Of a stretch of 64,000 nucleotides of DNA, positions 1 to 64,000 are shown one piece after another. Every line of letters begins with the position of its first letter. The stretch's first letter is position 1. Under the pieces are notes generated by a model. That model made no database searches. It was not told the origin of the DNA and saw only the letters and a program-made list of their open reading frames with translations. This DNA comes from Persephonella sp. (GTDB lineage: Bacteria; Aquificota; Aquificia; Aquificales; Hydrogenothermaceae). The stretch is taken from positions 1 through 64,000 of the forward strand of contig NZ_JALVTW010000017.1 of NCBI RefSeq assembly GCF_027023985.1, written 5' to 3'. The translations under genes and the position numbers were made by a program.

Positions 1-2
1 GA

Positions 3-728
3 AAAATAGTTGGATACTATTACAAAGAATATAAACTTTTGCTGGAAGTAAATAAAATGGTTTCTAAAAGAAGCGCAGTTGCAGAAAGGAAAATAATATC
101 AGGTATAATCTTTCAGATTTTAGAAAATAAAGATAAATATGCACAGGAAGTAATAAAAAGCAAAAATTTATATAACTTACTCGGGCTAATAAATACTTAT
201 CTAAATATTGGTAAAAAACCTGAAGAGATCAGATTACATTTTCTTGCTTACACGTCCGATTTTAAAAATTTATTAAAAAATTATTTTAGGTATAAAGATT
301 CAATAAACCTTAGAGTCAAAGCAGATATAAGGGATGATATCTTAACTATTATTCATAATCACTTCGGACTTATAGAAAATATACATACAAATGTAAAAGG
401 ATTTAACTCCTTTGAGAAAAAACTGCTAAAAACACAGCCCGGGAATAATATGACCAAATTATTTACATATTTGGCAGAAAAGAGAGAGCTAAAACCGATT
501 GAATTAAGCGTGTTTATGTTCCTTTATTCTTCAAGAAAAAAGAATGGAGATACTATTTTGCCACAGGCACAAATAGCTAAGAAGTTAAATGTCAGTAGAG
601 TCACTGTTTCCAAGGCATTAAAATCTTTGATAGATAAGGGGTATATATCAGAAGTAGAGAATTATAAATACAGCTATAAAAAGAATTTAGGTAAAATTTA
701 CAGAATAAATCTGGAAAAATTGAAATAA
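3..728 (+). CDS. Winged-helix DNA-binding protein, 5' end outside the window
   Basis: The reading frame is open to the left edge of the window: codons upstream of the TTG at 39 read into plausible protein (KIVGYYYKEYKLLLEVNK), so the true start probably lies outside and only the C-terminal about 241 residues are seen. The N-terminal two thirds are Lys/Ile-rich, predicted helical, and I do not recognise them. The last 70 residues form a winged helix-turn-helix with the helix pair QAQIAKKLNVSRVTVSKALK followed by a wing, as in MarR/GntR-like regulators and some plasmid Rep proteins. A DNA-binding role is inferred from that. It converges on spoVG with 7 bp between stop codons. Target and function are unknown. 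Confidence 0.6.
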   Translation, partial: KIVGYYYKEYKLLLEVNKMVSKRSAVAERKIISGIIFQILENKDKYAQEVIKSKNLYNLLGLINTYLNIGKKPEEIRLHFLAYTSDFKNLLKNYFRYKDSINLRVKADIRDDILTIIHNHFGLIENIHTNVKGFNSFEKKLLKTQPGNNMTKLFTYLAEKRELKPIELSVFMFLYSSRKKNGDTILPQAQIAKKLNVSRVTVSKALKSLIDKGYISEVENYKYSYKKNLGKIYRINLEKLK

Positions 729-735
729 ATTTTAT

Positions 736-1008
736 TTAAATTTTCATTAGTTCTTTGTAACGGTCAATAACAGCTCTGCGGACTTTTTCTGTAAACTCAT
801 TATCAAGAGACTGGACAATATCAACATAAGTCCCCTTTGAGCTGACTTTTTTAGGGAATGAAATAAATAAACCGCCGTGCTTTGATTCAATAACTTTTAT
901 ACCTTTTATTACCAGAACATCATCAATGGTAATATCTGCAACAGCACGAACTCTACCACCTATTCTACTTGTATCAAAAGGATAAATCTTTACGTCGGTT
1001 ATTTCCAT
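736..1008 (-). CDS. spoVG: SpoVG family nucleic-acid-binding regulator
   Basis: This 90-residue protein matches the SpoVG family along its whole length. It starts with the family's MEITDVKIYP strand, carries an RVRAVADITIDD core and the GLFISFP segment, and ends in a helical tail. SpoVG proteins are small dimeric RNA/DNA-binding regulators, best studied in Bacillus, Staphylococcus and Borrelia; targets in this lineage are unknown. It lies 1 bp downstream of pfkA and ends the dnaB-mlaE-lipoprotein-pfkA-spoVG run, so it is probably co-transcribed with them. Confidence 0.85.
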   Translation of the reverse strand: MEITDVKIYPFDTSRIGGRVRAVADITIDDVLVIKGIKVIESKHGGLFISFPKKVSSKGTYVDIVQSLDNEFTEKVRRAVIDRYKELMKI

Positions 1009-1009
1009 T

Positions 1010-1984
1010 TCACAGGGTTAATATATTGTTAATTTCAAAATCTTTCAAATCAGGAGCTTTTATTTTACCAAAAGATATCTCCAGAGGTTTAGAAACAATT
1101 TCTCCTTTCTCATAAGCTACCATTATATTTTTCTTGCCGTTTAAATATTCCTCAACTGCAAATACACCAAACCTGGAAGCAATATCCCTATCAAATGCTG
1201 TAGGACTTCCACCACGCTGGATATGTCCTAATACTGCATATCTAACGCCGCCAAACTCATAAGGCCTGAGTTTTTCTTTAAGGATTCCTGCAATTTCTTT
1301 CGCAGAAGCTACACCTTCAGCAACTACTATAATTGAAAATCTTTTCCCCCTTTTTAAAGAATTAATTACAGTATCTACAATTACATGCATTGGGAATGGA
1401 TACTCGGGAATTAATGTTACATCTGCTCCTGTGGCAATACCTGCAGCAAGGGCTATGAAGCCACTGTTTCTTCCCATAACCTCAACAACAAAAACTCTTT
1501 CATGGGACATTGTTGTATCTCTAATTTTGTCTATAGCATCAACAGCATTATTAACAGCTGTATCAAATCCTATTGTATAATCTGTGCCATAAGTATCATT
1601 GTCTATTGTTTTGGGAATACCTATCACAGGAATATCAAATTCTTTGACAAGAAGATTTGCTCCCTGAAAGCTACCATTACCTCCTATAACAAAAAGCGCA
1701 TCTATACCTTCTTCCCTGATATTTTCTGCTGCTACTTTGCGGTATTGATAATCATGAAATCTTTCTTCCCTTGCAGTTAAAAGAATTGTGCCACCTCTGT
1801 TGATAATAAGACCAACATCTCTGGGGGATAGCTTTATAAAATCTTTTTCTATAAGACCTTTGAAGCCTCTTCTTACTCCTATAACATCAAATCCGTAATA
1901 ATGTCCTGCCCGGACAACTGCTCTTATACAGGCATTAAGACCGGGGGCATCGCCCCCGCTGGTTAAAACGGCTATTTTTTTCAT
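1010..1984 (-). CDS. pfkA: 6-phosphofructokinase (PfkA)
   Basis: The 324-residue length is usual for bacterial ATP-dependent phosphofructokinase, which makes fructose 1,6-bisphosphate in the cytoplasm. The N-terminal nucleotide loop (LTSGGDAPGLN, residues 8-18), the catalytic PKTIDND segment (124-130, Asp128) and the substrate-binding MGRNSGF motif are present. Residue 104 is Gly, as in ATP-using enzymes, not the Asp of PPi-using ones. The odd point is the normally invariant GGDGS motif, which reads GGNGS here: residue 103, the Mg-contacting Asp of the E. coli enzyme, is Asn. The start overlaps the end of the upstream lipoprotein gene by 4 bp, indicating translational coupling. Confidence 0.93.
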   Translation of the reverse strand: MKKIAVLTSGGDAPGLNACIRAVVRAGHYYGFDVIGVRRGFKGLIEKDFIKLSPRDVGLIINRGGTILLTAREERFHDYQYRKVAAENIREEGIDALFVIGGNGSFQGANLLVKEFDIPVIGIPKTIDNDTYGTDYTIGFDTAVNNAVDAIDKIRDTTMSHERVFVVEVMGRNSGFIALAAGIATGADVTLIPEYPFPMHVIVDTVINSLKRGKRFSIIVVAEGVASAKEIAGILKEKLRPYEFGGVRYAVLGHIQRGGSPTAFDRDIASRFGVFAVEEYLNGKKNIMVAYEKGEIVSKPLEISFGKIKAPDLKDFEINNILTL

Positions 1985-2334
1985 TTTTCAGCAGAGTAAC
2001 AATATTCCTTAGCTTCTGCAAAGGATGGTAAAAGGTCTCCTGTTACTTTATCTACAAATACTGTTCTGATGGTATCAAAGTTTTCATATCCCTTGATATA
2101 AAGTTCACCAATATAATATTTTTTTCCTTCACAAACTTTAATCTGGGATACTTCTTTTGTTCCTTTTACGTAGTTCTCAATTTTTTGTTTGGCCTGTTCA
2201 AGAGTAATAACAGGTTTTACATATTTTGTTTCAGGATGTGCAAATACTGATTTGCCTGCTGACGTTGCAGAAGAAGTTGCTCCTGCACAACTTGCTAAAA
2301 TTACCGCACCTGCCACCGCTAAAAATCTTTTCAT
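1981..2334 (-). CDS. Small lipoprotein with PepSY-like C-terminal region
   Basis: The N-terminus is a lipoprotein signal with lipobox LASC (Cys16), followed by a Ser/Thr/Ala-rich linker. The mature part (about residues 38-117) has an ITLEQAKQKIENYVKG helix and strands ending in a VFVDKVTGDLLPSF hairpin. That is reminiscent of the PepSY fold, but the match is by eye and weak. It has two extra cysteines (KVCEG and EYCYS). A good AGGAGG ribosome site precedes it. It sits between the MlaE-like permease and pfkA in one operon. An envelope role is inferred; the specific function is unknown. Confidence 0.6.
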   Translation of the reverse strand: MKRFLAVAGAVILASCAGATSSATSAGKSVFAHPETKYVKPVITLEQAKQKIENYVKGTKEVSQIKVCEGKKYYIGELYIKGYENFDTIRTVFVDKVTGDLLPSFAEAKEYCYSAEK

Positions 2335-2352
2335 TTGCTACACCTCCTGTGA

Positions 2353-3099
2353 TTAGTAAATTAATGCTGTCAGGAAATAGTCTAATATTAAAACAACTAC
2401 AGATGCAACCACAACCGCAGTTGTGGTAGACCTCCCAACTCCTTCAGCTCCCCCCTTTGTAACATACCCAAAATAGCAGGCTATTATTGTTATTGTCATT
2501 GCAAAAAATGCTGATTTATAAAGACCTCCAAATATATCTTTAAGCTCAGTTAAATCTTTCATTTTTTCTACAAATAAATAAGGATTTATAGAATAAAGAT
2601 ATGTTCCAACAAAATAACCTCCTATAATACCAGAAGTATAAGACAAGATTGTAAGGGCAGGAACCATTATTACTGCTGCTATAAGTCTGGGAGCAATTAA
2701 ATATCTGATTGGATTAACTGCCATAACCTGAAGAGCATCTATCTGCTCTGTTATTTTCATTGTTCCTATATTTGCTGCTATCGCTGAACCTGAACGGGCA
2801 GTAACCAGGAGAGCAACCAAAACAGGGGCAAGTTCTCTAGCTAAGGATAGGGAAACAAGAGCACCTATAAGAAATTCCGCATTAAATCTGTGAAATGTTG
2901 GATATGTTTCTACAACAAGAACACCACCGGTGAAAAAACCTGTTATTGCAATAAGTGGTGCTGCCGTTACGCCAATTTCATCCATATACTTAAGGATATG
3001 TTTGATTTTTGGGGGAGACTTAATGATTACAAAAATAGTTTCTAAAAAAAGTATAGTTGCCTCCCCTACGTGCTCTACAAATCTTTTAAATTTTTCCAT
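2353..3099 (-). CDS. mlaE: MlaE/YrbE-type ABC transporter permease
   Basis: The 248-residue membrane protein has five to six hydrophobic segments and the DUF140/MlaE family core (GAPLIAITGFFTGG-like segment near residues 46-60, LARELAPVLVALLVTARSGS, and MAVNPIRYLIAPRL). The family forms the inner-membrane permease of Mla/Mce-type systems that move phospholipids or other lipids between the membranes of diderms. No MlaF ATPase or MlaD (MCE) gene is adjacent, so its partners must be encoded elsewhere. The start codon directly abuts the dnaB stop codon, and the two are probably co-transcribed. Confidence 0.85.
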   Translation of the reverse strand: MEKFKRFVEHVGEATILFLETIFVIIKSPPKIKHILKYMDEIGVTAAPLIAITGFFTGGVLVVETYPTFHRFNAEFLIGALVSLSLARELAPVLVALLVTARSGSAIAANIGTMKITEQIDALQVMAVNPIRYLIAPRLIAAVIMVPALTILSYTSGIIGGYFVGTYLYSINPYLFVEKMKDLTELKDIFGGLYKSAFFAMTITIIACYFGYVTKGGAEGVGRSTTTAVVVASVVVLILDYFLTALIY

Positions 3100-4536
3100 T
3101 TACAGCTCTGCTATATCTTCATCAAGTAAATCTATATTTTCTAAAAGCTCATCTTCTATTTTATCATCAGTTTCCATAGATTGCTTTGTTTCTTCCTCTG
3201 AATAACTGCCTTTCGCAAGGTTTTCAAATCTTGTTATATCTTTTATGAATGCCAGATTTACTATTCCCGTTGGACCGTTTCTCTGTTTTGCTATTATAAT
3301 TTCAGCAAGACCTTCTTCTTCAGGTGTGGGATTTTTCTTATAGTATTCAGGCCTATGTATAAACATAACAAGGTCAGCATCCTGCTCAATGCTGCCGCTC
3401 TCTCTCAGGTCTGCCAGTTGGGGTCTTTTGTCAGAACGCATCTCTGCCTGACGGGATAGTTGTGCAAGGGAAATAACAGGGATATTTAATTCTTTGGCAA
3501 GGGCTTTTAAACCTCTGGATATTTCTGCTACTTCTTGCTGCCTGTTTTCTGTTCTTCTATGGGAGCGAAGAAGCTGAAGATAGTCAACAACAACAAGCTG
3601 AATATCTTTTTCCCTTTTAAGCCTTCTTGCTTTTGCTCTTAAATCCAGAATTGAGATAGATGCAGTATCGTCTATAAATAAGGGTGATTTTGATATTTCC
3701 AAAGCTGTATTTGTTAGTTTCTCAAGCTCTTCTGCACTTAAAAACCCAGACCTGATTTTTTTCAAGGTTATCCTTGCTTCAAGGGACAAAAGTCTCATAG
3801 CAATCTGTTCCTTTGACATCTCAAGGGAGAAAAATGCAGCAGGAACTTTGTCAACCACGCTAACGTTGTGAAGAATAGAAAGTGCCAGTGAAGTCTTACC
3901 CATTGCAGGTCTTGCCGCAATGATTATTAAATCTCCGGGGTGGAAGCCTGTTGTTAGTCTATCAAGGTCATAAAATCCCGAGGGGAGACCTGTAATAATA
4001 GTATCCTTCTTGAAAAGTTCATTTATGATATTTAAGGTTTCCCTTATTACATCTTTGATTTCATAGTAGTGGGTTATAGTTCTATCTTCATTAAGTTTAA
4101 AAATTTCAGTTTCTGCTTCTTCTATAAGCTGGTTGATATCTCTTACTTTTTTGGATTTTTCTATTATGCCTTTTGCAACGAGAATGAGATTTCTGGCAAT
4201 AGCTTTTTCTTTTAGTTGCTGGGCAAGGGTTTCAACTATATTAGGAGGAGCAGCTTCATTTGTGATAAGTGCTATATAGCCAGCTCCTCCAATAGCCTCT
4301 AATTTTCCGATTTTTTCCAGATGATTTTTTACAATTAAGGGTTCTATTTCTTTGCCTTCTTCAGATAGCTGGAGAAAAGCAGAGTAGATAATTCTATGTT
4401 TTGGATTAAAAAAATCTTCAACTTTTAATATATTAAAGACTGTATCTGCAACAGATGGGTCTATAAAGATAGAACCTAAAACAGCCCGTTCTGTATGGTC
4501 ATCATGGGGAAGGTTAATATCTAGTTCCTCAGCCAT
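3100..4536 (-). CDS. dnaB: Replicative DNA helicase DnaB
   Basis: The 478 residues match the usual length. The N-terminal helical domain (DHTERAVLGSIF, residues 16-27) binds primase and loader. The RecA-like helicase domain carries Walker A AARPAMGKTSLA, the DnaB motifs FSLEMSKEQIAMRL and VVDYLQLL, and ESGSIEQDADLVMFIHR, and it continues to about residue 450. An acidic tail follows. There is no intein, although helicase genes often host one. It forms the hexameric fork helicase; its probable loader DnaC is encoded at 38.1 kb. It follows the rpsF-ssb-rpsR-rplI cluster, the common bacterial order, but a terminator and a promoter-like element separate it from rplI. Confidence 0.96.
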   Translation of the reverse strand: MAEELDINLPHDDHTERAVLGSIFIDPSVADTVFNILKVEDFFNPKHRIIYSAFLQLSEEGKEIEPLIVKNHLEKIGKLEAIGGAGYIALITNEAAPPNIVETLAQQLKEKAIARNLILVAKGIIEKSKKVRDINQLIEEAETEIFKLNEDRTITHYYEIKDVIRETLNIINELFKKDTIITGLPSGFYDLDRLTTGFHPGDLIIIAARPAMGKTSLALSILHNVSVVDKVPAAFFSLEMSKEQIAMRLLSLEARITLKKIRSGFLSAEELEKLTNTALEISKSPLFIDDTASISILDLRAKARRLKREKDIQLVVVDYLQLLRSHRRTENRQQEVAEISRGLKALAKELNIPVISLAQLSRQAEMRSDKRPQLADLRESGSIEQDADLVMFIHRPEYYKKNPTPEEEGLAEIIIAKQRNGPTGIVNLAFIKDITRFENLAKGSYSEEETKQSMETDDKIEDELLENIDLLDEDIAEL

Positions 4537-4582
4537 TTAAATCACCAGATTTGAAATGTAGTTTTGAAAATTTTAGAAGTTA

Positions 4583-4591
4583 AATATAACA
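4583..4591 (-). promoter_or_regulatory. Extended -10 promoter element for dnaB
   Basis: On the minus strand this reads TGTTATATT, an extended -10 (TG-N-TATATT) about 47 bp before the dnaB start codon. No convincing -35 hexamer is seen. It lies after the rplI terminator, where a new promoter is expected. Called by eye. Confidence 0.45.
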
Positions 4592-4626
4592 CAGAAGAGA
4601 AAAATTTTCTTCCGATGGGAAATTAT

Positions 4627-4657
4627 TGAAAATAAAGGAAAAGCCCCAAAAGGGGCT
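4627..4657 (-). terminator. Rho-independent terminator after rplI
   Basis: On the minus strand AGCCCC-TTTT-GGGGCT forms a perfect 6-bp stem with a 4-nt loop (4642-4657), followed by the T-rich run TTTTCCTTTATTTTC. It sits 7 bp after the rplI stop codon and would end the rpsF-ssb-rpsR-rplI transcript ahead of dnaB. Confidence 0.85.
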
Positions 4658-4664
4658 ATGAATT

Positions 4665-5117
4665 TTACTCTACGTTTTCAGGAACGATATGAACTTTTAT
4701 TGTTTCGCTAACTTCAGGATGAAGTCTGATTGTTATGTTGTAAGAGCCAATATTTCTTAATGGATTTCTGAGCATAATTTTCTTTCTGTCTATTTCTATT
4801 CCTTTCTCTTTAAGAGCTTCTGCTATATCTGCAGTTGTTACGGAACCATAGAGTTTTCCTGTTGTTCCAACAGGTCTTTTGATTTCTATTTCCAGACCTT
4901 TAAGTTTTTCTGCAAGCTCAAGGGCTTTTTGTTTTTCTCTTTCAAGCTTTCTTGATTTTTGTCTAAGTATTTCCTGAACCATTCTTATATTGCTGTCTGT
5001 AGCCTCATAAGCAAGGCCTTTAGGTATAAGGTAGTTTCTTGCAAAACCTCTTTTAACTTCTATAATATCGCCTATTGTTCCCCAACCTTCAACATCTTTA
5101 GCCAATATAACTTTCAT
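4665..5117 (-). CDS. rplI: Large ribosomal subunit protein bL9
   Basis: The 150-residue protein has the L9 N-terminal domain signature (KVILAKDVEGWGTIGDIIEVKRG, then FARNYLIPKGLA), a charged connecting helix at about residues 45-75, and a C-terminal domain with KLYGSVTTADIAEAL. It binds 23S rRNA at the base of the L1 stalk. It is the last gene of the classical rpsF-ssb-rpsR-rplI cluster, 14 bp downstream of rpsR, and is followed by a strong terminator. Confidence 0.96.
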   Translation of the reverse strand: MKVILAKDVEGWGTIGDIIEVKRGFARNYLIPKGLAYEATDSNIRMVQEILRQKSRKLEREKQKALELAEKLKGLEIEIKRPVGTTGKLYGSVTTADIAEALKEKGIEIDRKKIMLRNPLRNIGSYNITIRLHPEVSETIKVHIVPENVE

Positions 5118-5131
5118 TCTCTCTCAACCTC

Positions 5132-5386
5132 CTACATTATTACGTATGGTAATAAAGCAAGCTGTCTTGCTTTTTTAATCTCAACTGTGAGTTTTCTCTG
5201 GTGTTTTCCGCATGTTCCAGAAATTCTTCTTGGTATTATTTTTCCTCTTTCAGATATAAACTGTCTGAGATATTCAACATCTTTATAATTAGGCTCTTTT
5301 CCTTCTGCACAGAATTTGCAGTATTTCTTTCTTTTTTGGAAAAATGGTTTGTTTTGTGCTGCTGGGTTTTGGTTTTTATTACTCAA
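5132..5386 (-). CDS. rpsR: Small ribosomal subunit protein bS18
   Basis: The 84 residues include the N-terminal basic [12 protein letters not shown] motif and the conserved segment [22 protein letters not shown] typical of S18. CKFC keeps the two cysteines of the Zn-ribbon-like (C+) form, but a full four-Cys set is not obvious: Cys residues are seen at CKFC and GTCGKH. S18 pairs with S6, encoded two genes upstream, on the 30S platform. ssb lies 20 bp upstream and rplI 14 bp downstream in the same operon. Confidence 0.95.
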
Positions 5387-5406
5387 TTTTTTACCTCCTT
5401 TTGTTT

Positions 5407-5823
5407 TTAAAATGGAACATCTTCATCTGAGGAAAAATCCTCAGTTTCAGTAGAGATATCAAGCTCAGGTTCTTCTTCTATTTTTTCTGGTCTTTCTACA
5501 GGCTTTCCTGAAAGGATACTAACCCTATCAGCTACAATTTTGACCTTTGTCCTTTTGTCTCCTGCCGCAGTTTCCCATCTATCCTGTCTAAGCTGGCCTT
5601 CAACAAGTATTTGTGTTCCTTTATTAAGCTGTTTTCCAAGTCTTTCTGCAAGCTGACCGAATGTCTCAATATCAAAGAAATATGTTTCTTCTCTCCATTC
5701 GTTGTTAACTCTATAAGGTCTGTTTACAGCTATAGAAAAACTTGTAACCTGAGAACCACTCGGAAGAAATCTAATCTCCGGGTCCCTTGTAAGTCTGCCA
5801 ATTAAAAATACTTTGTTAAGCAT
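5407..5823 (-). CDS. ssb: Single-stranded DNA-binding protein
   Basis: The 138-residue protein has an N-terminal OB fold starting [20 protein letters not shown], with SFSIAVNR and [13 protein letters not shown], followed by a short acidic linker. It ends in DEDVPF, the acidic SSB tail that docks partner proteins; the E. coli tail is DDDIPF. It coats single-stranded DNA in replication and repair. It sits between rpsF (10 bp away) and rpsR, the standard bacterial order. Confidence 0.96.
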
Positions 5824-5833
5824 AATGAACCTC

Positions 5834-6172
5834 TTATTCCTCTGTAGCTTCAGCTACTTCTGGAGTTTCTTCTTCTTTTTTAGGTGGCTTAACTTTGAAA
5901 TTGAGAAATCTGATAATATCCTCGTCTAATCTGAGGTTATACTCAAGCTTTTGGGGAAGTTCTGAATTGTCTGTTTTGAAGTTTACGATGTAGTAGTATC
6001 CGGTATTAAACTTCTGGATTGGGTAAGCAAGTTCTCTTCTTCCCCATTTTTCAAAGTTGTAAATCTCGCCACCGTTTGAGGTGATAAGATTTTGAATTTG
6101 TTCTACTTTTGAAGCCATTTCTTCTTCTGTCATTGTTGGCTTCAACACAAAAACTAACTCATAATGACGCAC
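5834..6172 (-). CDS. rpsF: Small ribosomal subunit protein bS6
   Basis: The 112-residue protein starts MRHYELVFVLKPTMTEEE, with the S6 strands GRRELAYPIQKFNTGYYYIVNF and LDEDIIRFLNFKV. It ends in an acidic tail (KKEEETPEVAEATEE) comparable to the glutamate-rich S6 tails of other bacteria. It binds with S18 on the 30S subunit. A strong AGGAGGT ribosome site precedes it, and it is the first gene of the rpsF-ssb-rpsR-rplI cluster. Confidence 0.95.
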   Translation of the reverse strand: MRHYELVFVLKPTMTEEEMASKVEQIQNLITSNGGEIYNFEKWGRRELAYPIQKFNTGYYYIVNFKTDNSELPQKLEYNLRLDEDIIRFLNFKVKPPKKEEETPEVAEATEE

Positions 6173-6208
6173 TGCACATACCTCCTTCTGGATGATTTTA
6201 TTAAATCA

Positions 6209-6231
6209 GCCTCCAGCTTAATGCTGGAAGC
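6209..6231 (-). terminator. Strong hairpin between pth and rpsF
   Basis: The minus strand reads GCTTCCAGC-ATTAA-GCTGGAGGC, a 9-bp stem with one G-U pair and a 5-nt loop, starting 9 bp after the pth stop codon. The downstream run TGATTTAAT is only moderately T-rich. It could be a weak terminator for pth or a leader structure for rpsF. I do not see the CCG-containing bulge of the known S6:S18 leader motif, so autoregulation is not supported. Confidence 0.5.
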
Positions 6232-6240
6232 AAGGGTTTC

Positions 6241-6810
6241 TTATACTATTTTCTGATTGCAAAAATTCATAGATTTATCAATACCATATTTTAACACATT
6301 TAATATACACTGGCTGGCAGACTGGATAACCTTTTCAAGTAAGATTTGCTGATTCTTAGGAAAAGGAGACAGAACATAATCTACAACCTGTTCTTTTCTT
6401 TCTGGCCTGCCAATCCCAATTTTAAGTCTTGGAAAATCTTCTGTTTTAATACTTTCTATTATTGATTTCATTCCTCTGTGGCCACCACTGGAACCTTTTT
6501 TTCTAAGGCGAATTGTTCCAAATGGAAGGTCAAGGTCATCATATATGACAAGTATCTCTTCAGGCTTAAGGTTATATTCTTCAAGAAGATTTTGAACGGC
6601 AACACCGCTATTATTCATATAAGTTTGGGGTTTTACGATAATCACATCATGGTCAGGACATTCATAGATATGGGAAAAACATTTCTCTTTGTATTTTTTG
6701 TTGCATTTAAGTAAAGAAGCCACAGCATCGGCAACCATAAAACCGATGTTGTGGCGGGTGTTTTTATATTGATCTCCGGGATTTCCCAGACCAATTATTG
6801 CTTTTATCAT
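6241..6810 (-). CDS. pth: Peptidyl-tRNA hydrolase
   Basis: The 189-residue enzyme carries the family signature IIGLGNPGDQYKNTRHNIGF (catalytic His in TRHN, about residue 20), then KPQTYMNNSG, VIYDDLDLPFG and GSSGGHRGMKSII. It releases peptides from prematurely dropped peptidyl-tRNA in the cytoplasm. It lies 6 bp downstream of rplY; the order ispE-prs-rplY-pth is a common bacterial operon. Confidence 0.96.
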   Translation of the reverse strand: MIKAIIGLGNPGDQYKNTRHNIGFMVADAVASLLKCNKKYKEKCFSHIYECPDHDVIIVKPQTYMNNSGVAVQNLLEEYNLKPEEILVIYDDLDLPFGTIRLRKKGSSGGHRGMKSIIESIKTEDFPRLKIGIGRPERKEQVVDYVLSPFPKNQQILLEKVIQSASQCILNVLKYGIDKSMNFCNQKIV

Positions 6811-6816
6811 TTAGGT

Positions 6817-7416
6817 TTATGCTTCTGCTGTTTCTTCAGCTGCCTCTTCTTCTGCAACTTCTTCAACTTCAGGTTCGAGAACAACAGCTACAACTTCATC
6901 GCCAGGGGTAAGAATTTTAACCCCTTCAGGTGGTTCTATATCGCTAACGTGGAGAACATCTCCAACATCAAGGTTTGATACATCAACAGTGATTTTTTCT
7001 GGTATTTTTCTTGGAACTGTTCTAATTAAAATTGTATGGATTGGTTTTTCAAGAATACCACCAACTTCCAGACCTTTTGGTTTTCCAACCAGTTCAACTG
7101 GAACCTCAACGTCAAGCTCAACTCCAAATGTTACCTCATAAAGGTCAACATGGATAGGCGTATCTCCAAGGTAGTTATACTGAATATCCTTTAAAATACA
7201 TACTCTTGGTTCTTCTTCACCTTCTATTTTCAGGTCAATAAGGAACATTCCTGATGGCCTATCAGCAAGGTCTTTCCAGTAAATATACGCATGGGCGTTT
7301 TCATGACCTTTTCCATAAATTTCAACAGGAATATACCCTTTTTTTCTATATTCCTTAACTTCGCTTTTCTTTCCTACTGTTCTTGGAAGTGCTTTCCATT
7401 CAATTCTTTCTATCAT
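6817..7416 (-). CDS. rplY: Large ribosomal subunit protein bL25, long CTC form
   Basis: The 199-residue CTC/TL5-type protein has an N-terminal L25 domain binding 5S rRNA (about residues 1-95; GYIPVEIYGKG, VDLYEVTFG) and a C-terminal TL5-type beta domain (about 95-185; PVELVGKPKGLEVGGILE, DVGDVLHVSDI). It ends in an acidic Glu/Ala tail. It lies between prs (16 bp) and pth (6 bp) in the same operon. The long form is usual outside gamma-proteobacteria. Confidence 0.94.
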   Translation of the reverse strand: MIERIEWKALPRTVGKKSEVKEYRKKGYIPVEIYGKGHENAHAYIYWKDLADRPSGMFLIDLKIEGEEEPRVCILKDIQYNYLGDTPIHVDLYEVTFGVELDVEVPVELVGKPKGLEVGGILEKPIHTILIRTVPRKIPEKITVDVSNLDVGDVLHVSDIEPPEGVKILTPGDEVVAVVLEPEVEEVAEEEAAEETAEA

Positions 7417-7432
7417 TTTTTATTCAACCTCC

Positions 7433-8368
7433 TTATACAAACAATGAACTTACTGAGCTTTCTATATTAATTCTTTTGATTGCTTCACCAACAAGTTCTG
7501 CAATTGATAAAACAGTTAGTTTATCAAACTCTTTTCCTTTTGTTGGAATACTGTCAGTTACAATAACTTCTTCTATTTCAGAATTTGAAAGCCTATCTAT
7601 AGCAGGACCTGAGAATACCGGGTGTGTGCAGGCTGCAATAACAGATTTTGCTCCTTTTTCTTTGAGCATATTTGCAGCAGCAACAATTGTTCCTGCAGTA
7701 TCTATAATATCGTCTATGATAATTGCATTTTTTCCTTCTATATCACCAATAACATCAAGGGTTTCAACTACGTTTGGCGCCGGTCTTTTCTTGTAGATTA
7801 TTGCAAGGCTTGCCCCCAGTTTGTTTGCAAGCATTCTTGCTCTTTCAACACCACCGGCATCTGGAGATACAACGACCATATTAGGTATCTTTTTCTTTTG
7901 GAGATAATCAAGAATAACCGGAAGGGCATAAAGGTTATCCACAGGACAGTCAAAAAATCCCTGTATCTGTGCAGAGTGAAGGTCCACAGTTAATACTCTG
8001 TTAGCTCCTGCTTTTTGGATAATGTCTGCAAGAAGCTTAGCAGATATTGGAACCCTTGGTTTATCTTTTCTATCTTGTCTTGCATAAGCAAAATATGGGA
8101 TAACAGCTGTTATTCTATGAGTTGAAGACCTTTTAAGTGCGTCAAGGATAAGGAGAAGTTCCATTATGTGGTCATTAACCGGAGATGTTAAAGGTTGAAT
8201 AACAAATACATCTGCTCCTCTAACATTTTCTTTTATCTGAACTCTGATTTCTCCGTCTGAAAATCTTGTAACAAGTGTATCTACCAGAGGTGTGTGAAGA
8301 TACTCTGCTACCTTATGTGCGAACTCAACATTGGCATTACCAGTTATAAGCTTTAGATGCTTACTCAA
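7433..8368 (-). CDS. prs: Ribose-phosphate pyrophosphokinase
   Basis: The 311-residue PRPP synthetase starts SKHLKLITGNANVEFA and carries RQDRKDKPRVPISAKLLA, the metal-binding DLHSAQIQGFFDCPVDNL and the PRPP loop IIDDIIDTAGTI. It makes PRPP for purine, pyrimidine, His and Trp synthesis; purH, purT, carA and hisB are also in this window. It follows tRNA-Gln and ispE on the same strand with no obvious terminator between, so mRNA and tRNA may share a transcript. Confidence 0.96.
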   Translation of the reverse strand: MSKHLKLITGNANVEFAHKVAEYLHTPLVDTLVTRFSDGEIRVQIKENVRGADVFVIQPLTSPVNDHIMELLLILDALKRSSTHRITAVIPYFAYARQDRKDKPRVPISAKLLADIIQKAGANRVLTVDLHSAQIQGFFDCPVDNLYALPVILDYLQKKKIPNMVVVSPDAGGVERARMLANKLGASLAIIYKKRPAPNVVETLDVIGDIEGKNAIIIDDIIDTAGTIVAAANMLKEKGAKSVIAACTHPVFSGPAIDRLSNSEIEEVIVTDSIPTKGKEFDKLTVLSIAELVGEAIKRINIESSVSSLFV

Positions 8369-8405
8369 AAAAATACCTCCGGTTTTGTTTTAAATGGAAT
8401 TTTAA

Positions 8406-8481
8406 TGGCTGGGGAGGCAGGACTCGAACCTGCGACACCCGGTTCCAAAGACCGGTGTTCTGCCAGCTGAACTACTCCCCA
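8406..8481 (-). tRNA. tRNA-Gln (anticodon TTG)
   Basis: The minus strand folds into a 76-nt cloverleaf. The acceptor stem is TGGGGAG/CTCCCCA with discriminator G and an encoded CCA. The anticodon stem is CCGGT/ACCGG with loop CTTTGGA, giving anticodon TTG. The T-arm has GGTTCGAGTCC. Its 5' end is only 3 nt from the ispE stop codon and its 3' end is 37 bp before the prs start codon, so it is probably cut from an ispE-tRNA-prs transcript. Confidence 0.97.
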
Positions 8482-8484
8482 ACT

Positions 8485-9303
8485 CTATTTAAGATAAGTT
8501 TTTATCAACTTCCAGCCTTTGATCTGGCAGATTTTATTCAATTCTTCAGAAGGCTCCCCTATTGCATAAACACTACTTCCGCTTCCTGAGATAACCGGTT
8601 TATATCCCAGATATCTCAAGGTATTCATTACCTCTTTTACCTGTGGAAAATCCCTTTCCACAATCTTACCCAGCGTATTCTCAATACTGTCAAGGAGCCT
8701 TTCAAAATCTCCAGTCAGGCTATCTATTATATGAATATCTTCCTTTTTTGTCAACATCTCAGGTGTAACTTTTTGATAGATTTCTCCGGTCGATATCTTA
8801 ATTCCCGGATAAATAATAAATATTTGGTCTGAGAAGGTTTTGTCCATAAATTGAAGTTTATCTCCTATGCCCTCACCAATGGCCATTCCACCTTTCAGAA
8901 AAAAGGGCACATCTGCACCTATTGAGGCTGCAAGCTGAAAAAGTTCTTCTTCTGATAAGGGATTTTCATAATACTCATTTATATACTTAAGGACTGTTGC
9001 TGCATTTGAACTTCCACCGCCAAGACCTGCTCCAATAGGAATATTCTTTTCTATAAAAATCTCAAATAGGGGTTTTATCCCTGTCCATTCCTCAAATTTT
9101 TGAATAGTTTTGAAAACAATATTTTCTTCCTGTGGAATATTAGCTGAAGTTTGAACTTTTTGAATATGGGCTGGTTTTATAAAAATCCTATCGTGTAATT
9201 CCAGAGTATGAAATATAGTATATATCTCATGGTATCCGTCAGGCCGTTTATTAGTTACCCAGAGACCTATATTTATTTTTGCCGGTGATTTTAAAATTTC
9301 CAT
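8485..9303 (-). CDS. ispE: 4-diphosphocytidyl-2-C-methyl-D-erythritol kinase
   Basis: The 272-residue GHMP kinase of the MEP isoprenoid pathway has the N-terminal SPAKINIGLWVTNKRPDGYHE motif, the ATP-binding glycine-rich loop PIGAGLGGGSSNAA (about residues 89-102) and the C-terminal GHMP motif SGSGSSVYAIG. It phosphorylates CDP-methylerythritol in the cytoplasm. It heads the ispE/tRNA-Gln/prs/rplY/pth run and is transcribed divergently from carA across about 93 bp. Confidence 0.95.
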   Translation of the reverse strand: MEILKSPAKINIGLWVTNKRPDGYHEIYTIFHTLELHDRIFIKPAHIQKVQTSANIPQEENIVFKTIQKFEEWTGIKPLFEIFIEKNIPIGAGLGGGSSNAATVLKYINEYYENPLSEEELFQLAASIGADVPFFLKGGMAIGEGIGDKLQFMDKTFSDQIFIIYPGIKISTGEIYQKVTPEMLTKKEDIHIIDSLTGDFERLLDSIENTLGKIVERDFPQVKEVMNTLRYLGYKPVISGSGSSVYAIGEPSEELNKICQIKGWKLIKTYLK

Positions 9304-9313
9304 AATTTTTTCC

Positions 9314-9369
9314 TTGCTAAACTTTATTTATTAAATAATATAATCCAAATCTTAGCTTTCTGGTAAAAT
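9314..9369 (+). promoter_or_regulatory. Candidate carA promoter elements
   Basis: Two overlapping options are visible. TTGCTA (9314-9319) and a perfect TATAAT (9339-9344) are 19 bp apart. An extended -10 TGGTAAAAT spans 9361-9369, 27 bp before the carA ATG. Which one is used cannot be decided from sequence. The ispE promoter must lie in the same interval on the other strand. Confidence 0.35.
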
Positions 9370-9396
9370 ATTTAAAATCTTTTTCAAGGGGTAAAA

Positions 9397-10527
9397 ATGG
9401 AAAAAGCCATCCTTGCCTTAGAAGATGGTCACTTCTTTTATGGAATTGCTTTTTCAGGTTTAGACCAGAAGGAAACAGGCGGAGAAGTTATATTTAATAC
9501 ATCAATTACAGGATATCAAGAAATCCTCACAGACCCATCTTATAAGGGTCAGATTGTCGTTATGACCCCTTCTGAGATAGGTAATTACGGAACTAACCCT
9601 GAAGATATAGAATCAGAAAAGGTTCATGTCAATGGTTTTGTTATAAAAGATTTATCCCAGATATACTCAAACTGGCGTGCAAATAAGTCTCTAAAAGAGT
9701 ATCTTGATGAAAATGGCGTTATAGGCATTTACGGAATTGATACAAGGGCACTGGTCCGAATTATAAGAAAATATGGTGTAATGAAAGGATATATTGGCAT
9801 CGGGGATATATCTCCTGTTGAAGCAGTAAAAAAAGCCCGTTCTATTCCGGATATTTCTGAGTTAGACCTTGTTTCAAAGGTAAGCCATAAAGAAGTTTAT
9901 AAATGGACTGAGGGCAGCTGGATCTGGCCGGAAGGATATACAAAGAAAACAGAATTTAAATACAGGGTTGCCGTTATAGATTACGGGATAAAAAGAAATA
10001 TCCTCAGGCTTATGGTTGATAGAGGTCTTGAATTAACTGTTTTCCCTCACACAGTTGAAGCAGAAGAGATAATAAAATTCTCGCCGGATGGAATATTCCT
10101 GTCTAACGGTCCCGGAGACCCTGCAATACTTCATTATCAGATTGAACAGATTAAAAAGCTAATCAAGACAGATATCCCTATGTTTGGTATATGTCTCGGG
10201 CATCAGCTACTTTCCTGGGCTATAGGTGGAAGAACATACAAACTGGAATTTGGACATCATGGGGGAAACCATCCTGTAAAAAATCTGAAAACAGGAAAAG
10301 TGGAAATCACAGCCCAGAACCATAACTATGCAACAGACCCTTCTTCCTTACCTGAAAATGTTGAAATCACTCATATTAATCTAAATGATGATACTATAGA
10401 GGGAATAAGACTTACTGATAGACCTGTATTTTCTATACAGCACCATCCAGAAGCCTCACCAGGCCCCCATGACTCACATTACATATTTGATGAATTTGTA
10501 AAGCTTATAGAGGAAACAAAAAGATAA
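9397..10527 (+). CDS. carA: Carbamoyl-phosphate synthase small subunit
   Basis: The 376-residue glutamine amidotransferase subunit has the N-terminal CarA domain (ALEDGHFFYGIAFSG, GGEVIFNTSITGYQEILTDPS) and a class I amidotransferase domain from about residue 188. The latter shows FLSNGPGDPA, the nucleophile Cys in FGICLGHQLL and HHPEASPGPHDS. It supplies ammonia to CarB for carbamoyl phosphate; no carB is in this window. An AAGGGG ribosome site precedes the ATG. The next gene starts at the base after its stop codon, so they form an operon. Confidence 0.96.
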   Translation: MEKAILALEDGHFFYGIAFSGLDQKETGGEVIFNTSITGYQEILTDPSYKGQIVVMTPSEIGNYGTNPEDIESEKVHVNGFVIKDLSQIYSNWRANKSLKEYLDENGVIGIYGIDTRALVRIIRKYGVMKGYIGIGDISPVEAVKKARSIPDISELDLVSKVSHKEVYKWTEGSWIWPEGYTKKTEFKYRVAVIDYGIKRNILRLMVDRGLELTVFPHTVEAEEIIKFSPDGIFLSNGPGDPAILHYQIEQIKKLIKTDIPMFGICLGHQLLSWAIGGRTYKLEFGHHGGNHPVKNLKTGKVEITAQNHNYATDPSSLPENVEITHINLNDDTIEGIRLTDRPVFSIQHHPEASPGPHDSHYIFDEFVKLIEETKR

Positions 10528-11736
10528 ATGACACACACAAATAACCAGTTAGCCAAAGAAAAGTGGGCTTTAGGCTCTCTCATATTAAACACAAGCTTAA
10601 CAGTCCTAAAATTTGTTTTTGCTGTTTTTACAGGCTCCTTGGCTCTTATGGCTGAGGCTATACACTCTTTTTCTGACCTTGTGGCCTCTTTGATTTCTTT
10701 AATCAGTGTAAAAATTGCAGCCAAAAAATCATCAGAATTCCCTTACGGGCTTTATAAAATTGAAAATATTGCCTCTATTGTAATTTCATTTTTTTTATTT
10801 TTTGCTGCCTATGAAATTATAAAAGAGGCCTTTTTCTCCCATGAGGAAAGGATAGTCCAGCATACCCAGTGGGCAATACTTGTTATGGTAATTGCAATGA
10901 TTACCACTTTAATCTATTCCAGACTTGAAATGAAAGCTGCAAAAGAGCTGAACTCCCCTGTTTTAAAAGCAGATGCAGAGCATATATGGGCTGATTTTTT
11001 ATCTTCGGTTGTTGTTGTTATAGGCCTGATTGGAACATACCTTGGATATAATCTGGATAAATATGCAGCTGCAATTGTTGCTTTATTTATCTTTCATAGT
11101 GGTTGGGACATTTTCAAATCGGGTCTTAAAGTGCTATTAGATGTTTCTCTGGATAAAGAAGAGCTGGAAAAAATCAAAAAAATCATTTATGAAAATCCTG
11201 CCGTAGTTGATATAAAACATATCAGAGGCAGAGTTGCCGGCAGTTTTAAGTTTCTGGATATAGAACTACTGCTTCATAATTATTCCCTGAGGGAAACACA
11301 CAGAATAGTTGATGAAATTGAAAAGAAATTAAAAACAGAAATACCCAATATAGATTCTGTATTTATACATTATGAACCTGTAAGGCAAAAGGGGTTCAGG
11401 GTTGCATTTTTACTTGATGAAAACCAGCAGATAACAGATTTTAAAAATGCTAAAAAAATCGTAATTGCAGATATTACAGAAGATGGGAAAGTTCAAACCA
11501 ATTCATCTTTAAATGTTGAACCGAATGAAGAAGAAATAGGGGAAATCTTATCAAAAATAAATATAGATATTGTTGTTGCTTCATATCACCCTGAAGAGTT
11601 TAGCGTCAGATGGAATCTTACAAAAGCAGGTGTTATGGTATGGGAAACTAATAAGAAAAATTTTGACGAAGCCCTTAATGAGATAATAAATTCATATATG
11701 GAATTCAATAGAAAAAAGGAGAAGGAAAATGATTAA
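10528..11736 (+). CDS. Cation diffusion facilitator fused to a NifX-like domain
   Basis: The N-terminal about 200 residues are a CDF metal exporter with six membrane segments and both metal-binding HxxxD motifs (HSFSD in AEAIHSFSD; HIWAD in DAEHIWAD). A cytoplasmic CDF dimer domain follows (about 210-285; VVDIKHIRGRVAGSFKFLDIE). The last about 115 residues (RVAFLLDENQQITDFKNA, DIVVASYHPEE, AGVMVWE) resemble the NifX/NifY dinitrogenase FeMo-cofactor-binding fold. The transported metal is not evident. The ATG directly follows the carA stop, and the 3' end overlaps the UspA gene by 8 bp. Confidence 0.8.
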   Translation: MTHTNNQLAKEKWALGSLILNTSLTVLKFVFAVFTGSLALMAEAIHSFSDLVASLISLISVKIAAKKSSEFPYGLYKIENIASIVISFFLFFAAYEIIKEAFFSHEERIVQHTQWAILVMVIAMITTLIYSRLEMKAAKELNSPVLKADAEHIWADFLSSVVVVIGLIGTYLGYNLDKYAAAIVALFIFHSGWDIFKSGLKVLLDVSLDKEELEKIKKIIYENPAVVDIKHIRGRVAGSFKFLDIELLLHNYSLRETHRIVDEIEKKLKTEIPNIDSVFIHYEPVRQKGFRVAFLLDENQQITDFKNAKKIVIADITEDGKVQTNSSLNVEPNEEEIGEILSKINIDIVVASYHPEEFSVRWNLTKAGVMVWETNKKNFDEALNEIINSYMEFNRKKEKEND

Positions 11737-12571
11737 CAGGATACTGGTTGGAATTGATGGTTCAAAAAGTTCATGGGTTGCTGCAGATTACGGAATTTAT
11801 TTTTCAGTTAAACTAAAAAGGCCTGTTGTTGGTATTCATATAGTTGATATAAGACTTCTTGAAACACCATTTATAGAGGATTTAGCCGGTGCGTTAGGTT
11901 TTAGCGTTTATGCAGATTTAACTCCTAAACTAAAGGAAATACTTGATGAAAGGGGAAAGGTCTTACTTGATGAATTTGCCCAAAAGTGCAGAGAGAAAGG
12001 TGGAGATTGCTCCATAGCTCAGGCCTTTGGTATAGTAGCAAATGAACTTGTTGATATGGCAGATCCGGAAGACTTGTTAATCGTAGGTAAAACAGGAATA
12101 CACAACAAATTTGCACCGTTATTTTTAGGTTCAACATCTGAAGCTGTAGCAAGAAAAGCAAAATGTCCGGTTATGATAACCACCGATAAATTTATGGAAA
12201 TTAAAAATGTTATTCTGGCATTTGATGGCAGGGAAAAATCTATCCATGCAGCCCAGTATCTAAATGAGTTTGCGAAAGAAATTGGAGTAGAAAATATCAC
12301 TGTAATCTCAGTTTTAGAAGAACCATCTCCACAGAAAGAAGAACATTTAAAGGAATTACTTAAAAACTATCTAAATCTGAACTACACCCATACATTCAAA
12401 TATGGATATCCAGATGAAAAATTGGAAGAATACATCGTTGAGAATAAAGATAAATACCAGCTTGTTGTAATGGGTGCCTATGGAGAAAGTAGAATAAAAG
12501 AGCTTATTCTTGGAAGCACAACATCCTATATAATGCATAAATCTCCTATACCTGTTCTTTTAATCAAATAA
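11729..12571 (+). CDS. Tandem-domain universal stress protein
   Basis: The 280-residue protein has two UspA domains: residues 1-148 (MINRILVGIDGSKSSW to KAKCPVMIT) and 153-280 (NVILAFDGREKS to SPIPVLLIK). Both contain the ATP-binding-type Gly/Ser loop; the second reads MGAYGESRIKELILGSTTS. UspA proteins are cytoplasmic stress-linked nucleotide binders without a fixed reaction. The start overlaps the upstream CDF gene by 8 bp, suggesting coupled translation. Confidence 0.9.
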   Translation: MINRILVGIDGSKSSWVAADYGIYFSVKLKRPVVGIHIVDIRLLETPFIEDLAGALGFSVYADLTPKLKEILDERGKVLLDEFAQKCREKGGDCSIAQAFGIVANELVDMADPEDLLIVGKTGIHNKFAPLFLGSTSEAVARKAKCPVMITTDKFMEIKNVILAFDGREKSIHAAQYLNEFAKEIGVENITVISVLEEPSPQKEEHLKELLKNYLNLNYTHTFKYGYPDEKLEEYIVENKDKYQLVVMGAYGESRIKELILGSTTSYIMHKSPIPVLLIK

Positions 12572-12584
12572 AAAGGAGCAGAAA

Positions 12585-13460
12585 TTGGAGAAAGATTTCG
12601 GCGGTTTTAAAAATATCCTTATTATCGGTTTAGGTCTTATCGGAGGGTCAATTGCCTTATCTCTCAAAAAAGAAGGCTATCAAGGGAAAATATACGGGTT
12701 TGATTTAAGCAAAGACAGGGTTAAAAAAGCTATTGAACTTGGGGCAATTGATGAAGGCTGGACAAAATTAGAAGATATTCCCTGGGATAAGATAGACCTT
12801 GTGATTCTTTCAACTCCTGTTCGCACATTTAAAGAAATAGCAAAGAAAATAAAACCGTTTTTAAAAAAAGATACTGTTGTTACAGATGTTGGTAGTGTTA
12901 AAGGAGACCTTGTAAAACAGCTTGAGAAAATACTATCCCCTGTGAAATTTATAGGGGCACATCCTATAGCCGGAACAGAAAAAGAAGGTGTTGAAAATGC
13001 AGTAATAGGTTTATTCAAAAACAAAAAACTCATACTAACCATAAATGAAGAAGACGAAGCTACAAAAAGACTTGAAAAATTCTGGACAGACTTAGGCTCA
13101 AAAGTTGAAGTTATGGATGCAGACACCCATGATTTTGTATTTGCAGCAGTATCACACCTGTCCCATGCAGTGGCATTTGCACTGGTTGATGCTCTTATAT
13201 CTTTATCAAAAGAGACAGGTATTGACCTATTTTTATATCCGGGGGCTGGTTTTAAGGATTTTACCCGTATTGCAGCAAGCTCTCCTAATGTCTGGAAGGA
13301 TATTTTTATTGAAAATAAAGAAAATGTCCTGCATACTATAGATGAATTTATAAAATCAATAGAGAAATTGAGGGAATTAATAGTACAGGGGGATGAGGAG
13401 CGGTTAATAAAACTGCTCTCAGAGAGCAGAGAAAAAAGATTATCACTTGAAAAAAATTAA
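12585..13460 (+). CDS. tyrA: Prephenate dehydrogenase
   Basis: The 291-residue TyrA-family enzyme has an N-terminal Rossmann motif ILIIGLGLIGGSIALSL, VILSTPVRT, TDVGSVKGD, FIGAHPIAGTEKEG, and the catalytic region THDFVFAAVSHLSHAVAFAL, where HLSH replaces the more usual HLPH. It oxidatively decarboxylates prephenate toward tyrosine, using NAD(P). No ACT or chorismate mutase domain is attached. The start codon is TTG with an AGGAG site 9 bp upstream. It is in the carA-CDF-uspA-tyrA operon, 13 bp after the UspA gene. Confidence 0.93.
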   Translation: MEKDFGGFKNILIIGLGLIGGSIALSLKKEGYQGKIYGFDLSKDRVKKAIELGAIDEGWTKLEDIPWDKIDLVILSTPVRTFKEIAKKIKPFLKKDTVVTDVGSVKGDLVKQLEKILSPVKFIGAHPIAGTEKEGVENAVIGLFKNKKLILTINEEDEATKRLEKFWTDLGSKVEVMDADTHDFVFAAVSHLSHAVAFALVDALISLSKETGIDLFLYPGAGFKDFTRIAASSPNVWKDIFIENKENVLHTIDEFIKSIEKLRELIVQGDEERLIKLLSESREKRLSLEKN

Positions 13461-13475
13461 TGGGAGGTATGTCCA

Positions 13476-14273
13476 ATGAAAAAACTTTTAAGCGCTCTTC
13501 TTATTGCGGGGGTGGCTGTTTACGGTTGCCAGAGCAAAAAGGAAGAAAGTAAAAGCTCAGAGCAATCAAACTCAGGCTCAGTAATGGAAACTGTTAAAAG
13601 TGGTGTTAGCAGTGTGGCAGAAAAAGCTGGAGAAGCTGCAAATGCTGCAAAAGAGGCTGCCCAAAACACTGTTGATGCTGTAAAATCTGGAGCACAACAG
13701 GCAGCTCAAGCAACAAAAGAAGCAGCTGAAAGTGCTGCAAATACAGCAAAAGAAGTTGCAAGCAACGCAGCTAATAAAGCAGGAGAAGCTGCACAGGCAG
13801 TAGCAGATAAAGCTTCAGAAGCTGCACAAAAAGCTGGTGAAATGGCAAAATCTGCTGCAAATAAAGCAACAGAAACAGCAGCTTCAGCAGCAAATAAAGC
13901 AGGAGAAGCAACTTCAGCTGCAGCAGAGAAAGCCAAAGAAACAGCAAATGAAGTTGCCCAAAAAGCCAATGAAAAAGTAGAAGCTGCGAAGCAGGCAGTA
14001 GCAGCAGCTAAAATAGATGGAAAAAAATTATTCACAGAAAAAGGCTGTGCAGGATGTCACCAGGCATCAGTTGATACTGTAGGACCTGCCTTAAGCAAAA
14101 TAGCAGCAGCTTACAAAGGCAAAGAGGAAGAACTTCTTAAATTCCTCAAAGGTGAAGCAAAACCAATAGTTGATCCTGCTAAATTTGCTGTTATGCAACC
14201 AAATCTCAATACAACAAAAGCTATGTCTGACGAAGAAAGAAAAGCACTGGCAGATTTCATACTCAGTCATTAA
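13476..14273 (+). CDS. Lipoprotein cytochrome c on a long Ala-rich helical stalk
   Basis: Residues 1-18 are a lipoprotein signal (lipobox VYGC, Cys18). Residues about 20-36 are a Ser-rich linker. Residues about 38-178 consist almost only of Ala, Lys, Glu, Asn, Gln and Thr in LEA-like repeats such as AANKAGEAAQ and AAEKAKETANE, predicted to be one long amphipathic helix or coiled coil. The C-terminus (about 181-265) is a monohaem cytochrome c with CAGCH at 191-195 and Met240 or Met250 as possible axial ligand. It should be a membrane-tethered electron carrier in the periplasm. It follows tyrA by 15 bp and ends at a terminator. Partners are unknown. Confidence 0.85.
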   Translation: MKKLLSALLIAGVAVYGCQSKKEESKSSEQSNSGSVMETVKSGVSSVAEKAGEAANAAKEAAQNTVDAVKSGAQQAAQATKEAAESAANTAKEVASNAANKAGEAAQAVADKASEAAQKAGEMAKSAANKATETAASAANKAGEATSAAAEKAKETANEVAQKANEKVEAAKQAVAAAKIDGKKLFTEKGCAGCHQASVDTVGPALSKIAAAYKGKEEELLKFLKGEAKPIVDPAKFAVMQPNLNTTKAMSDEERKALADFILSH

Positions 14274-14286
14274 ATTCCTATAAATA

Positions 14287-14308
14287 CCCTGCAAATGCAG
14301 GGCATTTC
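14287..14308 (+). terminator. Rho-independent terminator after the stalked cytochrome gene
   Basis: CCCTGC-AAAT-GCAGGG forms a perfect 6-bp stem followed by the short run CATTTCTC. It begins 13 bp after the stop codon and probably ends the carA-CDF-uspA-tyrA-cytochrome transcript. The T-tract is weak. Confidence 0.6.
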
Positions 14309-14312
14309 TCCC

Positions 14313-14341
14313 TTGACAACATTATTCATTCCATTTACTTT
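14313..14341 (+). promoter_or_regulatory. Promoter for trkA-trkH
   Basis: A perfect -35 TTGACA (14313-14318) is followed after 17 bp by TACTTT (14336-14341), a weak -10. It lies just past the preceding terminator and about 38 bp before the trkA ATG. Confidence 0.5.
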
Positions 14342-14378
14342 AAAAAACTGTTAAATCAAAACTTATGGATATTCATAT

Positions 14379-15677
14379 ATGAAGATATGTATTATAGGAG
14401 CTGGAGTAGTAGGTAGCTACATAGCCAGGAAACTATCCCAGGAAGGCTATGATATTGCAATAATAGACAAAGATAAAGAAAAAATAGAAGATATACAACG
14501 AACACTGGATGTGGCTTCTTATAATTGTGATGCCTTTAGTGAAGGTTGTATAGAACATCTTCAGGATTATGACTTGTTTGTGGTTGTTACTAACAATGAT
14601 GCTATTAATCTCTCTATTGCCCTAATGTTAAAAGCTGTTTTCAAAAAAGATAAAATCTTAGTCCGTATAGATGAGGAAATCCTCTCTAAATCAGAGATAG
14701 AAAATTTCCTTGGAATAGAAATTGTCAATGCATTTAATGAAATCATAAAAAATATAGAGACTGTAATTAGATATCCATTTATGGAATTTTTTAATGAATT
14801 TGAACAGGGTAGATTTTTAATCTTCAGTTATAAAGTTTCTAATGAAGATGGATTTGTCAACAGAAGTATTTCAGAATTCAATGCTATCCGTGAGGAAATT
14901 CCATTTACAATTGCCCTTATAGAAAGGGATGGTAAGGTTTATATACCTTCAGGCAAAAAAGTTTTACTTAAAGATGATATCATCTATGTTCTTCTTGAAA
15001 AAAAATATTTAGATGATTTCATAGAAAAATTCAAAATCCAAAATAAACCTGTAAAAACCATACATTTTTTAGGACTATCCAGAAGAGGATTTGGAATTAT
15101 AAAAAGACTGTCTCAACAGGGAAATTTTCAGATAAAGGTTTATGAACCTGATATAAAACTGTGTGAGAAAGCTGCAGAAGAATTTCCGGATGTCACAGTG
15201 ATACACACAAAACTCGTAGATGAAGAGACCTTAAAATCCGAAGGTATAGGGGAAGCTGACCTTGTTATAAGTGCAAGTTACCGTGAAGAAAATATTCTTG
15301 CATGTATGCTTGCCAAAAGATTAGGTGCAAAAAAAGTTCTTGCCCTTCTTGAACATCCTGAATATGAGGACATGGCAAGAATTCTTGGAATAGATATACC
15401 GTTGATAGCCAGAAAAATATTAGCCAGAAGGGTTTACAGAAGAATAAGACATAAAGGTCTGGTGGATACATTTGAACTTATTAAAAATATAGATGTTTCA
15501 GAAATTCCTGTTGACAAGAAAAAAGCCGGTAAAAAAGTTGAAGAAATTTCTTCCGGTAATTTTGTAATACTCGGGATTAAAAGATATGACCAGATGTATA
15601 TAGCTAAGGGAAATACTGTATTGGAAGAAGGAGATATCCTTATAGTCTTAGAAAAGGAAGAAGATGAAGAACTTTAG
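14379..15677 (+). CDS. trkA: Trk potassium uptake regulatory protein TrkA
   Basis: The 432-residue cytoplasmic protein has two RCK modules. The first starts MKICIIGAGVVGSYIARKL, an intact GxGxxG NAD site with Asp at the end of strand 2. The second (from about residue 225) reads HFLGLSRRGFGIIKRL, so its GxGxxG is degenerate. TrkA_C domains follow each (about 135-220 and 355-430). It gates the TrkH K+ channel in response to nucleotides. The last 14 bp overlap the trkH start, so the two are an operon. Confidence 0.94.
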   Translation: MKICIIGAGVVGSYIARKLSQEGYDIAIIDKDKEKIEDIQRTLDVASYNCDAFSEGCIEHLQDYDLFVVVTNNDAINLSIALMLKAVFKKDKILVRIDEEILSKSEIENFLGIEIVNAFNEIIKNIETVIRYPFMEFFNEFEQGRFLIFSYKVSNEDGFVNRSISEFNAIREEIPFTIALIERDGKVYIPSGKKVLLKDDIIYVLLEKKYLDDFIEKFKIQNKPVKTIHFLGLSRRGFGIIKRLSQQGNFQIKVYEPDIKLCEKAAEEFPDVTVIHTKLVDEETLKSEGIGEADLVISASYREENILACMLAKRLGAKKVLALLEHPEYEDMARILGIDIPLIARKILARRVYRRIRHKGLVDTFELIKNIDVSEIPVDKKKAGKKVEEISSGNFVILGIKRYDQMYIAKGNTVLEEGDILIVLEKEEDEEL

Positions 15678-17112
15678 GTTCAAACCTGTATATAAATATC
15701 TAACCTTTATGCTGTTTATGCTTTCCCTTCTTACATTTATACCTCCAATGGTATATTCACTGTATGTAGAAGATAAAGAAATACTTTCATTTATTGTCCC
15801 TATTTTTATATCTTTGTTTTTGTTTTCCCTGTCTGCTCCTATCAAAACCCAAAAATTAACAGAAAAGGAAGCCCTTTTTATTGCCGTTTCTGTTTGGTTT
15901 TTATTCCCTGCTTTAACATCAATAAGTTATGTTATCAGTGGATATATTCCTGACCCTATAAATGCATATTTTGAATCAGTTTCAGGGTTTACCACAACAG
16001 GTGCTTCTATACTAACGAATATAGAGATTTTACCCAAAAGCATTTTATTTATGAGAAATCTTACAAACTGGGTTGGTGGACTGGGATTTGCTGTTTTTGC
16101 TGTTTCTTTTCTTTCAACAAAACTTCCTATTGGCAAAGCAATAGTAAAATTTGAATCCTCAAAGATAGTAGAAGAAAAAATTGAACCCCGGGTCAAAGAG
16201 GTTACAAAAATTGTTTTTAGTGTTTATATCCTGCTAACAGCCACCCAAATAATCTTAATGAAAATAGCCGGTGTAAAGTGGTATGATGCTTTTACTTTTA
16301 CATTTGCTACAGTTGCTACAGGTGGGTTTGCTCCTTACAATCAAAGTGCAGGGGTATTTAATAGTTTCCCTGTGGAAGTAATTATCACAGTATTTATGAT
16401 TTTAGGTGCAATAAACCTTCAGCTATATTACCTGATACTTAAGAAAAAATCCTTAAAAGTGTTTTTCAAAGACCAGGAAGTTATCGTTTATCTGTCTATA
16501 ATTGGACTATCCGTTTTATTTGCAACATTAATCCTATATATAAAGGGTTATTACCATAATGTATATGACAGCTTTAGATTTTCTCTTTTTCAAATAGTAT
16601 CTGCAGCCACAACAACAGGATTTTCCACCACCGATTATTCAAACTGGCATTATTCTGTGCTTGCTCTTATGATGATTATTGCTCTTATTGGGGCTGTTGG
16701 AGGGTCTACAGGAGGGGGTATAAAGGTTTATAGATTAATAGTTATAGGGAAAACCATTTATGGAGAGATTAAAAGAATAGCCCATCCAAAAGTTGTTTAT
16801 AAACTAATCATAAAAGGTAAACCTGTTAATAGTTCTACCCTAAATATGTTCTGGGCTTTTTTATCCCTTTATCTGTTTACCGTTCTGATTGGTGGATTTA
16901 TTCTTACTTTAGGTGACCATGACCTAATTACATCTTTCTCTGCTTCTATTGCCTGTATAACAAGTTTAGGCCCCGGCCTTGCAGATGTGGGACCGGCTTC
17001 TAACTTTGCAGGTTTTAATGATTTTGAGAAACTAATTCTTTCTTTTGAAATGATTTTCGGAAGACTTGAAATTATTCCAGTTATAAGCCTTCTATTTTTC
17101 AAAGAACTTTAA
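15664..17112 (+). CDS. trkH: Trk potassium uptake protein TrkH
   Basis: The 482-residue membrane protein has many hydrophobic helices and the four selectivity-filter repeats of the TrkH/KtrB family: SGFTTTGAS, ATVATGGFAP, SAATTTGFSTT and ACITSLGPGL. K+ enters through this subunit in the inner membrane under control of TrkA, encoded by the overlapping upstream gene. The invariant Gly of each filter is retained. The second repeat also ends in GGF, as is usual. Confidence 0.94.
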   Translation: MKNFRFKPVYKYLTFMLFMLSLLTFIPPMVYSLYVEDKEILSFIVPIFISLFLFSLSAPIKTQKLTEKEALFIAVSVWFLFPALTSISYVISGYIPDPINAYFESVSGFTTTGASILTNIEILPKSILFMRNLTNWVGGLGFAVFAVSFLSTKLPIGKAIVKFESSKIVEEKIEPRVKEVTKIVFSVYILLTATQIILMKIAGVKWYDAFTFTFATVATGGFAPYNQSAGVFNSFPVEVIITVFMILGAINLQLYYLILKKKSLKVFFKDQEVIVYLSIIGLSVLFATLILYIKGYYHNVYDSFRFSLFQIVSAATTTGFSTTDYSNWHYSVLALMMIIALIGAVGGSTGGGIKVYRLIVIGKTIYGEIKRIAHPKVVYKLIIKGKPVNSSTLNMFWAFLSLYLFTVLIGGFILTLGDHDLITSFSASIACITSLGPGLADVGPASNFAGFNDFEKLILSFEMIFGRLEIIPVISLLFFKEL

Positions 17113-17192
17113 ACTTTATAAAACCACTTTAAAATTTTTTTAGCAGACATATATTAATAAATAGAAATAAAAGAGAAAAAGGAGGTAGGAGT

Positions 17193-17852
17193 ATGGAAGA
17201 AATCAGAATTCCAGTGATTGGTGAAAAATTTCCAGAAATTGAAGTAAAAACAACCCATGGAGTTAAAAAACTGCCTGACGACTATAAAGGAAAATGGTTT
17301 GTCCTTTTTAGCCATCCTGCAGACTTTACTCCTGTATGCACAACAGAGTTTGTTGCATTCCAGAAAAGAAAAGATAAGTTTGATGAGCTCAACTGTGAGC
17401 TTATAGGACTTTCTGTTGACCAGGTATTTTCCCATATCAAATGGGTAGAATGGATTAAAGAAAAAACAGGAGTAGAAATTACATTCCCAATCATAGCTGA
17501 TGACATGGGACAGGTTGCTCAAAGACTGGGGATGATACACCCTAAAAAAGGAACAAATACTGTAAGGGCAGTATTCATAGTTGATGACAAAGGTATCATA
17601 AGACTTATTCTCTACTATCCACAAGAAGTCGGTAGAAATATTGATGAAATTGTTAGAGCTGTAAAAGCTCTACAAACAACTGATAAATACGGTGTTGCTA
17701 CACCTGCTAACTGGCCTGAAAACGAACTTGTTAAAGACCATGTTATTGTTCCACCGGCAACAAGTGAAGAAGAAGCAAAAGAAAGACTCAAAAAAGCTGA
17801 AGCCGGTGAAATTGAATGCTTTGACTGGTGGTTCTGTCACAAAACATTATAA
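17193..17852 (+). CDS. Peroxiredoxin, Prx6-like with extra C-terminal cysteines
   Basis: The 219-residue thiol peroxidase has the peroxidatic motif DFTPVCTTE (about residues 43-51) and the Prx6/AhpC core through WPENEL. It ends in [10 protein letters not shown], a C-x5-C pair like that of the archaeal/thermophile Prx6 form (for example Aeropyrum ApTPx). It reduces H2O2 and organic hydroperoxides in the cytoplasm. AGGAGG lies 6 bp before the ATG. It is a single-gene unit between trkH and a bidirectional terminator. Confidence 0.92.
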
Positions 17853-17854
17853 AG

Positions 17855-17876
17855 AAAAGGGGCTTTTGCCCCTTTT
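17855..17876. terminator. Bidirectional terminator
   Basis: AAAAGGGGC-TTTT-GCCCCTTTT is a perfect 9-bp inverted repeat with A/T runs on both sides. It begins 3 bp after the peroxiredoxin stop codon and overlaps the stop codon of the converging Cys-rich protein gene by 2 bp. It can therefore serve both transcripts. Confidence 0.9.
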
Positions 17877-18177
17877 ATTCTTTGAAGCCTTTAATACAGG
17901 CCTGTTTTATATCCTCTCTAATCTGTGAGTATATTCCTTTTGGCAGCTGGCATACTTTAACACATTGCTCATGGAAATGTTTTGCAACCTCAGGTTTTAC
18001 ATTATGGCTTAAAAGGTATTTTTCTAGAGTTTTTCCTGTTTTCTCACAATCAACATTATCCACATCACATCCGTCAAGAATTGATACATAAGTATCACAC
18101 ACCTGATTTATTTCCTGTTGGGATTGTGCAAAGGCAAACATACTTACTGATAAAAACGCAAATAAAACTTTTTTCAT
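17875..18177 (-). CDS. Small exported six-cysteine protein
   Basis: I place the start at the ATG at 18177, 12 bp inside the longest frame, because GGAGG precedes it at the right spacing. Residues 1-18 are a Sec signal peptide (KKVLFAFLSVSMFAFAQ). The mature about 82 residues hold six cysteines, starting CDTYVSILDGC, then DVDNVDC, EQCVKVC and KQAC. That spacing suggests disulfides or metal binding in the periplasm. I do not recognise the family. The first pair, C-x2-YV-x6-C, recurs in the lipoprotein at 62667-63029. It lies just downstream of scpA. Confidence 0.6.
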   Translation of the reverse strand: MKKVLFAFLSVSMFAFAQSQQEINQVCDTYVSILDGCDVDNVDCEKTGKTLEKYLLSHNVKPEVAKHFHEQCVKVCQLPKGIYSQIREDIKQACIKGFKE

Positions 18178-18189
18178 AAGAACCTCCAA

Positions 18190-18819
18190 TTAAGCTATTT
18201 TTTGCAATTTTTGCTGATTTTTCTCTATATATATTTCTCCAAACTCTTCTTCTTGATAAATATTGATTACACCTTCGTAGTTCAGGAATAAAAGGGCAAC
18301 AAATGCCTGTGCCTTATTTGGATGATTAAGCTCCGAAAGGGTTATAAATCCTTCAAGCTGTTCAAACTCTTTTTCAAGGGCTTCTATAGTTTCCTCCAGT
18401 GTTGCATGGAATAAAGGAATTTCAAGTGTTTTAGGTTTTCTTTTATAGCCTTTTCTTCTGGTGTATTTTCTTTTTGGCTTAAACTCAATTACAGGGGCTA
18501 TATATTTCTTAAGCACATGGGCAATCTCATCAATTGTGTAAAATCTTTTTATACCAAAAACTCTTTTTCTGGAAATTTTTTCTTCTGTCTCTTCCTCTTT
18601 TCCAAGGTCTAAAGCATCAGCCTTCATCTTAAGCAGCAATGCAGCAGCTGCAAGGGCTTTTGAAGCAAGTCTAAGGTCTGGAATATGCATCTTTTTTATT
18701 TCCTGAAGATACTTATCTGCCAGTTCAACTATATCAACATTCCACGGGTCAATTTCACCATTTATCATTAGTTTCAAAACAATATCAAATGGGTGTTTTT
18801 CAACTTTTTCTGTGTTCAT
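18190..18819 (-). CDS. scpA: Segregation and condensation protein A
   Basis: ScpA is the kleisin that bridges SMC heads in chromosome condensation. Visible features are the N-terminal HPFDIVLKLMINGEIDPWNVDIVELADKYL motif, the ASKALAAAALLLKMKADAL helix and the C-terminal winged helix with KAQAFVALLFLNYEGVINIYQ and FGEIYIE. I chose the ATG at 18819 (about 209 residues) instead of the TTG at 18834, because CCGGAG lies 8 nt before this ATG. It follows lpxK by 22 bp. scpB and smc are not in the window. Confidence 0.9.
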   Translation of the reverse strand: MNTEKVEKHPFDIVLKLMINGEIDPWNVDIVELADKYLQEIKKMHIPDLRLASKALAAAALLLKMKADALDLGKEEETEEKISRKRVFGIKRFYTIDEIAHVLKKYIAPVIEFKPKRKYTRRKGYKRKPKTLEIPLFHATLEETIEALEKEFEQLEGFITLSELNHPNKAQAFVALLFLNYEGVINIYQEEEFGEIYIEKNQQKLQKIA

Positions 18820-18841
18820 AGCTATCTCCGGCAATGGAATT

Positions 18842-19834
18842 TTACTTTCTTTTCGGATTAATCCTGCTGTTAATAAATTCCATCATCTTTTCAGGTAATT
18901 TTAACTCATATTTTAACGCAAAGATTTTATATTTTTTGATTGTTTCAGGCTTTAATTTTATAATGTCTTTTTCTGTTGTAATCCATGTATTAACATTCCC
19001 GGGCAGTTCAAGAACAGGATAGTCATAATGGTCAGGAAAAGATATTTTATGCAAGACCTGAAAATTATATTTTCTTGATAAAGTTTCTACTGTAGAAAAA
19101 AACTGCTGATTATTTCCAAGACCTGCAAAAACACCTATCTTTTTATTTTTTAAACTCACAATCGGAATATCACTTTTTAAATCTGTTAGATGCTGAAAAT
19201 TTTCTTCTGTTATAAAAAATGGTTTGTTAAATTCTTCAAGCTTTTTTAAAAATTGCTCTTTATTTTTAACTTTTTCAAATCTGTTTATAACAAATAAATC
19301 TGCGTATTTGTAAGTTTCAATTGGTTCTCTTAATCTTCCTGCAGGAAGAGGTTTATCTTCCCAAAATGGTCTTGTTGCATCTATCACAAGAATATTAATA
19401 TTCCTATAAAGCTGGTAGTGCTGAAAGCCATCATCAAGAATAAAAATATCTGGCTTAAATAGTTCTATAGCCTTTATTCCGGCTTCATATCTGCTTTCTG
19501 AAACCACAACAGGAATTTTATAAGTTGCTATAAGATAAGGCTCATCTCCTGCATCCTGCCATTTTGTAAATATTTTTTCTCCATCAGATACCATAACAGT
19601 GCCTTTTGTTTTTCTTTTATAGCCTCTGGATAAAACACATACATTGTATCCTTTTGTTTGTAGCTGTTTTGCAATGGCTATAGTAACAGGAGTTTTCCCG
19701 GTTCCTCCAACAGACAGGTTTCCTACAGATATTACAGGAACAGGAAGTTTCCATGTTTTAAAAACTTTTTTATCATATAACCATCTTCTTAAAAGTGCTA
19801 ATTTTTCATAAATTTGGGATAGAATTTTAAACAT
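18842..19834 (-). CDS. lpxK: Tetraacyldisaccharide 4'-kinase
   Basis: The 330-residue lipid A kinase has the N-terminal membrane-associated helix (YEKLALLRRWLYDK), the P-loop SVGNLSVGGTGKTPVTI (about residues 37-53), VLSRGYKRKTKG, DAGDEPYLIA and the metal/phosphate motif ILDDGFQHYQL. It adds the 4'-phosphate in lipid A synthesis at the inner membrane, which shows the organism makes lipid A. It is transcribed divergently from the diguanylate cyclase and ahead of scpA. Confidence 0.93.
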   Translation of the reverse strand: MFKILSQIYEKLALLRRWLYDKKVFKTWKLPVPVISVGNLSVGGTGKTPVTIAIAKQLQTKGYNVCVLSRGYKRKTKGTVMVSDGEKIFTKWQDAGDEPYLIATYKIPVVVSESRYEAGIKAIELFKPDIFILDDGFQHYQLYRNINILVIDATRPFWEDKPLPAGRLREPIETYKYADLFVINRFEKVKNKEQFLKKLEEFNKPFFITEENFQHLTDLKSDIPIVSLKNKKIGVFAGLGNNQQFFSTVETLSRKYNFQVLHKISFPDHYDYPVLELPGNVNTWITTEKDIIKLKPETIKKYKIFALKYELKLPEKMMEFINSRINPKRK

Positions 19835-19887
19835 AATTTTCGTATTATTATTTCTAAATTAATAAGTTAATAATAGGTATTAATTTT

Positions 19888-20979
19888 ATGTTTAAATGGA
19901 AAAAAAATAAAGAAATTTATTATGACACCACTTCCCCTGAATTTGATAAAATTCGATTAATATATATATTTATCACTATAGGTTCTATAGTTTTATACAT
20001 TATGTCATTTATTCATCTTCAAAGGGGAGAAAAAGATTTATTTTTCTTTGAATTTCTTGTTTCAACAGGGGGATTACTTAGTCTCCTATATATGCGAACT
20101 ACAGGCAAAGTTCATGTAGCAGAAAATTTCATACTTATAGGTCTTTATATCCTGTTTGTTATGATTATCATTGATGGAGGACTTGAAAAAACAGGTATTT
20201 ACTGGATATTTGTTTTTCCATTTGTTTCGTTTTTCCTAAAGGGAAATAAAATCGGTCTTTTATGGAATATGCTCATCCTTGGAACAATAGGTCTTCTTGT
20301 ATATCTTAGCCATGAAAAAATAGTTTCAATTGCTTATACCCCTATAGAGATACGCCAATTTTTAGGGGCTTATATGATTGTTATGTTGCTTGCATACATA
20401 TTTGAAAATGCCCTTTTGAAATCTTATGACAAACTTTCTAAACTTGCCATGACAGATTCTCTAACAGGTTTGTATAACAGATATTACCTGTTTAAAAGAT
20501 TAGAAGAAGAGATAAAAAGGGCAAAAAGGTATAATCATCCATTGTGTCTAATCATTTTTGATATTGATAATTTTAAACAGATAAATGATAAATATGGTCA
20601 TGATGTTGGGGATGCTGTTTTATCAATGGTGGCAAGGGTTGTAAAAAGAAATATAAGAGAAACAGATATAGCTGGCCGTTTTGGTGGTGAAGAATTTGTT
20701 ATTGTATGTCCTGAAACAGATATACAAAATGGTTATATAGTGGCAGAAAAAATTAGAAAAACAATATCCCAAATAAATTTTGGAGATTTTAATGTTACTG
20801 TGAGTATAGGATTAGCCTGTTTTAATGATGAAACAGCTGAGCAACTTCTTAAGAAAGCAGATATAGCTCTTTATAGGGCTAAAAATTCTGGTAAAAATAA
20901 AGTTGAGATATATGATAAAAAAAACTGCCCCCAAAGGGAGCAGATGAAAACAACACACCAGGAGCAGCAAGCAGTCTAA
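19888..20979 (+). CDS. Membrane-anchored diguanylate cyclase (GGEEF)
   Basis: Residues about 24-175 contain five to six hydrophobic helices, an unassigned sensory membrane region. Residues about 183-345 are a complete GGDEF domain with TDSLTGLYNRYYL, FDIDNFKQINDKYGHDVGD and the active-site GGEEF (266-270). The inhibitory I-site RETD (257-260) lies exactly five residues upstream, so feedback control by c-di-GMP is expected. The last about 20 residues (CPQREQMKTTHQEQ) look like an accidental extension: their DNA is the terminator of the converging receptor gene. A PilZ protein at 46.8 kb is a possible effector. Confidence 0.92.
   Translation: MFKWKKNKEIYYDTTSPEFDKIRLIYIFITIGSIVLYIMSFIHLQRGEKDLFFFEFLVSTGGLLSLLYMRTTGKVHVAENFILIGLYILFVMIIIDGGLEKTGIYWIFVFPFVSFFLKGNKIGLLWNMLILGTIGLLVYLSHEKIVSIAYTPIEIRQFLGAYMIVMLLAYIFENALLKSYDKLSKLAMTDSLTGLYNRYYLFKRLEEEIKRAKRYNHPLCLIIFDIDNFKQINDKYGHDVGDAVLSMVARVVKRNIRETDIAGRFGGEEFVIVCPETDIQNGYIVAEKIRKTISQINFGDFNVTVSIGLACFNDETAEQLLKKADIALYRAKNSGKNKVEIYDKKNCPQREQMKTTHQEQQAV
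20917..20943 (-). terminator. Terminator of the copper-receptor gene, inside the diguanylate cyclase frame
   Basis: The minus strand reads CTGCTCCC-TTT-GGGGGCAG followed by eight T. The 8-bp stem has one wobble pair and a textbook U-tract. It lies 46 bp after the receptor stop codon and within the last codons of the plus-strand cyclase gene. Confidence 0.85.
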
Positions 20980-20988
20980 ATTATTATA

Positions 20989-23049
20989 CTAAAACTTAAG
21001 ACTAATATTCATGTAAACAAATCTTCCAGGTTCAGGAACTTTCATACCACTGCTAAATGGATTTCTCAGATAAGACAGATGAGTATAGTAATTTTTATCA
21101 AATAGGTTGTCTATTCCGAGACCAACAAATGCCCTATCTCCAACGTTGTATCCTGTTTTGAGATTTACTACATAATAAGATTTTGTCTCTTTTTCATTCA
21201 GGTCACTGTCCACCTTTGATTGTTTTGCGGAGTAGATTGTTTCCAGCATTCCAAAGGCTGTTCCATTGTCATATTTGATAGCAAGTCTTGTTTTTAGCGG
21301 TGGAATTTCTGCAAGGTCGCTATCTGTATATTTCCCGCTATCCTTTTTACCCCTTTGATAAGCAGCTCCTATTTCTACTGAAACTGTATCTGTCAACATT
21401 CCAATAGCTGTTACATCTCCACCGTATATATGGGCATCTATATTTTGGTAAGACATGGCTTTTTTTGTTCCTGATTGGTTTTGGATTTTTGTTAAGTAGA
21501 TATAGTCTGTAAGGTCACTGTAAAAGATGTTTCCTTTAATTCCAAATAATCCCCAGTAATACTCAAATCCTGCATCCATTTCATTATTTTTCACAGGGTC
21601 AAGATTAGGATTTCCTACCCAGTCAGGTTTTGTCATTGGTTTTTTTAATGCTATAAATCTTTCTTCAGGGTCTGGAACTCTAACAGTATGTCCAAAACCA
21701 ATATAAGCATTTGACCTTTTATCAAAGTTATATCTGAAAAGAATATTTCCTGTTACATAAGTATCTGTCTGGTTAAGGTCGTAATTATTTCCGTAATACT
21801 CGTTATATATATTTCTGTTTGCTGTCCCAAGTGCGTTTTTATCAGCTTCAGATTTTGTGCTGTCCACTCTAACTCCTGCTGATACTACAAGATTATTAAT
21901 TTTTTTAGCTCCCTGAATATAAGCACCTATATTCTTAATATCAACATCAGGTATCATTCCTCTGTTATCGTTATTCATAACAACATTATCAGCTCTCCAG
22001 TTTCTTTTATAGGCTTCTATTCCTGTTTTTAGTTTTATATCCCCTGTTTTCCAGCCTTTTTCAATCTTTACTCCGTATGTTCTTGTTTTGGCCAGTGTTC
22101 TCATCATATATCCACGGGAAACCCACATATTAGAAGATTTTCTCCATCTATCCTGCATATCATGTTTTACAAAGTTCCAGTAGGCAGATATTTTGATATC
22201 AAGTGGCTTAAGATAATATTCACCATTTATCCTGTGGGTTCTATCATAAACAGCATCCATAAGCAGATAAGGATATAAAACATCCTTTGCCTCATCAAAA
22301 GCGTAATTAATTTTTATCTCATTATCATCGTTAGGTGTTATCACAACCTTTGTCCATACGTTGTCAATATTAAATGCTGTGTGGTCTATTTCGGAAGGCT
22401 TATAATCATTGGCAGCTTTTGGGTGTTTATACTCAGTGATTTTTTTACCTTCTCCTGACTCATAAGGTTTAGAGTATTGTTTGCTATAGCCTGCAAGGAC
22501 TCTTACAGTTTCATTTCCACCATAGGCTTCAACTCCTCCTGACAGATAGTTAAAATATCCTCCTGTAAAAAATATTGAACCTCCTGCTCCTGCTTCCGGG
22601 TCTTTGGATACCAGATTGACAACCCCTGCAAGTGAACCTTGATTTGAAACATCAAAGGGACCTTCTAAGATTTTTACTTCCTTTACCTGTCTTGTTGATA
22701 GATGGAATATAGTGGGGTCCATTCTGTTTGGGCAGGCTCCATAAACCCTCTGGCCGTCTATTAGCACATTTATATTATCTCTACCAAATCCCCTAATAGT
22801 AATATCGTTAGCTGTTCCACCTTTTCTTATATGGTTAACCTCTGGAAATAGTCCCGATAAGATTTCTCCTAAATCAATCTGTCTTGTGATTTTAACATCC
22901 TCCTGTGTAGCTTCTTTGGTTTCTCCTTTGGTTTCTTCAGGGAGAATTTCTTCAGATACAGTGATTTTTTTAACTTTGATTACTTCCTGTGCATTTGCAT
23001 AGGATAGGAAAGCCGGAACAAGCATCCCCGCCAGTAGAAGCCTTTTCAT
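20989..23049 (-). CDS. oprC: TonB-dependent copper receptor, OprC/NosA-like
   Basis: The 686-residue protein has a signal peptide (1-20, ending YANA), a plug domain (about 50-155; TIRGFGRDNINVLIDGQRV) and a 22-strand barrel ending in a Phe-terminated strand (YMNISLKF). The plug contains CPNRM (Cys106, Met110) and the barrel contains HDM (His296, Met298). These reproduce the CxxxM-HxM copper site described for Pseudomonas OprC at nearly the same separation. NosA, named for copper supply to N2O reductase, is the same family. Its divergent neighbours are copper chaperones, which supports copper import across the outer membrane. Confidence 0.85.
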   Translation of the reverse strand: MKRLLLAGMLVPAFLSYANAQEVIKVKKITVSEEILPEETKGETKEATQEDVKITRQIDLGEILSGLFPEVNHIRKGGTANDITIRGFGRDNINVLIDGQRVYGACPNRMDPTIFHLSTRQVKEVKILEGPFDVSNQGSLAGVVNLVSKDPEAGAGGSIFFTGGYFNYLSGGVEAYGGNETVRVLAGYSKQYSKPYESGEGKKITEYKHPKAANDYKPSEIDHTAFNIDNVWTKVVITPNDDNEIKINYAFDEAKDVLYPYLLMDAVYDRTHRINGEYYLKPLDIKISAYWNFVKHDMQDRWRKSSNMWVSRGYMMRTLAKTRTYGVKIEKGWKTGDIKLKTGIEAYKRNWRADNVVMNNDNRGMIPDVDIKNIGAYIQGAKKINNLVVSAGVRVDSTKSEADKNALGTANRNIYNEYYGNNYDLNQTDTYVTGNILFRYNFDKRSNAYIGFGHTVRVPDPEERFIALKKPMTKPDWVGNPNLDPVKNNEMDAGFEYYWGLFGIKGNIFYSDLTDYIYLTKIQNQSGTKKAMSYQNIDAHIYGGDVTAIGMLTDTVSVEIGAAYQRGKKDSGKYTDSDLAEIPPLKTRLAIKYDNGTAFGMLETIYSAKQSKVDSDLNEKETKSYYVVNLKTGYNVGDRAFVGLGIDNLFDKNYYTHLSYLRNPFSSGMKVPEPGRFVYMNISLKF

Positions 23050-23150
23050 AATAAACCTCCTTTCTTGTGTTAATTTTAATTTAATTTTATAATAAATTTA
23101 ACATTAATATTTGTCAAAATTTAAATTAAAGTATTGAAAAAAAAGTGGCA

Positions 23151-23181
23151 TTGATTGATATCAATTTTTGACAAATATCAA
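23151..23181. promoter_or_regulatory. Tandem FNR/DNR-type boxes between the copper receptor and sco
   Basis: Box 1 at 23151-23164 is TTGATTGATATCAA, a perfect match to the anaerobox TTGAT-N4-ATCAA. Box 2 at 23168-23181 is TTGACAAATATCAA, with one mismatch. Their centres are 17 bp apart. A TATATT at 23204-23209 places box 2 at -41.5 for the sco transcript, the class II FNR activator position. On the other strand, TAATTT at 23128-23123 sits at the equivalent distance from box 1 for the receptor gene. The divergent Crp/Fnr protein at 31.0 kb is the obvious candidate regulator. Confidence 0.8.
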
Positions 23182-23242
23182 GAGGAAATTAGTATGTTAG
23201 AGTTATATTATCTTTAGATGAATGAGATGGGGGTATAACAGA

Positions 23243-23848
23243 ATGAACAAATTAAGAATTTTAGTATTAGCAGTTATGTTATTCTTAACCCAAACAGTTT
23301 TGGCATATCAGTTTTATGGTTATCCTTATGTCCAAAAAGTTCATAATTTTACTCTTACTGATCAAGACGGTAAAAAGGTAAGTCTCTCAGATTTTAAAGG
23401 AAAGTATCTTCTTATATTCTTTGGATATACATACTGCCCAGACGTATGTCCTACAACTATGTTTAGAATTTCTGAAACATTAAAACATCTGGGAAAATAC
23501 AAAGATAAAGTTCATGTGTTATTTATTTCTGTAGACCCTGAAAGAGATACACCAAAACTTTTAAAAAAATTCCTTTCTTTTTATGATCCATCAGGAAAAT
23601 ATATGACAGGGCTTACAGGTTCACCTGAAGAAATAAAAAAGGTTGCACATATGTTTAGGGCATACTACGAAAAAGTCCCTGTAAAAGATAATCCAGAAGT
23701 AGGCTATCTGGTAGACCATACAGCATTTATTTATCTACTTGATAAAAATGGAGTTATCAGGTTAATCTTTAGACCTGCAAATGATGATCCTGAAAAAATA
23801 GCTCAGGATATAATACAAGTAATGAAATTCTTTGGAGATGCAAAATGA
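23243..23848 (+). CDS. SCO1/SenC family copper chaperone
   Basis: The protein has a signal anchor (NKLRILVLAVMLFLTQTVLA), a thioredoxin-like fold with HNFTLTDQDGKKVSLSDFKGKY, the copper-binding CPDVCP motif and the conserved distal His in VDHTAFIYLLD. SCO proteins deliver or reduce copper for CuA centres of cytochrome oxidase and, in denitrifiers, probably NosZ. I chose the ATG at 23243, preceded by GGGGG, over the ATG at 23222 that adds seven residues. Its last 4 bp overlap the PCu(A)C gene. The FNR-type boxes lie about 60-90 bp upstream. Confidence 0.9.
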   Translation: MNKLRILVLAVMLFLTQTVLAYQFYGYPYVQKVHNFTLTDQDGKKVSLSDFKGKYLLIFFGYTYCPDVCPTTMFRISETLKHLGKYKDKVHVLFISVDPERDTPKLLKKFLSFYDPSGKYMTGLTGSPEEIKKVAHMFRAYYEKVPVKDNPEVGYLVDHTAFIYLLDKNGVIRLIFRPANDDPEKIAQDIIQVMKFFGDAK

Positions 23849-24264
23849 AGAAAATTGTAGCTTTTTTACTGACTGGATTATTTTTTGGAGTTTTTGCACA
23901 ACCGAAAATCGTAATTAAAGACCCATGGGTGAGAGCTGTTCCTCCAACGCTAAAAAATACAGCACTTTTTATGGTAATTGAAAATAATGGAGACTCCCCG
24001 GATGTGCTTATTGCAGTAAAAACAGATATATGTAACAAAGTGATGGTTCATAAAACTGAAAACAGTAAAGGCGTAATGAAAATGCTCCACGTTGAAAAAC
24101 TTAAAATTCCTCCACACTCAAAAGTAGTCTTCAAACCAGGAAGTTACCATGTAATGTTGATGGGATTAAAAGAGCCTATAAAACCCGGGGAAAAAGTTAA
24201 ATTCACATTAATTTTTGATAAATCAGGGGCAATTACTATACAAGCCCCTGTTGAAATGAAATAA
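23845..24264 (+). CDS. PCu(A)C-type periplasmic copper chaperone
   Basis: The 139-residue protein has a signal peptide (KKIVAFLLTGLFFGVFA) and the DUF461/PCu(A)C core: DPWVRAVPPTLKNTALFMVIEN, the Met/His ligands in MVHKTENSKGVMKM, IPPHSKVVF and the SYHVMLMGL strand with the HxM pair. The family binds Cu(I) and loads CuA sites together with SCO proteins. It is translationally coupled to sco by a 4-bp overlap. It converges on the nos-operon cytochrome gene with no base between the two stop codons. Confidence 0.9.
   Translation: MKKIVAFLLTGLFFGVFAQPKIVIKDPWVRAVPPTLKNTALFMVIENNGDSPDVLIAVKTDICNKVMVHKTENSKGVMKMLHVEKLKIPPHSKVVFKPGSYHVMLMGLKEPIKPGEKVKFTLIFDKSGAITIQAPVEMK
24224..24250 (-). terminator. 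Possible nos-operon terminator inside the PCu(A)C gene
   Basis: On the minus strand CAGGGGC and GCCCCTG form a 7-bp stem with a 13-nt loop, 14 bp past the stop codon of the last nos-operon gene, followed by ATTTATC. The T-tract is weak and the loop large. Confidence 0.4.
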
Positions 24265-24666
24265 TTATTTCCTCAGGCTTAAAAGCCAGTTAACAATAAG
24301 TTCAATCTCTTTATCGTTGTAATAAGGTCTTTGTGGAGGCATATACATTGCCTCTACACTTCCTAATTTTTTAGCCTTGATATGTTCTTTCATCCATTTA
24401 GTCCATTTGCCTTTGCTTCCATTTTTAATAACTTCTGCAAACTGTTTTTTTAATGTATCATCTGGAACATTTTTATATCTTTCTAAAATAGTTTTAAAAG
24501 GCGGTGCAATTACAATCCTGTTTATATCATGACACCATGCACATCTTTTGGCCAGCATTTTACCCATAAGCAATGGATTTTTTTCTATTTCTCCCCGTGT
24601 GATTGCATTACTCGTAGATACAAAGGCAACAGAAGAAATAACCACAGCAGCAAACAGCTTTTTCAT
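24265..24666 (-). CDS. Monohaem cytochrome c at the end of the nos operon
   Basis: I start at the ATG at 24666 because AGGAGG precedes it; the longer frame adds ten residues without a signal. A signal peptide (KKLFAAVVISSVAFVSTSNA) precedes a class I cytochrome c with CAWCH and a late Met (EAMYMPPQRPYY) as likely axial ligand. It is periplasmic. Clade II nos clusters of other bacteria carry small cytochromes (NosC1/NosC2) thought to feed electrons to NosZ, and position suggests the same here. nosY ends 10 bp upstream. Confidence 0.88.
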   Translation of the reverse strand: MKKLFAAVVISSVAFVSTSNAITRGEIEKNPLLMGKMLAKRCAWCHDINRIVIAPPFKTILERYKNVPDDTLKKQFAEVIKNGSKGKWTKWMKEHIKAKKLGSVEAMYMPPQRPYYNDKEIELIVNWLLSLRK

Positions 24667-24676
24667 TTCTATCCTC

Positions 24677-25465
24677 CTAAAAATCTTTTCTTCCAAATTT
24701 GAATAAACCTAAAAATAGCGGAACCAAAACCCATAGCAGCATAACAACAAGAGAAACGGCTATTCCAAATCCTGTATCAAAAAATTTCTGGAATATTGCA
24801 CCGGTATATCCCAGCAATGCTGCAACATCAAGTTTTAGAATTACAAATATTCTGGCAATATCAACAGGATTAAGTATAGAAAGTATCAAAACAGGTTTTT
24901 CCAGAGGATAATCCCTGAAATAAACGATAACAAAAAGTATAATTCCGTCATAAATAAGGGTCATATAAAGCCATAATAGAATTGACGCGCCGAATCCTTT
25001 CACTCTATCTTCAAAAAATGTTGTAATCATGAATGCAAAGGCAACAAATATAAATGTGAGGAATATCCCGGAAACTGTAAGGGAAGTATATAGCAGATAT
25101 TCTGGAGGAGCTTCTATGTATTTTAGGGAAACTACAAATGGCAGCCATATCCCGATTAAAAAGCTAAGGGATAAGGATATTGATGTCCCAAGATATTTTG
25201 CAAGATATATATTTCTCCTATTTATAGGCTGGGATAATAAAAGCTCTATAAAATTCCTTGAATCATACATAAATATTGTGCCAAGAATAAGGCTTATAAG
25301 GGGAATAACAAGGATAACAAGCTGTAACAAGGTTGAAACAACTTTAACAGGTGCTTTTGCAAAATAAAATAATGCTGATGTAAGAATTAAGAAAAATAAA
25401 GTATAAAAAATTATCCATTTATTTCTATACATATTATAAAATTCGTATTTAAGAAGCTTTAGCAT
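24677..25465 (-). CDS. nosY: NosY-type ABC transporter permease
   Basis: The 262-residue protein has six hydrophobic segments and the ABC-2 permease features of NosY: an N-terminal amphipathic segment (LKLLKYEFYNMYRNKW) and FIELLLSQPINRRNIYLAKYLG. With NosF and NosD it forms the ABC system that supports CuZ assembly on NosZ in the periplasm, probably handling a sulfur or copper species. Its start overlaps nosF by 17 bp. Confidence 0.9.
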   Translation of the reverse strand: MLKLLKYEFYNMYRNKWIIFYTLFFLILTSALFYFAKAPVKVVSTLLQLVILVIPLISLILGTIFMYDSRNFIELLLSQPINRRNIYLAKYLGTSISLSLSFLIGIWLPFVVSLKYIEAPPEYLLYTSLTVSGIFLTFIFVAFAFMITTFFEDRVKGFGASILLWLYMTLIYDGIILFVIVYFRDYPLEKPVLILSILNPVDIARIFVILKLDVAALLGYTGAIFQKFFDTGFGIAVSLVVMLLWVLVPLFLGLFKFGRKDF

Positions 25466-26177
25466 GGTATCCTTTCTCCATTAGTTTTGCTATAGCCCTT
25501 TCAAGATTTTTTTCACCTGATTTTTCTATTATCTCTTTTACTGTTCCTGTAATATAAATCTGTCCTTCCAGTAGAAACACTATCTCATCTGCAAGTTCCT
25601 CAACTTCGCTCATAATATGGGAGGTCAAAACAACTAATTTATCCCTTTCTACCTGCTGACGAATTTTGTCTTTGAGGAAACTGCTGGAAACCGGGTCAAG
25701 TCCCACTGTTGGTTCATCTAAAAAGAAAATCTCAGGGTCAAACATAAATGTAATTAATGCGCTTACTTTTTGTTTTGTTCCTCCAGATAAATTCTTAAGT
25801 TTTTTGTCCATATATTGCTCAAGTTTAAAGTATTTTATGAATTCTTCCTTTATGTTTGGGTTGTATCCTTCCCTTCTTATATCTATAAGCATATTAATCA
25901 CTTCTTTTAAAGTTAAATTTTCAGGGAAAACAGCAACTTGAGGCATATAACCGATAAATCTTCTGTAATACCAGCTTTTATCTATACTTTCGCCTTTTAC
26001 ATAAATTTCTCCTTCTGTTGGTATCACAAGGCCTAAAATTGATTTTATAAGGGTTGTTTTTCCAGAACCGTTAGGTCCTAAAATAGAAACTACTTTACCT
26101 TTTGTTAAATTCAGATTTATTCCTTTTAAAACTTCCTGTTTACCAAATTTTTTATAAAGATTTTTTACTTTGACCAT
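25449..26177 (-). CDS. nosF: NosF-type ABC transporter ATPase
   Basis: The 242-residue ATPase has Walker A LGPNGSGKTTL (about residues 33-43), the NosF-like Q-loop region IGYMPQVAVFPENLTLKE, signature LSGGTKQK, Walker B IFFLDEPTVGLD and the H-loop SHIMSE. It energises NosY/NosD for maturation of N2O reductase. It overlaps nosD by 13 bp and nosY by 17 bp, indicating tightly coupled translation. Confidence 0.92.
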   Translation of the reverse strand: MVKVKNLYKKFGKQEVLKGINLNLTKGKVVSILGPNGSGKTTLIKSILGLVIPTEGEIYVKGESIDKSWYYRRFIGYMPQVAVFPENLTLKEVINMLIDIRREGYNPNIKEEFIKYFKLEQYMDKKLKNLSGGTKQKVSALITFMFDPEIFFLDEPTVGLDPVSSSFLKDKIRQQVERDKLVVLTSHIMSEVEELADEIVFLLEGQIYITGTVKEIIEKSGEKNLERAIAKLMEKGYHAKAS

Positions 26178-27442
26178 TCATATCTCCTCATAAGAGGTCT
26201 TTTATCAACCAGACTTGAGGGTATAAGCATTGGGAACATCCTTTCTGTAAGGTCTATCAGATATACAAAAAAACTTCTACTAAGTATTATAGACTGGGGA
26301 TAGTTTTCTGTCAGATATCCAAATAAGGATACAGGTCTATAAGGGACATCCCCTATTCCATCGTGGTTAAGGTCGTATCCTTTGTAATCACTCCAGTAAT
26401 TTTCTTCATATTTATTTGGATTTTCAAAGCTATTTGTAGCCAGATTAAATGTATTTGAAATAAAGTTATTATGTTTGAATAAATTATCCTGTGAATTAGC
26501 CCAAATTCTCATTGCCCATCCATTTTCAATAAAATCATTCTCTATAATTTTTGTTCTGTTTGTGTTATCAGAAAAAATTCCTGTGGTATTTTTGTAAAAA
26601 ACATTATGATACATATAGCTGTCATATATCTCTTTCAGTAAAATTCCGTAAGATTCTGCTCCCCAGTTATACTCAAATCTGTTATTAGCCATATACACAT
26701 GTTTTGTATACATTACAGCAACACCGGCTCCGTTTCTTCTAAATGTATTATTTATATAATTATCCCTATGGGAAAACATAAAGTGTAAGCCGTATCTGAG
26801 GTTCTCTTCACTTACATTATTAATAATGGTGCTGTCTTTTACAAATTCAAAGTAGATACCATCCCTATGGTGTTTAACATGGTTCCCTTCCACAAGCATA
26901 TTTTTACAGTGCCACAGGTGAATACCATTCCCAAAGTTTGTTTCTATTCGTGTTCCAAAGGCTGATTTGAGATATTTAAGTTTTGCAGGACCTTCAACAG
27001 TGTTATTTTTTATTACGCCTCCTTTAGAAGCTGCAAAATAAATTCCCCAATAATTGTTTTTCAAGATACAGTTTTCAATTCTACAATTCTTTGTCCTGAA
27101 AAATTTTATTCCGGCAATATCTTCAATATCACTTTTTCCTGAGTTTTGAATAACCAGTCCTTTAACAACAACATTATTTGCCTTTACGGTAATTACTTCA
27201 TATTTCTTTTGGCCGTCTAAAACTGGATAGCCTTCACCTATCAGCTTTACAGATTTTTTGACAAGGATATTTCCCTCTTTGTATATACCTTTTTTAATCA
27301 GGATAGTATCGCCATTTTGGGCAAGTTGAAGGGCTTTTTTTATTGATGAGATTTCACAGTTTGGACATACTGTTATGGTTTTTGCATATACTGAAGCAAT
27401 AATGAAAAAAAATACTACCTTTATGCAGAGAAGTTTTTTCAT
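26165..27442 (-). CDS. nosD: NosD periplasmic copper-site assembly protein
   Basis: The 425-residue protein has a signal peptide followed by a right-handed parallel beta-helix built from PbH1/CASH repeats. The N-terminal segment TVCPNCEISSIKKALQLAQNGDTILIKKG is the NosD hallmark, followed by many N-N-x-F/V-E-x-N turns. It ends in YWSDYKGYDLNHDGIGDVPYRP, typical of NosD. It works with NosFY to build the CuZ cluster of NosZ. The gene starts 2 bp after nosL ends. Confidence 0.93.
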   Translation of the reverse strand: MKKLLCIKVVFFFIIASVYAKTITVCPNCEISSIKKALQLAQNGDTILIKKGIYKEGNILVKKSVKLIGEGYPVLDGQKKYEVITVKANNVVVKGLVIQNSGKSDIEDIAGIKFFRTKNCRIENCILKNNYWGIYFAASKGGVIKNNTVEGPAKLKYLKSAFGTRIETNFGNGIHLWHCKNMLVEGNHVKHHRDGIYFEFVKDSTIINNVSEENLRYGLHFMFSHRDNYINNTFRRNGAGVAVMYTKHVYMANNRFEYNWGAESYGILLKEIYDSYMYHNVFYKNTTGIFSDNTNRTKIIENDFIENGWAMRIWANSQDNLFKHNNFISNTFNLATNSFENPNKYEENYWSDYKGYDLNHDGIGDVPYRPVSLFGYLTENYPQSIILSRSFFVYLIDLTERMFPMLIPSSLVDKRPLMRRYEWSK

Positions 27443-27444
27443 TT

Positions 27445-27957
27445 TTACATTTTCATATGTTTATGCATTTTATTTTTGTTTTCTATCCATTCTTTTTTAA
27501 CAAGCTGGAGAACTTGCTCCCAGTTTAATATTTCACCACCATATTTTTGTCTTACTTTTTCCAATTCCTGTCTGTTTTCAAATGCAGACAGGTTCATACC
27601 CATAGGGCTGGGTAAGTTCTTAGCTCTTAGATAAATAGCTTTTTCCGCAGGAATAAATTTTTTGGTTAAAAAGTCCGGAACCCATAGGGAATGTATTTTC
27701 TCTTTATCTTTGTATTCCAGATAAAATGCCGCAAGGCATTCTACACTATCAAATTTATATGCCTTTCCAGTTTTCAAAAGTAATTCCGACCCATATCTTG
27801 GGTCTGTGATTTTCATTCTACAGTATGCACATTCATCTTGCCCATAATTAATAGGGACAGGTTTAACTTCTTTTTTCTTACAACCATCAAAAAAGAAAAA
27901 AATGGCCGCCGGAGCCATTATAAGTAAGAAAATCTTTATTATTTTATTTTTTATCAT
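27445..27957 (-). CDS. nosL: NosL copper-binding lipoprotein
   Basis: The 170-residue protein has a lipoprotein signal (lipobox FDGC, about Cys26), the metal motif DECAYCRMKITDPRYGSEL (CxxCxM), KAYKFDSVECLAAFYLEY and PMGMNLSAFENRQELEKVRQKYGGEIL, the NosL fold. It ends in a His/Met-rich tail (KMHKHMKM). NosL binds Cu(I) and delivers it to NosZ in the periplasm. The start overlaps the last base of nosB. A distant NosL-like domain also occurs in the HTH protein at 39.4 kb. Confidence 0.92.
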   Translation of the reverse strand: MIKNKIIKIFLLIMAPAAIFFFFDGCKKKEVKPVPINYGQDECAYCRMKITDPRYGSELLLKTGKAYKFDSVECLAAFYLEYKDKEKIHSLWVPDFLTKKFIPAEKAIYLRAKNLPSPMGMNLSAFENRQELEKVRQKYGGEILNWEQVLQLVKKEWIENKNKMHKHMKM

Positions 27958-28538
27958 CAGGCCTTTTTACCTCTCAGGAATTCTATGCCTGCAGCAATAA
28001 CACCAATAACACCTGATAAGGCCAGAAGATATGTTCCTGTTGAGGGGAATGCACATGCTTTGAAGTTAAGCAAATGTTTGCAACCGAACATTGGGGGCTG
28101 ATAAGCCATTCCGGGTATTTTTATAGGGGCATGTGGATTTAAATTATGCCCGTAATCATACTCCCAATGCCAGAAATCAACAAGAGAAGCTATTCCTATT
28201 ATAGTTATAAGAATGACCCATGCATAGAGTAATTTTCTACTTCCTGTGATAGCTACAATAAAACCAAACAGAATCATAAATCCAAATATCACTGGCAATA
28301 TTTTTAGTTCAGGTATTGAGTTTGGGTCAATTTTTTTCATTCCCACATAGTGATTAAGCAGATTTATATTTTGAAGGTCGTGGGGATTTTTACCTGTTAT
28401 CTTGTTTACCCAAATTATCATTCCCAATCCATTAGGATATTGGGGTGCATAAAGTCTTATTTTCCATAAAGGCTGAAAATAAATGCCTATCATTATTATA
28501 GAAGCGAGGGCTATAAGCCCCCGAGAAATCCAGCTCAT
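27957..28538 (-). CDS. nosB: NosB-like membrane protein of clade II nos clusters
   Basis: The 193-residue protein has an N-terminal transmembrane helix (about 5-24), a periplasmic loop with NHYVGMKKIDPNSIPEL, two central helices (about 82-125), FWHWEYDYGHNLNPHAPI, a loop with two cysteines (FGCKH and KACAF) and a final helix near 170-188. A polytopic protein directly downstream of nosZ is characteristic of the Sec-type (clade II) nos clusters, where it is called NosB and has no proven function. The name rests on position and topology. The His/Cys-rich loops are compatible with haem or copper contact. Confidence 0.7.
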   Translation of the reverse strand: MSWISRGLIALASIIMIGIYFQPLWKIRLYAPQYPNGLGMIIWVNKITGKNPHDLQNINLLNHYVGMKKIDPNSIPELKILPVIFGFMILFGFIVAITGSRKLLYAWVILITIIGIASLVDFWHWEYDYGHNLNPHAPIKIPGMAYQPPMFGCKHLLNFKACAFPSTGTYLLALSGVIGVIAAGIEFLRGKKA

Positions 28539-28551
28539 ATTTAATCCCTCC

Positions 28552-30510
28552 TTATTTTACTACGTGCATTTCTTCGCCTGTGCCGTATTTGATAGGAACA
28601 TTAGCATTTGCAGGTGATACTCTTACATAACCTTGCATTTCTTGGTGCAGAGCAGAACAGAAGTCTGTGCAGTAGAATGGGTAAACTCCTGGTTTTTCTG
28701 GTTTCCATTTAAGAGTGAGTGTTTCACCTGGCATAATAAGGAGGTTTGATGTTTTTGCTCCGAATACTGCAAATCCGTGTGGGATATCCCAGTCTTGTTC
28801 AATGTTTGTTACATGGAAGTAAACTGTATCACCAACTTTTACACCTTCAATATTGTCAGGTGTAAAGTGTGATCTGATAGCTGTCATATAAACATGAACT
28901 TCGTTTCCTTTTCTTACAACTTTTGCTTCTTCTTCAGATTTTGTAGCATATGGGTTTTGGTTTTTATCAAGTTCAAAGATTTTTTGTGTTTTTGGTGCAA
29001 GGAGTTTTGCAGGAATAGCCTGTGCATAGTGAGGTTCACCAAGTTCAGCAACGTCTAAGAGGAATTGTGGTTTTGTATTTTCAACATTTACAGAAATATC
29101 ATAAAGCTGTCCTGCGTGTGGCAGTTCTGGACCTGTTGGCAGGAATACATCTTTTGTAATTTTGTTCATAGGTAGAAGGTATTTACCCCATGGTTTTGCA
29201 GAGTCTCCACCTGGAATCATCAGGTGACCAACAGAGTAGTATGTTGGAACGTGTCCAAGTATTTTACATTTTTTGTAGTCGTAGTAAACAACATCTGAGG
29301 AAATGAAACATGATGTATAAGCATGACCTTTTCCGTCAAATTCTGTGTGCAGTGGTCCAAGACATGGGTTTGGAAGTTCACAGTGGTTAACAGCTTCATA
29401 TTTCAGAATTGGAATTCCATCAACTTCGCCTGCAAATTGTTTGTTTTTGATAGCGTTTATCATCTTATCAAATGAATGGATTGGTATAACTGTTGCCAGT
29501 TTACCACCACCAATGATGTATCTTCCGTCTGGAGATACATCAACACCGTGTGGTGATTTTGGTGTTGGCAGATAATACATAACTCCCGGACATTCTTTTG
29601 GGATAATCCATTTAACCTCTGTTTTTATTTCAGATCTTGCTATTCTATCTCCATCTAAAGGTCTATAATTATGGGCATATCTGGTTTTCATTACATGATA
29701 TTTACCTTGTGCTATACATTCTTCTGCTCTTTTCCAATTAACAGCCGCAATATAGTCTTTATCTTTCATAGAAGCATTAATTTCAAGGAGTGTATGCGCT
29801 TGTTCTGTGTTATATGATGTGAAGAAACACCATCCATAAGATGGGCCTTTACCACAGTGTGCCAGGTCGTAGTCATAACCTGGAACAAGAATTTGAAATG
29901 CTATATCCATTTTACCTGGCTGGTCAGCTCTGATAAATGTTAATGTTCCTTTGAAATATTTTTTATAATCCGCAATAGGAACATCTTTTTGAGGAATTGG
30001 AATAGAAAATCTTGTTGCAGCTGTTACATATTTTGAGTCTGGAGTTATAAAAGATGAAGCGTGGTTCCCTGCTGAAAATGGAATTTCAATAATTTCTTCT
30101 GTTTCAAATGTTTTAAGATCAATCCTTGCTACTCTTGGTGTGTTGTTTTCATTTACAAACAACCATCTTCCATCAGGGACACCGTTTGTTTGTGAAAGTT
30201 CTGGGTGGTGTGTGTCTCCCCATGGAATAAATCCATGGCTTGTCATTAACATTGCTTTTGTTTCCTCAGAATATCCATAACCATTCATTGGAAATACAGA
30301 GAAAACAGGAATTACTTTTAGCAGCCTTCCAGAAGGAAGCCCGTAAACTCCTATCTGACCGTTGTAACCTCCTGATAAGAAAGCATAAAATTCATCATGC
30401 TTTCCGTGTGGAACATAAACTTTTTCTGCTGGGCTCTGTGCCTGTGATGGCAAAGAAAGAAGCCCAGCTGCCACCGTTGAAAACAGTGCCAGCTTGACTT
30501 TGGATTTCAT
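28552..30510 (-). CDS. nosZ: Nitrous-oxide reductase NosZ, Sec-type (clade II)
   Basis: The about 652-residue enzyme reduces N2O to N2 in the periplasm. Its signal (MKSKVKLALFSTVAAGLLSL) has no twin arginine, which marks the Sec-dependent clade II. The propeller domain carries CuZ histidines (YVPHGKHDEFY, DTHHPELSQTNG, DLAHCGKG, SPHGVDVSPDG, LHTEFD). The C-terminal cupredoxin domain has the complete CuA motif CTDFCSALHQEM (about residues 614-625). Unlike the epsilonproteobacterial form there is no C-terminal haem domain; a separate cytochrome gene lies 15 bp upstream. The start is ATG at 30510 (or GTG at 30513) behind GGAGG. Confidence 0.97.
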   Translation of the reverse strand: MKSKVKLALFSTVAAGLLSLPSQAQSPAEKVYVPHGKHDEFYAFLSGGYNGQIGVYGLPSGRLLKVIPVFSVFPMNGYGYSEETKAMLMTSHGFIPWGDTHHPELSQTNGVPDGRWLFVNENNTPRVARIDLKTFETEEIIEIPFSAGNHASSFITPDSKYVTAATRFSIPIPQKDVPIADYKKYFKGTLTFIRADQPGKMDIAFQILVPGYDYDLAHCGKGPSYGWCFFTSYNTEQAHTLLEINASMKDKDYIAAVNWKRAEECIAQGKYHVMKTRYAHNYRPLDGDRIARSEIKTEVKWIIPKECPGVMYYLPTPKSPHGVDVSPDGRYIIGGGKLATVIPIHSFDKMINAIKNKQFAGEVDGIPILKYEAVNHCELPNPCLGPLHTEFDGKGHAYTSCFISSDVVYYDYKKCKILGHVPTYYSVGHLMIPGGDSAKPWGKYLLPMNKITKDVFLPTGPELPHAGQLYDISVNVENTKPQFLLDVAELGEPHYAQAIPAKLLAPKTQKIFELDKNQNPYATKSEEEAKVVRKGNEVHVYMTAIRSHFTPDNIEGVKVGDTVYFHVTNIEQDWDIPHGFAVFGAKTSNLLIMPGETLTLKWKPEKPGVYPFYCTDFCSALHQEMQGYVRVSPANANVPIKYGTGEEMHVVK

Positions 30511-30525
30511 CACTATTCCCTCCTT

Positions 30526-30888
30526 TTATTTGGTATCTAATTTGAGGATAAGGTCTATTATTTTTTCTGCTTGCTGTTTATTAACACCATGTTGTGCAGG
30601 CATATAAAAAGCTTTTATTTTTACTCCATATTTTTTGCCTAATCTTTGCCATTTTCCCATAGAACCACCTAAAACACTTTTAACAAGTGTTTCTTTTGCA
30701 TTTGGTTTTCCTTTATACTCTTTTGCAACTATCCTGTAAGGTGGTCCCTGTTTGACTTTATCTACCGCATGGCATCCACTACATCCATATTTGTTAGCAA
30801 GTTCCTCTACTTGCTTTGTTGTATCCCCTGCTGAAGCTATAGATGTTATTAGTCCGACAGCTGCTACAACCGATAGGAACTTTTTCAT
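30526..30888 (-). CDS. Monohaem cytochrome c, first gene of the nos operon
   Basis: The 120-residue protein has a signal peptide (KKFLSVVAAVGLITSIASA), CSGCH (about residues 35-39) and a distal Met in KAFYMPAQHGVN. It is similar in size and pattern to the cytochrome at the other end of the operon: both have a K-G-K-W/G-K-W motif followed by K-x-K-A or K-L and YMP. A periplasmic electron donor to NosZ is inferred from its place immediately upstream. Its promoter region holds two FNR-type boxes shared with the divergent regulator. Confidence 0.9.
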   Translation of the reverse strand: MKKFLSVVAAVGLITSIASAGDTTKQVEELANKYGCSGCHAVDKVKQGPPYRIVAKEYKGKPNAKETLVKSVLGGSMGKWQRLGKKYGVKIKAFYMPAQHGVNKQQAEKIIDLILKLDTK

Positions 30889-30946
30889 ATCAACACCTCC
30901 CGTTTTTATCCTTTATTTAACCTAATGTGCAAAATAAAGGTATGCA

Positions 30947-30977
30947 TTGACTGATATCAAGGATTGATTGAAATTAA
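30947..30977. promoter_or_regulatory. Tandem FNR/DNR-type boxes between the nos operon and its regulator
   Basis: Box 1 at 30947-30960 is TTGACTGATATCAA and box 2 at 30964-30977 is TTGATTGAAATTAA. Each has one mismatch to TTGAT-N4-ATCAA, and the centres are 17 bp apart, the same spacing as in the sco/receptor region. For the plus-strand regulator gene, TAATTA at 31000-31005 lies at the class II spacing from box 2. For the minus-strand nos operon, TAGGTT at 30924-30919 lies at that spacing from box 1. Autoregulation and nos activation are inferred. Confidence 0.75.
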
Positions 30978-31028
30978 TTATGGATTATTATTAAGCAAAT
31001 AATTAATACGAACCTTCCGGAGAAAATT

Positions 31029-31661
31029 ATGAAAGTGGATATCTTTCCCTCTTTAAAAGGTCAGGAATTTGAAAATCTTCAAAAAATATCCCATCTCCGA
31101 AAGTTCAAAAAAGGAGATATTGTCTTTTATGAAGGAGATATTCCAGATTTTTTATATTACGTAGTAAATGGTGTAGTCAAGGTTTTCAAAACAAATTTTA
31201 GTAATGGGAAAGATATGACCTTAAATTACATTCTCCCGGGATCATTTGTTGGAGAGTTTGCTGCAATAAAGGATATTCCGTTTCCAATTTCTGCTGAAAT
31301 GGAAACAGATGGAGAGATTCTTTTAATTGAAAAAAAGCCCTTTTTTAATATGCTCAAGGAGAATTTTAAACTGGAATGGGAGTTTATGAAATATCTTGCC
31401 TGCAAAATACAAAAAAATTATGAATATTGTGAAAATCTGGTTGAAAAAAATGTTAAAAAGAAAATCCTGAAATTTTTAAAAGACCACGAGGATTTATTTT
31501 TTACACTGAATAAAAATAAAATTGCTTCTATTTTAAATGTATCTCCTGAGACACTTTCCAGAACATTAAAAGAACTAAAAGAAGAAGGTTTAATCATAGA
31601 AAGGACAGTAATAAAGGTAAATAAACAAAAAATTCAGGAAATCTTAGAAGAAATGTATTAA
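31029..31661 (+). CDS. Crp/Fnr-family regulator, DNR-like
   Basis: The 210-residue protein has a cyclic-nucleotide-binding-fold sensor domain (about 18-125), a long dimer helix and a winged helix-turn-helix (about 150-205). The recognition helix reads SPETLSRTLKEL; the E-x-x-S-R pattern is that of FNR/DNR proteins reading TTGAT half-sites, as present upstream. It lacks the N-terminal Cys cluster of oxygen-sensing FNR; its only cysteines are in the dimer helix. That fits a DNR/NNR-like NO or redox sensor, but the signal is unknown. It is divergent from the nos operon. Confidence 0.88.
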   Translation: MKVDIFPSLKGQEFENLQKISHLRKFKKGDIVFYEGDIPDFLYYVVNGVVKVFKTNFSNGKDMTLNYILPGSFVGEFAAIKDIPFPISAEMETDGEILLIEKKPFFNMLKENFKLEWEFMKYLACKIQKNYEYCENLVEKNVKKKILKFLKDHEDLFFTLNKNKIASILNVSPETLSRTLKELKEEGLIIERTVIKVNKQKIQEILEEMY

Positions 31662-31679
31662 AAAGGGGCAAGAAGCCCC
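31660..31679 (-). terminator. Terminator of the nrdBA operon
   Basis: The minus strand reads GGGGC-TTCTT-GCCCC followed by five T, starting 7 bp after the nrdA stop codon. It overlaps the stop-codon region of the converging Crp/Fnr gene. Confidence 0.8.
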
Positions 31680-31686
31680 CAAAAAG

Positions 31687-34600
31687 TTATTCACAACTTG
31701 GACAGATTTTATTTAAAAGCGGGTCTGTTGGACAAGCATCTATATCTCCAGATTTAACTTTATCTACAACCTCGTCTCCATACTTTTCCCTTGCCATTTT
31801 TTCAATTTCTTTAATATCTTCTTCTGGTGTTGTTTGCTGGACTTCTTCTTTTGTTCTCCTAAGGCCAAATCCTCTTCTTGCTCCTCTTTTGTTAACCTTT
31901 TGAGTGTATTTTTCACCTTTAACCGTCTTATCAATAAAGCAGTAGTAAGTGGATTTAAGACCTTTTTCCCAGGCATACATATATATATCAAACATATCTC
32001 CTCTAAGGTCTTCTTCTATATAAATAGACTTGGATACTGCCTGGTCAACATATTTTTGGAATGCAGCTGCTATATCAATCTGTCTTTTTGGATGTATTTC
32101 ATAAGCACCTTTAAACAGTGCTTTATTAATTTTGCCATCTAATTCATCTATATACTGGATTGATCCACCGTTCGCTTTAATTTTTTCTGCCATTTCTTCA
32201 TTCCACAGGTCAAGCTCTTCTAGCTTTTTCATAAGTTGTTTATTTACAACGATAAACTTACCTGAGAGTGTATCTCTTGAGTAAACGTTGGAGAAGTAAC
32301 TGTCAATTGAGGATGTTGTTCCGGCTATTATTGATATAGAAGCAGTTGGTGCAATTGCCAGTAGGACTGCATTTCGTCTTGGTGGATATGGATAAGGTTT
32401 GCCTTTTTCTTTCATTTCTTCGTAGTGTGGGAATGCGCCTTTTTCTTTCGCCAGTTCTTCTGATTTGGCGTAGGCAGTATCCCTCATAAACTTGGCTACT
32501 TTTTCTGCAAATTCTACAGCTTCATCGCTATCGTAAGGGATACCGAGTTCTACAAGTGTTTCTGCAAACCCCATAAGACCTATTCCAAGGGGTCTTAAAT
32601 CCATTGTATTTCTGCGGGATTCTTCTGATGGATAAAAGTTTTTATCCAGAATATTATCAAGTGCCATAACCATTGTTTCTATAGTGTCTTTCAGTTTATC
32701 CCAGTCTATATCTGTTTTGTCTTTGTTTAAATGTTTTGAAAGGTTAACGGATGCCAGTGTGCATACTGCAGTGCTTTCTGTAGAGTTTGGAATTGAGATT
32801 TCTGTGCAGTTTCCTGTTACTATTCCATTGAATATAAGTGAATGGTTGTAAAGCTGGGTTGTGTCATAGACATCTTCTTTTCCTACATATTTTATTTCTG
32901 AAACTGTTGCAAAGAAATGCTCTGTTTTTCTGCTATATCTTTGGTATCCAAGATTTTCTCTTTCTTCTAATATTTTTAATGCTTTTTCTTGCTTTATACC
33001 TAAAAATCCAATTTCTTCAACAAATTTCACTGCGTTTATTCCATTGAGTAAAAGTCTGTATAAAGGTTTTGCGTCATATATTTTTGTCTCACCATTTTTA
33101 TCAATATAACTAAAGTGTCCTTTTTCATAGTCTCTCATTTTTGAAATAGAAGATTTTATACCAAAGTTTGCAAGTAATATTTGGACATCTTCTAAGAGTT
33201 TTCTTTCCTTACTTGCAAGCTGAATAGAGAATGTTGGTATACCATTGTTTTCTATCTTGTTTACTGTTGCATCTGCTGTAAATAGTCCCTGCAAGAATCC
33301 TATAACTGTTTCTTTTGTTCCTTTAAACACAAACTCAGGAACAGAAAGTTTACTCTCCTTTGAATATCCATATTTTTCTAAAACTTTTGCTAATCTTTGA
33401 TTACTAAATCTAACTTTTTTGCTATTTTGTGTATGATTAAATACCTTAGGTAGTGTGTTTGTGTAATTTCTGCCATTTATAGATCGATAGTCTTTTTCTA
33501 AAACTGTATCTATTGCTTCTAAAACCTTATCTGCAAGTTCAACATCTTCATTATAAAGGTCTATACATACAGATTTATATTTTCCTTTGCTCGCGAATGT
33601 TCCATCTCCAACGATTAAACCTGTTAAAAGACCAAGCTCATAATATCCTTCTACTCCAAACTGTCCTTCTCCTGATTGGATTAAAAGTTTATCTCCTGGT
33701 TTTAAATCAGATAATTTGGCTTTTTCAATTCTATATTCTTTTGCATATTTTCCTTTTTCCAGCTTATCAGGAACAGCTCTGTAAAACTCATGCCAATCTG
33801 TTGCTTTAATTTTGTATCCTTCTTTTGTTATAACCTCGTAAACATCTGCGTTTTCCTTTGTTTTATACATTTTTAAACATTGTGCTGTTGATACTCCATA
33901 ATCTTCCCAATTACCATCTGTTCTTTTGTCGTAAGTAGCAATTATAGGTTCTCCTTTTTCAAAAAGTTCTTCTGCTTTAACAAGTCCCCACTGGGTGGCA
34001 AGACGTGTATCTCCTGTGACACAAAGATTAGAAGAGTTTATTACGCCGTATTCAGGACATGGGTTGTGTTCATTGTGCCTATCCTTAAATGTAAGCCATG
34101 GATGACCTGTTTTTGCCAGTTTAAACAAATATCTTTTAAACCAGTCCTGTGAATCTATCTTTTTCCAGAGTTTTAATTTTCCTGTTTCTGCCTTTTCTAT
34201 ACATTCAAAATATTTTTTAGTAAATTCATCTCCCCAGCTTTCAACAAGTTCAGGACATTCTGCAGGGTCAAATAGATAAAGGGGCTCTCCTTCTTTAATC
34301 CTTCTCATTATTTCGTCTGGCATCCAGATAGCAGTATTCAGAGATGGTGTCCTAAAATATGGGTTTCCTGTTGTTTCTCTGAGGTCTAAGAAAGCATCTA
34401 TATCATAATGCCATGGCTGCATATACATAACCTGTGAGCTTCTTCTTCTACCACCCTGCTGTATAGCATTTACGATGGTATCAAATATTTTGATAAATGG
34501 TATTGGCCCTGAGGATTTTGCATTAAGAGAATGTATTTTTGAGCCTGTTGCTCTAAGCCTTGTAACATCAGTTCCAACGCCACCTGCATATTTTGCAAGG

Positions 34601-35301
34601 AAGGCAGTTTCTTTGGCTTTATCCATAATAGATTCAAGGGAGTCATCTATGACGTTTACATAACAGCTTGAATATTGATTTGTAGAAGTTCCTGAATTAT
34701 AAAGGGTAGGCGTAGAGTGGAGGTATTCCAGTTTAGAGATTTTGTTGTAAACTTTTAGGACTTCTTCCTCATTATTACCAATTCCCATTGCAACTCTCAT
34801 GAAAAACCACTGGGGTTTTTCAATAATGTTCCCTTCTCTGTCCCTTGTAAAATATCTGTCTTTCAGGGTTGTCATTCCAAAGTAATCAAGAAATGCATCC
34901 CTTGAGTAATCTATATTTTGCTCTAGATAATCTATATCAAAATCCAGCAGTTCCTTTTTATAAAGCCCTTCTTTTACCCCAAACTCAATGGCTTCTTTAA
35001 ATGAACTAAATCTTTTATCTATTTCTCTGTTAATCAGTTTTAAAAGCTGTTTTGCAGCTAGGGTATCATATATATAATGTTTTGGGATAAGCTGTTCTAT
35101 AGCTTTGAGAACGAGTGTATCAAGTTCCTGTGTGGTAACCCTCTCCGGTATTTTTAAATCAAGTTCTTTTGCAACTTTAAACACAATTTCATAATCATCA
35201 GGGATATCCATACCTTCAAGAAGAGCAAATATAGCATTAATCAACTTTTTCATCTGGAATTTTTCTTCTGTTCCATCTCTCTTTACGACTATCCTTTGCA
35301 T
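31687..35301 (-). CDS. nrdA: Ribonucleotide reductase large subunit with intein
   Basis: I use the ATG at 35301, six bases after AGGAGG; a TTG two codons earlier is also open. The 1204-residue precursor has an ATP-cone (residues about 5-90; VVKRDGTEEKF), the class I catalytic barrel (NQYSSCYVNVIDD with the first redox Cys; NAVLLAIAPTASISIIAGTTSSI) and a C-terminal CPTDPLLNKICPSC redox tail. A 405-residue intein (residues 427-831) separates NSSNL from CTEISIPN, just before the catalytic thiyl Cys. The spliced enzyme would be 799 residues. It reduces ribonucleotides with NrdB, encoded 65 bp upstream. Confidence 0.95.
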   Translation of the reverse strand: MQRIVVKRDGTEEKFQMKKLINAIFALLEGMDIPDDYEIVFKVAKELDLKIPERVTTQELDTLVLKAIEQLIPKHYIYDTLAAKQLLKLINREIDKRFSSFKEAIEFGVKEGLYKKELLDFDIDYLEQNIDYSRDAFLDYFGMTTLKDRYFTRDREGNIIEKPQWFFMRVAMGIGNNEEEVLKVYNKISKLEYLHSTPTLYNSGTSTNQYSSCYVNVIDDSLESIMDKAKETAFLAKYAGGVGTDVTRLRATGSKIHSLNAKSSGPIPFIKIFDTIVNAIQQGGRRRSSQVMYMQPWHYDIDAFLDLRETTGNPYFRTPSLNTAIWMPDEIMRRIKEGEPLYLFDPAECPELVESWGDEFTKKYFECIEKAETGKLKLWKKIDSQDWFKRYLFKLAKTGHPWLTFKDRHNEHNPCPEYGVINSSNLCVTGDTRLATQWGLVKAEELFEKGEPIIATYDKRTDGNWEDYGVSTAQCLKMYKTKENADVYEVITKEGYKIKATDWHEFYRAVPDKLEKGKYAKEYRIEKAKLSDLKPGDKLLIQSGEGQFGVEGYYELGLLTGLIVGDGTFASKGKYKSVCIDLYNEDVELADKVLEAIDTVLEKDYRSINGRNYTNTLPKVFNHTQNSKKVRFSNQRLAKVLEKYGYSKESKLSVPEFVFKGTKETVIGFLQGLFTADATVNKIENNGIPTFSIQLASKERKLLEDVQILLANFGIKSSISKMRDYEKGHFSYIDKNGETKIYDAKPLYRLLLNGINAVKFVEEIGFLGIKQEKALKILEERENLGYQRYSRKTEHFFATVSEIKYVGKEDVYDTTQLYNHSLIFNGIVTGNCTEISIPNSTESTAVCTLASVNLSKHLNKDKTDIDWDKLKDTIETMVMALDNILDKNFYPSEESRRNTMDLRPLGIGLMGFAETLVELGIPYDSDEAVEFAEKVAKFMRDTAYAKSEELAKEKGAFPHYEEMKEKGKPYPYPPRRNAVLLAIAPTASISIIAGTTSSIDSYFSNVYSRDTLSGKFIVVNKQLMKKLEELDLWNEEMAEKIKANGGSIQYIDELDGKINKALFKGAYEIHPKRQIDIAAAFQKYVDQAVSKSIYIEEDLRGDMFDIYMYAWEKGLKSTYYCFIDKTVKGEKYTQKVNKRGARRGFGLRRTKEEVQQTTPEEDIKEIEKMAREKYGDEVVDKVKSGDIDACPTDPLLNKICPSCE
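32809..34023 (-). other. Intein with LAGLIDADG homing endonuclease, in nrdA
   Basis: The intein runs from Cys (CVTGDTRLATQWG) to Asn, 405 residues. Splicing block B is visible (VITKEGYKIKATDWHEF, with TxxH). Two LAGLIDADG motifs (LTGLIVGDG and LQGLFTADA) retain acidic residues, so the endonuclease may be active. The C-terminal block reads IFNGIVTGN before Cys+1: the penultimate residue is Gly, not the common His. Cys+1 is the catalytic Cys of the reductase, so unspliced protein must be inactive. Ribonucleotide-reductase large-subunit (RIR1) inteins are known, including in Aquifex. Confidence 0.93.
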
Positions 35302-35366
35302 AAGCAACCTCCTCTTATATTTTTAACATCCCCCTCAGAAATTTCGGGAGATAACGCACTTCATAA

Positions 35367-36356
35367 TTAGAAATTCGTATATTCTGTGCTGGAAACTTCG
35401 AAAAAGTTTGTGAGTTTCTTCACATCTTCTTTTTGTAGGAACTTAAGTGGGTTCTGGTCTATTTTGAACTGAGGGTCAAATCCAAGTTCTTCAAGTCTCC
35501 TGTCAGCTATGTATTTCATGTATTTTTCCAGTTCCTTGTAAGAAACACCAAATATAGTTGTTCCACCGAATTTAGTTTTCAGGTAGTTAAGTTCCAGCTC
35601 AACAGCATCAATAATTGTTTCCTGAATATTATCAACAAACTTCTCATCATCTACTATCTCAGGATTTTCTTCAACTATTGTCAATATAGCTTCTATCCCG
35701 TTTTGCAGGTGCAGAGATTCATCAATTAGTATCAGTTCAACTCCGGAAACAACATTTTTCATCTTTCCTGTGTCTTTCATAGCAAAGAAATGTGCAAATG
35801 CAGAGTAGAAGAACATACCTTCCTGAATAATGTTATTAAGCAGTATCGCTGTTAATATCTGTTTCTTTCCCTCCAGTGTATCAGGGTCAGCCTTCCCGTA
35901 AGTAATTCTATCAACAGCTCTAATGATGAGTTCTTGCTTTTCCTGGAGAAGTTTATCTTCAAGTGTTATGTTATAGATTCTTTTTCTGTCCATTTCAAAA
36001 GAGTTGAGAATTATCTCAAAAAAATCTGAATGTATATTCTCCATAAACATCTGAGTGGAAAAGCTCATCTTTGCATAAGGGTCTGTTAAAACAGGGAAAA
36101 ATCCATTTCCCAGAACATTTTGAACCAGCAGTTCAGAAGAAGCAAAGTATCCTACAGATGTATCAAATAAGTCTTTCTCAGTGGGTGTCAAAGATTTGTA
36201 ATCAAGAACATCCTGTTGTATATTTAATTCCTCAGGAAACCAGACAGCCTTTTTCTGTTTGGTATATATTTCTTTGAATACGGGATATCTTGGGTTTTCT
36301 GAGAGTCTGATATTATCTCTAACAGATGTTTTTCCAATGAATTGTAAATTTTTCAT
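35367..36356 (-). CDS. nrdB: Ribonucleotide reductase small subunit lacking the radical Tyr (class Ic-like)
   Basis: The 329-residue R2 ferritin-like protein has all six metal ligands: Glu75, Glu106, His109, Glu179, Glu213, His216, with the same spacing as E. coli R2. The residue four after the first His, Tyr122 in E. coli, is Phe113 here (ENIHSDFFEII), and the first ligand is Glu instead of Asp. Both are the signature of the Chlamydia class Ic Mn/Fe enzyme, where the metal site replaces the tyrosyl radical. It is the first gene of nrdBA, with AGGAGG before the ATG and paired NrdR boxes upstream. Confidence 0.93.
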   Translation of the reverse strand: MKNLQFIGKTSVRDNIRLSENPRYPVFKEIYTKQKKAVWFPEELNIQQDVLDYKSLTPTEKDLFDTSVGYFASSELLVQNVLGNGFFPVLTDPYAKMSFSTQMFMENIHSDFFEIILNSFEMDRKRIYNITLEDKLLQEKQELIIRAVDRITYGKADPDTLEGKKQILTAILLNNIIQEGMFFYSAFAHFFAMKDTGKMKNVVSGVELILIDESLHLQNGIEAILTIVEENPEIVDDEKFVDNIQETIIDAVELELNYLKTKFGGTTIFGVSYKELEKYMKYIADRRLEELGFDPQFKIDQNPLKFLQKEDVKKLTNFFEVSSTEYTNF

Positions 36357-36376
36357 GGCTACTCCTCCTGAAGAAA

Positions 36377-36423
36377 CTACTATATATAGTGTTTTTTATT
36401 AATGATAACCCTACATATTGTGT
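36377..36423 (-). promoter_or_regulatory. Two NrdR boxes upstream of nrdBA
   Basis: Plus-strand readings are CTACTATATATAGTGT (36377-36392) and ACCCTACATATTGTGT (36408-36423). Each differs at two positions from the NrdR consensus ACAC-WATATATW-GTGT. They are spaced 31 bp start to start, the three-turn spacing typical of NrdR pairs. They lie 21-67 bp before the nrdB start codon, so repression by an NrdR encoded elsewhere is expected. Confidence 0.82.
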
Positions 36424-36522
36424 ATGTCAAATTAAAATTTTTCCAAAAAAATGAATAACTTTTGTCTTCAGGGGTAATATTCATTTTCGGATAGTGTTGA
36501 AATTTATGAAAAAATTTTTTAA

Positions 36523-36540
36523 AGTTAGTTATACCTAACT
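36523..36540. promoter_or_regulatory. Inverted repeat upstream of the DHH-tetR pair
   Basis: AGTTAG-TTATAC-CTAACT is a perfect 6-bp inverted repeat around a TTATAC that could serve as a -10 element, 14 bp before the DHH gene ATG. It may be the operator of the TetR-type protein encoded in the same operon; this is inference from position and symmetry. Confidence 0.45.
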
Positions 36541-36554
36541 CCAATGGGGGAAAT

Positions 36555-37442
36555 ATGGGAAAAACTGTATGTGTATATCACGGCAATTGCACAGATGGAA
36601 CAACAGCTGCAGCGGTTTTACTGAAAAAATATCCTGATTGTATATTGTTTCCGTTTGAACACGGATACGATGAAGAAATGTTAGACCAATTACTTGAAGC
36701 TGTAGACAAAGAAACCACAGTTTATATAGTTGATTTTTCCCTTAGGAAAGAAGACCTTGAGAAACTCATTCAAAAAGCAGGAAAGGTTATAAACATAGAC
36801 CACCATATCAGTGTGAAAGAAATTCTTGAAGAGGCTGCAAGGAAATACCCTAATTTTGAGTATGTATTTGACAATACGAAATCCGGTGCTTCTTTAACAT
36901 GGAAATATCTATTCGGTTCTCAGCCCCCCTGGATAATAAAATATGTAGAAGACCAGGATATCTGGACATGGAAATATGGAGAAACCACAAAATACGTAAA
37001 TCTGTATCTATTACCTCTAACAAATAAACCTGAAGAGATATTAAAACTCTTTGATAAACCTGTTGAAGAACTGATAGAAAAAGGTAAAGTAATTGCTTCA
37101 TTTTCAGATTATTTAATAAAAAGATTTGTAGAAAGGGCAAAAGAAACTCCCCTAAAAATAGGGAACTATATAGTTAAAGGCTTTAATACAAATTTCTTCC
37201 AATCAGAAATCGGAAATATTCTTGCCACTAAATACAATCAGGCTGTAGCACTTTTTAACTTTTCAGGAACAGATGTTAAATTTAGCTTCAGAAGTAACAC
37301 AGGACAAAAACCGGATGCACTTGAACTTGCACAGATTTTAGGTGGAGGCGGCCATAGAAATGCAGCAGGTGCTCTCGTCCCTGTAGAAGAATTTTTCAGA
37401 ATGATTGAAATGGCAATGGAGGAAAAAAGTAATGTTCACTGA
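36555..37442 (+). CDS. DHH/DHHA1-family phosphoesterase
   Basis: The 295-residue protein shows the DHH metal-site motifs: HGNCTDGTTAAAVL (residues 9-22), IVDFSL, INIDHHIS (the DHH triad) and, at the C-terminus, the DHHA1 substrate motif GGGGHRNAAGA. The family includes nanoRNases, cyclic-dinucleotide and polyphosphate hydrolases. This one is short, has no added domain, and the substrate cannot be assigned. It overlaps the downstream TetR gene by 11 bp. An inverted repeat sits at its promoter. Confidence 0.88.
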   Translation: MGKTVCVYHGNCTDGTTAAAVLLKKYPDCILFPFEHGYDEEMLDQLLEAVDKETTVYIVDFSLRKEDLEKLIQKAGKVINIDHHISVKEILEEAARKYPNFEYVFDNTKSGASLTWKYLFGSQPPWIIKYVEDQDIWTWKYGETTKYVNLYLLPLTNKPEEILKLFDKPVEELIEKGKVIASFSDYLIKRFVERAKETPLKIGNYIVKGFNTNFFQSEIGNILATKYNQAVALFNFSGTDVKFSFRSNTGQKPDALELAQILGGGGHRNAAGALVPVEEFFRMIEMAMEEKSNVH

Positions 37443-38031
37443 AAACATGGAAAACCTTACAACAAAGGAAAAAATAGTCAGAATAGGTGCAGAAATAATA
37501 GTAAAGGAAGGTCTAAGAAAATTTACAGCAAAAAATATAGCAGATAGGCTTGGGATTACAGATGCTGCTATTTTCAAACATTTCAAATCTATGGATGAGA
37601 TAATTCTGGAAATTATCAATGGTTATGTTTCACAGTGTTCAAGAAGTGCAATAGAAGCAGTTGAAAAGGGAAAAACAGTTAAAGAAAAACTGGAATTTTT
37701 ACTGAAAGCCCATATAAAAGTCCTTGAGGAAACAAGAGGAGCTGTTCCGGTTTTGTGTTTTGAGTTTTCAAGGTCTGAAGACTCTCAATTTAAAGACCTT
37801 CTTAACGAATTTGTCAAAAATTATAAAGAAAAAATTTCAGCTATAGTAAAACAGGGTCAGGAAGAAGGATGTATTAAGAAAAACCTCAACCCTGAAGAAG
37901 TAGCAATGTTCTTCTTAGGTTCAATTCAGGCAAAGGTATTCGCTTACGTAATTTCTAAAAAAGAAGGTCCAATAATAGAAGACCCTGATGAATTTATAGA
38001 AATGATTTTCTACGGCATTATGGAACATTAA
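37432..38031 (+). CDS. TetR-family transcriptional regulator
   Basis: I choose the ATG at 37432, preceded by GGAGG inside the DHH gene, over the ATG at 37405. The about 199-residue protein has an N-terminal TetR helix-turn-helix (KIVRIGAEIIVKEGLRKFTA, then IADRLGITDAAIFKHFKSMDEI) and an all-helical ligand/dimer domain. The ligand is unknown. Translational coupling to the DHH gene and the inverted repeat before that gene suggest autoregulation of the pair. Confidence 0.9.
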   Translation: MFTENMENLTTKEKIVRIGAEIIVKEGLRKFTAKNIADRLGITDAAIFKHFKSMDEIILEIINGYVSQCSRSAIEAVEKGKTVKEKLEFLLKAHIKVLEETRGAVPVLCFEFSRSEDSQFKDLLNEFVKNYKEKISAIVKQGQEEGCIKKNLNPEEVAMFFLGSIQAKVFAYVISKKEGPIIEDPDEFIEMIFYGIMEH

Positions 38032-38098
38032 AAGTTATCCCTTGTTAAATTTTTCTAAAAATTATATTTTATATCTCAAAAATCCATTGGAGTATTCT

Positions 38099-38824
38099 AT
38101 GGAAAATAATAAAGAATGTGCCATATGTGGTGGCCTCGGCTGGATTATTAAAGAAAATGGTGTTACAAAATGTGTCTGCAGATACTCAGATATCACAGAC
38201 ACAATCTTCAAAAGAATGAACATTCCTAATAGATATAGGGATAAAGATCTGTCTAATTTTATTCCAGATAAAAAATACGGACATAAATTTATATTGACCA
38301 GAATTGAGGATTATATAAACTCTGATGACTATCTAAAAGGAAAAGGCCTTTTCCTTGTTGGAAAACCGGGAGTCGGGAAAACCCATTTGGCTGTTGGTAT
38401 TCTAAAGGAGTTCTTCAGAAGAAAAGGAATAGTAGGACTTTTTTATGACACCCGTTCACTTTTATTCAAGCTTAAATCTTCCTTCGATGGCTCAGCTTCG
38501 GCACGGGAAATTCTTGAAGAAGTGGTAGAAACTCCAATCCTTGTCCTTGATGACCTTGGCTCAGAGAGACTTTCAGACTGGGCAAGGGATATCTTACACT
38601 ATATTATTATTAACAGATATAATGAGTTAAAACCGATAATAATTACATCAAATATAGAGCTAAAATCCCAGAAAAAAGGGGATGAGGATATACTGGAAAA
38701 CACACTGGAAGAAAGGATGGGAAGCTCTATAGCCTCCAGACTATCGGAGATGTGCGAGGTTTTACCTGTAAAAGGTGAAGATAAAAGAGGAAGCAGATTA
38801 ACAACAAATGAGGTAAAAAGATGA
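38099..38824 (+). CDS. dnaC: DnaC/DnaI-type helicase loader
   Basis: The about 241-residue AAA+ protein starts MENNKE; I prefer this ATG, with GGAG 8 nt upstream, to an ATG 19 codons earlier. The N-terminal region has a CAIC...CVC cysteine cluster (likely zinc). The ATPase domain has Walker [14 protein letters not shown], Walker B VLDDLGSE, sensor I IITSNIEL and an arginine-finger region MGSSIASRL. DnaC loads DnaB (3.1 kb in this window); Aquifex DnaC is a studied homologue. The gene overlaps hisB by 4 bp. Confidence 0.88.
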
Positions 38825-39405
38825 GAACAGCTACAATAAAAAGAGAAACAAGGGAAACACAGATAGAACTTTCTATAAATCTGGATGGAACAGGAAAATA
38901 TAATGTTGATACCCCTGTAGGATTTTTAACCCATATGTTAGAGACATTTTCAAAGCACTCCCTTATTGACCTTGAAGTTATGGCCACTGGTGATATTCAT
39001 GTCAGTCATCACCACACAGTTGAAGATGTTGGAATAGTTCTTGGTATGGCAATAAAAGAAGCATTAGGGGATAAAAAGGGTATTAGGAGATTTGGAGATG
39101 CAATAATACCTATGGATGAAGCCCTTGCAATGTGTGCTGTAGATTTATCAGGTAGACCTCTGCTTTTCTATGATGATATGGGATTAAGGGGAAAAATCAC
39201 AGAGTTTGATTTTGAACTGATGGAGGAGTTTTTTAAGGGTCTTGTTTTGTCTGCAGGTATAACAGTTCATCTAAAAGCACTTGCAGGGAAAAATCTTCAC
39301 CATATAGCCGAAGCTCTTACAAAAGCGCTGGCAGTGGCATTGAGAAATGCAATAGAAAAAGACCCAAGGAGAACAGATACTCCTTCAACAAAAGGTAGTT
39401 TGTAA
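38821..39405 (+). CDS. hisB: Imidazoleglycerol-phosphate dehydratase
   Basis: The 194-residue single-function HisB starts [22 protein letters not shown] and has the two metal-binding His motifs: [16 protein letters not shown] in the first half and [15 protein letters not shown] in the second. It dehydrates imidazoleglycerol phosphate in histidine synthesis. There is no fused phosphatase domain. ATGA overlap with dnaC implies coupled translation. No other his genes are nearby. Confidence 0.96.
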
Positions 39406-39415
39406 GGAGACAAGT

Positions 39416-40030
39416 ATGAACAGAAAAGAAAAAATTCTTGAAATTTTAAGGGAAAAGAAAGAAACCTCGGTAAAGGAATTAAGCAACATATTCGGCGTTT
39501 CTGAAATGACAATATACAGAGATGTCCGGGAACTTGAGCAGGAAGGGTATATAAAAAGAAAACATGGTGCAGTTTTACTTAATGATAGAGATGAATCAGA
39601 AGCACTTATGGTTGATACATGTCCAATATGTGAAAAACCTATCACAAGGGCATATCCTTACAGAATAACCGTAGAAGACGCAAAAGTTATAGAGACATGC
39701 TGCGAGCATTGTGGATTTTTACTCCATAGCAGATACGAAGATAAAAAAGTGTCAGCAATTACTTATGACTTCATAACAGAAAATCCAATTAGCGCTTTGA
39801 ATGCCTGGTATGTTGTGGGAAGCTCCGCTGTTCCATGTTGTAGCCCAAGTGTCATTCCGTTTGCATCCAAAGAAGATGCGGAGAAGTTCAGCAAAGGTTT
39901 CGGTGGACAGGTTATGAGTTTTATTGATGCTTATAATACTATCGTAAACAATATGAATATAAACCTAAAAAGCTGCTGTCATCCACAGGAAACTGTTTTC
40001 AGAATTGACCAGCTCAAGAAAAAGTCTTAG
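39416..40030 (+). CDS. DeoR-type HTH fused to a Cys-rich NosL-like domain
   Basis: Residues 1-58 are a DeoR-family helix-turn-helix (VKELSNIFGVSEMTIYRDVREL, then the wing GYIKRKHGAVLL). Residues about 66-190 contain nine cysteines: CPIC (69, 72), CCEHC (95, 96, 99), PCC (141, 142) and SCC (187, 188). They also contain a NosL-like stretch, AWYVVGSSAVPCCSPSVIPF followed by SKEDAEKFSKGFGGQVMSF. I read it as a one-component metal- or thiol-sensing regulator, copper being a reasonable guess. The targets and effector are not shown by sequence. It starts 10 bp after hisB and overlaps the converging TusA-fusion gene by 4 bp. Confidence 0.75.
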   Translation: MNRKEKILEILREKKETSVKELSNIFGVSEMTIYRDVRELEQEGYIKRKHGAVLLNDRDESEALMVDTCPICEKPITRAYPYRITVEDAKVIETCCEHCGFLLHSRYEDKKVSAITYDFITENPISALNAWYVVGSSAVPCCSPSVIPFASKEDAEKFSKGFGGQVMSFIDAYNTIVNNMNINLKSCCHPQETVFRIDQLKKKS

Positions 40031-40620
40031 ATTTCAACCACAGGATATTTTCTTTTCCTGTCTACAAGATGGATATTTTCAACACCAAATTTGTTTTCTT
40101 TAAGTAGATTAAATACTTCTATAGCTCTATTTTTGTCTTTAAATCCTATCACTACTCCGCAAAACTCATAAATTTCGTTAGGAACAGGTAGTGTTGTAAA
40201 ATCTTCTATTCCTTTTTCTTTGAGGAATTCTATGGCTCTGAAACCTTCAGGAATAGACATAAAAGTGATTATATATTTAGGACCAGCAGATTTAAATAAC
40301 CTGTAGAAATAATCATAAAGATGAAGTTTTACACCAATTGCATAAAATCTTACCTTTTCCAGAAAAGTATCACCGTGCCAGCCAGTTCCCCTTTCTATAA
40401 CAGCTTCGTATACGCCGTTTTTTTCTTCTAACGAGATTAGTTTATTTCCTGTATCATGACACCATATCTGGATATCCTTTTTGAATGCTTTATCATCAGA
40501 TAGAACTTTAACCCTTTCACCAACAGGTATTTTTTTCAGTTCTCTGGATACATATATAAGGGGCGTAGGACAGAACATTCCCCTTGCATCTATTGTTTTC
40601 ATATCTTCTTTTACTTGCAT
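40027..40620 (-). CDS. TusA sulfur-carrier domain fused to a DUF3343 domain
   Basis: Residues 7-75 are a TusA/SirA domain with the sulfur-carrying Cys17 in MFCPTPL. A linker (about 76-108) leads to a C-terminal region (YIITFMSIPEGFRAIEFLKE, LPVPNEIYEFCGVVIGF) matching DUF3343, the putative Se/S-carrier family. It probably handles persulfide sulfur or selenium; the acceptor is unknown. It ends the miaA-hfq-hflX-HIT run and its first bases overlap the HIT gene by 10 bp. A second ATG six codons in is possible as the start. Confidence 0.82.
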   Translation of the reverse strand: MQVKEDMKTIDARGMFCPTPLIYVSRELKKIPVGERVKVLSDDKAFKKDIQIWCHDTGNKLISLEEKNGVYEAVIERGTGWHGDTFLEKVRFYAIGVKLHLYDYFYRLFKSAGPKYIITFMSIPEGFRAIEFLKEKGIEDFTTLPVPNEIYEFCGVVIGFKDKNRAIEVFNLLKENKFGVENIHLVDRKRKYPVVEI

Positions 40621-40958
40621 ATTAGTCTTCCCAGTGGTTCTCCGCCAAGTAAATGCCAGTGGATATGTGGAACTTCCTGTCCAGAATCTGGACCTGTGTT
40701 TACAATTAGTCTGAATCCTGTTTCTGCAATTCCTTGCTGCTTAGCTATCTCATTTGCCTTAAGGATAATATGTCCAATAACAGGTTTGTGTCTTCCTTCC
40801 AGATAAAGATTATTAGGTATGTGCTCCTTTGGAACCAGTAGGATATGAACCCTTGCCTGAGGATTTATATCTTTGAAAGCTATCATAATATCATCTTCAT
40901 AAACTATATCAGCCGGAATCTCTTTATTTATTATTTTGCAAAATACACATTCACTCAT
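40611..40958 (-). CDS. HIT-family nucleotide-binding hydrolase
   Basis: The 115-residue protein matches the HINT branch: SECVFCKIINKEIPADIVYEDD, DINPQARVHILLVPKEHI, and the histidine triad VPHIHWHLLGG. These enzymes hydrolyse AMP-lysine or adenylated intermediates; the natural substrate is uncertain. It sits between hflX and the TusA-fusion gene on the same strand. Confidence 0.93.
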   Translation of the reverse strand: MSECVFCKIINKEIPADIVYEDDIMIAFKDINPQARVHILLVPKEHIPNNLYLEGRHKPVIGHIILKANEIAKQQGIAETGFRLIVNTGPDSGQEVPHIHWHLLGGEPLGRLICK

Positions 40959-40970
40959 TTTAGCCTCCGC

Positions 40971-42089
40971 TTAGTTATAACTAACCAGATTTTTTTCACT
41001 GGCATATTTTTTCAAAATTTCCATCAGTTTGTCAAGATTCCAGCCTTTTTCTGTGGATATAGTGATAGTTTCCTTGTTTCCTGTAAGGATATGTTCCTGA
41101 CTTTCGTCTAAAAATTCAGGAGATGGAACAAGTTTATCAACTTTGTTAAGCACTACAACAGCAGGTTTATGGTCAACTTTGATTTTTTTAAGTATTTTTT
41201 CCACTGCCTCTAACTTCTCCTGCCAGTTTTCATCGGATACATCAACAACATGGAGTATAAGGTCTGCTTCCTCTACTTCTTCAAGGGTTGCCATAAATGC
41301 ATCCATAATTTCCTTTGGCATATCCTTTACAAATCCGACTGTGTCTGTGATAACTACTTTTTTATTAATATCTGGGAATACTATATAAGATGTTTTTGTG
41401 TCCAGTGTAGCAAATAGCTGGTTTGATATAAACGCCTCTCTTTTTGTAAGCCTGTTTAGGAGACTGGATTTACCTGCATTGGTATAACCAACAAGGGCAA
41501 CTTTTAGCAGGTTAATATCTTTATTCCTCCATTTTCTTTGCTGGTATCTTTGTTTTTTGATGTATTCCAGCTCTTTTTTTATTTTGGCGATTCTTTCTTT
41601 AATTCTTCTGACCTTGATTTCACCTAATTTTTCACCTGCACCTTTGGTTTTCATACCACCCCCAATTCTGGACATAGCCTTACCTTTCTGACCGTAAATC
41701 CTCGGGAGCTCATGCTGAAGTGTTGCCAGCTCAACCTGAAGTTTTGCCTGTTTTGTTTTTGCCCTTTCAGAGAAAATGGATAGTATAAGGTCTGTTCTAT
41801 CTAAAACATTTACCCCTGTAATATTTTCAATGTTTGTAATTTGGACAGGTGTAAGGCTTGCATCAAATATGATTGTGTCAGCCTGAGTTCCTTCGGCAAT
41901 TTCTTTCAGCTGTCTGACTTTACCTTTTCCAATGTATGTCGCAGGGTCAGGTGTTTCCCTTTTTTGATAAAGTTTACCCAGTGCAATACCATCAAGGGCT
42001 TCAACCAGCCCTTCCAACTCATTCAAAGAGTATTTAAGCTCTTTTTCAGTTTTATTTGATGTTTTTACTCCTACTAAAATACATCTCAT
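40971..42089 (-). CDS. hflX: Ribosome-associated GTPase HflX
   Basis: The 372-residue protein has the HflX N-terminal domain (PATYIGKGKVRQLKE, DRTDLILSIFSERA), the glycine-rich linker RIGGGMKTKGAGEKLGE and a TRAFAC GTPase domain with G1 GYTNAGKSS, DTVGF and NKVD. HflX rescues stalled or heat-damaged ribosomes in other bacteria. The miaA-hfq-hflX order is the conserved bacterial arrangement. Confidence 0.95.
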   Translation of the reverse strand: MRCILVGVKTSNKTEKELKYSLNELEGLVEALDGIALGKLYQKRETPDPATYIGKGKVRQLKEIAEGTQADTIIFDASLTPVQITNIENITGVNVLDRTDLILSIFSERAKTKQAKLQVELATLQHELPRIYGQKGKAMSRIGGGMKTKGAGEKLGEIKVRRIKERIAKIKKELEYIKKQRYQQRKWRNKDINLLKVALVGYTNAGKSSLLNRLTKREAFISNQLFATLDTKTSYIVFPDINKKVVITDTVGFVKDMPKEIMDAFMATLEEVEEADLILHVVDVSDENWQEKLEAVEKILKKIKVDHKPAVVVLNKVDKLVPSPEFLDESQEHILTGNKETITISTEKGWNLDKLMEILKKYASEKNLVSYN

Positions 42090-42110
42090 ACTGCAAAATA
42101 TATATGAATT

Positions 42111-42302
42111 TTAAGTTTCTGCAACAATTGTGCTTATTGCATGTTTATAAACAAGCTGCTTTTCGCCATTTACATCAAGGAGTATTGTAAACTGGTCTGC
42201 TTCAAGGATTTTTCCTGTTATTCTTGTTCCTCTTGTAAGATAAATAACAACTTCCTTTCCTTCCTCTTTCAGTTCTTGAAGCAGTTCATCCTGCACGTTC
42301 AT
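42111..42302 (-). CDS. hfq: RNA chaperone Hfq
   Basis: The 63-residue protein is essentially the Sm core: an N-terminal helix (QDELLQELKEEGKEVVIYL), Sm1 with GTRITGKILEADQFTILLDV and Sm2 with QLVYKHAISTIV. It lacks the long disordered tail of E. coli Hfq, which is usual in small Hfq forms. It forms a hexamer that pairs small RNAs with mRNAs. It overlaps miaA by 4 bp and precedes hflX by 21 bp. Confidence 0.95.
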   Translation of the reverse strand: MNVQDELLQELKEEGKEVVIYLTRGTRITGKILEADQFTILLDVNGEKQLVYKHAISTIVAET

Positions 42303-43231
42303 CTTGATACCTCCACTTCATATTTTTTTATAATTGTATCTAAAAGTTTTTCTTTTGTATAGGTAAATGGGTCTATCCACAGCCAGCCATTTTCAGGTTT
42401 TAGTTTAGACCTGAATGCTCTTTTTTGTCTTTTTGCAAAATCCTTTGTGTTTTTAATAACCATATTTTTCGCTTCTTCTAAGGATATCTCTCCTTTAAGA
42501 TAAGGAATAATTTCTTTATAGCCAATAGCCTGTTTTGCAGTGATACTGTTTTCGTAGCCCATGTCCATAAGATTTTTTACCTCATCAACAAGACCAAGCT
42601 GGAACATCTTATCTACCCTTTTTTCAATTCTATTCCACAATCTTTCCCTGTCTGTATGAAATACAAAACCGGTAAAATCATATTTTTTATCTTTAAAGCT
42701 ATGTTCCTTTTGGAATGAGGAAAAAGGTTTTCCGCTAAGTTCATAAACTTCAAGGGCTCTAACTATTCTTTTTTTGTCATTTGGATGAATTTTATTTGCG
42801 TATTCAGGGTCAATCTGTTTTAGTCTTTCGTATAGGTCTTTTTCCTTGTAAAGTTTTTCCCTGATTTTCCAGTCTGTTGGGGGTGCTTCTGACAGACCGT
42901 ATAAAAGGGTATGAATATAAAGCCATGTCCCTCCTACTATAACAGGGACTTTCCCCCTTTGGTGAATATCATTTATTTTTTCTTGTGCCAGTTCAATAAA
43001 ATCTTTTGCTGAAAAATTATAATCAGGCTCAACAACATCAATAAGATAATGGGGAATACCCTGCATATCTTCAGGAGTAGGCTTTGCCGTTCCTATATCC
43101 ATATATTTATAAACCATCATAGAGTCTGCACTTATAATTTCTCCGTTTATTTGCTTTGCTACTTCTACTCCAATTTCCGATTTTCCTGTTGCAGTAAGTC
43201 CAGTTATGACTATAATTTTCATTCTTACCAC
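42299..43231 (-). CDS. miaA: tRNA dimethylallyltransferase
   Basis: The 310-residue MiaA has P-loop ITGLTATGKSEIGV, ISADSMMVYKYMDIGTAKP, the catalytic DxxxxDYNFSAKDF region, VIVGGTWLYIHTLLYG and a C-terminal RNA-binding segment ending KRQKRAFRS. It adds the dimethylallyl group to A37 of tRNAs reading U-starting codons, using DMAPP from the MEP pathway (ispE at 8.5 kb). It is first in the miaA-hfq-hflX operon and divergent from the IclR gene. Confidence 0.95.
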   Translation of the reverse strand: MVRMKIIVITGLTATGKSEIGVEVAKQINGEIISADSMMVYKYMDIGTAKPTPEDMQGIPHYLIDVVEPDYNFSAKDFIELAQEKINDIHQRGKVPVIVGGTWLYIHTLLYGLSEAPPTDWKIREKLYKEKDLYERLKQIDPEYANKIHPNDKKRIVRALEVYELSGKPFSSFQKEHSFKDKKYDFTGFVFHTDRERLWNRIEKRVDKMFQLGLVDEVKNLMDMGYENSITAKQAIGYKEIIPYLKGEISLEEAKNMVIKNTKDFAKRQKRAFRSKLKPENGWLWIDPFTYTKEKLLDTIIKKYEVEVSR

Positions 43232-43301
43232 CTTTGGTTTTACAATTGTTATAAAATATACGAAAAATTATAAAAGTTTTTCTAAATTGCAAAGGTAGAG
43301 A

Positions 43302-43985
43302 ATGAAGAAAAAAGGCGCTAAAACATCAATAGAAAAGGCATTGGATTTAATTGAAACATTAAAAGAAAAGGAACATCTTGGAGTAACTGAACTAAGCAGT
43401 ATTTTGGGATTGAATAAAAACAATGTATTCAGGATACTGGCCACCCTTGAGGTAAAAGGTATAGTAGAACAGGATAAAGAAACAGAACATTATAAATTAG
43501 GTATGAAATTACTTTCTCTGGAACATGCATACCTTCAAAGTTTAAAATTCCTAAAAGTCATAAGGCCATTTATAAGGGCATTAAGAAATAAACTTCAAGA
43601 GAGTGTTTATATTTCTGTTTTACATAAAGACTCTGTAGTTTATATATATTCAGAGGACAGTAAAAGGTCTGTTCTGGTTAATTCTCGTATTGGCAGAAGA
43701 TTTCCTGCCGACATAACAGCATCAGGAAAAGCATTAAAAAAAGCCCTTAAAACAGAAGATTTTCCCATAGAGGAAGACTGGGAAAAGGTTGAACCTGAAG
43801 TGGCAGAAATAGCTTGTATAATCAGAGATGATCATAATCAACCTATTGCCGCAGTTTCTATTATCCTTCCTGCCCAAAGGGCAAAAAAAGAGGATATAAA
43901 TCTAATGAAAACTATACTTCAACAAACATGCATTGATGCAACAGAAAAACTAAAGGAATCACAACTCTCTGCTAACAAAAGGTAG
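43302..43985 (+). CDS. IclR-family transcriptional regulator
   Basis: The 227-residue protein has an IclR winged helix-turn-helix (IEKALDLIETL, VTELSSILGLNKNNVFRIL, LEVKGIVEQD) and an effector domain (about 75-220) with SVYISVLHKDSVVYIYSE and FPADITASGKALKKAL. The effector domain is somewhat short. The ligand and targets are not evident; its neighbours (miaA, lptD) do not suggest one. Its last nine codons overlap the 3' end of the converging lptD gene by 27 bp; both frames read true there. Confidence 0.9.
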   Translation: MKKKGAKTSIEKALDLIETLKEKEHLGVTELSSILGLNKNNVFRILATLEVKGIVEQDKETEHYKLGMKLLSLEHAYLQSLKFLKVIRPFIRALRNKLQESVYISVLHKDSVVYIYSEDSKRSVLVNSRIGRRFPADITASGKALKKALKTEDFPIEEDWEKVEPEVAEIACIIRDDHNQPIAAVSIILPAQRAKKEDINLMKTILQQTCIDATEKLKESQLSANKR

Positions 43986-46001
43986 CTTAAGGTCTGTTCT
44001 GAGAATGTTGATATATACATAAATTGAGCTAAATGTTTTTCCTGTATCCTTGTTGAAATCCTCCCTGTAATCAATCTTTAATCTCCAGCATTTTCTATCC
44101 AGTGTAAAATTCAGGCTTTTCCTCTGAACGTAACCCTCCCTTATGTTATTCAAAATACTACCTGAAATTATTATGTTTCTTAAAGTCAAAGATAAGGTCT
44201 GGTTAATTTGGTTTGTGCTCTGACCACCTTCAAATAATCCTTTATCAAATGAATGGGAAACAGAATATCTTAACCAACTTGTAATTGGGATAGATAAAGA
44301 GGTGATAGACCTGACTATCTGATTAAAATAAAAATCGTAATACAGGGTATTCTCCCCTGAATATCCATTTATGCTAAAATATATCTTGTTTTTTAGAGGT
44401 TTTTTGTGGCCGTCAAGTTTATTATTTCCAAGATAGTAATAATTATTTAATGTCCAGCCTGTTGAAATTTCCCATGATAGAAAATCCTCTGTATCCTTGA
44501 AATTAAGTATGTTGTAAAGGGAAAAATCTATATCCTTCGCATCTTTTACCCTGTCTTCCCTGTCAAAATATGGTAGTTTCTCCTGGTTTACCTTGGATAT
44601 TTTATAAATTCTTATTTCAGGGATTATTGAATGGATATATTTTCCATAATCTCTAAATGTTAAATGTCTGATTCTATCTTCAAACTTAAATATATTTCTG
44701 GTGGGGTTTTTCGTGCCATTAACCCTTTTTGACAGCATATACCAGGTAGACCTTGGTGAAAATGTCAAAGTATTTGAAAAACTTCTAAAATTGTTATAAA
44801 GCTGCAGGTTCAGTGTATTATCACTTCTTATTCCTGATATTCCCTTCTCCCTGTAGAAATTAGTATTTACAGACAGAAAATCAAAATAAAAAGGAATATT
44901 TTCAAACGGCTTTCTTTTCTTAAAATAAAATCTCAGTTCAGGTAGTCTCTGGAGAGTCTCCTCATTGGAAATTCTGGAAAGGTCATAAAGAAAATCAAAG
45001 TTTAGTTCAACTGTATAATGCCTTTTGTCCATAAGGGCTATAAGCTGGGATTTGGTATAAGCTTTATACCTAAGGTCAGTTGAGTTATAAATATCCTCAA
45101 AGAAATAAGGGTCACTTGGAATATCATACTTAAAGTAAATGTCAAAATCATTCCACTGTTTATATAACTTACCGTGAACTCTCCATCTGTTTCTCAGCTT
45201 TTTACCTTTTCTGCCCTGCCACCATTTCTCATTGGAATCGTTCTCATTAAAAACTATAAAGTCCCCTGTATAAAACTCGTCAGATGAAAATCTGTTTCTA
45301 TACTGAATATCAAGGCCTTTTCCTTGTTGATTACGGTAATCAAATGTAAATGTCATATCAGAATGCCTTGTTAAAACAAGGAAAAATGGCTGAATTATTT
45401 TAAAATCGTTATAGCTATCATTTCCTATTTCAGGGAATAATAAACCGGTTTTTCTTGAGGTTGCAGGATAAGAAAAATACGGGGAAAAGAAAACAGGAAC
45501 CTTACAAAATCTGAGTGAAATGTTATAAAAAACTATCTCTTTCTTTTCAATCAAAATACCCTTTTTTGTCTTAAAATACCAGTCGTAGTTATCAAATGGA
45601 CAGGTAGAAAATTCACCGTTATAAAAGTAGTATTTATCCTTTTCTTTTTTTACTCTTTCAGCCTTTATGTAATAACGGCCATCTATGACACCTTTAACAT
45701 TTTTAAACTCTCCGTAGTAGCCTTTTTCATCAATCCAGCCCTCTGTGCCTGTCAGGTCATATTTGGGAGTTTTTACCTTTATATGTCCCTTTAGATATAT
45801 TTTTTTCTTAATCTGGTCGTATATGATTCTATCTGCTTTGAGGATTTCATTTTTATATTTAACAACAACATCGCCTACGGCTATTATTTTGCCATCTTTT
45901 TCTTTATATATATTTTCTGCTTCAATTGAAACAGGGGTTTTCCCAAAGGAATAAACAACAAGACTACACAGCAAAAAAATTGATATTATAATTTTCCTCA
46001 A
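43959..46001 (-). CDS. lptD: LPS assembly outer-membrane protein LptD
   Basis: The 680-residue protein has a signal peptide (KIIISIFLLCSLVVYSFG), a periplasmic OstA/LptA-like beta-jellyroll (about 22-135; IEAENIYKEKDGKIIAVGDV, YDQIKKKIYLKGHIKVKT) and a large C-terminal beta-barrel with aromatic-rich strands (CKVPVFFSPYFSYPATSRKTG near 165-186). It inserts LPS into the outer leaflet with LptE. It agrees with lpxD and lpxK elsewhere in the window. The C-terminal strand region overlaps the IclR gene. Confidence 0.9.
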   Translation of the reverse strand: MRKIIISIFLLCSLVVYSFGKTPVSIEAENIYKEKDGKIIAVGDVVVKYKNEILKADRIIYDQIKKKIYLKGHIKVKTPKYDLTGTEGWIDEKGYYGEFKNVKGVIDGRYYIKAERVKKEKDKYYFYNGEFSTCPFDNYDWYFKTKKGILIEKKEIVFYNISLRFCKVPVFFSPYFSYPATSRKTGLLFPEIGNDSYNDFKIIQPFFLVLTRHSDMTFTFDYRNQQGKGLDIQYRNRFSSDEFYTGDFIVFNENDSNEKWWQGRKGKKLRNRWRVHGKLYKQWNDFDIYFKYDIPSDPYFFEDIYNSTDLRYKAYTKSQLIALMDKRHYTVELNFDFLYDLSRISNEETLQRLPELRFYFKKRKPFENIPFYFDFLSVNTNFYREKGISGIRSDNTLNLQLYNNFRSFSNTLTFSPRSTWYMLSKRVNGTKNPTRNIFKFEDRIRHLTFRDYGKYIHSIIPEIRIYKISKVNQEKLPYFDREDRVKDAKDIDFSLYNILNFKDTEDFLSWEISTGWTLNNYYYLGNNKLDGHKKPLKNKIYFSINGYSGENTLYYDFYFNQIVRSITSLSIPITSWLRYSVSHSFDKGLFEGGQSTNQINQTLSLTLRNIIISGSILNNIREGYVQRKSLNFTLDRKCWRLKIDYREDFNKDTGKTFSSIYVYINILRTDLKLPFVSREL

Positions 46002-46060
46002 ATAATACCCTCATTATATTGTGTGTGGAATAAATATTATAAATTATTTCGGAGTGTTAA

Positions 46061-46840
46061 ATGGAAAAACCAAGGGAATGGTTAAGGGAAAAAAGTATAG
46101 CAAAAAAGGTTTTATCACAGGCAAATGTTATATTTGAAGTTGTCGATGCCAGAATACCACAGGAAACCAGAAACAAAGTAGTTGAACAGCTTGCAAAAGA
46201 AAGGAATAAAAAGTTGTATATCATTTTGAATAAAGCAGATTTAGTTCCTAAAGATTTTGTTGAAAAAGCCAAAGAAATAATATCTCAGGAATATCCTGTC
46301 ATCGTCTTTTCAGCACATAAAAATATAGGTAAAAAGGAACTTGAAAAAGTAATTAAAGAACTTGCAAAAGAAAAGAAAATAATAAAAATTGGGGTACTTG
46401 GGTATCCAAATGTCGGTAAATCATCATTAATAAACACCCTTAAAAAGAAAAAAGTAGCAACAACATCCCCAAAACCGGGAATGACAAGGGGAGAAAAGCT
46501 GATAAAACTTGATAAAAATGTATATTTGATAGACACCCCGGGCATAATAACCCTTGAATTTCAGGAAGACCTTGCATTAAAAGGCTCATGGATACCTGAA
46601 AAATTAGAACAACCTATTGAGGTTGCATACAAGTTTATTGAAAAAATACTACAGCATAGACCACAAGCCCTTAAGGAAGCTTATGGAATAGAGCCTGACC
46701 CAGACCCTCTAAAAACCCTTGAAAAAATTGGAGAAAAACTTAATTACAGGGTATCAGGTGGAGGTGTAGATTTAGACAGGACAGCTAAAAAAATACTTTG
46801 GGACTGGATAAAAGGTCATATTAAAGCATACTGGCTTTAG
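46061..46840 (+). CDS. rbgA: Ribosome biogenesis GTPase RbgA/YlqF
   Basis: The 259-residue circularly permuted GTPase has G4 (LNKADLV) before G1 (GYPNVGKSSL), then PGMTRG and DTPGI, in the order G4-G5-G1-G2-G3. The C-terminal helical domain (AYKFIEKILQHRPQALKEAYGI, RVSGGGVDLDRTAKKIL) binds the 50S subunit. RbgA is needed for late large-subunit assembly. The RBS is GGAG. The stop codon overlaps that of the converging PilZ gene by 4 bp. Confidence 0.94.
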   Translation: MEKPREWLREKSIAKKVLSQANVIFEVVDARIPQETRNKVVEQLAKERNKKLYIILNKADLVPKDFVEKAKEIISQEYPVIVFSAHKNIGKKELEKVIKELAKEKKIIKIGVLGYPNVGKSSLINTLKKKKVATTSPKPGMTRGEKLIKLDKNVYLIDTPGIITLEFQEDLALKGSWIPEKLEQPIEVAYKFIEKILQHRPQALKEAYGIEPDPDPLKTLEKIGEKLNYRVSGGGVDLDRTAKKILWDWIKGHIKAYWL

Positions 46841-47472
46841 TCTTTGAACATAAAAATTTTTCTGGCAATCTCTCTCTGTCTGTTCATTATATATCTGGCA
46901 ATTTTATCCTGGTCTTTCAAGGATATATCAGTTATCTTAATACCTGCTGTGTTTGTCTCTTTATGAACGACAACACCTTTTATTTTCATAATCTCATTTT
47001 TTATTTTTAGTAAAAACTCATACTCTTTGCCTATCTGTAATTGGAATAGATCTTCTTTTTTACCTGTTATACCTATTCCTGCCTCGCTTATATCTTCAAC
47101 CTTTAATTCTTTGTTTTCTATCATTACTTTTATATCATCTTCAGGGGAAACTTTTACCCGAACATAAGACCTGTTAAGTTTAGGTTCCGTAGCTACTTCA
47201 GGAAATGTTGTAGCAATTTCTTTTTCATCATAGGCTATTACTGAAAGTGTAAAAATTTCCTCATCTTTTTTAAAGAACAAAATTCTTTCATATTTCAGGA
47301 CAGGTAGCAGTTTGGGATCATTTTTCCATATTATCTGTCTTCTTGTTTCATCAATTGTTTCCAGTTCCAAAATACCGTTTACAGGAACTTCTTCATAAAA
47401 AGTAACAACATTAATCCTTTTTTGTTTTTTTAACCAGCCTATAAGCTTCCAGTATGATTTTGTTTCTTCCAT
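46837..47472 (-). CDS. PilZ-domain c-di-GMP-binding protein
   Basis: The 211-residue soluble protein has an N-terminal YcgR-like region (about 1-95; GILELETIDETRRQIIWKND) and a PilZ domain (about 98-205). Both c-di-GMP motifs are present: RSYVR (RxxxR, residues 101-105) and DISEAG (DxSxxG, residues 127-132). It is therefore a likely receptor for c-di-GMP made by cyclases such as that at 19.9 kb. The output is unknown; no flagellar or pilus gene is nearby. It is divergent from dprA. Confidence 0.86.
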   Translation of the reverse strand: MEETKSYWKLIGWLKKQKRINVVTFYEEVPVNGILELETIDETRRQIIWKNDPKLLPVLKYERILFFKKDEEIFTLSVIAYDEKEIATTFPEVATEPKLNRSYVRVKVSPEDDIKVMIENKELKVEDISEAGIGITGKKEDLFQLQIGKEYEFLLKIKNEIMKIKGVVVHKETNTAGIKITDISLKDQDKIARYIMNRQREIARKIFMFKD

Positions 47473-47508
47473 TTTCCACCTTATAATAAAGTTTCGGAGG
47501 GAGGTTAA

Positions 47509-48567
47509 ATGTCTATTATAGACTATATTGAATTTTCTTTTATAAAAGGGATAGGAAACAGGAGTATTAAGCGTATATATGAAGAGTTCGGAAACCTATC
47601 TCTTCCCCTTTCAAATCCGGAAGTTCTAATTGAAAAATTCGGGAAATCAGTTTATCTAACTATTAAAAATAGGCCTTTAGAATTAAGAGAAAAAGCAGAA
47701 AAAGAATATGAACTTGCTTTAAAAAAAGGTTTCAGTCTTGTTTCTCTGGCAGATGAAAAATATCCACAATTATTAAAAGAAATACCTGACCCTCCAGTTT
47801 ATATCTATTACAAAGGAAAGCTTCCAGATGACAAAAGCATTTCTATTGTAGGAAGTCGAAAATTTTCTTCCTATGGGAAAACCATAACTACTAAATTTGT
47901 TGAAAAACTTGTCAATGATGGTGTCTGTATTATTTCAGGGCTTGCTGCAGGAATTGATAGTATAGCCCATAGTGTTACTCTTGAAAATGGGGGAAATACT
48001 GTTGCAGTTTTAGGAAATGGAATTGATCAGATATTTCCATATGAGAATAAAAAGCTTTATGAAAAAATACTGGAAAATGGCTGTTTAATCTCGGAATTTC
48101 CAATTGGAACTAAAGCTTCTAAATACACCTTTCCGATTAGAAACAGGATAATAGCAGGTTTATCCTATGGCACTATTGTTACAGAGGCTGGAGAGAAATC
48201 AGGTGCATTAATAACTGCAAAATATGCCAATGAATACGGCCGAATAGTGTTTAGTGTGCCCACAAATATAACAAATCCTTACGGAAAAGGAAACAATCTT
48301 CTAATAAAAGAAGGTGCTATTCCTTTAACTGAAATTGAAGATATTTATGAACATATCCCTTATTTCAACAAAAATAATTTTGTTGAAAATATTCAACTTT
48401 CAGAAGAAGAGAAAAAAATATTAAACGTTATGACTGAACCTATTCATATTGATACAGTTGTTGAAAAAACAGGAATTCCTTATGGAAAATTGATAAATCT
48501 TATATTTGAAATGGAATTGAAAGATTTAGTGTCAAATGTAGATGGAATGTATATCAGAAAAATATAA
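47509..48567 (+). CDS. dprA: DNA-processing protein DprA
   Basis: The 352-residue protein has an N-terminal helical region, the DprA/Smf Rossmann domain (SIVGSRKFSSYGK, IISGLAAGIDSIAHSVTLENGGNTVAVLGNGID, RNRIIAGLSYGTIVTEAGEKSGALITA) and a C-terminal winged-helix DML1-like region (about 290-350). DprA loads RecA on incoming single-stranded DNA in natural transformation. It is preceded by GGAGGG. Confidence 0.93.
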   Translation: MSIIDYIEFSFIKGIGNRSIKRIYEEFGNLSLPLSNPEVLIEKFGKSVYLTIKNRPLELREKAEKEYELALKKGFSLVSLADEKYPQLLKEIPDPPVYIYYKGKLPDDKSISIVGSRKFSSYGKTITTKFVEKLVNDGVCIISGLAAGIDSIAHSVTLENGGNTVAVLGNGIDQIFPYENKKLYEKILENGCLISEFPIGTKASKYTFPIRNRIIAGLSYGTIVTEAGEKSGALITAKYANEYGRIVFSVPTNITNPYGKGNNLLIKEGAIPLTEIEDIYEHIPYFNKNNFVENIQLSEEEKKILNVMTEPIHIDTVVEKTGIPYGKLINLIFEMELKDLVSNVDGMYIRKI

Positions 48568-48589
48568 AATAAAGAGCCCCTTAGGGCTC
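48562..48589 (-). terminator. Terminator of rpsO-pnp
   Basis: The minus strand reads GAGCCC-TAAG-GGGCTC followed by TTTATTTTATATTTT. It starts 8 bp after the pnp stop codon, between pnp and the converging dprA gene. Confidence 0.85.
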
Positions 48590-48596
48590 CGGTGAA

Positions 48597-50729
48597 TTAT
48601 TCAAAAAGGAATTTGTTTTTAGGTTCTTCCCCTTCTTTGACTTCTTTGAGGGATACTTTTGCTCTACCTTGTTCATCTATATCTATAACTTTGACGGTAA
48701 GGATATCACCAACTTTTATTTTATCCTTAGCAGACCTGATTCTTTCCGGTGAAATCTGGGATACATGAAGCAGTGACAGTTTTCCAGGAAGTAATTCAAC
48801 AAATGCACCGTAATCTTCAACTCTTGTAACTTTACCCATATATACTTCACCAAGTTCTATATCCATTATCAGCTCTTCTATCATCTGTTTAGCTTTTTCA
48901 CCACTTTCACCATCTACAGCATAAATTCTAACAAGTCCATCAGGCTGCAGGTCTACTTTTACACCTGTTTCTTCTATGATTTTCTTGATATTTTTACCGG
49001 ATGGTCCAATGATTATAGGTATTTTTTCTGGGAGAACTCTCATTGTAATAATCTTAGGTGCATGTGGAGAAAGTTCAGGTCTTGGTTCAGGCATTGCCTG
49101 ATACATTAGGTCAAGAATATACATTCTAGCTTTCTTGGCCTGTTCAAGTGCTTCCTGCAGTATTTCCTTTGTGAGACCTTTTATCTTAATATCCATCTGG
49201 ATTGAAGTAACGCCATCTCTGGTTCCGGCAACCTTAAAATCCATATCTCCAAGATGATCTTCATCTCCTAAAATATCTGTCAGAATTACATACTCTTCAT
49301 CTTCTTTTAGCAGTCCCATTGCTATTCCAGCAACATGTTTTTTCATAGGAACGCCGGCATCAAACAATGCAAGGGACGCACCGCAAACAGTTGCCATAGA
49401 AGTTGAACCGTTTGACTCTAATATCTCAGATACAACCCTTATAACGTAAGGGAATTCTTCTTCTGGTGGGATTAAAGGCTCTATTGCCCTTTCTGCAAGA
49501 TTTCCGTGTCCTATTTCTCTTCTGGATGGAGCTCTTGGAGGTCTTGCTTCACCTACGCTAAATGGAGGGAAGTTATAGTGAAGCATGAATCTTTTCTTTT
49601 CTTCACCTTCTTCAATACTTTCTTCTATTTGCTCTTCACCTGGAGCTCCCAGAGTTGTTGCAACAAATGCCTGTGTCTGTCCCCTTGTAAATATAGCTGA
49701 ACCATGAATTCTTGGGAAAAGTCCTGTTCTTATCCAGATAGGTCTGATTTCATCCGGTTTTCTACCGTCTATTCTGACTTTTTCTTTGAGAACTTTTTCC
49801 CTCATTACAGAGGAAACTATGTCCTTGTAGATAGTTTCTACTTTTTTCTCTTTGCCTTCTGGAATTTCTATCTGAGAAATTGCTTCTTCAAATATTTCTG
49901 ATAGTTTCTTTCTTCTTTCTTTTTTATCCTGAATATTCAGGGCTTCTTTTACTTTATCTTTAACAAGTTTTTCTAATTGTTCTTCTAATTGTTTGTCTAT
50001 TTCATCTATTTCAACTTTTATTTTCTCTTTTGGCTCAACCTGTTTTACCAGCTCTTCCTGAAGTTCTATTAGCTTTTTAATTTCTCCATGGGCAAACATT
50101 ATAGCTTCAAGAATTACATCTTCAGGAACTTCCTCACTGCCACCTTCAACCATTACAATAGCTTCTTTTGAACCCGCAACAACTATATCTATATCTGATT
50201 CGTTTCTTTGCTGATATGTTGGATTTACAATGAATTCACCGTTTACCCTTGCGACCCGGACACCTGCAATTGGGCCTTCAAATGGAGCCTCTGATATTGT
50301 AAGTGCTGCTGATGCTCCAACAATGGCTAAAACATCAGGGTCATATTTGTCATCAGCAGATAATGTCATTGCTGTTATTACAACATCATTGAAAAAGCCC
50401 TTCGGGAATAATGGTCTTATTGGCCTATCTATAAGTCTTGATACAAGTATTTCGCGGACAGATGGTTTGCCTTCTCTTTTTACAAATCCGCCGGGGATTT
50501 TACCGTAGGCATATGTTTTTTCTCTATATTCAACGGTAAGCGGGAAAAAGTCTATATCTGCCTGTGGTTCTTCTGCAACTACTGCAGCAACTAAAACTGC
50601 TGTTTCTCCCTGTCTAACGATAACGGCACCGCTGGCCTGTTTTGCAAAATATCCGGTTTCTATAGAATAAGGTGCTCCGTTAACTTGTGTTTCAACTTTT
50701 TGAACGGTAATTTCCCCTACTTCACCCAT
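48597..50729 (-). CDS. pnp: Polyribonucleotide nucleotidyltransferase
   Basis: The 710-residue PNPase has a first RNase PH domain (about 15-230), a helical linker, a second catalytic RNase PH domain (about 320-540; FTRGQTQAFVATTLG, GDMDFKVAGTRDGVTSIQMDIK), a KH domain (IPIIIGPSGKNIKKIIEETG) and an S1 domain (GEVYMGKVTRVEDYGAFVELLPGKLSLLHVSQ). It degrades RNA 3' to 5' phosphorolytically. The start overlaps the rpsO stop codon by one base (TAATG), the conserved rpsO-pnp arrangement. Confidence 0.96.
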   Translation of the reverse strand: MGEVGEITVQKVETQVNGAPYSIETGYFAKQASGAVIVRQGETAVLVAAVVAEEPQADIDFFPLTVEYREKTYAYGKIPGGFVKREGKPSVREILVSRLIDRPIRPLFPKGFFNDVVITAMTLSADDKYDPDVLAIVGASAALTISEAPFEGPIAGVRVARVNGEFIVNPTYQQRNESDIDIVVAGSKEAIVMVEGGSEEVPEDVILEAIMFAHGEIKKLIELQEELVKQVEPKEKIKVEIDEIDKQLEEQLEKLVKDKVKEALNIQDKKERRKKLSEIFEEAISQIEIPEGKEKKVETIYKDIVSSVMREKVLKEKVRIDGRKPDEIRPIWIRTGLFPRIHGSAIFTRGQTQAFVATTLGAPGEEQIEESIEEGEEKKRFMLHYNFPPFSVGEARPPRAPSRREIGHGNLAERAIEPLIPPEEEFPYVIRVVSEILESNGSTSMATVCGASLALFDAGVPMKKHVAGIAMGLLKEDEEYVILTDILGDEDHLGDMDFKVAGTRDGVTSIQMDIKIKGLTKEILQEALEQAKKARMYILDLMYQAMPEPRPELSPHAPKIITMRVLPEKIPIIIGPSGKNIKKIIEETGVKVDLQPDGLVRIYAVDGESGEKAKQMIEELIMDIELGEVYMGKVTRVEDYGAFVELLPGKLSLLHVSQISPERIRSAKDKIKVGDILTVKVIDIDEQGRAKVSLKEVKEGEEPKNKFLFE

Positions 50730-51013
50730 TATTTCTCTCCAGTAGATTCTCTTATTCCAAGCTCCTGAACAATTTGTTGATATCTTTCAGGATTTTTTCT
50801 CTGGAGATATTTAAGTAGTTTTCTTCTTTTGTTAACCATTCCAATAAGACCTCTTCTCGAGTGGAGATCTTTTTTGTTTCTTTTGATATGTTCCGTAAGA
50901 TTTCTTATTCTTTCTGTAAGAATTGCAATTTGAACTTCTGGAGAACCTGTATCTCCTTCAAATCTTCCATATTTTTTAATTAATTCCTGCTTCTTTTCTG
51001 CAGTGATTGACAT
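50729..51013 (-). CDS. rpsO: Small ribosomal subunit protein uS15
   Basis: The 94-residue S15 starts [30 protein letters not shown] and contains [29 protein letters not shown]. The frame is open for 36 more codons upstream, but the ATG at 51013 is preceded by AGGAGG at proper spacing and matches the family start. S15 binds 16S rRNA early in 30S assembly. It is coupled to pnp. Confidence 0.96.
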
Positions 51014-51058
51014 TAACGAAAACCTCCTGAATTTGTTTTTGAATTTTAACAAATTAGA

Positions 51059-51067
51059 ATTATAACA
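51059..51067 (-). promoter_or_regulatory. Extended -10 promoter for rpsO-pnp
   Basis: The minus strand reads TGTTATAAT, an extended -10 with a perfect TATAAT, about 45 bp before the rpsO ATG. No good -35 is seen, as is common with extended -10 promoters. Confidence 0.6.
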
Positions 51068-51137
51068 CAAAAAGATAAATACCGTATAATACGAATATAT
51101 ATTTTCACCGTTAATTTTCAATAAACCTAATAAAAGT

Positions 51138-52112
51138 CTATTTAAGCTTTTTAATGATTTCTGGGAGTTTGTAGAGATAAAACATTACCTTTTTCCATTT
51201 TGACCATTCTATCGCCTGAAGGCCTGAACCGTAAACCTTATTAGGCTCTAAATCTTTTCCTACTCCTGATTTAGCCGTTACGATTACATTGTCCCCAATT
51301 GTTATATGGTCTGCTACTCCTACTTGACCTGCCAGTATTACATTTTTTCCTATTTTTGTGCTACCTGCTATACCTACCTGTGAAACAAGTATTGTATTTT
51401 CTCCAATCTGGCAGTTATGGGCTATCATAACAAGATTATCTATTTTCGTGCCTTTTTTGATTATGGTTTCATCTACCATAGCCCTATCTATCGTTGTGTT
51501 TGCCCCAATCTCTACATCGTCTTCAATAACCACTCTACCTATATGCTTAATCTTTTTATGCTGTCCATCTTCCTGATAAAATCCAAATCCATCAGAGGCT
51601 ATTACTGCTCCAGAGTGTATAATCACATTCTTACCGATGGTTGTGTTTTTATAAATAACTACATTTGGATATATAACCGTATTATCCCCTATCTCAACAT
51701 CTCTTCCTATATACACATTAGGATAAATCTGAACATTTTTACCTATTTTTACTCCCTCTTCTATAACAGCAAAATCCCCGATATAGACATTTTCCTCTAT
51801 CTGAATATTCTCAGCTATAGACGCCTTCTCTGATATGCCTGTCTTCCTTTCTTCAGGGTATAAAACCTCTATTAGCTTATAAAAAACATTTTGGGGATTT
51901 TTAACAACAACCTGTGGTATTTCAATATCTAGTTGTTCAAATGTGAGAAGTGCTGAGGCTTTTGTATTTTTTGCCTTTTCTACAAGTTTTTTATCTGCTA
52001 CAAATGTAAGGTCACCTTCGTTGGCTGTTTCAAGGCTTTTTAGTCCTTTAATCTCAATATCTTTACCTACTAACTTGCCGTTAAATTTTTCGGCTATTTC
52101 TGATAGTCTCAT
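51138..52112 (-). CDS. lpxD: UDP-3-O-acylglucosamine N-acyltransferase
   Basis: The 324-residue LpxD has an N-terminal uridine-binding domain (about 1-100; [20 protein letters not shown]) and a left-handed beta-helix made of hexapeptide repeats (about 100-300; [26 protein letters not shown], catalytic His in [12 protein letters not shown]). It adds the second acyl chain in lipid A synthesis. The ATG overlaps the end of the skp gene by 4 bp, reproducing the bamA-skp-lpxD order. Confidence 0.95.
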
Positions 52113-52600
52113 TTTGCACCTTTGTCATACAGTTTTAAAATTTCATCTGTGATATCTATTGCTTTGTCTTGATATAAAGTTCCTCCTACCAGAACTATAT
52201 CTATATTGTGTTCCTTTGCATATTTTTCTACAATCTTCTGGATATCTTTTACAAGCTTTCTTTCTGCCTGTGCTTTTATTTTTTGGAGCTCTTGCTCTGC
52301 CTTAATCTGGAGTTTTATCCCCTCAGTTTTAAGCTGCTTCAGTTTTTCTTCTTTTTTCTTTTTTGCTTCAGGACTTAATACAGGACTTTCCAGCTGTTTT
52401 TGTAACTCTTTTATCTCTTTTTGTATTTTATCCAGTTTTTCTTTGTAATATTGAATTTTTGCTTTTAACTCTTTTTTATACTCTTCACCTTTTTTAGATG
52501 TGTTCATTATCTTTAGAACATCTACAAATGCGATATTTTGGGCAGTTGCAAAACCTGTAAGTGAAATAGCCAAAAAGAAAGCGAATATTAATTTTTTCAT
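52109..52600 (-). CDS. skp: Skp/OmpH-family periplasmic chaperone
   Basis: The 163-residue protein has a signal peptide (KKLIFAFFLAISLTGFATA), a first strand NIAFVDVLKIMNTSKKG, a long Lys/Glu-rich coiled coil (about 40-125) and a C-terminal strand segment (NIDIVLVGGTLYQDKAIDITDEIL). This is the tentacled Skp architecture, which holds unfolded outer-membrane proteins for BamA. AGGAGG precedes the ATG. It is translationally coupled to lpxD and separated from bamA by a structured 274-bp gap. Confidence 0.88.
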   Translation of the reverse strand: MKKLIFAFFLAISLTGFATAQNIAFVDVLKIMNTSKKGEEYKKELKAKIQYYKEKLDKIQKEIKELQKQLESPVLSPEAKKKKEEKLKQLKTEGIKLQIKAEQELQKIKAQAERKLVKDIQKIVEKYAKEHNIDIVLVGGTLYQDKAIDITDEILKLYDKGAK

Positions 52601-52874
52601 CTAATCCTCCTTGACACTAACCATAAAATTCTCTTTAATTCATTATAAAACAACAAATAATATAAAAAAGTATCTAATGAACAGTATAACACTAACCCTC
52701 AGTATTCAAATAAGCAAAAAATCAGCAGTTAACAAACTACAAAAAGCCTCTAAAACATTCCAGCACTTTAAAGGACATAGCCGATAGTATTTCCCTATCA
52801 TCTGATAGGCGAAGGACACTTTCAGAAACATTTTGTTAGGTTTTATTATTTTTTATAGTGTTTCTGAGGTGTCC
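52601..52874. other. bamA-skp intergenic region with hairpins and a skp promoter
   Basis: No gene is seen in these about 274 bp. Near bamA there is a large imperfect inverted repeat (annotated separately) and a palindrome CCTATCA-TC-TGATAGG (52794-52809). Near skp, on the minus strand, a TATAAT (52647-52642) lies about 42 bp before the skp ATG and is probably its -10 element. The middle has several stop codons in all frames and no ribosome site. Confidence 0.5.
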
Positions 52875-52876
52875 TT
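52812..52876. repeat. Large imperfect inverted repeat after bamA
   Basis: The arms 52812-52830 and 52859-52876 pair over about 17 positions (plus strand AAGGACACTTTCAGAAACA against TGTTTCTGAGGTGTCCTT, with a small mismatch near the base). They enclose a 28-nt AT-rich loop. The right arm includes part of the bamA stop codon. It may act as a terminator or mRNA-stabilising hairpin for bamA, or be the remnant of a small repeat element. Only one copy was noticed in this window. Confidence 0.6.
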
Positions 52877-55238
52877 AGAAAAATGTTCCAAGAACAAATC
52901 CTATTCTTGAATCACTTACGCCTGCAGGTGCATTTAACACTTTACCATAATAAATATCAATCGGTGCCATTGGGGTGACTATTTTTATACCACCACCGAC
53001 AGAGTAAAACCAGTTATCAAATGGATTTCCATTATCATAACCTTTTCCCATATCTGTGAAAATATATCCCCACAGGAATTTTTCTGCTATTGGATGTGAT
53101 AGCTGTGCATTGAATATAATTTGCTGCTTTGAACCTATAGGGTCTTTGTTGCTGTCATAAGGTCCTGCCATACCGTAATCAAAGCCCCTAATTGTAAAAT
53201 CACCACCTACGAAGAAATATTCATCAAGAGGAATTTTGTCTTTCATTTTCTCAACTATTCCATATCTGCCTTTTAAAGATAAAATCCAGTCTGTATAAAA
53301 AATCTCATCAGGGAAGATTTTTGAATAACTAACAGCCGCTTTATAAAAACCCCTTGTGCCATATCCCACTTTAAATGTAATACTGAAATTGCTTCCTCTT
53401 GTGGGTAATATTGGGTTATCTATGTCTGAACGGCTTAGGTTTAGATATGTAGCCACCAGACTGTAACTTCCTGCCTGTGCTTTTATTCTATATGGAGCAT
53501 CTTCTGTAATATCCTTATATTTTCCCCTTTCTATTGTTATACCCGTTCCTATTCTCCAGTATTCAGACAGTTCCCATGACAATGTAGGAGAAAATCCTTG
53601 TTTTTCCGATACAAATGTTGTGTAATCAACATACCTGTCATACAGATTAAAACCAAGGTCTACAGGTTTGTAAAAAGCCCATCTGTGCAAATAAGAAATA
53701 GAGTTATTTCTATAATCAGAACCAATTGTAATAGAAATACCTGCTGTATCACCTGTTCCTAAGAAATTACCTTTTCTAAGGGATAAAAATGCAGAAAATC
53801 CTGTTAGCTGGCTATATCCTGCCCCAACGGAAATCTGGCCTGTAAATCTTTCTTTTACTTTTACGTCTACGTCTATTTTTCCTTCCTGTTCTTTTACATG
53901 GGGATCAAAACCTATTGCATCATAAAAACCAAGGGCATAAAGTCTGGACTGGCTTCGATATATAGACTGTCTTTTAAATAAATCTCCCGGGGCAAATCTA
54001 AGCTCCCTTCTTATCACATAATCTCTTGATTCATAGTTCCCTGAAATATCTATTTTATCTACGTAAAATACTTTTCCTGGCTGTATGTCATATACTACTT
54101 TTACTTTTTTGGCTTTTTTGTCCAGAACTTTTTCATCAAATACCATTGCGAATATAAAACCAAGGTCTGTGTATTTATTTGTTACTTCTTTTTTAATTCT
54201 TTCTATAATTTCGCCGTTGTAATAATCCCCGATTTTTATATCATCTTTGAATTTTTTAATCAGCTCTTCATCTGTATAGTAATTATTATTTTTAAATTCA
54301 ATTCCAGAAAGTCTGTATCTAGGTCCTTCATGTATTTTTATTGTTATGTAATATTCTTCTCCGTTTTTCAGTTTAATCTCCGGTTTATCAATCTGAACCT
54401 CAAAAAATCCTTTTTTGATATATAAATCCCTAATTCTTTCTATATCCTCAAGAAGAACATCTTTCTGGAGACGGGGATGAAATCTAAGTTTCCAGATACT
54501 ACGCTCTTTGGTTTCCATAACATCTTTAATCTCATCATCTTCCAGTTGTTTATTGCCTACTATATCTATTTTTGCTATGTATGCTCTCTGGCCTTCATCT
54601 ATCTTAAATACAAGGGTTGAGCCCTTAAAGTAGTAAGATACTTTTACGTTGTAAAAACCTTCTTTTTCATATTTTTTCTTAATAGCCTGAATCATTTTGT
54701 TAATTTCATCAGGGGAGAATACTCTTCCTAAACCTCTACGAATAGAGGCTAGTTTATCTGCAAGTTCAGGACCTATCGTTGAAAAGGGAAGCATCATACC
54801 TGATTCTGTTCTTTCTTTGGTCATTATACCCAAAACTTGCAGCAAGTCTTCATCTGAAATTTCTTCATTACCTTCAAACTCTATTTTTTGGACAACAGGA
54901 AGTTCTTTAAATACAAATATTAGGTCAATTCCGTTTTCTGTGTATCTTGTGTATGCCTCTATATCTTGGAAATATCCCAGTTTATAAAGGTCTCTTATGA
55001 TTTGAGCAACATTATCCCTTGTAACTATTGCACCTTTACCAATAGTAATCAAAGGATATATAAGCTGAGGATTAACATATTTAAGACCTTTGATTTCTAC
55101 TTTTCTTAGTCGGTATATTTTGTTTACTTCTTCAGCAAGACTGCCTGCTTTAAGGTTTTGATTATTCTCCTGTGCTTTGATTGAGATAGGAGAGAATAAA
55201 ATAAATAGAATAAAAAAAAGGGGGATTAATCCCCCTAT
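52875..55238 (-). CDS. bamA: Outer-membrane assembly protein BamA, start codon unclear
   Basis: The protein has a signal-like segment (GLIPLFFILFILFSPISIKAQ), five POTRA domains (starting YRLRKVEIKGLKYVNPQLI), and a C-terminal Omp85 barrel with GSKQQIIFNAQLSHPI and the final GGGIKIVTPMAPIDIYYG and RIGFVLGTFF strands. It inserts beta-barrel proteins into the outer membrane. No ATG, GTG or TTG occurs in frame between 55505, deep inside clpC, and POTRA1. The 5' coordinate given is therefore a guess at an AUA or AUU-type start near the signal peptide. The clpC terminator lies across the signal-peptide codons. Confidence 0.85.
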   Translation of the reverse strand: MGGLIPLFFILFILFSPISIKAQENNQNLKAGSLAEEVNKIYRLRKVEIKGLKYVNPQLIYPLITIGKGAIVTRDNVAQIIRDLYKLGYFQDIEAYTRYTENGIDLIFVFKELPVVQKIEFEGNEEISDEDLLQVLGIMTKERTESGMMLPFSTIGPELADKLASIRRGLGRVFSPDEINKMIQAIKKKYEKEGFYNVKVSYYFKGSTLVFKIDEGQRAYIAKIDIVGNKQLEDDEIKDVMETKERSIWKLRFHPRLQKDVLLEDIERIRDLYIKKGFFEVQIDKPEIKLKNGEEYYITIKIHEGPRYRLSGIEFKNNNYYTDEELIKKFKDDIKIGDYYNGEIIERIKKEVTNKYTDLGFIFAMVFDEKVLDKKAKKVKVVYDIQPGKVFYVDKIDISGNYESRDYVIRRELRFAPGDLFKRQSIYRSQSRLYALGFYDAIGFDPHVKEQEGKIDVDVKVKERFTGQISVGAGYSQLTGFSAFLSLRKGNFLGTGDTAGISITIGSDYRNNSISYLHRWAFYKPVDLGFNLYDRYVDYTTFVSEKQGFSPTLSWELSEYWRIGTGITIERGKYKDITEDAPYRIKAQAGSYSLVATYLNLSRSDIDNPILPTRGSNFSITFKVGYGTRGFYKAAVSYSKIFPDEIFYTDWILSLKGRYGIVEKMKDKIPLDEYFFVGGDFTIRGFDYGMAGPYDSNKDPIGSKQQIIFNAQLSHPIAEKFLWGYIFTDMGKGYDNGNPFDNWFYSVGGGIKIVTPMAPIDIYYGKVLNAPAGVSDSRIGFVLGTFF
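55212..55235 (-). terminator. Terminator after clpC, overlapping the bamA 5' region
   Basis: The minus strand reads GGGGG-ATTAAT-CCCCC followed by eight T, starting 8 bp past the clpC stop codon. The same bases encode part of the apparent BamA signal peptide, so it may attenuate bamA or separate two transcripts. Confidence 0.8.
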
Positions 55239-55243
55239 TACAT

Positions 55244-57691
55244 TTATGTGGTTGCTACTTCTTTTTCTTTTTTCTTGGTTTGTTTTTGTTTTTTCACTTT
55301 TATACCAACTGAACCGTCTTTTTTCACTATCACTTCTGCCACTGAACCAGGTGGTAGTTTGCCTTTCAGTATCTCTTCTGCCAGCAGGTCTTCCACCAGT
55401 GATTGCAGTGCTCTTTTGATAGACCTTGCTCCAAATTCCGGTCTGAATTCTTTTTCTATCAGATAATCCACAAACTTCTTGGAAAGTTTTACAGTTATTC
55501 CCCATTCTTTCAGCCTTTTATTAATCTCTTTAAGTTGTATATCAATTATACCTTTCATTACTTCTTTGTCCAATGGCTTGAATACGATTATCTCATCAAG
55601 TCTGTTCAGGAATTCTGGGCTGAAATGTTTCTTAACCTGCTGGAGAACATTCTTTTTCATCTCTTCATAATCAAGCATTCCGGATTTTTGTTCAAATCCC
55701 ATTCTGCCACTTTCAAGTATCAACCTTGCCCCAAGGTTTGATGTCATAATAATGATTGTATTGCTGAAATCAACAACTCTACCGAACGAGTCTGTAAGCC
55801 TTCCATCATCAAAAATCTGTAGGAAGATGTTAAATACATCTGGATGTGCTTTTTCTATTTCATCAAACAGTATCACAGAATAAGGTCTTCTTCTGACTGC
55901 TTCGGTAAGCTGTCCTCCTTCCTCGTATCCAACATATCCCGGAGGTGCACCTATTAGTCTGGATACTGTATGTTTTTCCATATACTCAGACATATCAAAT
56001 CTGATTAAGGCATCCTCAGTTCCAAACAGGTATTCTGCAAGTGCTTTAGCTGTTTCTGTTTTACCTACACCTGTTGGACCAAGGAACATAAATACTCCAA
56101 TTGGTCTGTGGCTTCCTTTCAGGCCTACGCTATTTCTTCTAATTGCTTTGGAAATTGCCTCAATTGCTTCATTCTGATCAACAACCCTTTTGTGTAATTC
56201 TTCTTCAATATGAAGCAGTTTTTCTGCCTGACTTTCTGTAAGTCTTGCAACAGGAATACCTGTCCATTTTGCAACTACCTGTGCAATATCTTTATCTTTA
56301 ACTTTTGGTTTTTTAACCTTTCTTTTTTCCTTCCATTCTGCCTTAAGGGTTTCAAATTTTGCCCTGAGTTTTAACTCTTCATCTCTTAGTCTTGCTGCTT
56401 TTTCATAGTCCTGTTCTCTCGCTGCTTTTGCTTTTTCTTCTTCTATTTTCTTAATTTTTTCCTCTATCTTCCTCAGTTTAGGAGGCAGTTCCATTTCTCT
56501 AATTCTTACCCATGCACCTGCCTCATCAATCAGGTCTATAGCTTTATCCGGAAGCTGTCTGTCTGTTATGTATTTGACAGAGTAGTCAACGGCTTTTTCT
56601 ATAGCTGATTTTGTGTATTCTACTTCGTGGAATTCTTCGAACTTTTTCTTAAGCCCCATAAGTATCTTAATGGTATCTTCTGGGGTTGGAGGTTCTACTA
56701 AAACAGGCTGAAATCTTCTTTCCAGTGCTCCGTCTTTTTCTATATATTTTCTGTATTCATCAATTGTTGTTGCTCCGATTACCTGTATCTCGCCCCTTGC
56801 CAGTGCAGGTTTAAGCATATTTGAGGCATCAATTGAACCTTCTGCAGCTCCTGCACCAACAAGTGTGTGAAGCTCATCTATAAACAGAATGATGTAAGGT
56901 GCCTTTTCCAGTTCTTTCAGAATATTTTTCAGCCTTTCTTCAAACTGGCCTCTGTATTTTGTTCCTGCAACAAGTGCAGCAAGGTCAAGGGCTACAATTC
57001 TTTTAGATTGCAGCGGCTCTGGGACTTCTTTATTTGCTATTCTCTGGGCTAAACCTTCTACTATAGATGTCTTACCTACACCCGGCTCACCTATTAAAAC
57101 AGGGTTGTTTTTTCTTCTTCTGGAAAGTATCTGTATAACCCTGTCTATCTCTTTATCTCTACCAATTACAGGGTCAAGTTTTCCTTCCCTTGCAAGTGCA
57201 GTTAAATCTCTTGAAAATCTATCAATATTAGGTGTTGGAACCTGTTTAACCTGTTCCTGAGGTGGTATTTCTCCAAGTATCTGGAGAATTTCTTTTCTTA
57301 TGGAATATTCATCAATACCAAAGCCCCTTAGGACTCTACCACCAAGTCCTGTTTTTTCCCGAACTATTCCTATAAGAAGATGTTCAGGACCAACAAATTG
57401 ATGGTGAAGTATTCTTGCCTCTTCAACAGCAAACTCTAATACTCTTTTTGCATCAGGTGCAAATAAAACTTCACCTGAATGGCTACCATGAACCATCTGG
57501 GATGTGAGGGTTCTCTTTACTTTATCTACTGTAAGTCCAAATCTGGATAAAACCAGAACAGGAATATCCTCTTCTTCCAGTAATGAAAGAAGAAGATGTT
57601 CACTTCCCAGATAGTTGCTTCTATATTCTAAAGCTTTTTCTCTCGCATTAAGTATTACTTTTCTCGCTCTTTCTGTAAATTTTTCAAACAT
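55244..57691 (-). CDS. clpC: ATP-dependent Clp protease ATPase subunit ClpC
   Basis: The 815-residue Hsp100 ATPase has two N-terminal Clp repeats ([17 protein letters not shown]; 1-145), AAA domain 1 (Walker [23 protein letters not shown]), a middle region with a UVR-like motif ([17 protein letters not shown]) that marks ClpC over ClpA, AAA domain 2 ([29 protein letters not shown]) and a C-terminal D2-small domain. It unfolds substrates for ClpP; clpP is not in the window. It ends in a Lys-rich tail and a strong terminator. Confidence 0.96.
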
Positions 57692-57754
57692 ATCTATTAC
57701 ACCTCATTGTTTTCTTTTTGTTTAGCACAAAAAATATATATTGTGAAAAATTTT

Positions 57755-58426
57755 TCAAGCCTCTATTAGCTTGCCATCTTTAAGTTTGATAATTCTACTA
57801 CAGTATTCTGCCACTTCCATATCATGAGTTGCAATGACCATTGTCACACTATATTTTTCGTTCATTTCTTTTAAAATGTTCATAACTATTTTGCTGTTTT
57901 CACTATCCAGATTTCCTGTTGGCTCATCTGCCAGTAAGATTTCCGGATTGTTTATAATTGCTCTTGCTATTGCTACCCTTTGTTGCTCACCTCCTGACAT
58001 CTGGGATGGTCTGTGTTCCAATCTGTGTTCTAAACCTAATCTTACCAGAATTTCTTTAGCTTTTTTTTCTGCTTCCTTTTTCTTATAAATTTCAGCAGGA
58101 AGCATAACATTTTCAAGTGCTGTAAATTCCGGAAGTAAATAATGGAACTGGAAAACAAATCCTATATTTTCATTCCTAAACCTTGATAACTGTTTCTCCG
58201 GTAAATGAAAAATATCTTTACCTTTTATAAAAACCTTTCCTCCTGTTGGTATATCTATTCCCCCAAGAAGATGTAAAAGCGTGCTTTTTCCTGAGCCTGA
58301 AGGACCCATCAGGGCAACCATTTCCCCATCTTCTATTTCAAGGTTTATACCTTTAAGGGCATTTATCTCTGCCCCTTCCAGATGATAAACTTTTCGTAGA
58401 TTTTCTGTTTTTATTGCACTACTCAT
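57755..58426 (-). CDS. lolD: Lipoprotein-releasing system ATPase LolD
   Basis: The 223-residue MacB/LolD-type ATPase has Walker A LMGPSGSGKSTLLHLLGG, the LolD-type Q-loop IGFVFQFHYLLPEFTALENV, signature MSGGEQQRVAIARA, Walker B ILLADEPTGNLD and the H-loop ATHDMEVA. With the LolC/E permease it extracts lipoproteins from the inner membrane for transfer to the outer membrane. The start overlaps the permease gene by 8 bp. Confidence 0.93.
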   Translation of the reverse strand: MSSAIKTENLRKVYHLEGAEINALKGINLEIEDGEMVALMGPSGSGKSTLLHLLGGIDIPTGGKVFIKGKDIFHLPEKQLSRFRNENIGFVFQFHYLLPEFTALENVMLPAEIYKKKEAEKKAKEILVRLGLEHRLEHRPSQMSGGEQQRVAIARAIINNPEILLADEPTGNLDSENSKIVMNILKEMNEKYSVTMVIATHDMEVAEYCSRIIKLKDGKLIEA

Positions 58427-59630
58427 ATCTTAAAACCTCAGCAGGAAGCTCCTTTGATGCAAAATATGCAGGTAGAATTGAGGACACAAAACATATCAGC
58501 AGGGATGACACAAAAACGGCAGATATATCAATAAATGATATTTTTAGAGGTAAATAGCTTATCATATAGACTTCCGGATTTAGCTTTATCAGATGGTATG
58601 TGTCCGCAACATATATTACCGTCAGTCCTATTATTGTTCCTACAACTGTTCCTGTTATCCCTATCAAAAGTCCCTGCCATAAGAAAACCTTTAGTATAAA
58701 TCTGCTGTCTGCTCCAATTGTTTTGAGGATAGCAATATCTTTTCTCTTTTCTCTGGCCTTTGTTATAAGCAGACTTGAGATATTAAAAGATGCTACAAGG
58801 ACAATCAAAGCTATAACCATAAACATCGCCAGTTTTTCCAGTTGAAGTGCCTGAAACAGACTTTTATTTAAATCCATCCATGAACGAATAAGATATGGAT
58901 AAGACAGATATTTCTCCAATTCCTTTTTTACAACATCAGCTTTAAACGGGTCTTTTACCTTTATCTGAATTCCCGTTATTGCATCTTTCATATCAAAAAA
59001 TTTCTGGGCTTCTCTCAGTGGCATCTGGACATAGGTTGAGTCATACTCATACATACCAAAATCAACTATTCCTGCTACATAGACCTTTTTGATTTTTGGT
59101 ATAAAGCCAAGGGGAGTTTTTCTACCAAAAGGAGACATTATCTTAAAGCTGTCCCCTACCCAGACATCAAGGGATATAGCAACATCTTTTCCAATCAGAA
59201 CATGGTTTGGTTTTTTTAAATCATCATAATTACCGGCAATTATTTTTGTGTTTAAACCCATTATCTTTTTATCTTTATCCGGGTCAACACCTCTGATTGT
59301 TATAGATTTTACATTTCCACCTTTAGAAGCTAGTGCTTGTGAATAAACAAAGGGCTGAAAATCAACAACATCTTTTATTTCTTTAAAATAAGGATATAAA
59401 TCTTTATACTCTGTGAACTTGCCTGTTATTTTAAAAATAACAATGTGTGGAGATGTTTCCAGCAATTTTTCTTTTAATCCCCATTGAAAACCACTCATAA
59501 CCGCAAGTGTAATTAATAAAGCAGATACACCAACGGTAATACCTATAAATGATATAACTGTCATAAATGATAAAGCCTTTGATTTTAAAGAAAGCAGATA
59601 TTTTAAGGCAATTTTTATATAAAGCGGCAT
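58419..59630 (-). CDS. lolC: Lipoprotein-releasing system permease LolC/LolE
   Basis: The 403-residue FtsX-type permease has one N-terminal transmembrane helix (about 20-45; SFMTVISFIGITVGVSALLI), a large periplasmic MacB_PCD domain (about 45-265) and three C-terminal helices (about 270-395; VALIVLVASFNISSLL, GTIIGLTVIYVADT). LolC and LolE cannot be told apart, and a single gene suggests a homodimeric permease unless another copy exists elsewhere. It is coupled to lolD. Confidence 0.92.
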   Translation of the reverse strand: MPLYIKIALKYLLSLKSKALSFMTVISFIGITVGVSALLITLAVMSGFQWGLKEKLLETSPHIVIFKITGKFTEYKDLYPYFKEIKDVVDFQPFVYSQALASKGGNVKSITIRGVDPDKDKKIMGLNTKIIAGNYDDLKKPNHVLIGKDVAISLDVWVGDSFKIMSPFGRKTPLGFIPKIKKVYVAGIVDFGMYEYDSTYVQMPLREAQKFFDMKDAITGIQIKVKDPFKADVVKKELEKYLSYPYLIRSWMDLNKSLFQALQLEKLAMFMVIALIVLVASFNISSLLITKAREKRKDIAILKTIGADSRFILKVFLWQGLLIGITGTVVGTIIGLTVIYVADTYHLIKLNPEVYMISYLPLKISFIDISAVFVSSLLICFVSSILPAYFASKELPAEVLRYE

Positions 59631-59679
59631 TTATTATCTACCCCTCAAAAAATTTCAAAAATAGCTTACCAGAAGAATA

Positions 59680-59830
59680 TCAACTACCTCGTCTTAAAGA
59701 ACGAGGCTTGTAAGTGAGGTTAGCTATGGGAAAAATTAGCCATCCCTCCTTACATTAGGCTGGTTGACAACAGCCCACACAGGGAGACTTGCTACCCTGT
59801 GCCCCAGTCTCTCTTTTTGAGAGACCAGAT
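59680..59830 (-). ncRNA. Putative omega-RNA overlapping the tnpB 3' end
   Basis: Four hairpins occur in series on the minus strand: 59825-59807 (GTCTCTC/GAGAGAC, loop of 5), 59801-59778 (CACAGGG/CCCTGTG, loop of 10), 59775-59758 (GGCT..GTTG/CAAC..AGCC) and the right-end hairpin 59706-59687. The first three lie inside the last codons of tnpB. TnpB omega-RNAs are known to span the 3' end of tnpB and the element's right end, with the guide supplied by the flank, here about 59660-59680. The limits are inferred. Confidence 0.6.
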
Positions 59831-60917
59831 AGTTAATTGCTATATTCCTGCTGGCATTAAGGTCAGCATTAATAGTGTATCTACAGGAGGAGCATTTAAA
59901 GTGAGATTGATCTTTCCTATTGGACTTACTTATATGTCCACACTTACTACATCTTTGAGAAGTGTATTTAGGGTTGATATACACAACCTTTATTCCTTTG
60001 CTTTGAGCTTTATACTCTATAAACTGTTGAAGTTGGGCAAAGTTCCAGCTATGTATCCATCTCCTTTCCTTTTTGGATACTTTAATTCTTTCTCTAATTC
60101 CTTTAAGCTCCTCCAATACAATAGTTCCACCAGCAGGAACAAGACTAACAATCTCTTTGGCTATTTTATGGTTAATAGCAGTCCGAAACCGTTTCTCCCT
60201 CTGCGACAACTTCTTGAGATGTCTTTTTGCAGAAGGAGTGCCTTTAGACTGCAGTTTCTTTCTTATAGCAAAGTATCTTTCAGATACGGCTCTTATATGC
60301 CCTCCGTCAAAAAATTTGTTAATTTTTCCATCAGCAGTAGATATAACGGCAAGTTTGGAAAGTCCCAAATCAACTCCTACAACAGTACTATCTTCAGGAA
60401 TTTCTTCAATTTCCTTTTCAACAACAATGTTAAAGAAAAACTTTTTGAGCCTTTTATCATATTTCAAAAAAGCAGAGCGAATTTCCCAGTTAAGATATTG
60501 CTTAAAATATTCAGGAATTTTTATTTTGAGTTTAAGCCTTCCTTCAACTGTTGCAATAGATATTTCTTCTCTATCAAACCATACAGAATAAGACCTTTTA
60601 TCATATCTGATGGCTGGATTATTAGAGTAAGGGTAGGAAACTTTAAGACCTTTCTTTTTTCTGTTAAAAGCAGATTTGAGACTTTCAGAAGCTACCATTC
60701 TGGCAGATATAACCAATTGAGATGGCAAGGAAGTTTTTTCTCTAACAGTGGTATAAGTAAGATTGTGAAGTTTTATAGAATTAGAAATTTTAAACTTCCA
60801 GCCTATTTCAGCAACGAAATTGTAGGCAAATTTGTATTCTTCAAGGGTTTTAAAAAGGATTTGTTTTTCTTCTTCAGAAGGTTTAACAACAAGCTTAATC
60901 GTTCTTTTGAGTTTCAT
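59736..60917 (-). CDS. tnpB: TnpB (OrfB) RNA-guided nuclease
   Basis: The 393-residue protein has an N-terminal HTH/wedge region (KRTIKLVVKPSEEEKQILFKT, NRKKKGLKVSYP) and a RuvC-like nuclease with all three acidic residues: Asp in VGVDLGLSKLAVIS, Glu in TIVLEELKGIRE and Asp in NADLNASRNIA. The zinc ribbon CSKCG...CSSC lies between RuvC II and III. The protein looks intact. TnpB proteins are omega-RNA-guided DNA endonucleases related to Cas12. The C-terminal codons encode structured RNA (see the omega-RNA entry). Confidence 0.93.
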   Translation of the reverse strand: MKLKRTIKLVVKPSEEEKQILFKTLEEYKFAYNFVAEIGWKFKISNSIKLHNLTYTTVREKTSLPSQLVISARMVASESLKSAFNRKKKGLKVSYPYSNNPAIRYDKRSYSVWFDREEISIATVEGRLKLKIKIPEYFKQYLNWEIRSAFLKYDKRLKKFFFNIVVEKEIEEIPEDSTVVGVDLGLSKLAVISTADGKINKFFDGGHIRAVSERYFAIRKKLQSKGTPSAKRHLKKLSQREKRFRTAINHKIAKEIVSLVPAGGTIVLEELKGIRERIKVSKKERRWIHSWNFAQLQQFIEYKAQSKGIKVVYINPKYTSQRCSKCGHISKSNRKDQSHFKCSSCRYTINADLNASRNIAINYLVSQKERLGHRVASLPVWAVVNQPNVRRDG

Positions 60918-60966
60918 AACAAAAATATTTTAACAAAAAATATTATCGGTCTCCTCACAGTTTTAA

Positions 60967-60981
60967 CAATTCTTTGAATTG
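60967..60981. repeat. Left-end hairpin of the tnpB element
   Basis: CAATTC-TTT-GAATTG is a perfect 6-bp stem with a 3-nt loop, about 50 bp upstream of the tnpB start codon, where IS200/IS605 elements carry their left subterminal hairpin. Minus-strand bases just outside it read GGTTCACC, which includes a TTCAC-like candidate target-adjacent motif. Confidence 0.5.
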
Positions 60982-61042
60982 GGTGAACCGAAGGTGAACA
61001 AAAACTGGATTTCCGACCGATGGGAAGTAATCTATGAAAAAT

Positions 61043-61071
61043 TTGAGAATTTAACCAAAGCTAAGTATTAT
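61043..61071 (+). promoter_or_regulatory. Candidate purT promoter
   Basis: TTGAGA (61043-61048) and TATTAT (61066-61071) are 17 bp apart, 34 bp before the purT ATG. A TATAAT also occurs in the overlapping bases 61069-61074. The interval is also open in the purT frame, so it could alternatively encode an N-terminal extension. Confidence 0.5.
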
Positions 61072-61104
61072 AATTTTTGGAAAATCAAAATCAGGAGTCA
61101 AAAA

Positions 61105-62286
61105 ATGATTATAGGAACTCCTTTGTCCCATAATGCAACAAAAATTCTTCTACTTGGTAGCGGAGAACTGGGAAAAGAATTTGCCATAGAAGCCCTCAGA
61201 CTTGGAATAGAAGTAATAGCCGTTGATAGTTACGAATACGCACCAGCCCAGCAGGTAGCCCAGAGATACTATGTGATAGATATGAAAAATGGAGACCAGA
61301 TAAAAAATATTGTTTACAGGGAAAAACCTGATTTCATTGTGCCTGAAATAGAAGCAATAGATACATTAACACTGCTTGAACTGGAAAAAGAAGGATATAC
61401 GGTTATCCCCTCTGCAAAAGCTACAAACTACACAATGAATAGAATAGGCATCAGAAGACTATCTGCTGAAGAGGTAGGACTAAAAACATCCCAGTATAGA
61501 TTTGCATCTGATATTGATACATATAAAAAAGCCATAAAGGAAATAGGTTTACCTGCAGTGGTCAAACCGGTTATGAGCTCCTCAGGAAAAGGTCAGAGTA
61601 TTGTTAAAGAAGAATCTCAGATAGAAAAAGCCTGGTATTATGCACAGGAAAATGCAAGGGGTAAAGGCGGGGAAGTAATTATTGAGGAGTTTATAGATTT
61701 TGATTTTGAAATAACACTGCTAACAGTTAGAACTAAAAATCAGGGAACCCTTTTCTGTGAACCAATTGGGCATATACAGGTCGAGGGAGACTATCATGAG
61801 AGCTGGCAACCACAACCTATGAGCCCTATCGCCTTAGAAAAGGCGAAAGAAATAGCCAAAAAAATCACAGATGCCCTTGGAGGCTACGGCATCTTTGGTT
61901 GTGAACTGTTTGTTAAAGGGGATGAAGTCTGGTTTAATGAGATATCCCCAAGACCACATGATACAGGTATGGTTACAATGATTTCTCAAAATATGTCTGA
62001 ATTTGAGATACATCTAAGGGCTATTTTAGGTCTACCAATAGACATTAAAATGACTGCTCCTGCAGGAGCTTCTTACTGCTTCCATGCATCAGACTGGGGA
62101 GTTGCACCTGTTTATGAAGGACTTGAAAAGGCTCTTTCTATTCCTGACACAAAAATAAGAATATTTGGGAAACCTACAACCAGACCAAAAAGAAGAATGG
62201 GTGTAGCCCTTGCCACAGGAAATACCATAGAAGAAGCAAGAGAAAGGGCAAAAGCAGCTGCTGAGCACATGAAGGTAGTCCTATGA
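61105..62286 (+). CDS. purT: Formate-dependent GAR transformylase
   Basis: The 393-residue ATP-grasp enzyme starts [25 protein letters not shown], matching the family start, with AGGAG upstream; an open extension of 42 codons is ignored. ATP-grasp motifs [39 protein letters not shown] and [17 protein letters not shown] are present. It makes formyl-GAR from GAR, formate and ATP, so purine synthesis needs no 10-formyl-THF at this step. It overlaps the next gene by 4 bp. purH lies about 0.8 kb away, converging. Confidence 0.95.
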
Positions 62287-62666
62287 AAAAAGCAATAATA
62301 GTTTTTGTAATTTTACTTATTCTGGCTTTTGGGCTTTTCTGGGTTTATAGATTGTTATTTTCTCCAGAAAGAATAAACATAATAGGAAGAACAATTGAAA
62401 CAACTATAGGTTTTGAAAATGGTGTTGTTGAGTTCTACAGCTGTGGAAAACTAATTAAAAGGTTTCTCAAAGTAGAAAAACTCACCACAGCAACAGGGAC
62501 ATATCAGAAACAAACCAGACCTTATAGATTTGGATACGGTTATATAGACAAAAATCTTGATGGAATTCTTAATAAGGATGAGAAAAAGCTGGGAAAGGTT
62601 TATTTTGAGATACCTTCCCAGCGGGATTACATATATTATGATGCCAAGGTTATCCCTGAGGAATGA
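62283..62666 (+). CDS. Membrane-anchored protein with one EF-hand-like loop
   Basis: The 127-residue protein has one N-terminal transmembrane helix (about 4-26), then a periplasmic domain. Residues about 96-107 ([12 protein letters not shown]) fit the EF-hand/dockerin calcium-loop pattern DxNxDGxxxxxE. I do not recognise the rest ([19 protein letters not shown]). It overlaps purT by 4 bp, so they are co-translated, but no functional link is apparent. Confidence 0.65.
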
Positions 62667-63029
62667 TTATTTTCTGTAATATTTTCTAAACAGGTATAAC
62701 CTTTCGTCTTTGCATTTGTTTATTTCATCCAGAACCTTTTGCTTACACTCGTCCTCATCAAAACAAAAACCATTATCCTGATACTCTTTCAACATATCCC
62801 ACATAACTGTGCCTTCACAGGTTTTCCAGAATTCATTGTAGTTTTTGCCTTTGGCAGTTTTGAGGCATTTTTCCATTCTGGTTACATAGTTTTGGCATTC
62901 TTTTTTAATTCTTATTGTTTGCTGGGCGGGTTTCTGGGCGGTCTGTTGAGCTTTTTTAGCTGCTGTTCCACATGAAAACAGCAATGCCATCACAGATAAA
63001 CCAATTCCCATAAAAAATAATTTTTTCAT
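62667..63029 (-). CDS. Small Cys-rich lipoprotein
   Basis: I choose the ATG at 63029, with AGGGG upstream; the longer frame adds nine residues. The lipobox is LFSC (Cys20), followed by an Ala/Gln/Lys linker. The mature domain (about 42-120) has six cysteines and begins CQNYVTRMEKC. Its C-x2-YV-x6-C pattern recurs in the exported protein at 17875-18177, suggesting one family that I cannot name. It stops 1 bp from the converging EF-hand gene. Confidence 0.6.
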   Translation of the reverse strand: MKKLFFMGIGLSVMALLFSCGTAAKKAQQTAQKPAQQTIRIKKECQNYVTRMEKCLKTAKGKNYNEFWKTCEGTVMWDMLKEYQDNGFCFDEDECKQKVLDEINKCKDERLYLFRKYYRK

Positions 63030-63107
63030 AACAAACCCCTTTTGGTTAGTATACACTTACCCTAAATATAAAAGACACCAATTTATAAATCCTTAACCTG
63101 AATCAAT

Positions 63108-64000
63108 TTAATGTTTAAAATGTCTCATTCCGGTAAATACCATAGCTATACCGTGTTCATCAGCAGCTTCTATTACCTCAGGGTCTCTGATTGAACCACC
63201 AGGCTGGATTATAGCCTTTATCCCATGTTTTGCTGCTTCATCAACACTGTCTCTGAATGGAAAAAATGCCTCTGAAGCTAAAACGGCTCCCTCAGTTGAA
63301 AATCCAAATTCTTTTGCTTTTTTAACAGCTGTTTCCAGACTATCAACCCTTGATGTTTGGCCGGGACCAATTCCCACGGAAGCTTTATCTTTTGCTATCA
63401 CAACAGAATTTGATTTGACATGTTTTACAACTTTCCACGCAAAAAGCAGGTCTTCTACTTCTTCTGGAGTTGGTTGTCTTTTTGTTACAACTTCCCATTT
63501 TTCATACAATCTTAAATCTCTATCCTGAACAAGGAGACCTCCGCTTATTCTTCTGTATTCCATACCTTCCGGATTTTTATCAAAGTTTTTAACTTTTACC
63601 AGTCTGAGATTTTTCTTCTTCTGGGTAAGATACTCAAATGCATCCTTTTCAAAATCAGGAGCAATAATAACCTCCAAGAATATCTCCGTTAAAGCTTTTG
63701 CTGTATCCAGTTTTACAGGTTCATTGAAGGCTACTATTCCACCAAAGGCAGATTTCGGGTCTCTTGCAAGGGCTTCTTTATACGCCTCAAGCTGATTTGG
63801 TCTGACAGCAACTCCACATGGATTATTGTGCTTAACAATCACACAGGCGGTTGTGTCAAACTCCTTAACCAGATTTACAGCAGCCTCAACATCAAGGAAG
63901 TTGTTGTATGACATCTCTTTTCCGTGTAAAACCTCACTTTCGGCAATAGAAAGTCCCTTATACTCAACAGGTGATATATAGATAGCCCCTTCCTGATGGG
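63108..64000 (-). CDS. purH: Bifunctional PurH, C-terminal AICAR transformylase part
   Basis: The frame is open to the right edge (HQEGAIYISPVEYKGLSIAESE precedes the internal Met at 63914), so the gene is cut by the window and only about 297 C-terminal residues are seen. They hold the AICAR formyltransferase domain: LHGKEMSYNNFLDVEAA, the KHNNPCGVA motif, DPKSAFGGIVAFN, SNSVVIAKD, IGPGQTSRVDS, DSVDEAAKHGIKAIIQPGGS and the terminal GMRHFKH. The IMP cyclohydrolase domain should lie beyond the edge. It catalyses the last two steps of IMP synthesis. Confidence 0.95.
   Translation of the reverse strand, partial: HQEGAIYISPVEYKGLSIAESEVLHGKEMSYNNFLDVEAAVNLVKEFDTTACVIVKHNNPCGVAVRPNQLEAYKEALARDPKSAFGGIVAFNEPVKLDTAKALTEIFLEVIIAPDFEKDAFEYLTQKKKNLRLVKVKNFDKNPEGMEYRRISGGLLVQDRDLRLYEKWEVVTKRQPTPEEVEDLLFAWKVVKHVKSNSVVIAKDKASVGIGPGQTSRVDSLETAVKKAKEFGFSTEGAVLASEAFFPFRDSVDEAAKHGIKAIIQPGGSIRDPEVIEAADEHGIAMVFTGMRHFKH

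Follow-up and report, generated by a model that had tools for sequence, protein, structure and literature searches.

The ORF at 13476-14273 (+) of the window, i.e., the whole stretch of 64,000 nucleotides of Persephonella sp. analysed here, probably encodes a lipid-anchored monohaem cytochrome c555, most likely residing at the inner membrane, that carries electrons from the bc1 complex or other donors to the cbb3 oxidase and is tethered by a helix of repeats. The tether is an array of 11-residue repeats with the charge layout of a class A amphipathic helix, and this undecad class A tether is a new detail among tethered cytochromes. No report of such a cytochrome tether was found in the mostly open-access literature searched. 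The initial annotation had regarded the architecture as a whole as undescribed; this applies to the class A undecad tether only, as membrane-tethered cytochromes have been described (available part of PMC7876108).

Gene layout and predicted lipid anchor

The gene is a single unbroken ORF of 265 amino acids, and a Shine-Dalgarno-like GGGAGG is located immediately 5' of it. From the N- to the C-terminus, the product consists of a signal peptide with a lipobox, a short polar spacer, the repeat tether and a cytochrome c domain. The features of the gene and its surroundings are as follows.

12585..13460 (+): tyrA, prephenate dehydrogenase (PF02153/PF20463; synteny)
13476..13526 (+): signal peptide of the lipoprotein, residues 1-17, MKKLLSALLIAGVAVYG (agrees with the lipobox pattern; the same in three relatives)
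13527..13529 (+): Cys18, predicted to be lipidated, with Q-S-K-K-E after it (lipobox)
13530..13586 (+): polar spacer, residues 19-37, outside the 11-residue register (sequence)
13587..14015 (+): tether of 13 repeats of 11 residues in tandem, residues 38-180, with the layout of a class A amphipathic helix (periodicity, register table, 33-bp DNA period, Lys/acid segregation)
14016..14270 (+): class I cytochrome c domain of c555 type, residues 181-265 (PF00034, 8e-15; 2zxy, E 1e-34)
14046..14060 (+): haem c attachment motif CAGCH, residues 191-195 (sequence)
14193..14195 (+): Met240, probably the second ligand of the haem (Met also in the alignments with 2zxy and the L007 homologue)
14287..14302 (+): terminator-like hairpin CCCTGC-AAAT-GCAGGG 3' of the gene, with a weak T run (sequence)

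The gene neighbours are tyrA, which ends 15 bases before the cytochrome ORF, and trkA, with no respiratory operon around, a point against the respiratory reading. We consider tyrA a marker of the conserved locus and do not think that it is functionally linked to the cytochrome. A link to tyrA, trkA or peroxiredoxin was rejected, as other genera place the gene elsewhere. Elsewhere in the window (17875-18189, - strand) is encoded a small secreted protein of 104 amino acids with several conserved-looking Cys residues and no Pfam match; a similar ORF (L045 4046-4399) adjoins a peroxiredoxin gene, and the protein may represent a conserved unknown family.

The signal peptide carries Lys at positions 2 and 3 and ends in A14-V15-Y16-G17 before C18, and none of the six residues preceding the Cys is D, E, K or R. 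This end agrees with what we take to be the lipobox pattern of prokaryotes in general; three relatives share it unchanged, and every other tethered homologue also has a lipobox. The lipoprotein call was made by pattern, on the signal peptide with its lipobox and Cys, and lipidation of Cys18 is predicted from the sequence; as a prediction, the lipid anchor of the initial annotation was upheld. Residue +2 after the Cys is Gln, which in E. coli directs lipoproteins to the outer membrane, the rule being that of E. coli and the present host a member of the Aquificota. The residues at +2 to +6 of the tethered homologues form a recurrent Q/S/E-(S)-K-K-E motif that might be a sorting signal in the phylum. 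A LolC/E-like ABC permease is encoded in the window at 58422-59621 (-), with a score of 355 bits slightly below the family cut-off of 362, and LolA is encoded at C3, so the genome encodes a lipoprotein sorting system of some kind. For the tethered c555 itself, an inner-membrane site seems the more likely, although the Gln and the Lol-like proteins would speak for the outer membrane.

The c555 domain and its CcoO-fused relatives

The assignment to cytochrome c was confirmed. PF00034 (Cytochrom_C) matched residues 181-264 with an E-value of 8e-15 and 56.3 bits against a cut-off of 21.3. The nearest natural relative of solved structure was c555 2zxy (phmmer E 1e-34), with 85 residues aligned gap-free and Met240 matched. 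The CXXCH motif with the Pfam match, together with the whole-domain alignment including the Met, places the domain among class I cytochromes c of the c555 type. The PDB entries 2zxy and 3x15, titled cytochrome c552/c555, are presumably from Aquifex aeolicus. The whole haem domain of both aligns with the present one, but the protein solved in 2zxy is soluble and single-domain, without lipid anchor or stalk, and no paper on a membrane-bound Aquifex c555 was found in the mostly open-access literature. The own genome likewise encodes, at C16, a soluble paralogue of 64% identity that consists of the single domain behind an ordinary signal peptide.

In four genomes of sister genera (G016, G017, G023, and G029), homologues of the c555 domain follow the C-terminus of CcoO in one fused protein, joined by an apparently flexible linker of ~30-60 residues; they are reminiscent of the CcoO-cytochrome c fusions of NCBIfam PRK14486. 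The present cytochrome differs from these in being a separate lipoprotein. In G017 the fusion gene adjoins CcoN and a di-haem subunit within the cco cluster. The own genome has an unfused cco cluster with the same gene order, and its CcoO ends right at the fusion point of the fused relatives. In a domain tree built on 89 columns, the stalked and CcoO-fused domains clustered together with moderate support (93/86). In no genome did the fused and the tethered form occur together, with 4 fused and 24 of 37 tethered, the latter from a list compiled by hand in which some genomes are incomplete; the probability of this by chance is ~0.01 when kinship is ignored.

Periodicity, charge layout and variation of the tether

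The LEA-like repeat region of the initial annotation was borne out by its periodicity. The lag-11 identity in the stalk was 0.39, whereas 2000 shuffles gave a mean of 0.18 and no value above 0.28. The hydrophobic period was 3.64 residues, its power of 8.3 exceeding the 99.9% limit of the shuffles (2.3). A 33-bp period is visible in the DNA at 13852-13943. The array comprises ~13 strict Ala/Lys/Glu repeats of 11 residues, is free of proline and keeps a steady register, and in the L007 homologue from the same locus it is shorter by exactly one unit. An AlphaFold model from two sequences predicted helix throughout the stalk at low confidence (pLDDT 52) and is used here for helix content only. As LEA_4 was not among the Pfam matches of the protein at E 0.1, the stalk is LEA-like in period only. 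Matches to Apolipoprotein, Mitofilin and CsmC in Pfam were far below the cut-offs and were dismissed as composition.

Projected on a 3-11 helix, Ala and Val occupy five adjacent positions, Lys the two borders, and Asp/Glu the far side. All 17 Lys residues lie at 60-120 degrees from the apolar centre and 18 of the 19 acids at 120-180 degrees, a segregation that no arrangement among 10,000 permutations equalled and that was unaffected by the choice of helix angle. We take Lys at the border together with acids centred on the polar face to be the apolipoprotein class A layout, and the tether has both. The segregation was repeated in G006, G005, G014, G002, and G012, i.e., in all six long-tether homologues tested when the own protein is counted. 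The repeats of G014, G002, and G012 differ strongly in sequence while keeping the charge layout, which suggests selection on the helix. In the shorter tethers of other relatives, which often include Pro, the charges are not so clearly segregated.

The mean hydrophobic moment of the tether was 0.25 (Fauchere-Pliska scale, whole array), approximately comparable, on that scale and over that length, with the 0.257 of Plin4 and 0.30 of alpha-synuclein (PMC5889406). This value is only suggestive of lipid-surface binding by the tether. The apolar face is almost entirely Ala and lacks aromatic residues, and any binding to lipid would accordingly be weak. Plin4, alpha-synuclein, apolipoprotein A-I and the group 3 LEA proteins share with the tether the 11-residue period and a similar moment (PMC5889406); no sequence homology is claimed, and the present helix differs in joining a lipid anchor to a haem domain.

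The gene order cdf-usp-tyrA-cyt is conserved across the genus, and at this locus the tether from the Cys to the cytochrome domain measures 158, 158, 145, 145, 54, 36, 36, 34, 34, and 34 residues, distributed as follows.

158 residues: G000 and G006
145 residues: G005 and L007/G013
54 residues: G007
36 residues: G004 and G009
34 residues: G001, G008, and G011

In G012 the tether is long and interrupted by the contig end, and the complete genome of G003 has no cytochrome gene after tyrA. G003 carries at L064 1563-2813 (-) two tandem soluble c555 genes that adjoin a third small cytochrome gene. In other genera the lipoprotein is encoded at other loci, with tethers of ~36-99 residues in which Gln, Glu, Pro or Gly abound; the Pro/Gln/Gly-rich ones are probably disordered. 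In G014, a 138-residue tether of the helical type belongs to a gene outside the tyrA locus. A stalk-only search of 61 relatives found the repeat in only four genomes of the genus, with a weak match in G014, and the collection scan revealed no stalked cytochrome outside Persephonella. L008 (Paeniroseomonas), which matched by repeat similarity only, was discarded, being an LEA-like protein that has a hydrophobic segment at its C-terminus and lacks a haem motif.

With 34-158 residues at one locus, stalk length is not conserved. The stalk was thus variable in both length and composition among relatives, the very outcome that the initial annotation had named as speaking against it. Its proposal that the length serves to span the periplasm is not supported, given this range and the empty slot of G003. 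Its length of 20 nm is arithmetically right (~140 residues x 0.15 nm) but presumes an unbroken upright helix.

Possible functions of the tethered cytochrome

Genes for cbb3 and for a bc1 complex whose c1 is di-haem are present in the own genome, so that an anchor, a linker and a cytochrome c occur together with bc1 and cbb3, the combination that marks a tethered carrier. In the available part of PMC7876108, cytochrome cy (CycY) of R. capsulatus is described as working from bc1 to cbb3, its cytochrome c domain being joined to a transmembrane helix by a 69-residue linker; ~45 residues of linker are enough for respiration. The present protein resembles it as a membrane-anchored monohaem c with a long linker between bc1 and cbb3. 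It is likened by architecture, not by homology, since cytochrome cy has a transmembrane anchor and that part of the source reports no 11-residue class A helix (PMC7876108). An assignment to CycY proper was rejected, as a lipobox is present instead of an uncleaved N-terminal transmembrane anchor. The heliobacterial c553, whose host is Gram-positive, unlike the present one, has an anchor that we take to be of the fatty-acid kind. It is included among the carriers whose anchor is a transmembrane domain or a fatty acid, and both the idea of a tethered carrier and fatty-acid anchoring are already known (PMC7876108, available part).

The CcoO fusions as nearest relatives and the sorA-sorB neighbourhood elsewhere make an inner-membrane shuttle to cbb3 the most likely function. 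Electron transfer from bc1 to the oxidase by the tethered c555 is suggested by the natural CcoO fusion. As for other donors, in G014, G018, and G031 the tethered c555 gene lies directly 3' of a SorA-like/SorB-like pair, the matches of the L054 pair being below the equivalog cut-offs, and these neighbours are consistent with a general periplasmic electron carrier. The best reading is that the donors differ by species. The arrangement downstream of sorA-sorB-like genes was observed at L044, L054, and L057 and suggests a sulfite oxidation unit of three genes that includes an electron carrier of its own. A SorAB partnership in the own genome was rejected, since the sole ORF of this kind, with a molybdopterin domain, is 198 aa long and none reaches SorA length.

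The class A charge layout speaks more for a helix that lies flat on the membrane, or for a leash that is flexible, than for a rod standing upright. A rod would make the protein an outer-membrane lipoprotein with a right-handed coiled coil of ~20 nm that offers its haem to inner-membrane enzymes or an outer-membrane conduit. The match of stalk length to the periplasm, the proline-free array in steady register, the Gln at +2 and the LolA and LolC/E-like genes would fit this, but the tethers vary from 34 to 158 residues at one syntenic locus, close relatives differ by an 11-residue unit, and the fused c555 domain belongs to an inner-membrane enzyme. Moreover, with Lys flanking the apolar face on both sides and the acids away from it, the helices of a parallel homo-oligomer would be expected to repel each other. 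We therefore consider the periplasm-spanning rod improbable, and a tether that rests reversibly on the membrane surface, or works as a semi-flexible leash, more likely.

A purely disordered leash, in which LEA-3-like repeats remain unfolded in water and the class A pattern is an inherited repeat chemistry of no importance, is rather unlikely, though less so than the rod. The Pro/Gln/Gly tethers of relatives, of other lengths and in the same role, argue for it, as does the finding that LEA proteins are largely disordered in water (available parts of PMC6403280 and PMC8670023); the retention of the Lys/acid segregation in six homologues despite divergent repeats argues against it. That the protein is an envelope stress protector, an LEA-like lipoprotein whose repeats stabilise the membrane or neighbouring proteins with the cytochrome being secondary, is very improbable. 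It draws on the likeness to group 3 LEA repeats and on a sub-threshold match to the meningococcal Ag473 lipoprotein family (NF047840; 34.6 bits, residues 1-129), which has a similar N-terminal lipoprotein part and repeats. However, the family cut-off of 100 bits is far above this match, Ag473 has no cytochrome, and the likeness is probably one of composition; in addition, the cytochrome domain, unlike the repeats, is retained in all syntenic homologues that are complete enough for it to be seen.

In the preferred reading of an inner-membrane shuttle, the lipid-anchored c555 would, like cytochrome cy, move electrons in the periplasm from the bc1 complex, and from other donors, to the cbb3 oxidase. 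The tether would hold the haem domain close to the membrane and leave it free to move between partners. In this sub-lineage it has become an 11-residue repeat array, predicted to form a long class A amphipathic helix that probably lies reversibly on the membrane surface or acts as a semi-flexible leash. A possible, still tentative extension is that this apolipoprotein-like tether lies flat on or lifts off the membrane, so that the state of the membrane would set the reach of the haem.

The effect of linker length and stiffness on electron transfer between respiratory complexes has so far been studied with cytochrome cy. The genus offers a natural series at one locus, in which tethers that range from 34 to 158 residues and are either disordered or amphipathic helices carry the same haem domain, and which is extended by the soluble paralogues and by the oxidase-fused version in sister genera. 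This series permits a direct test of tether function.
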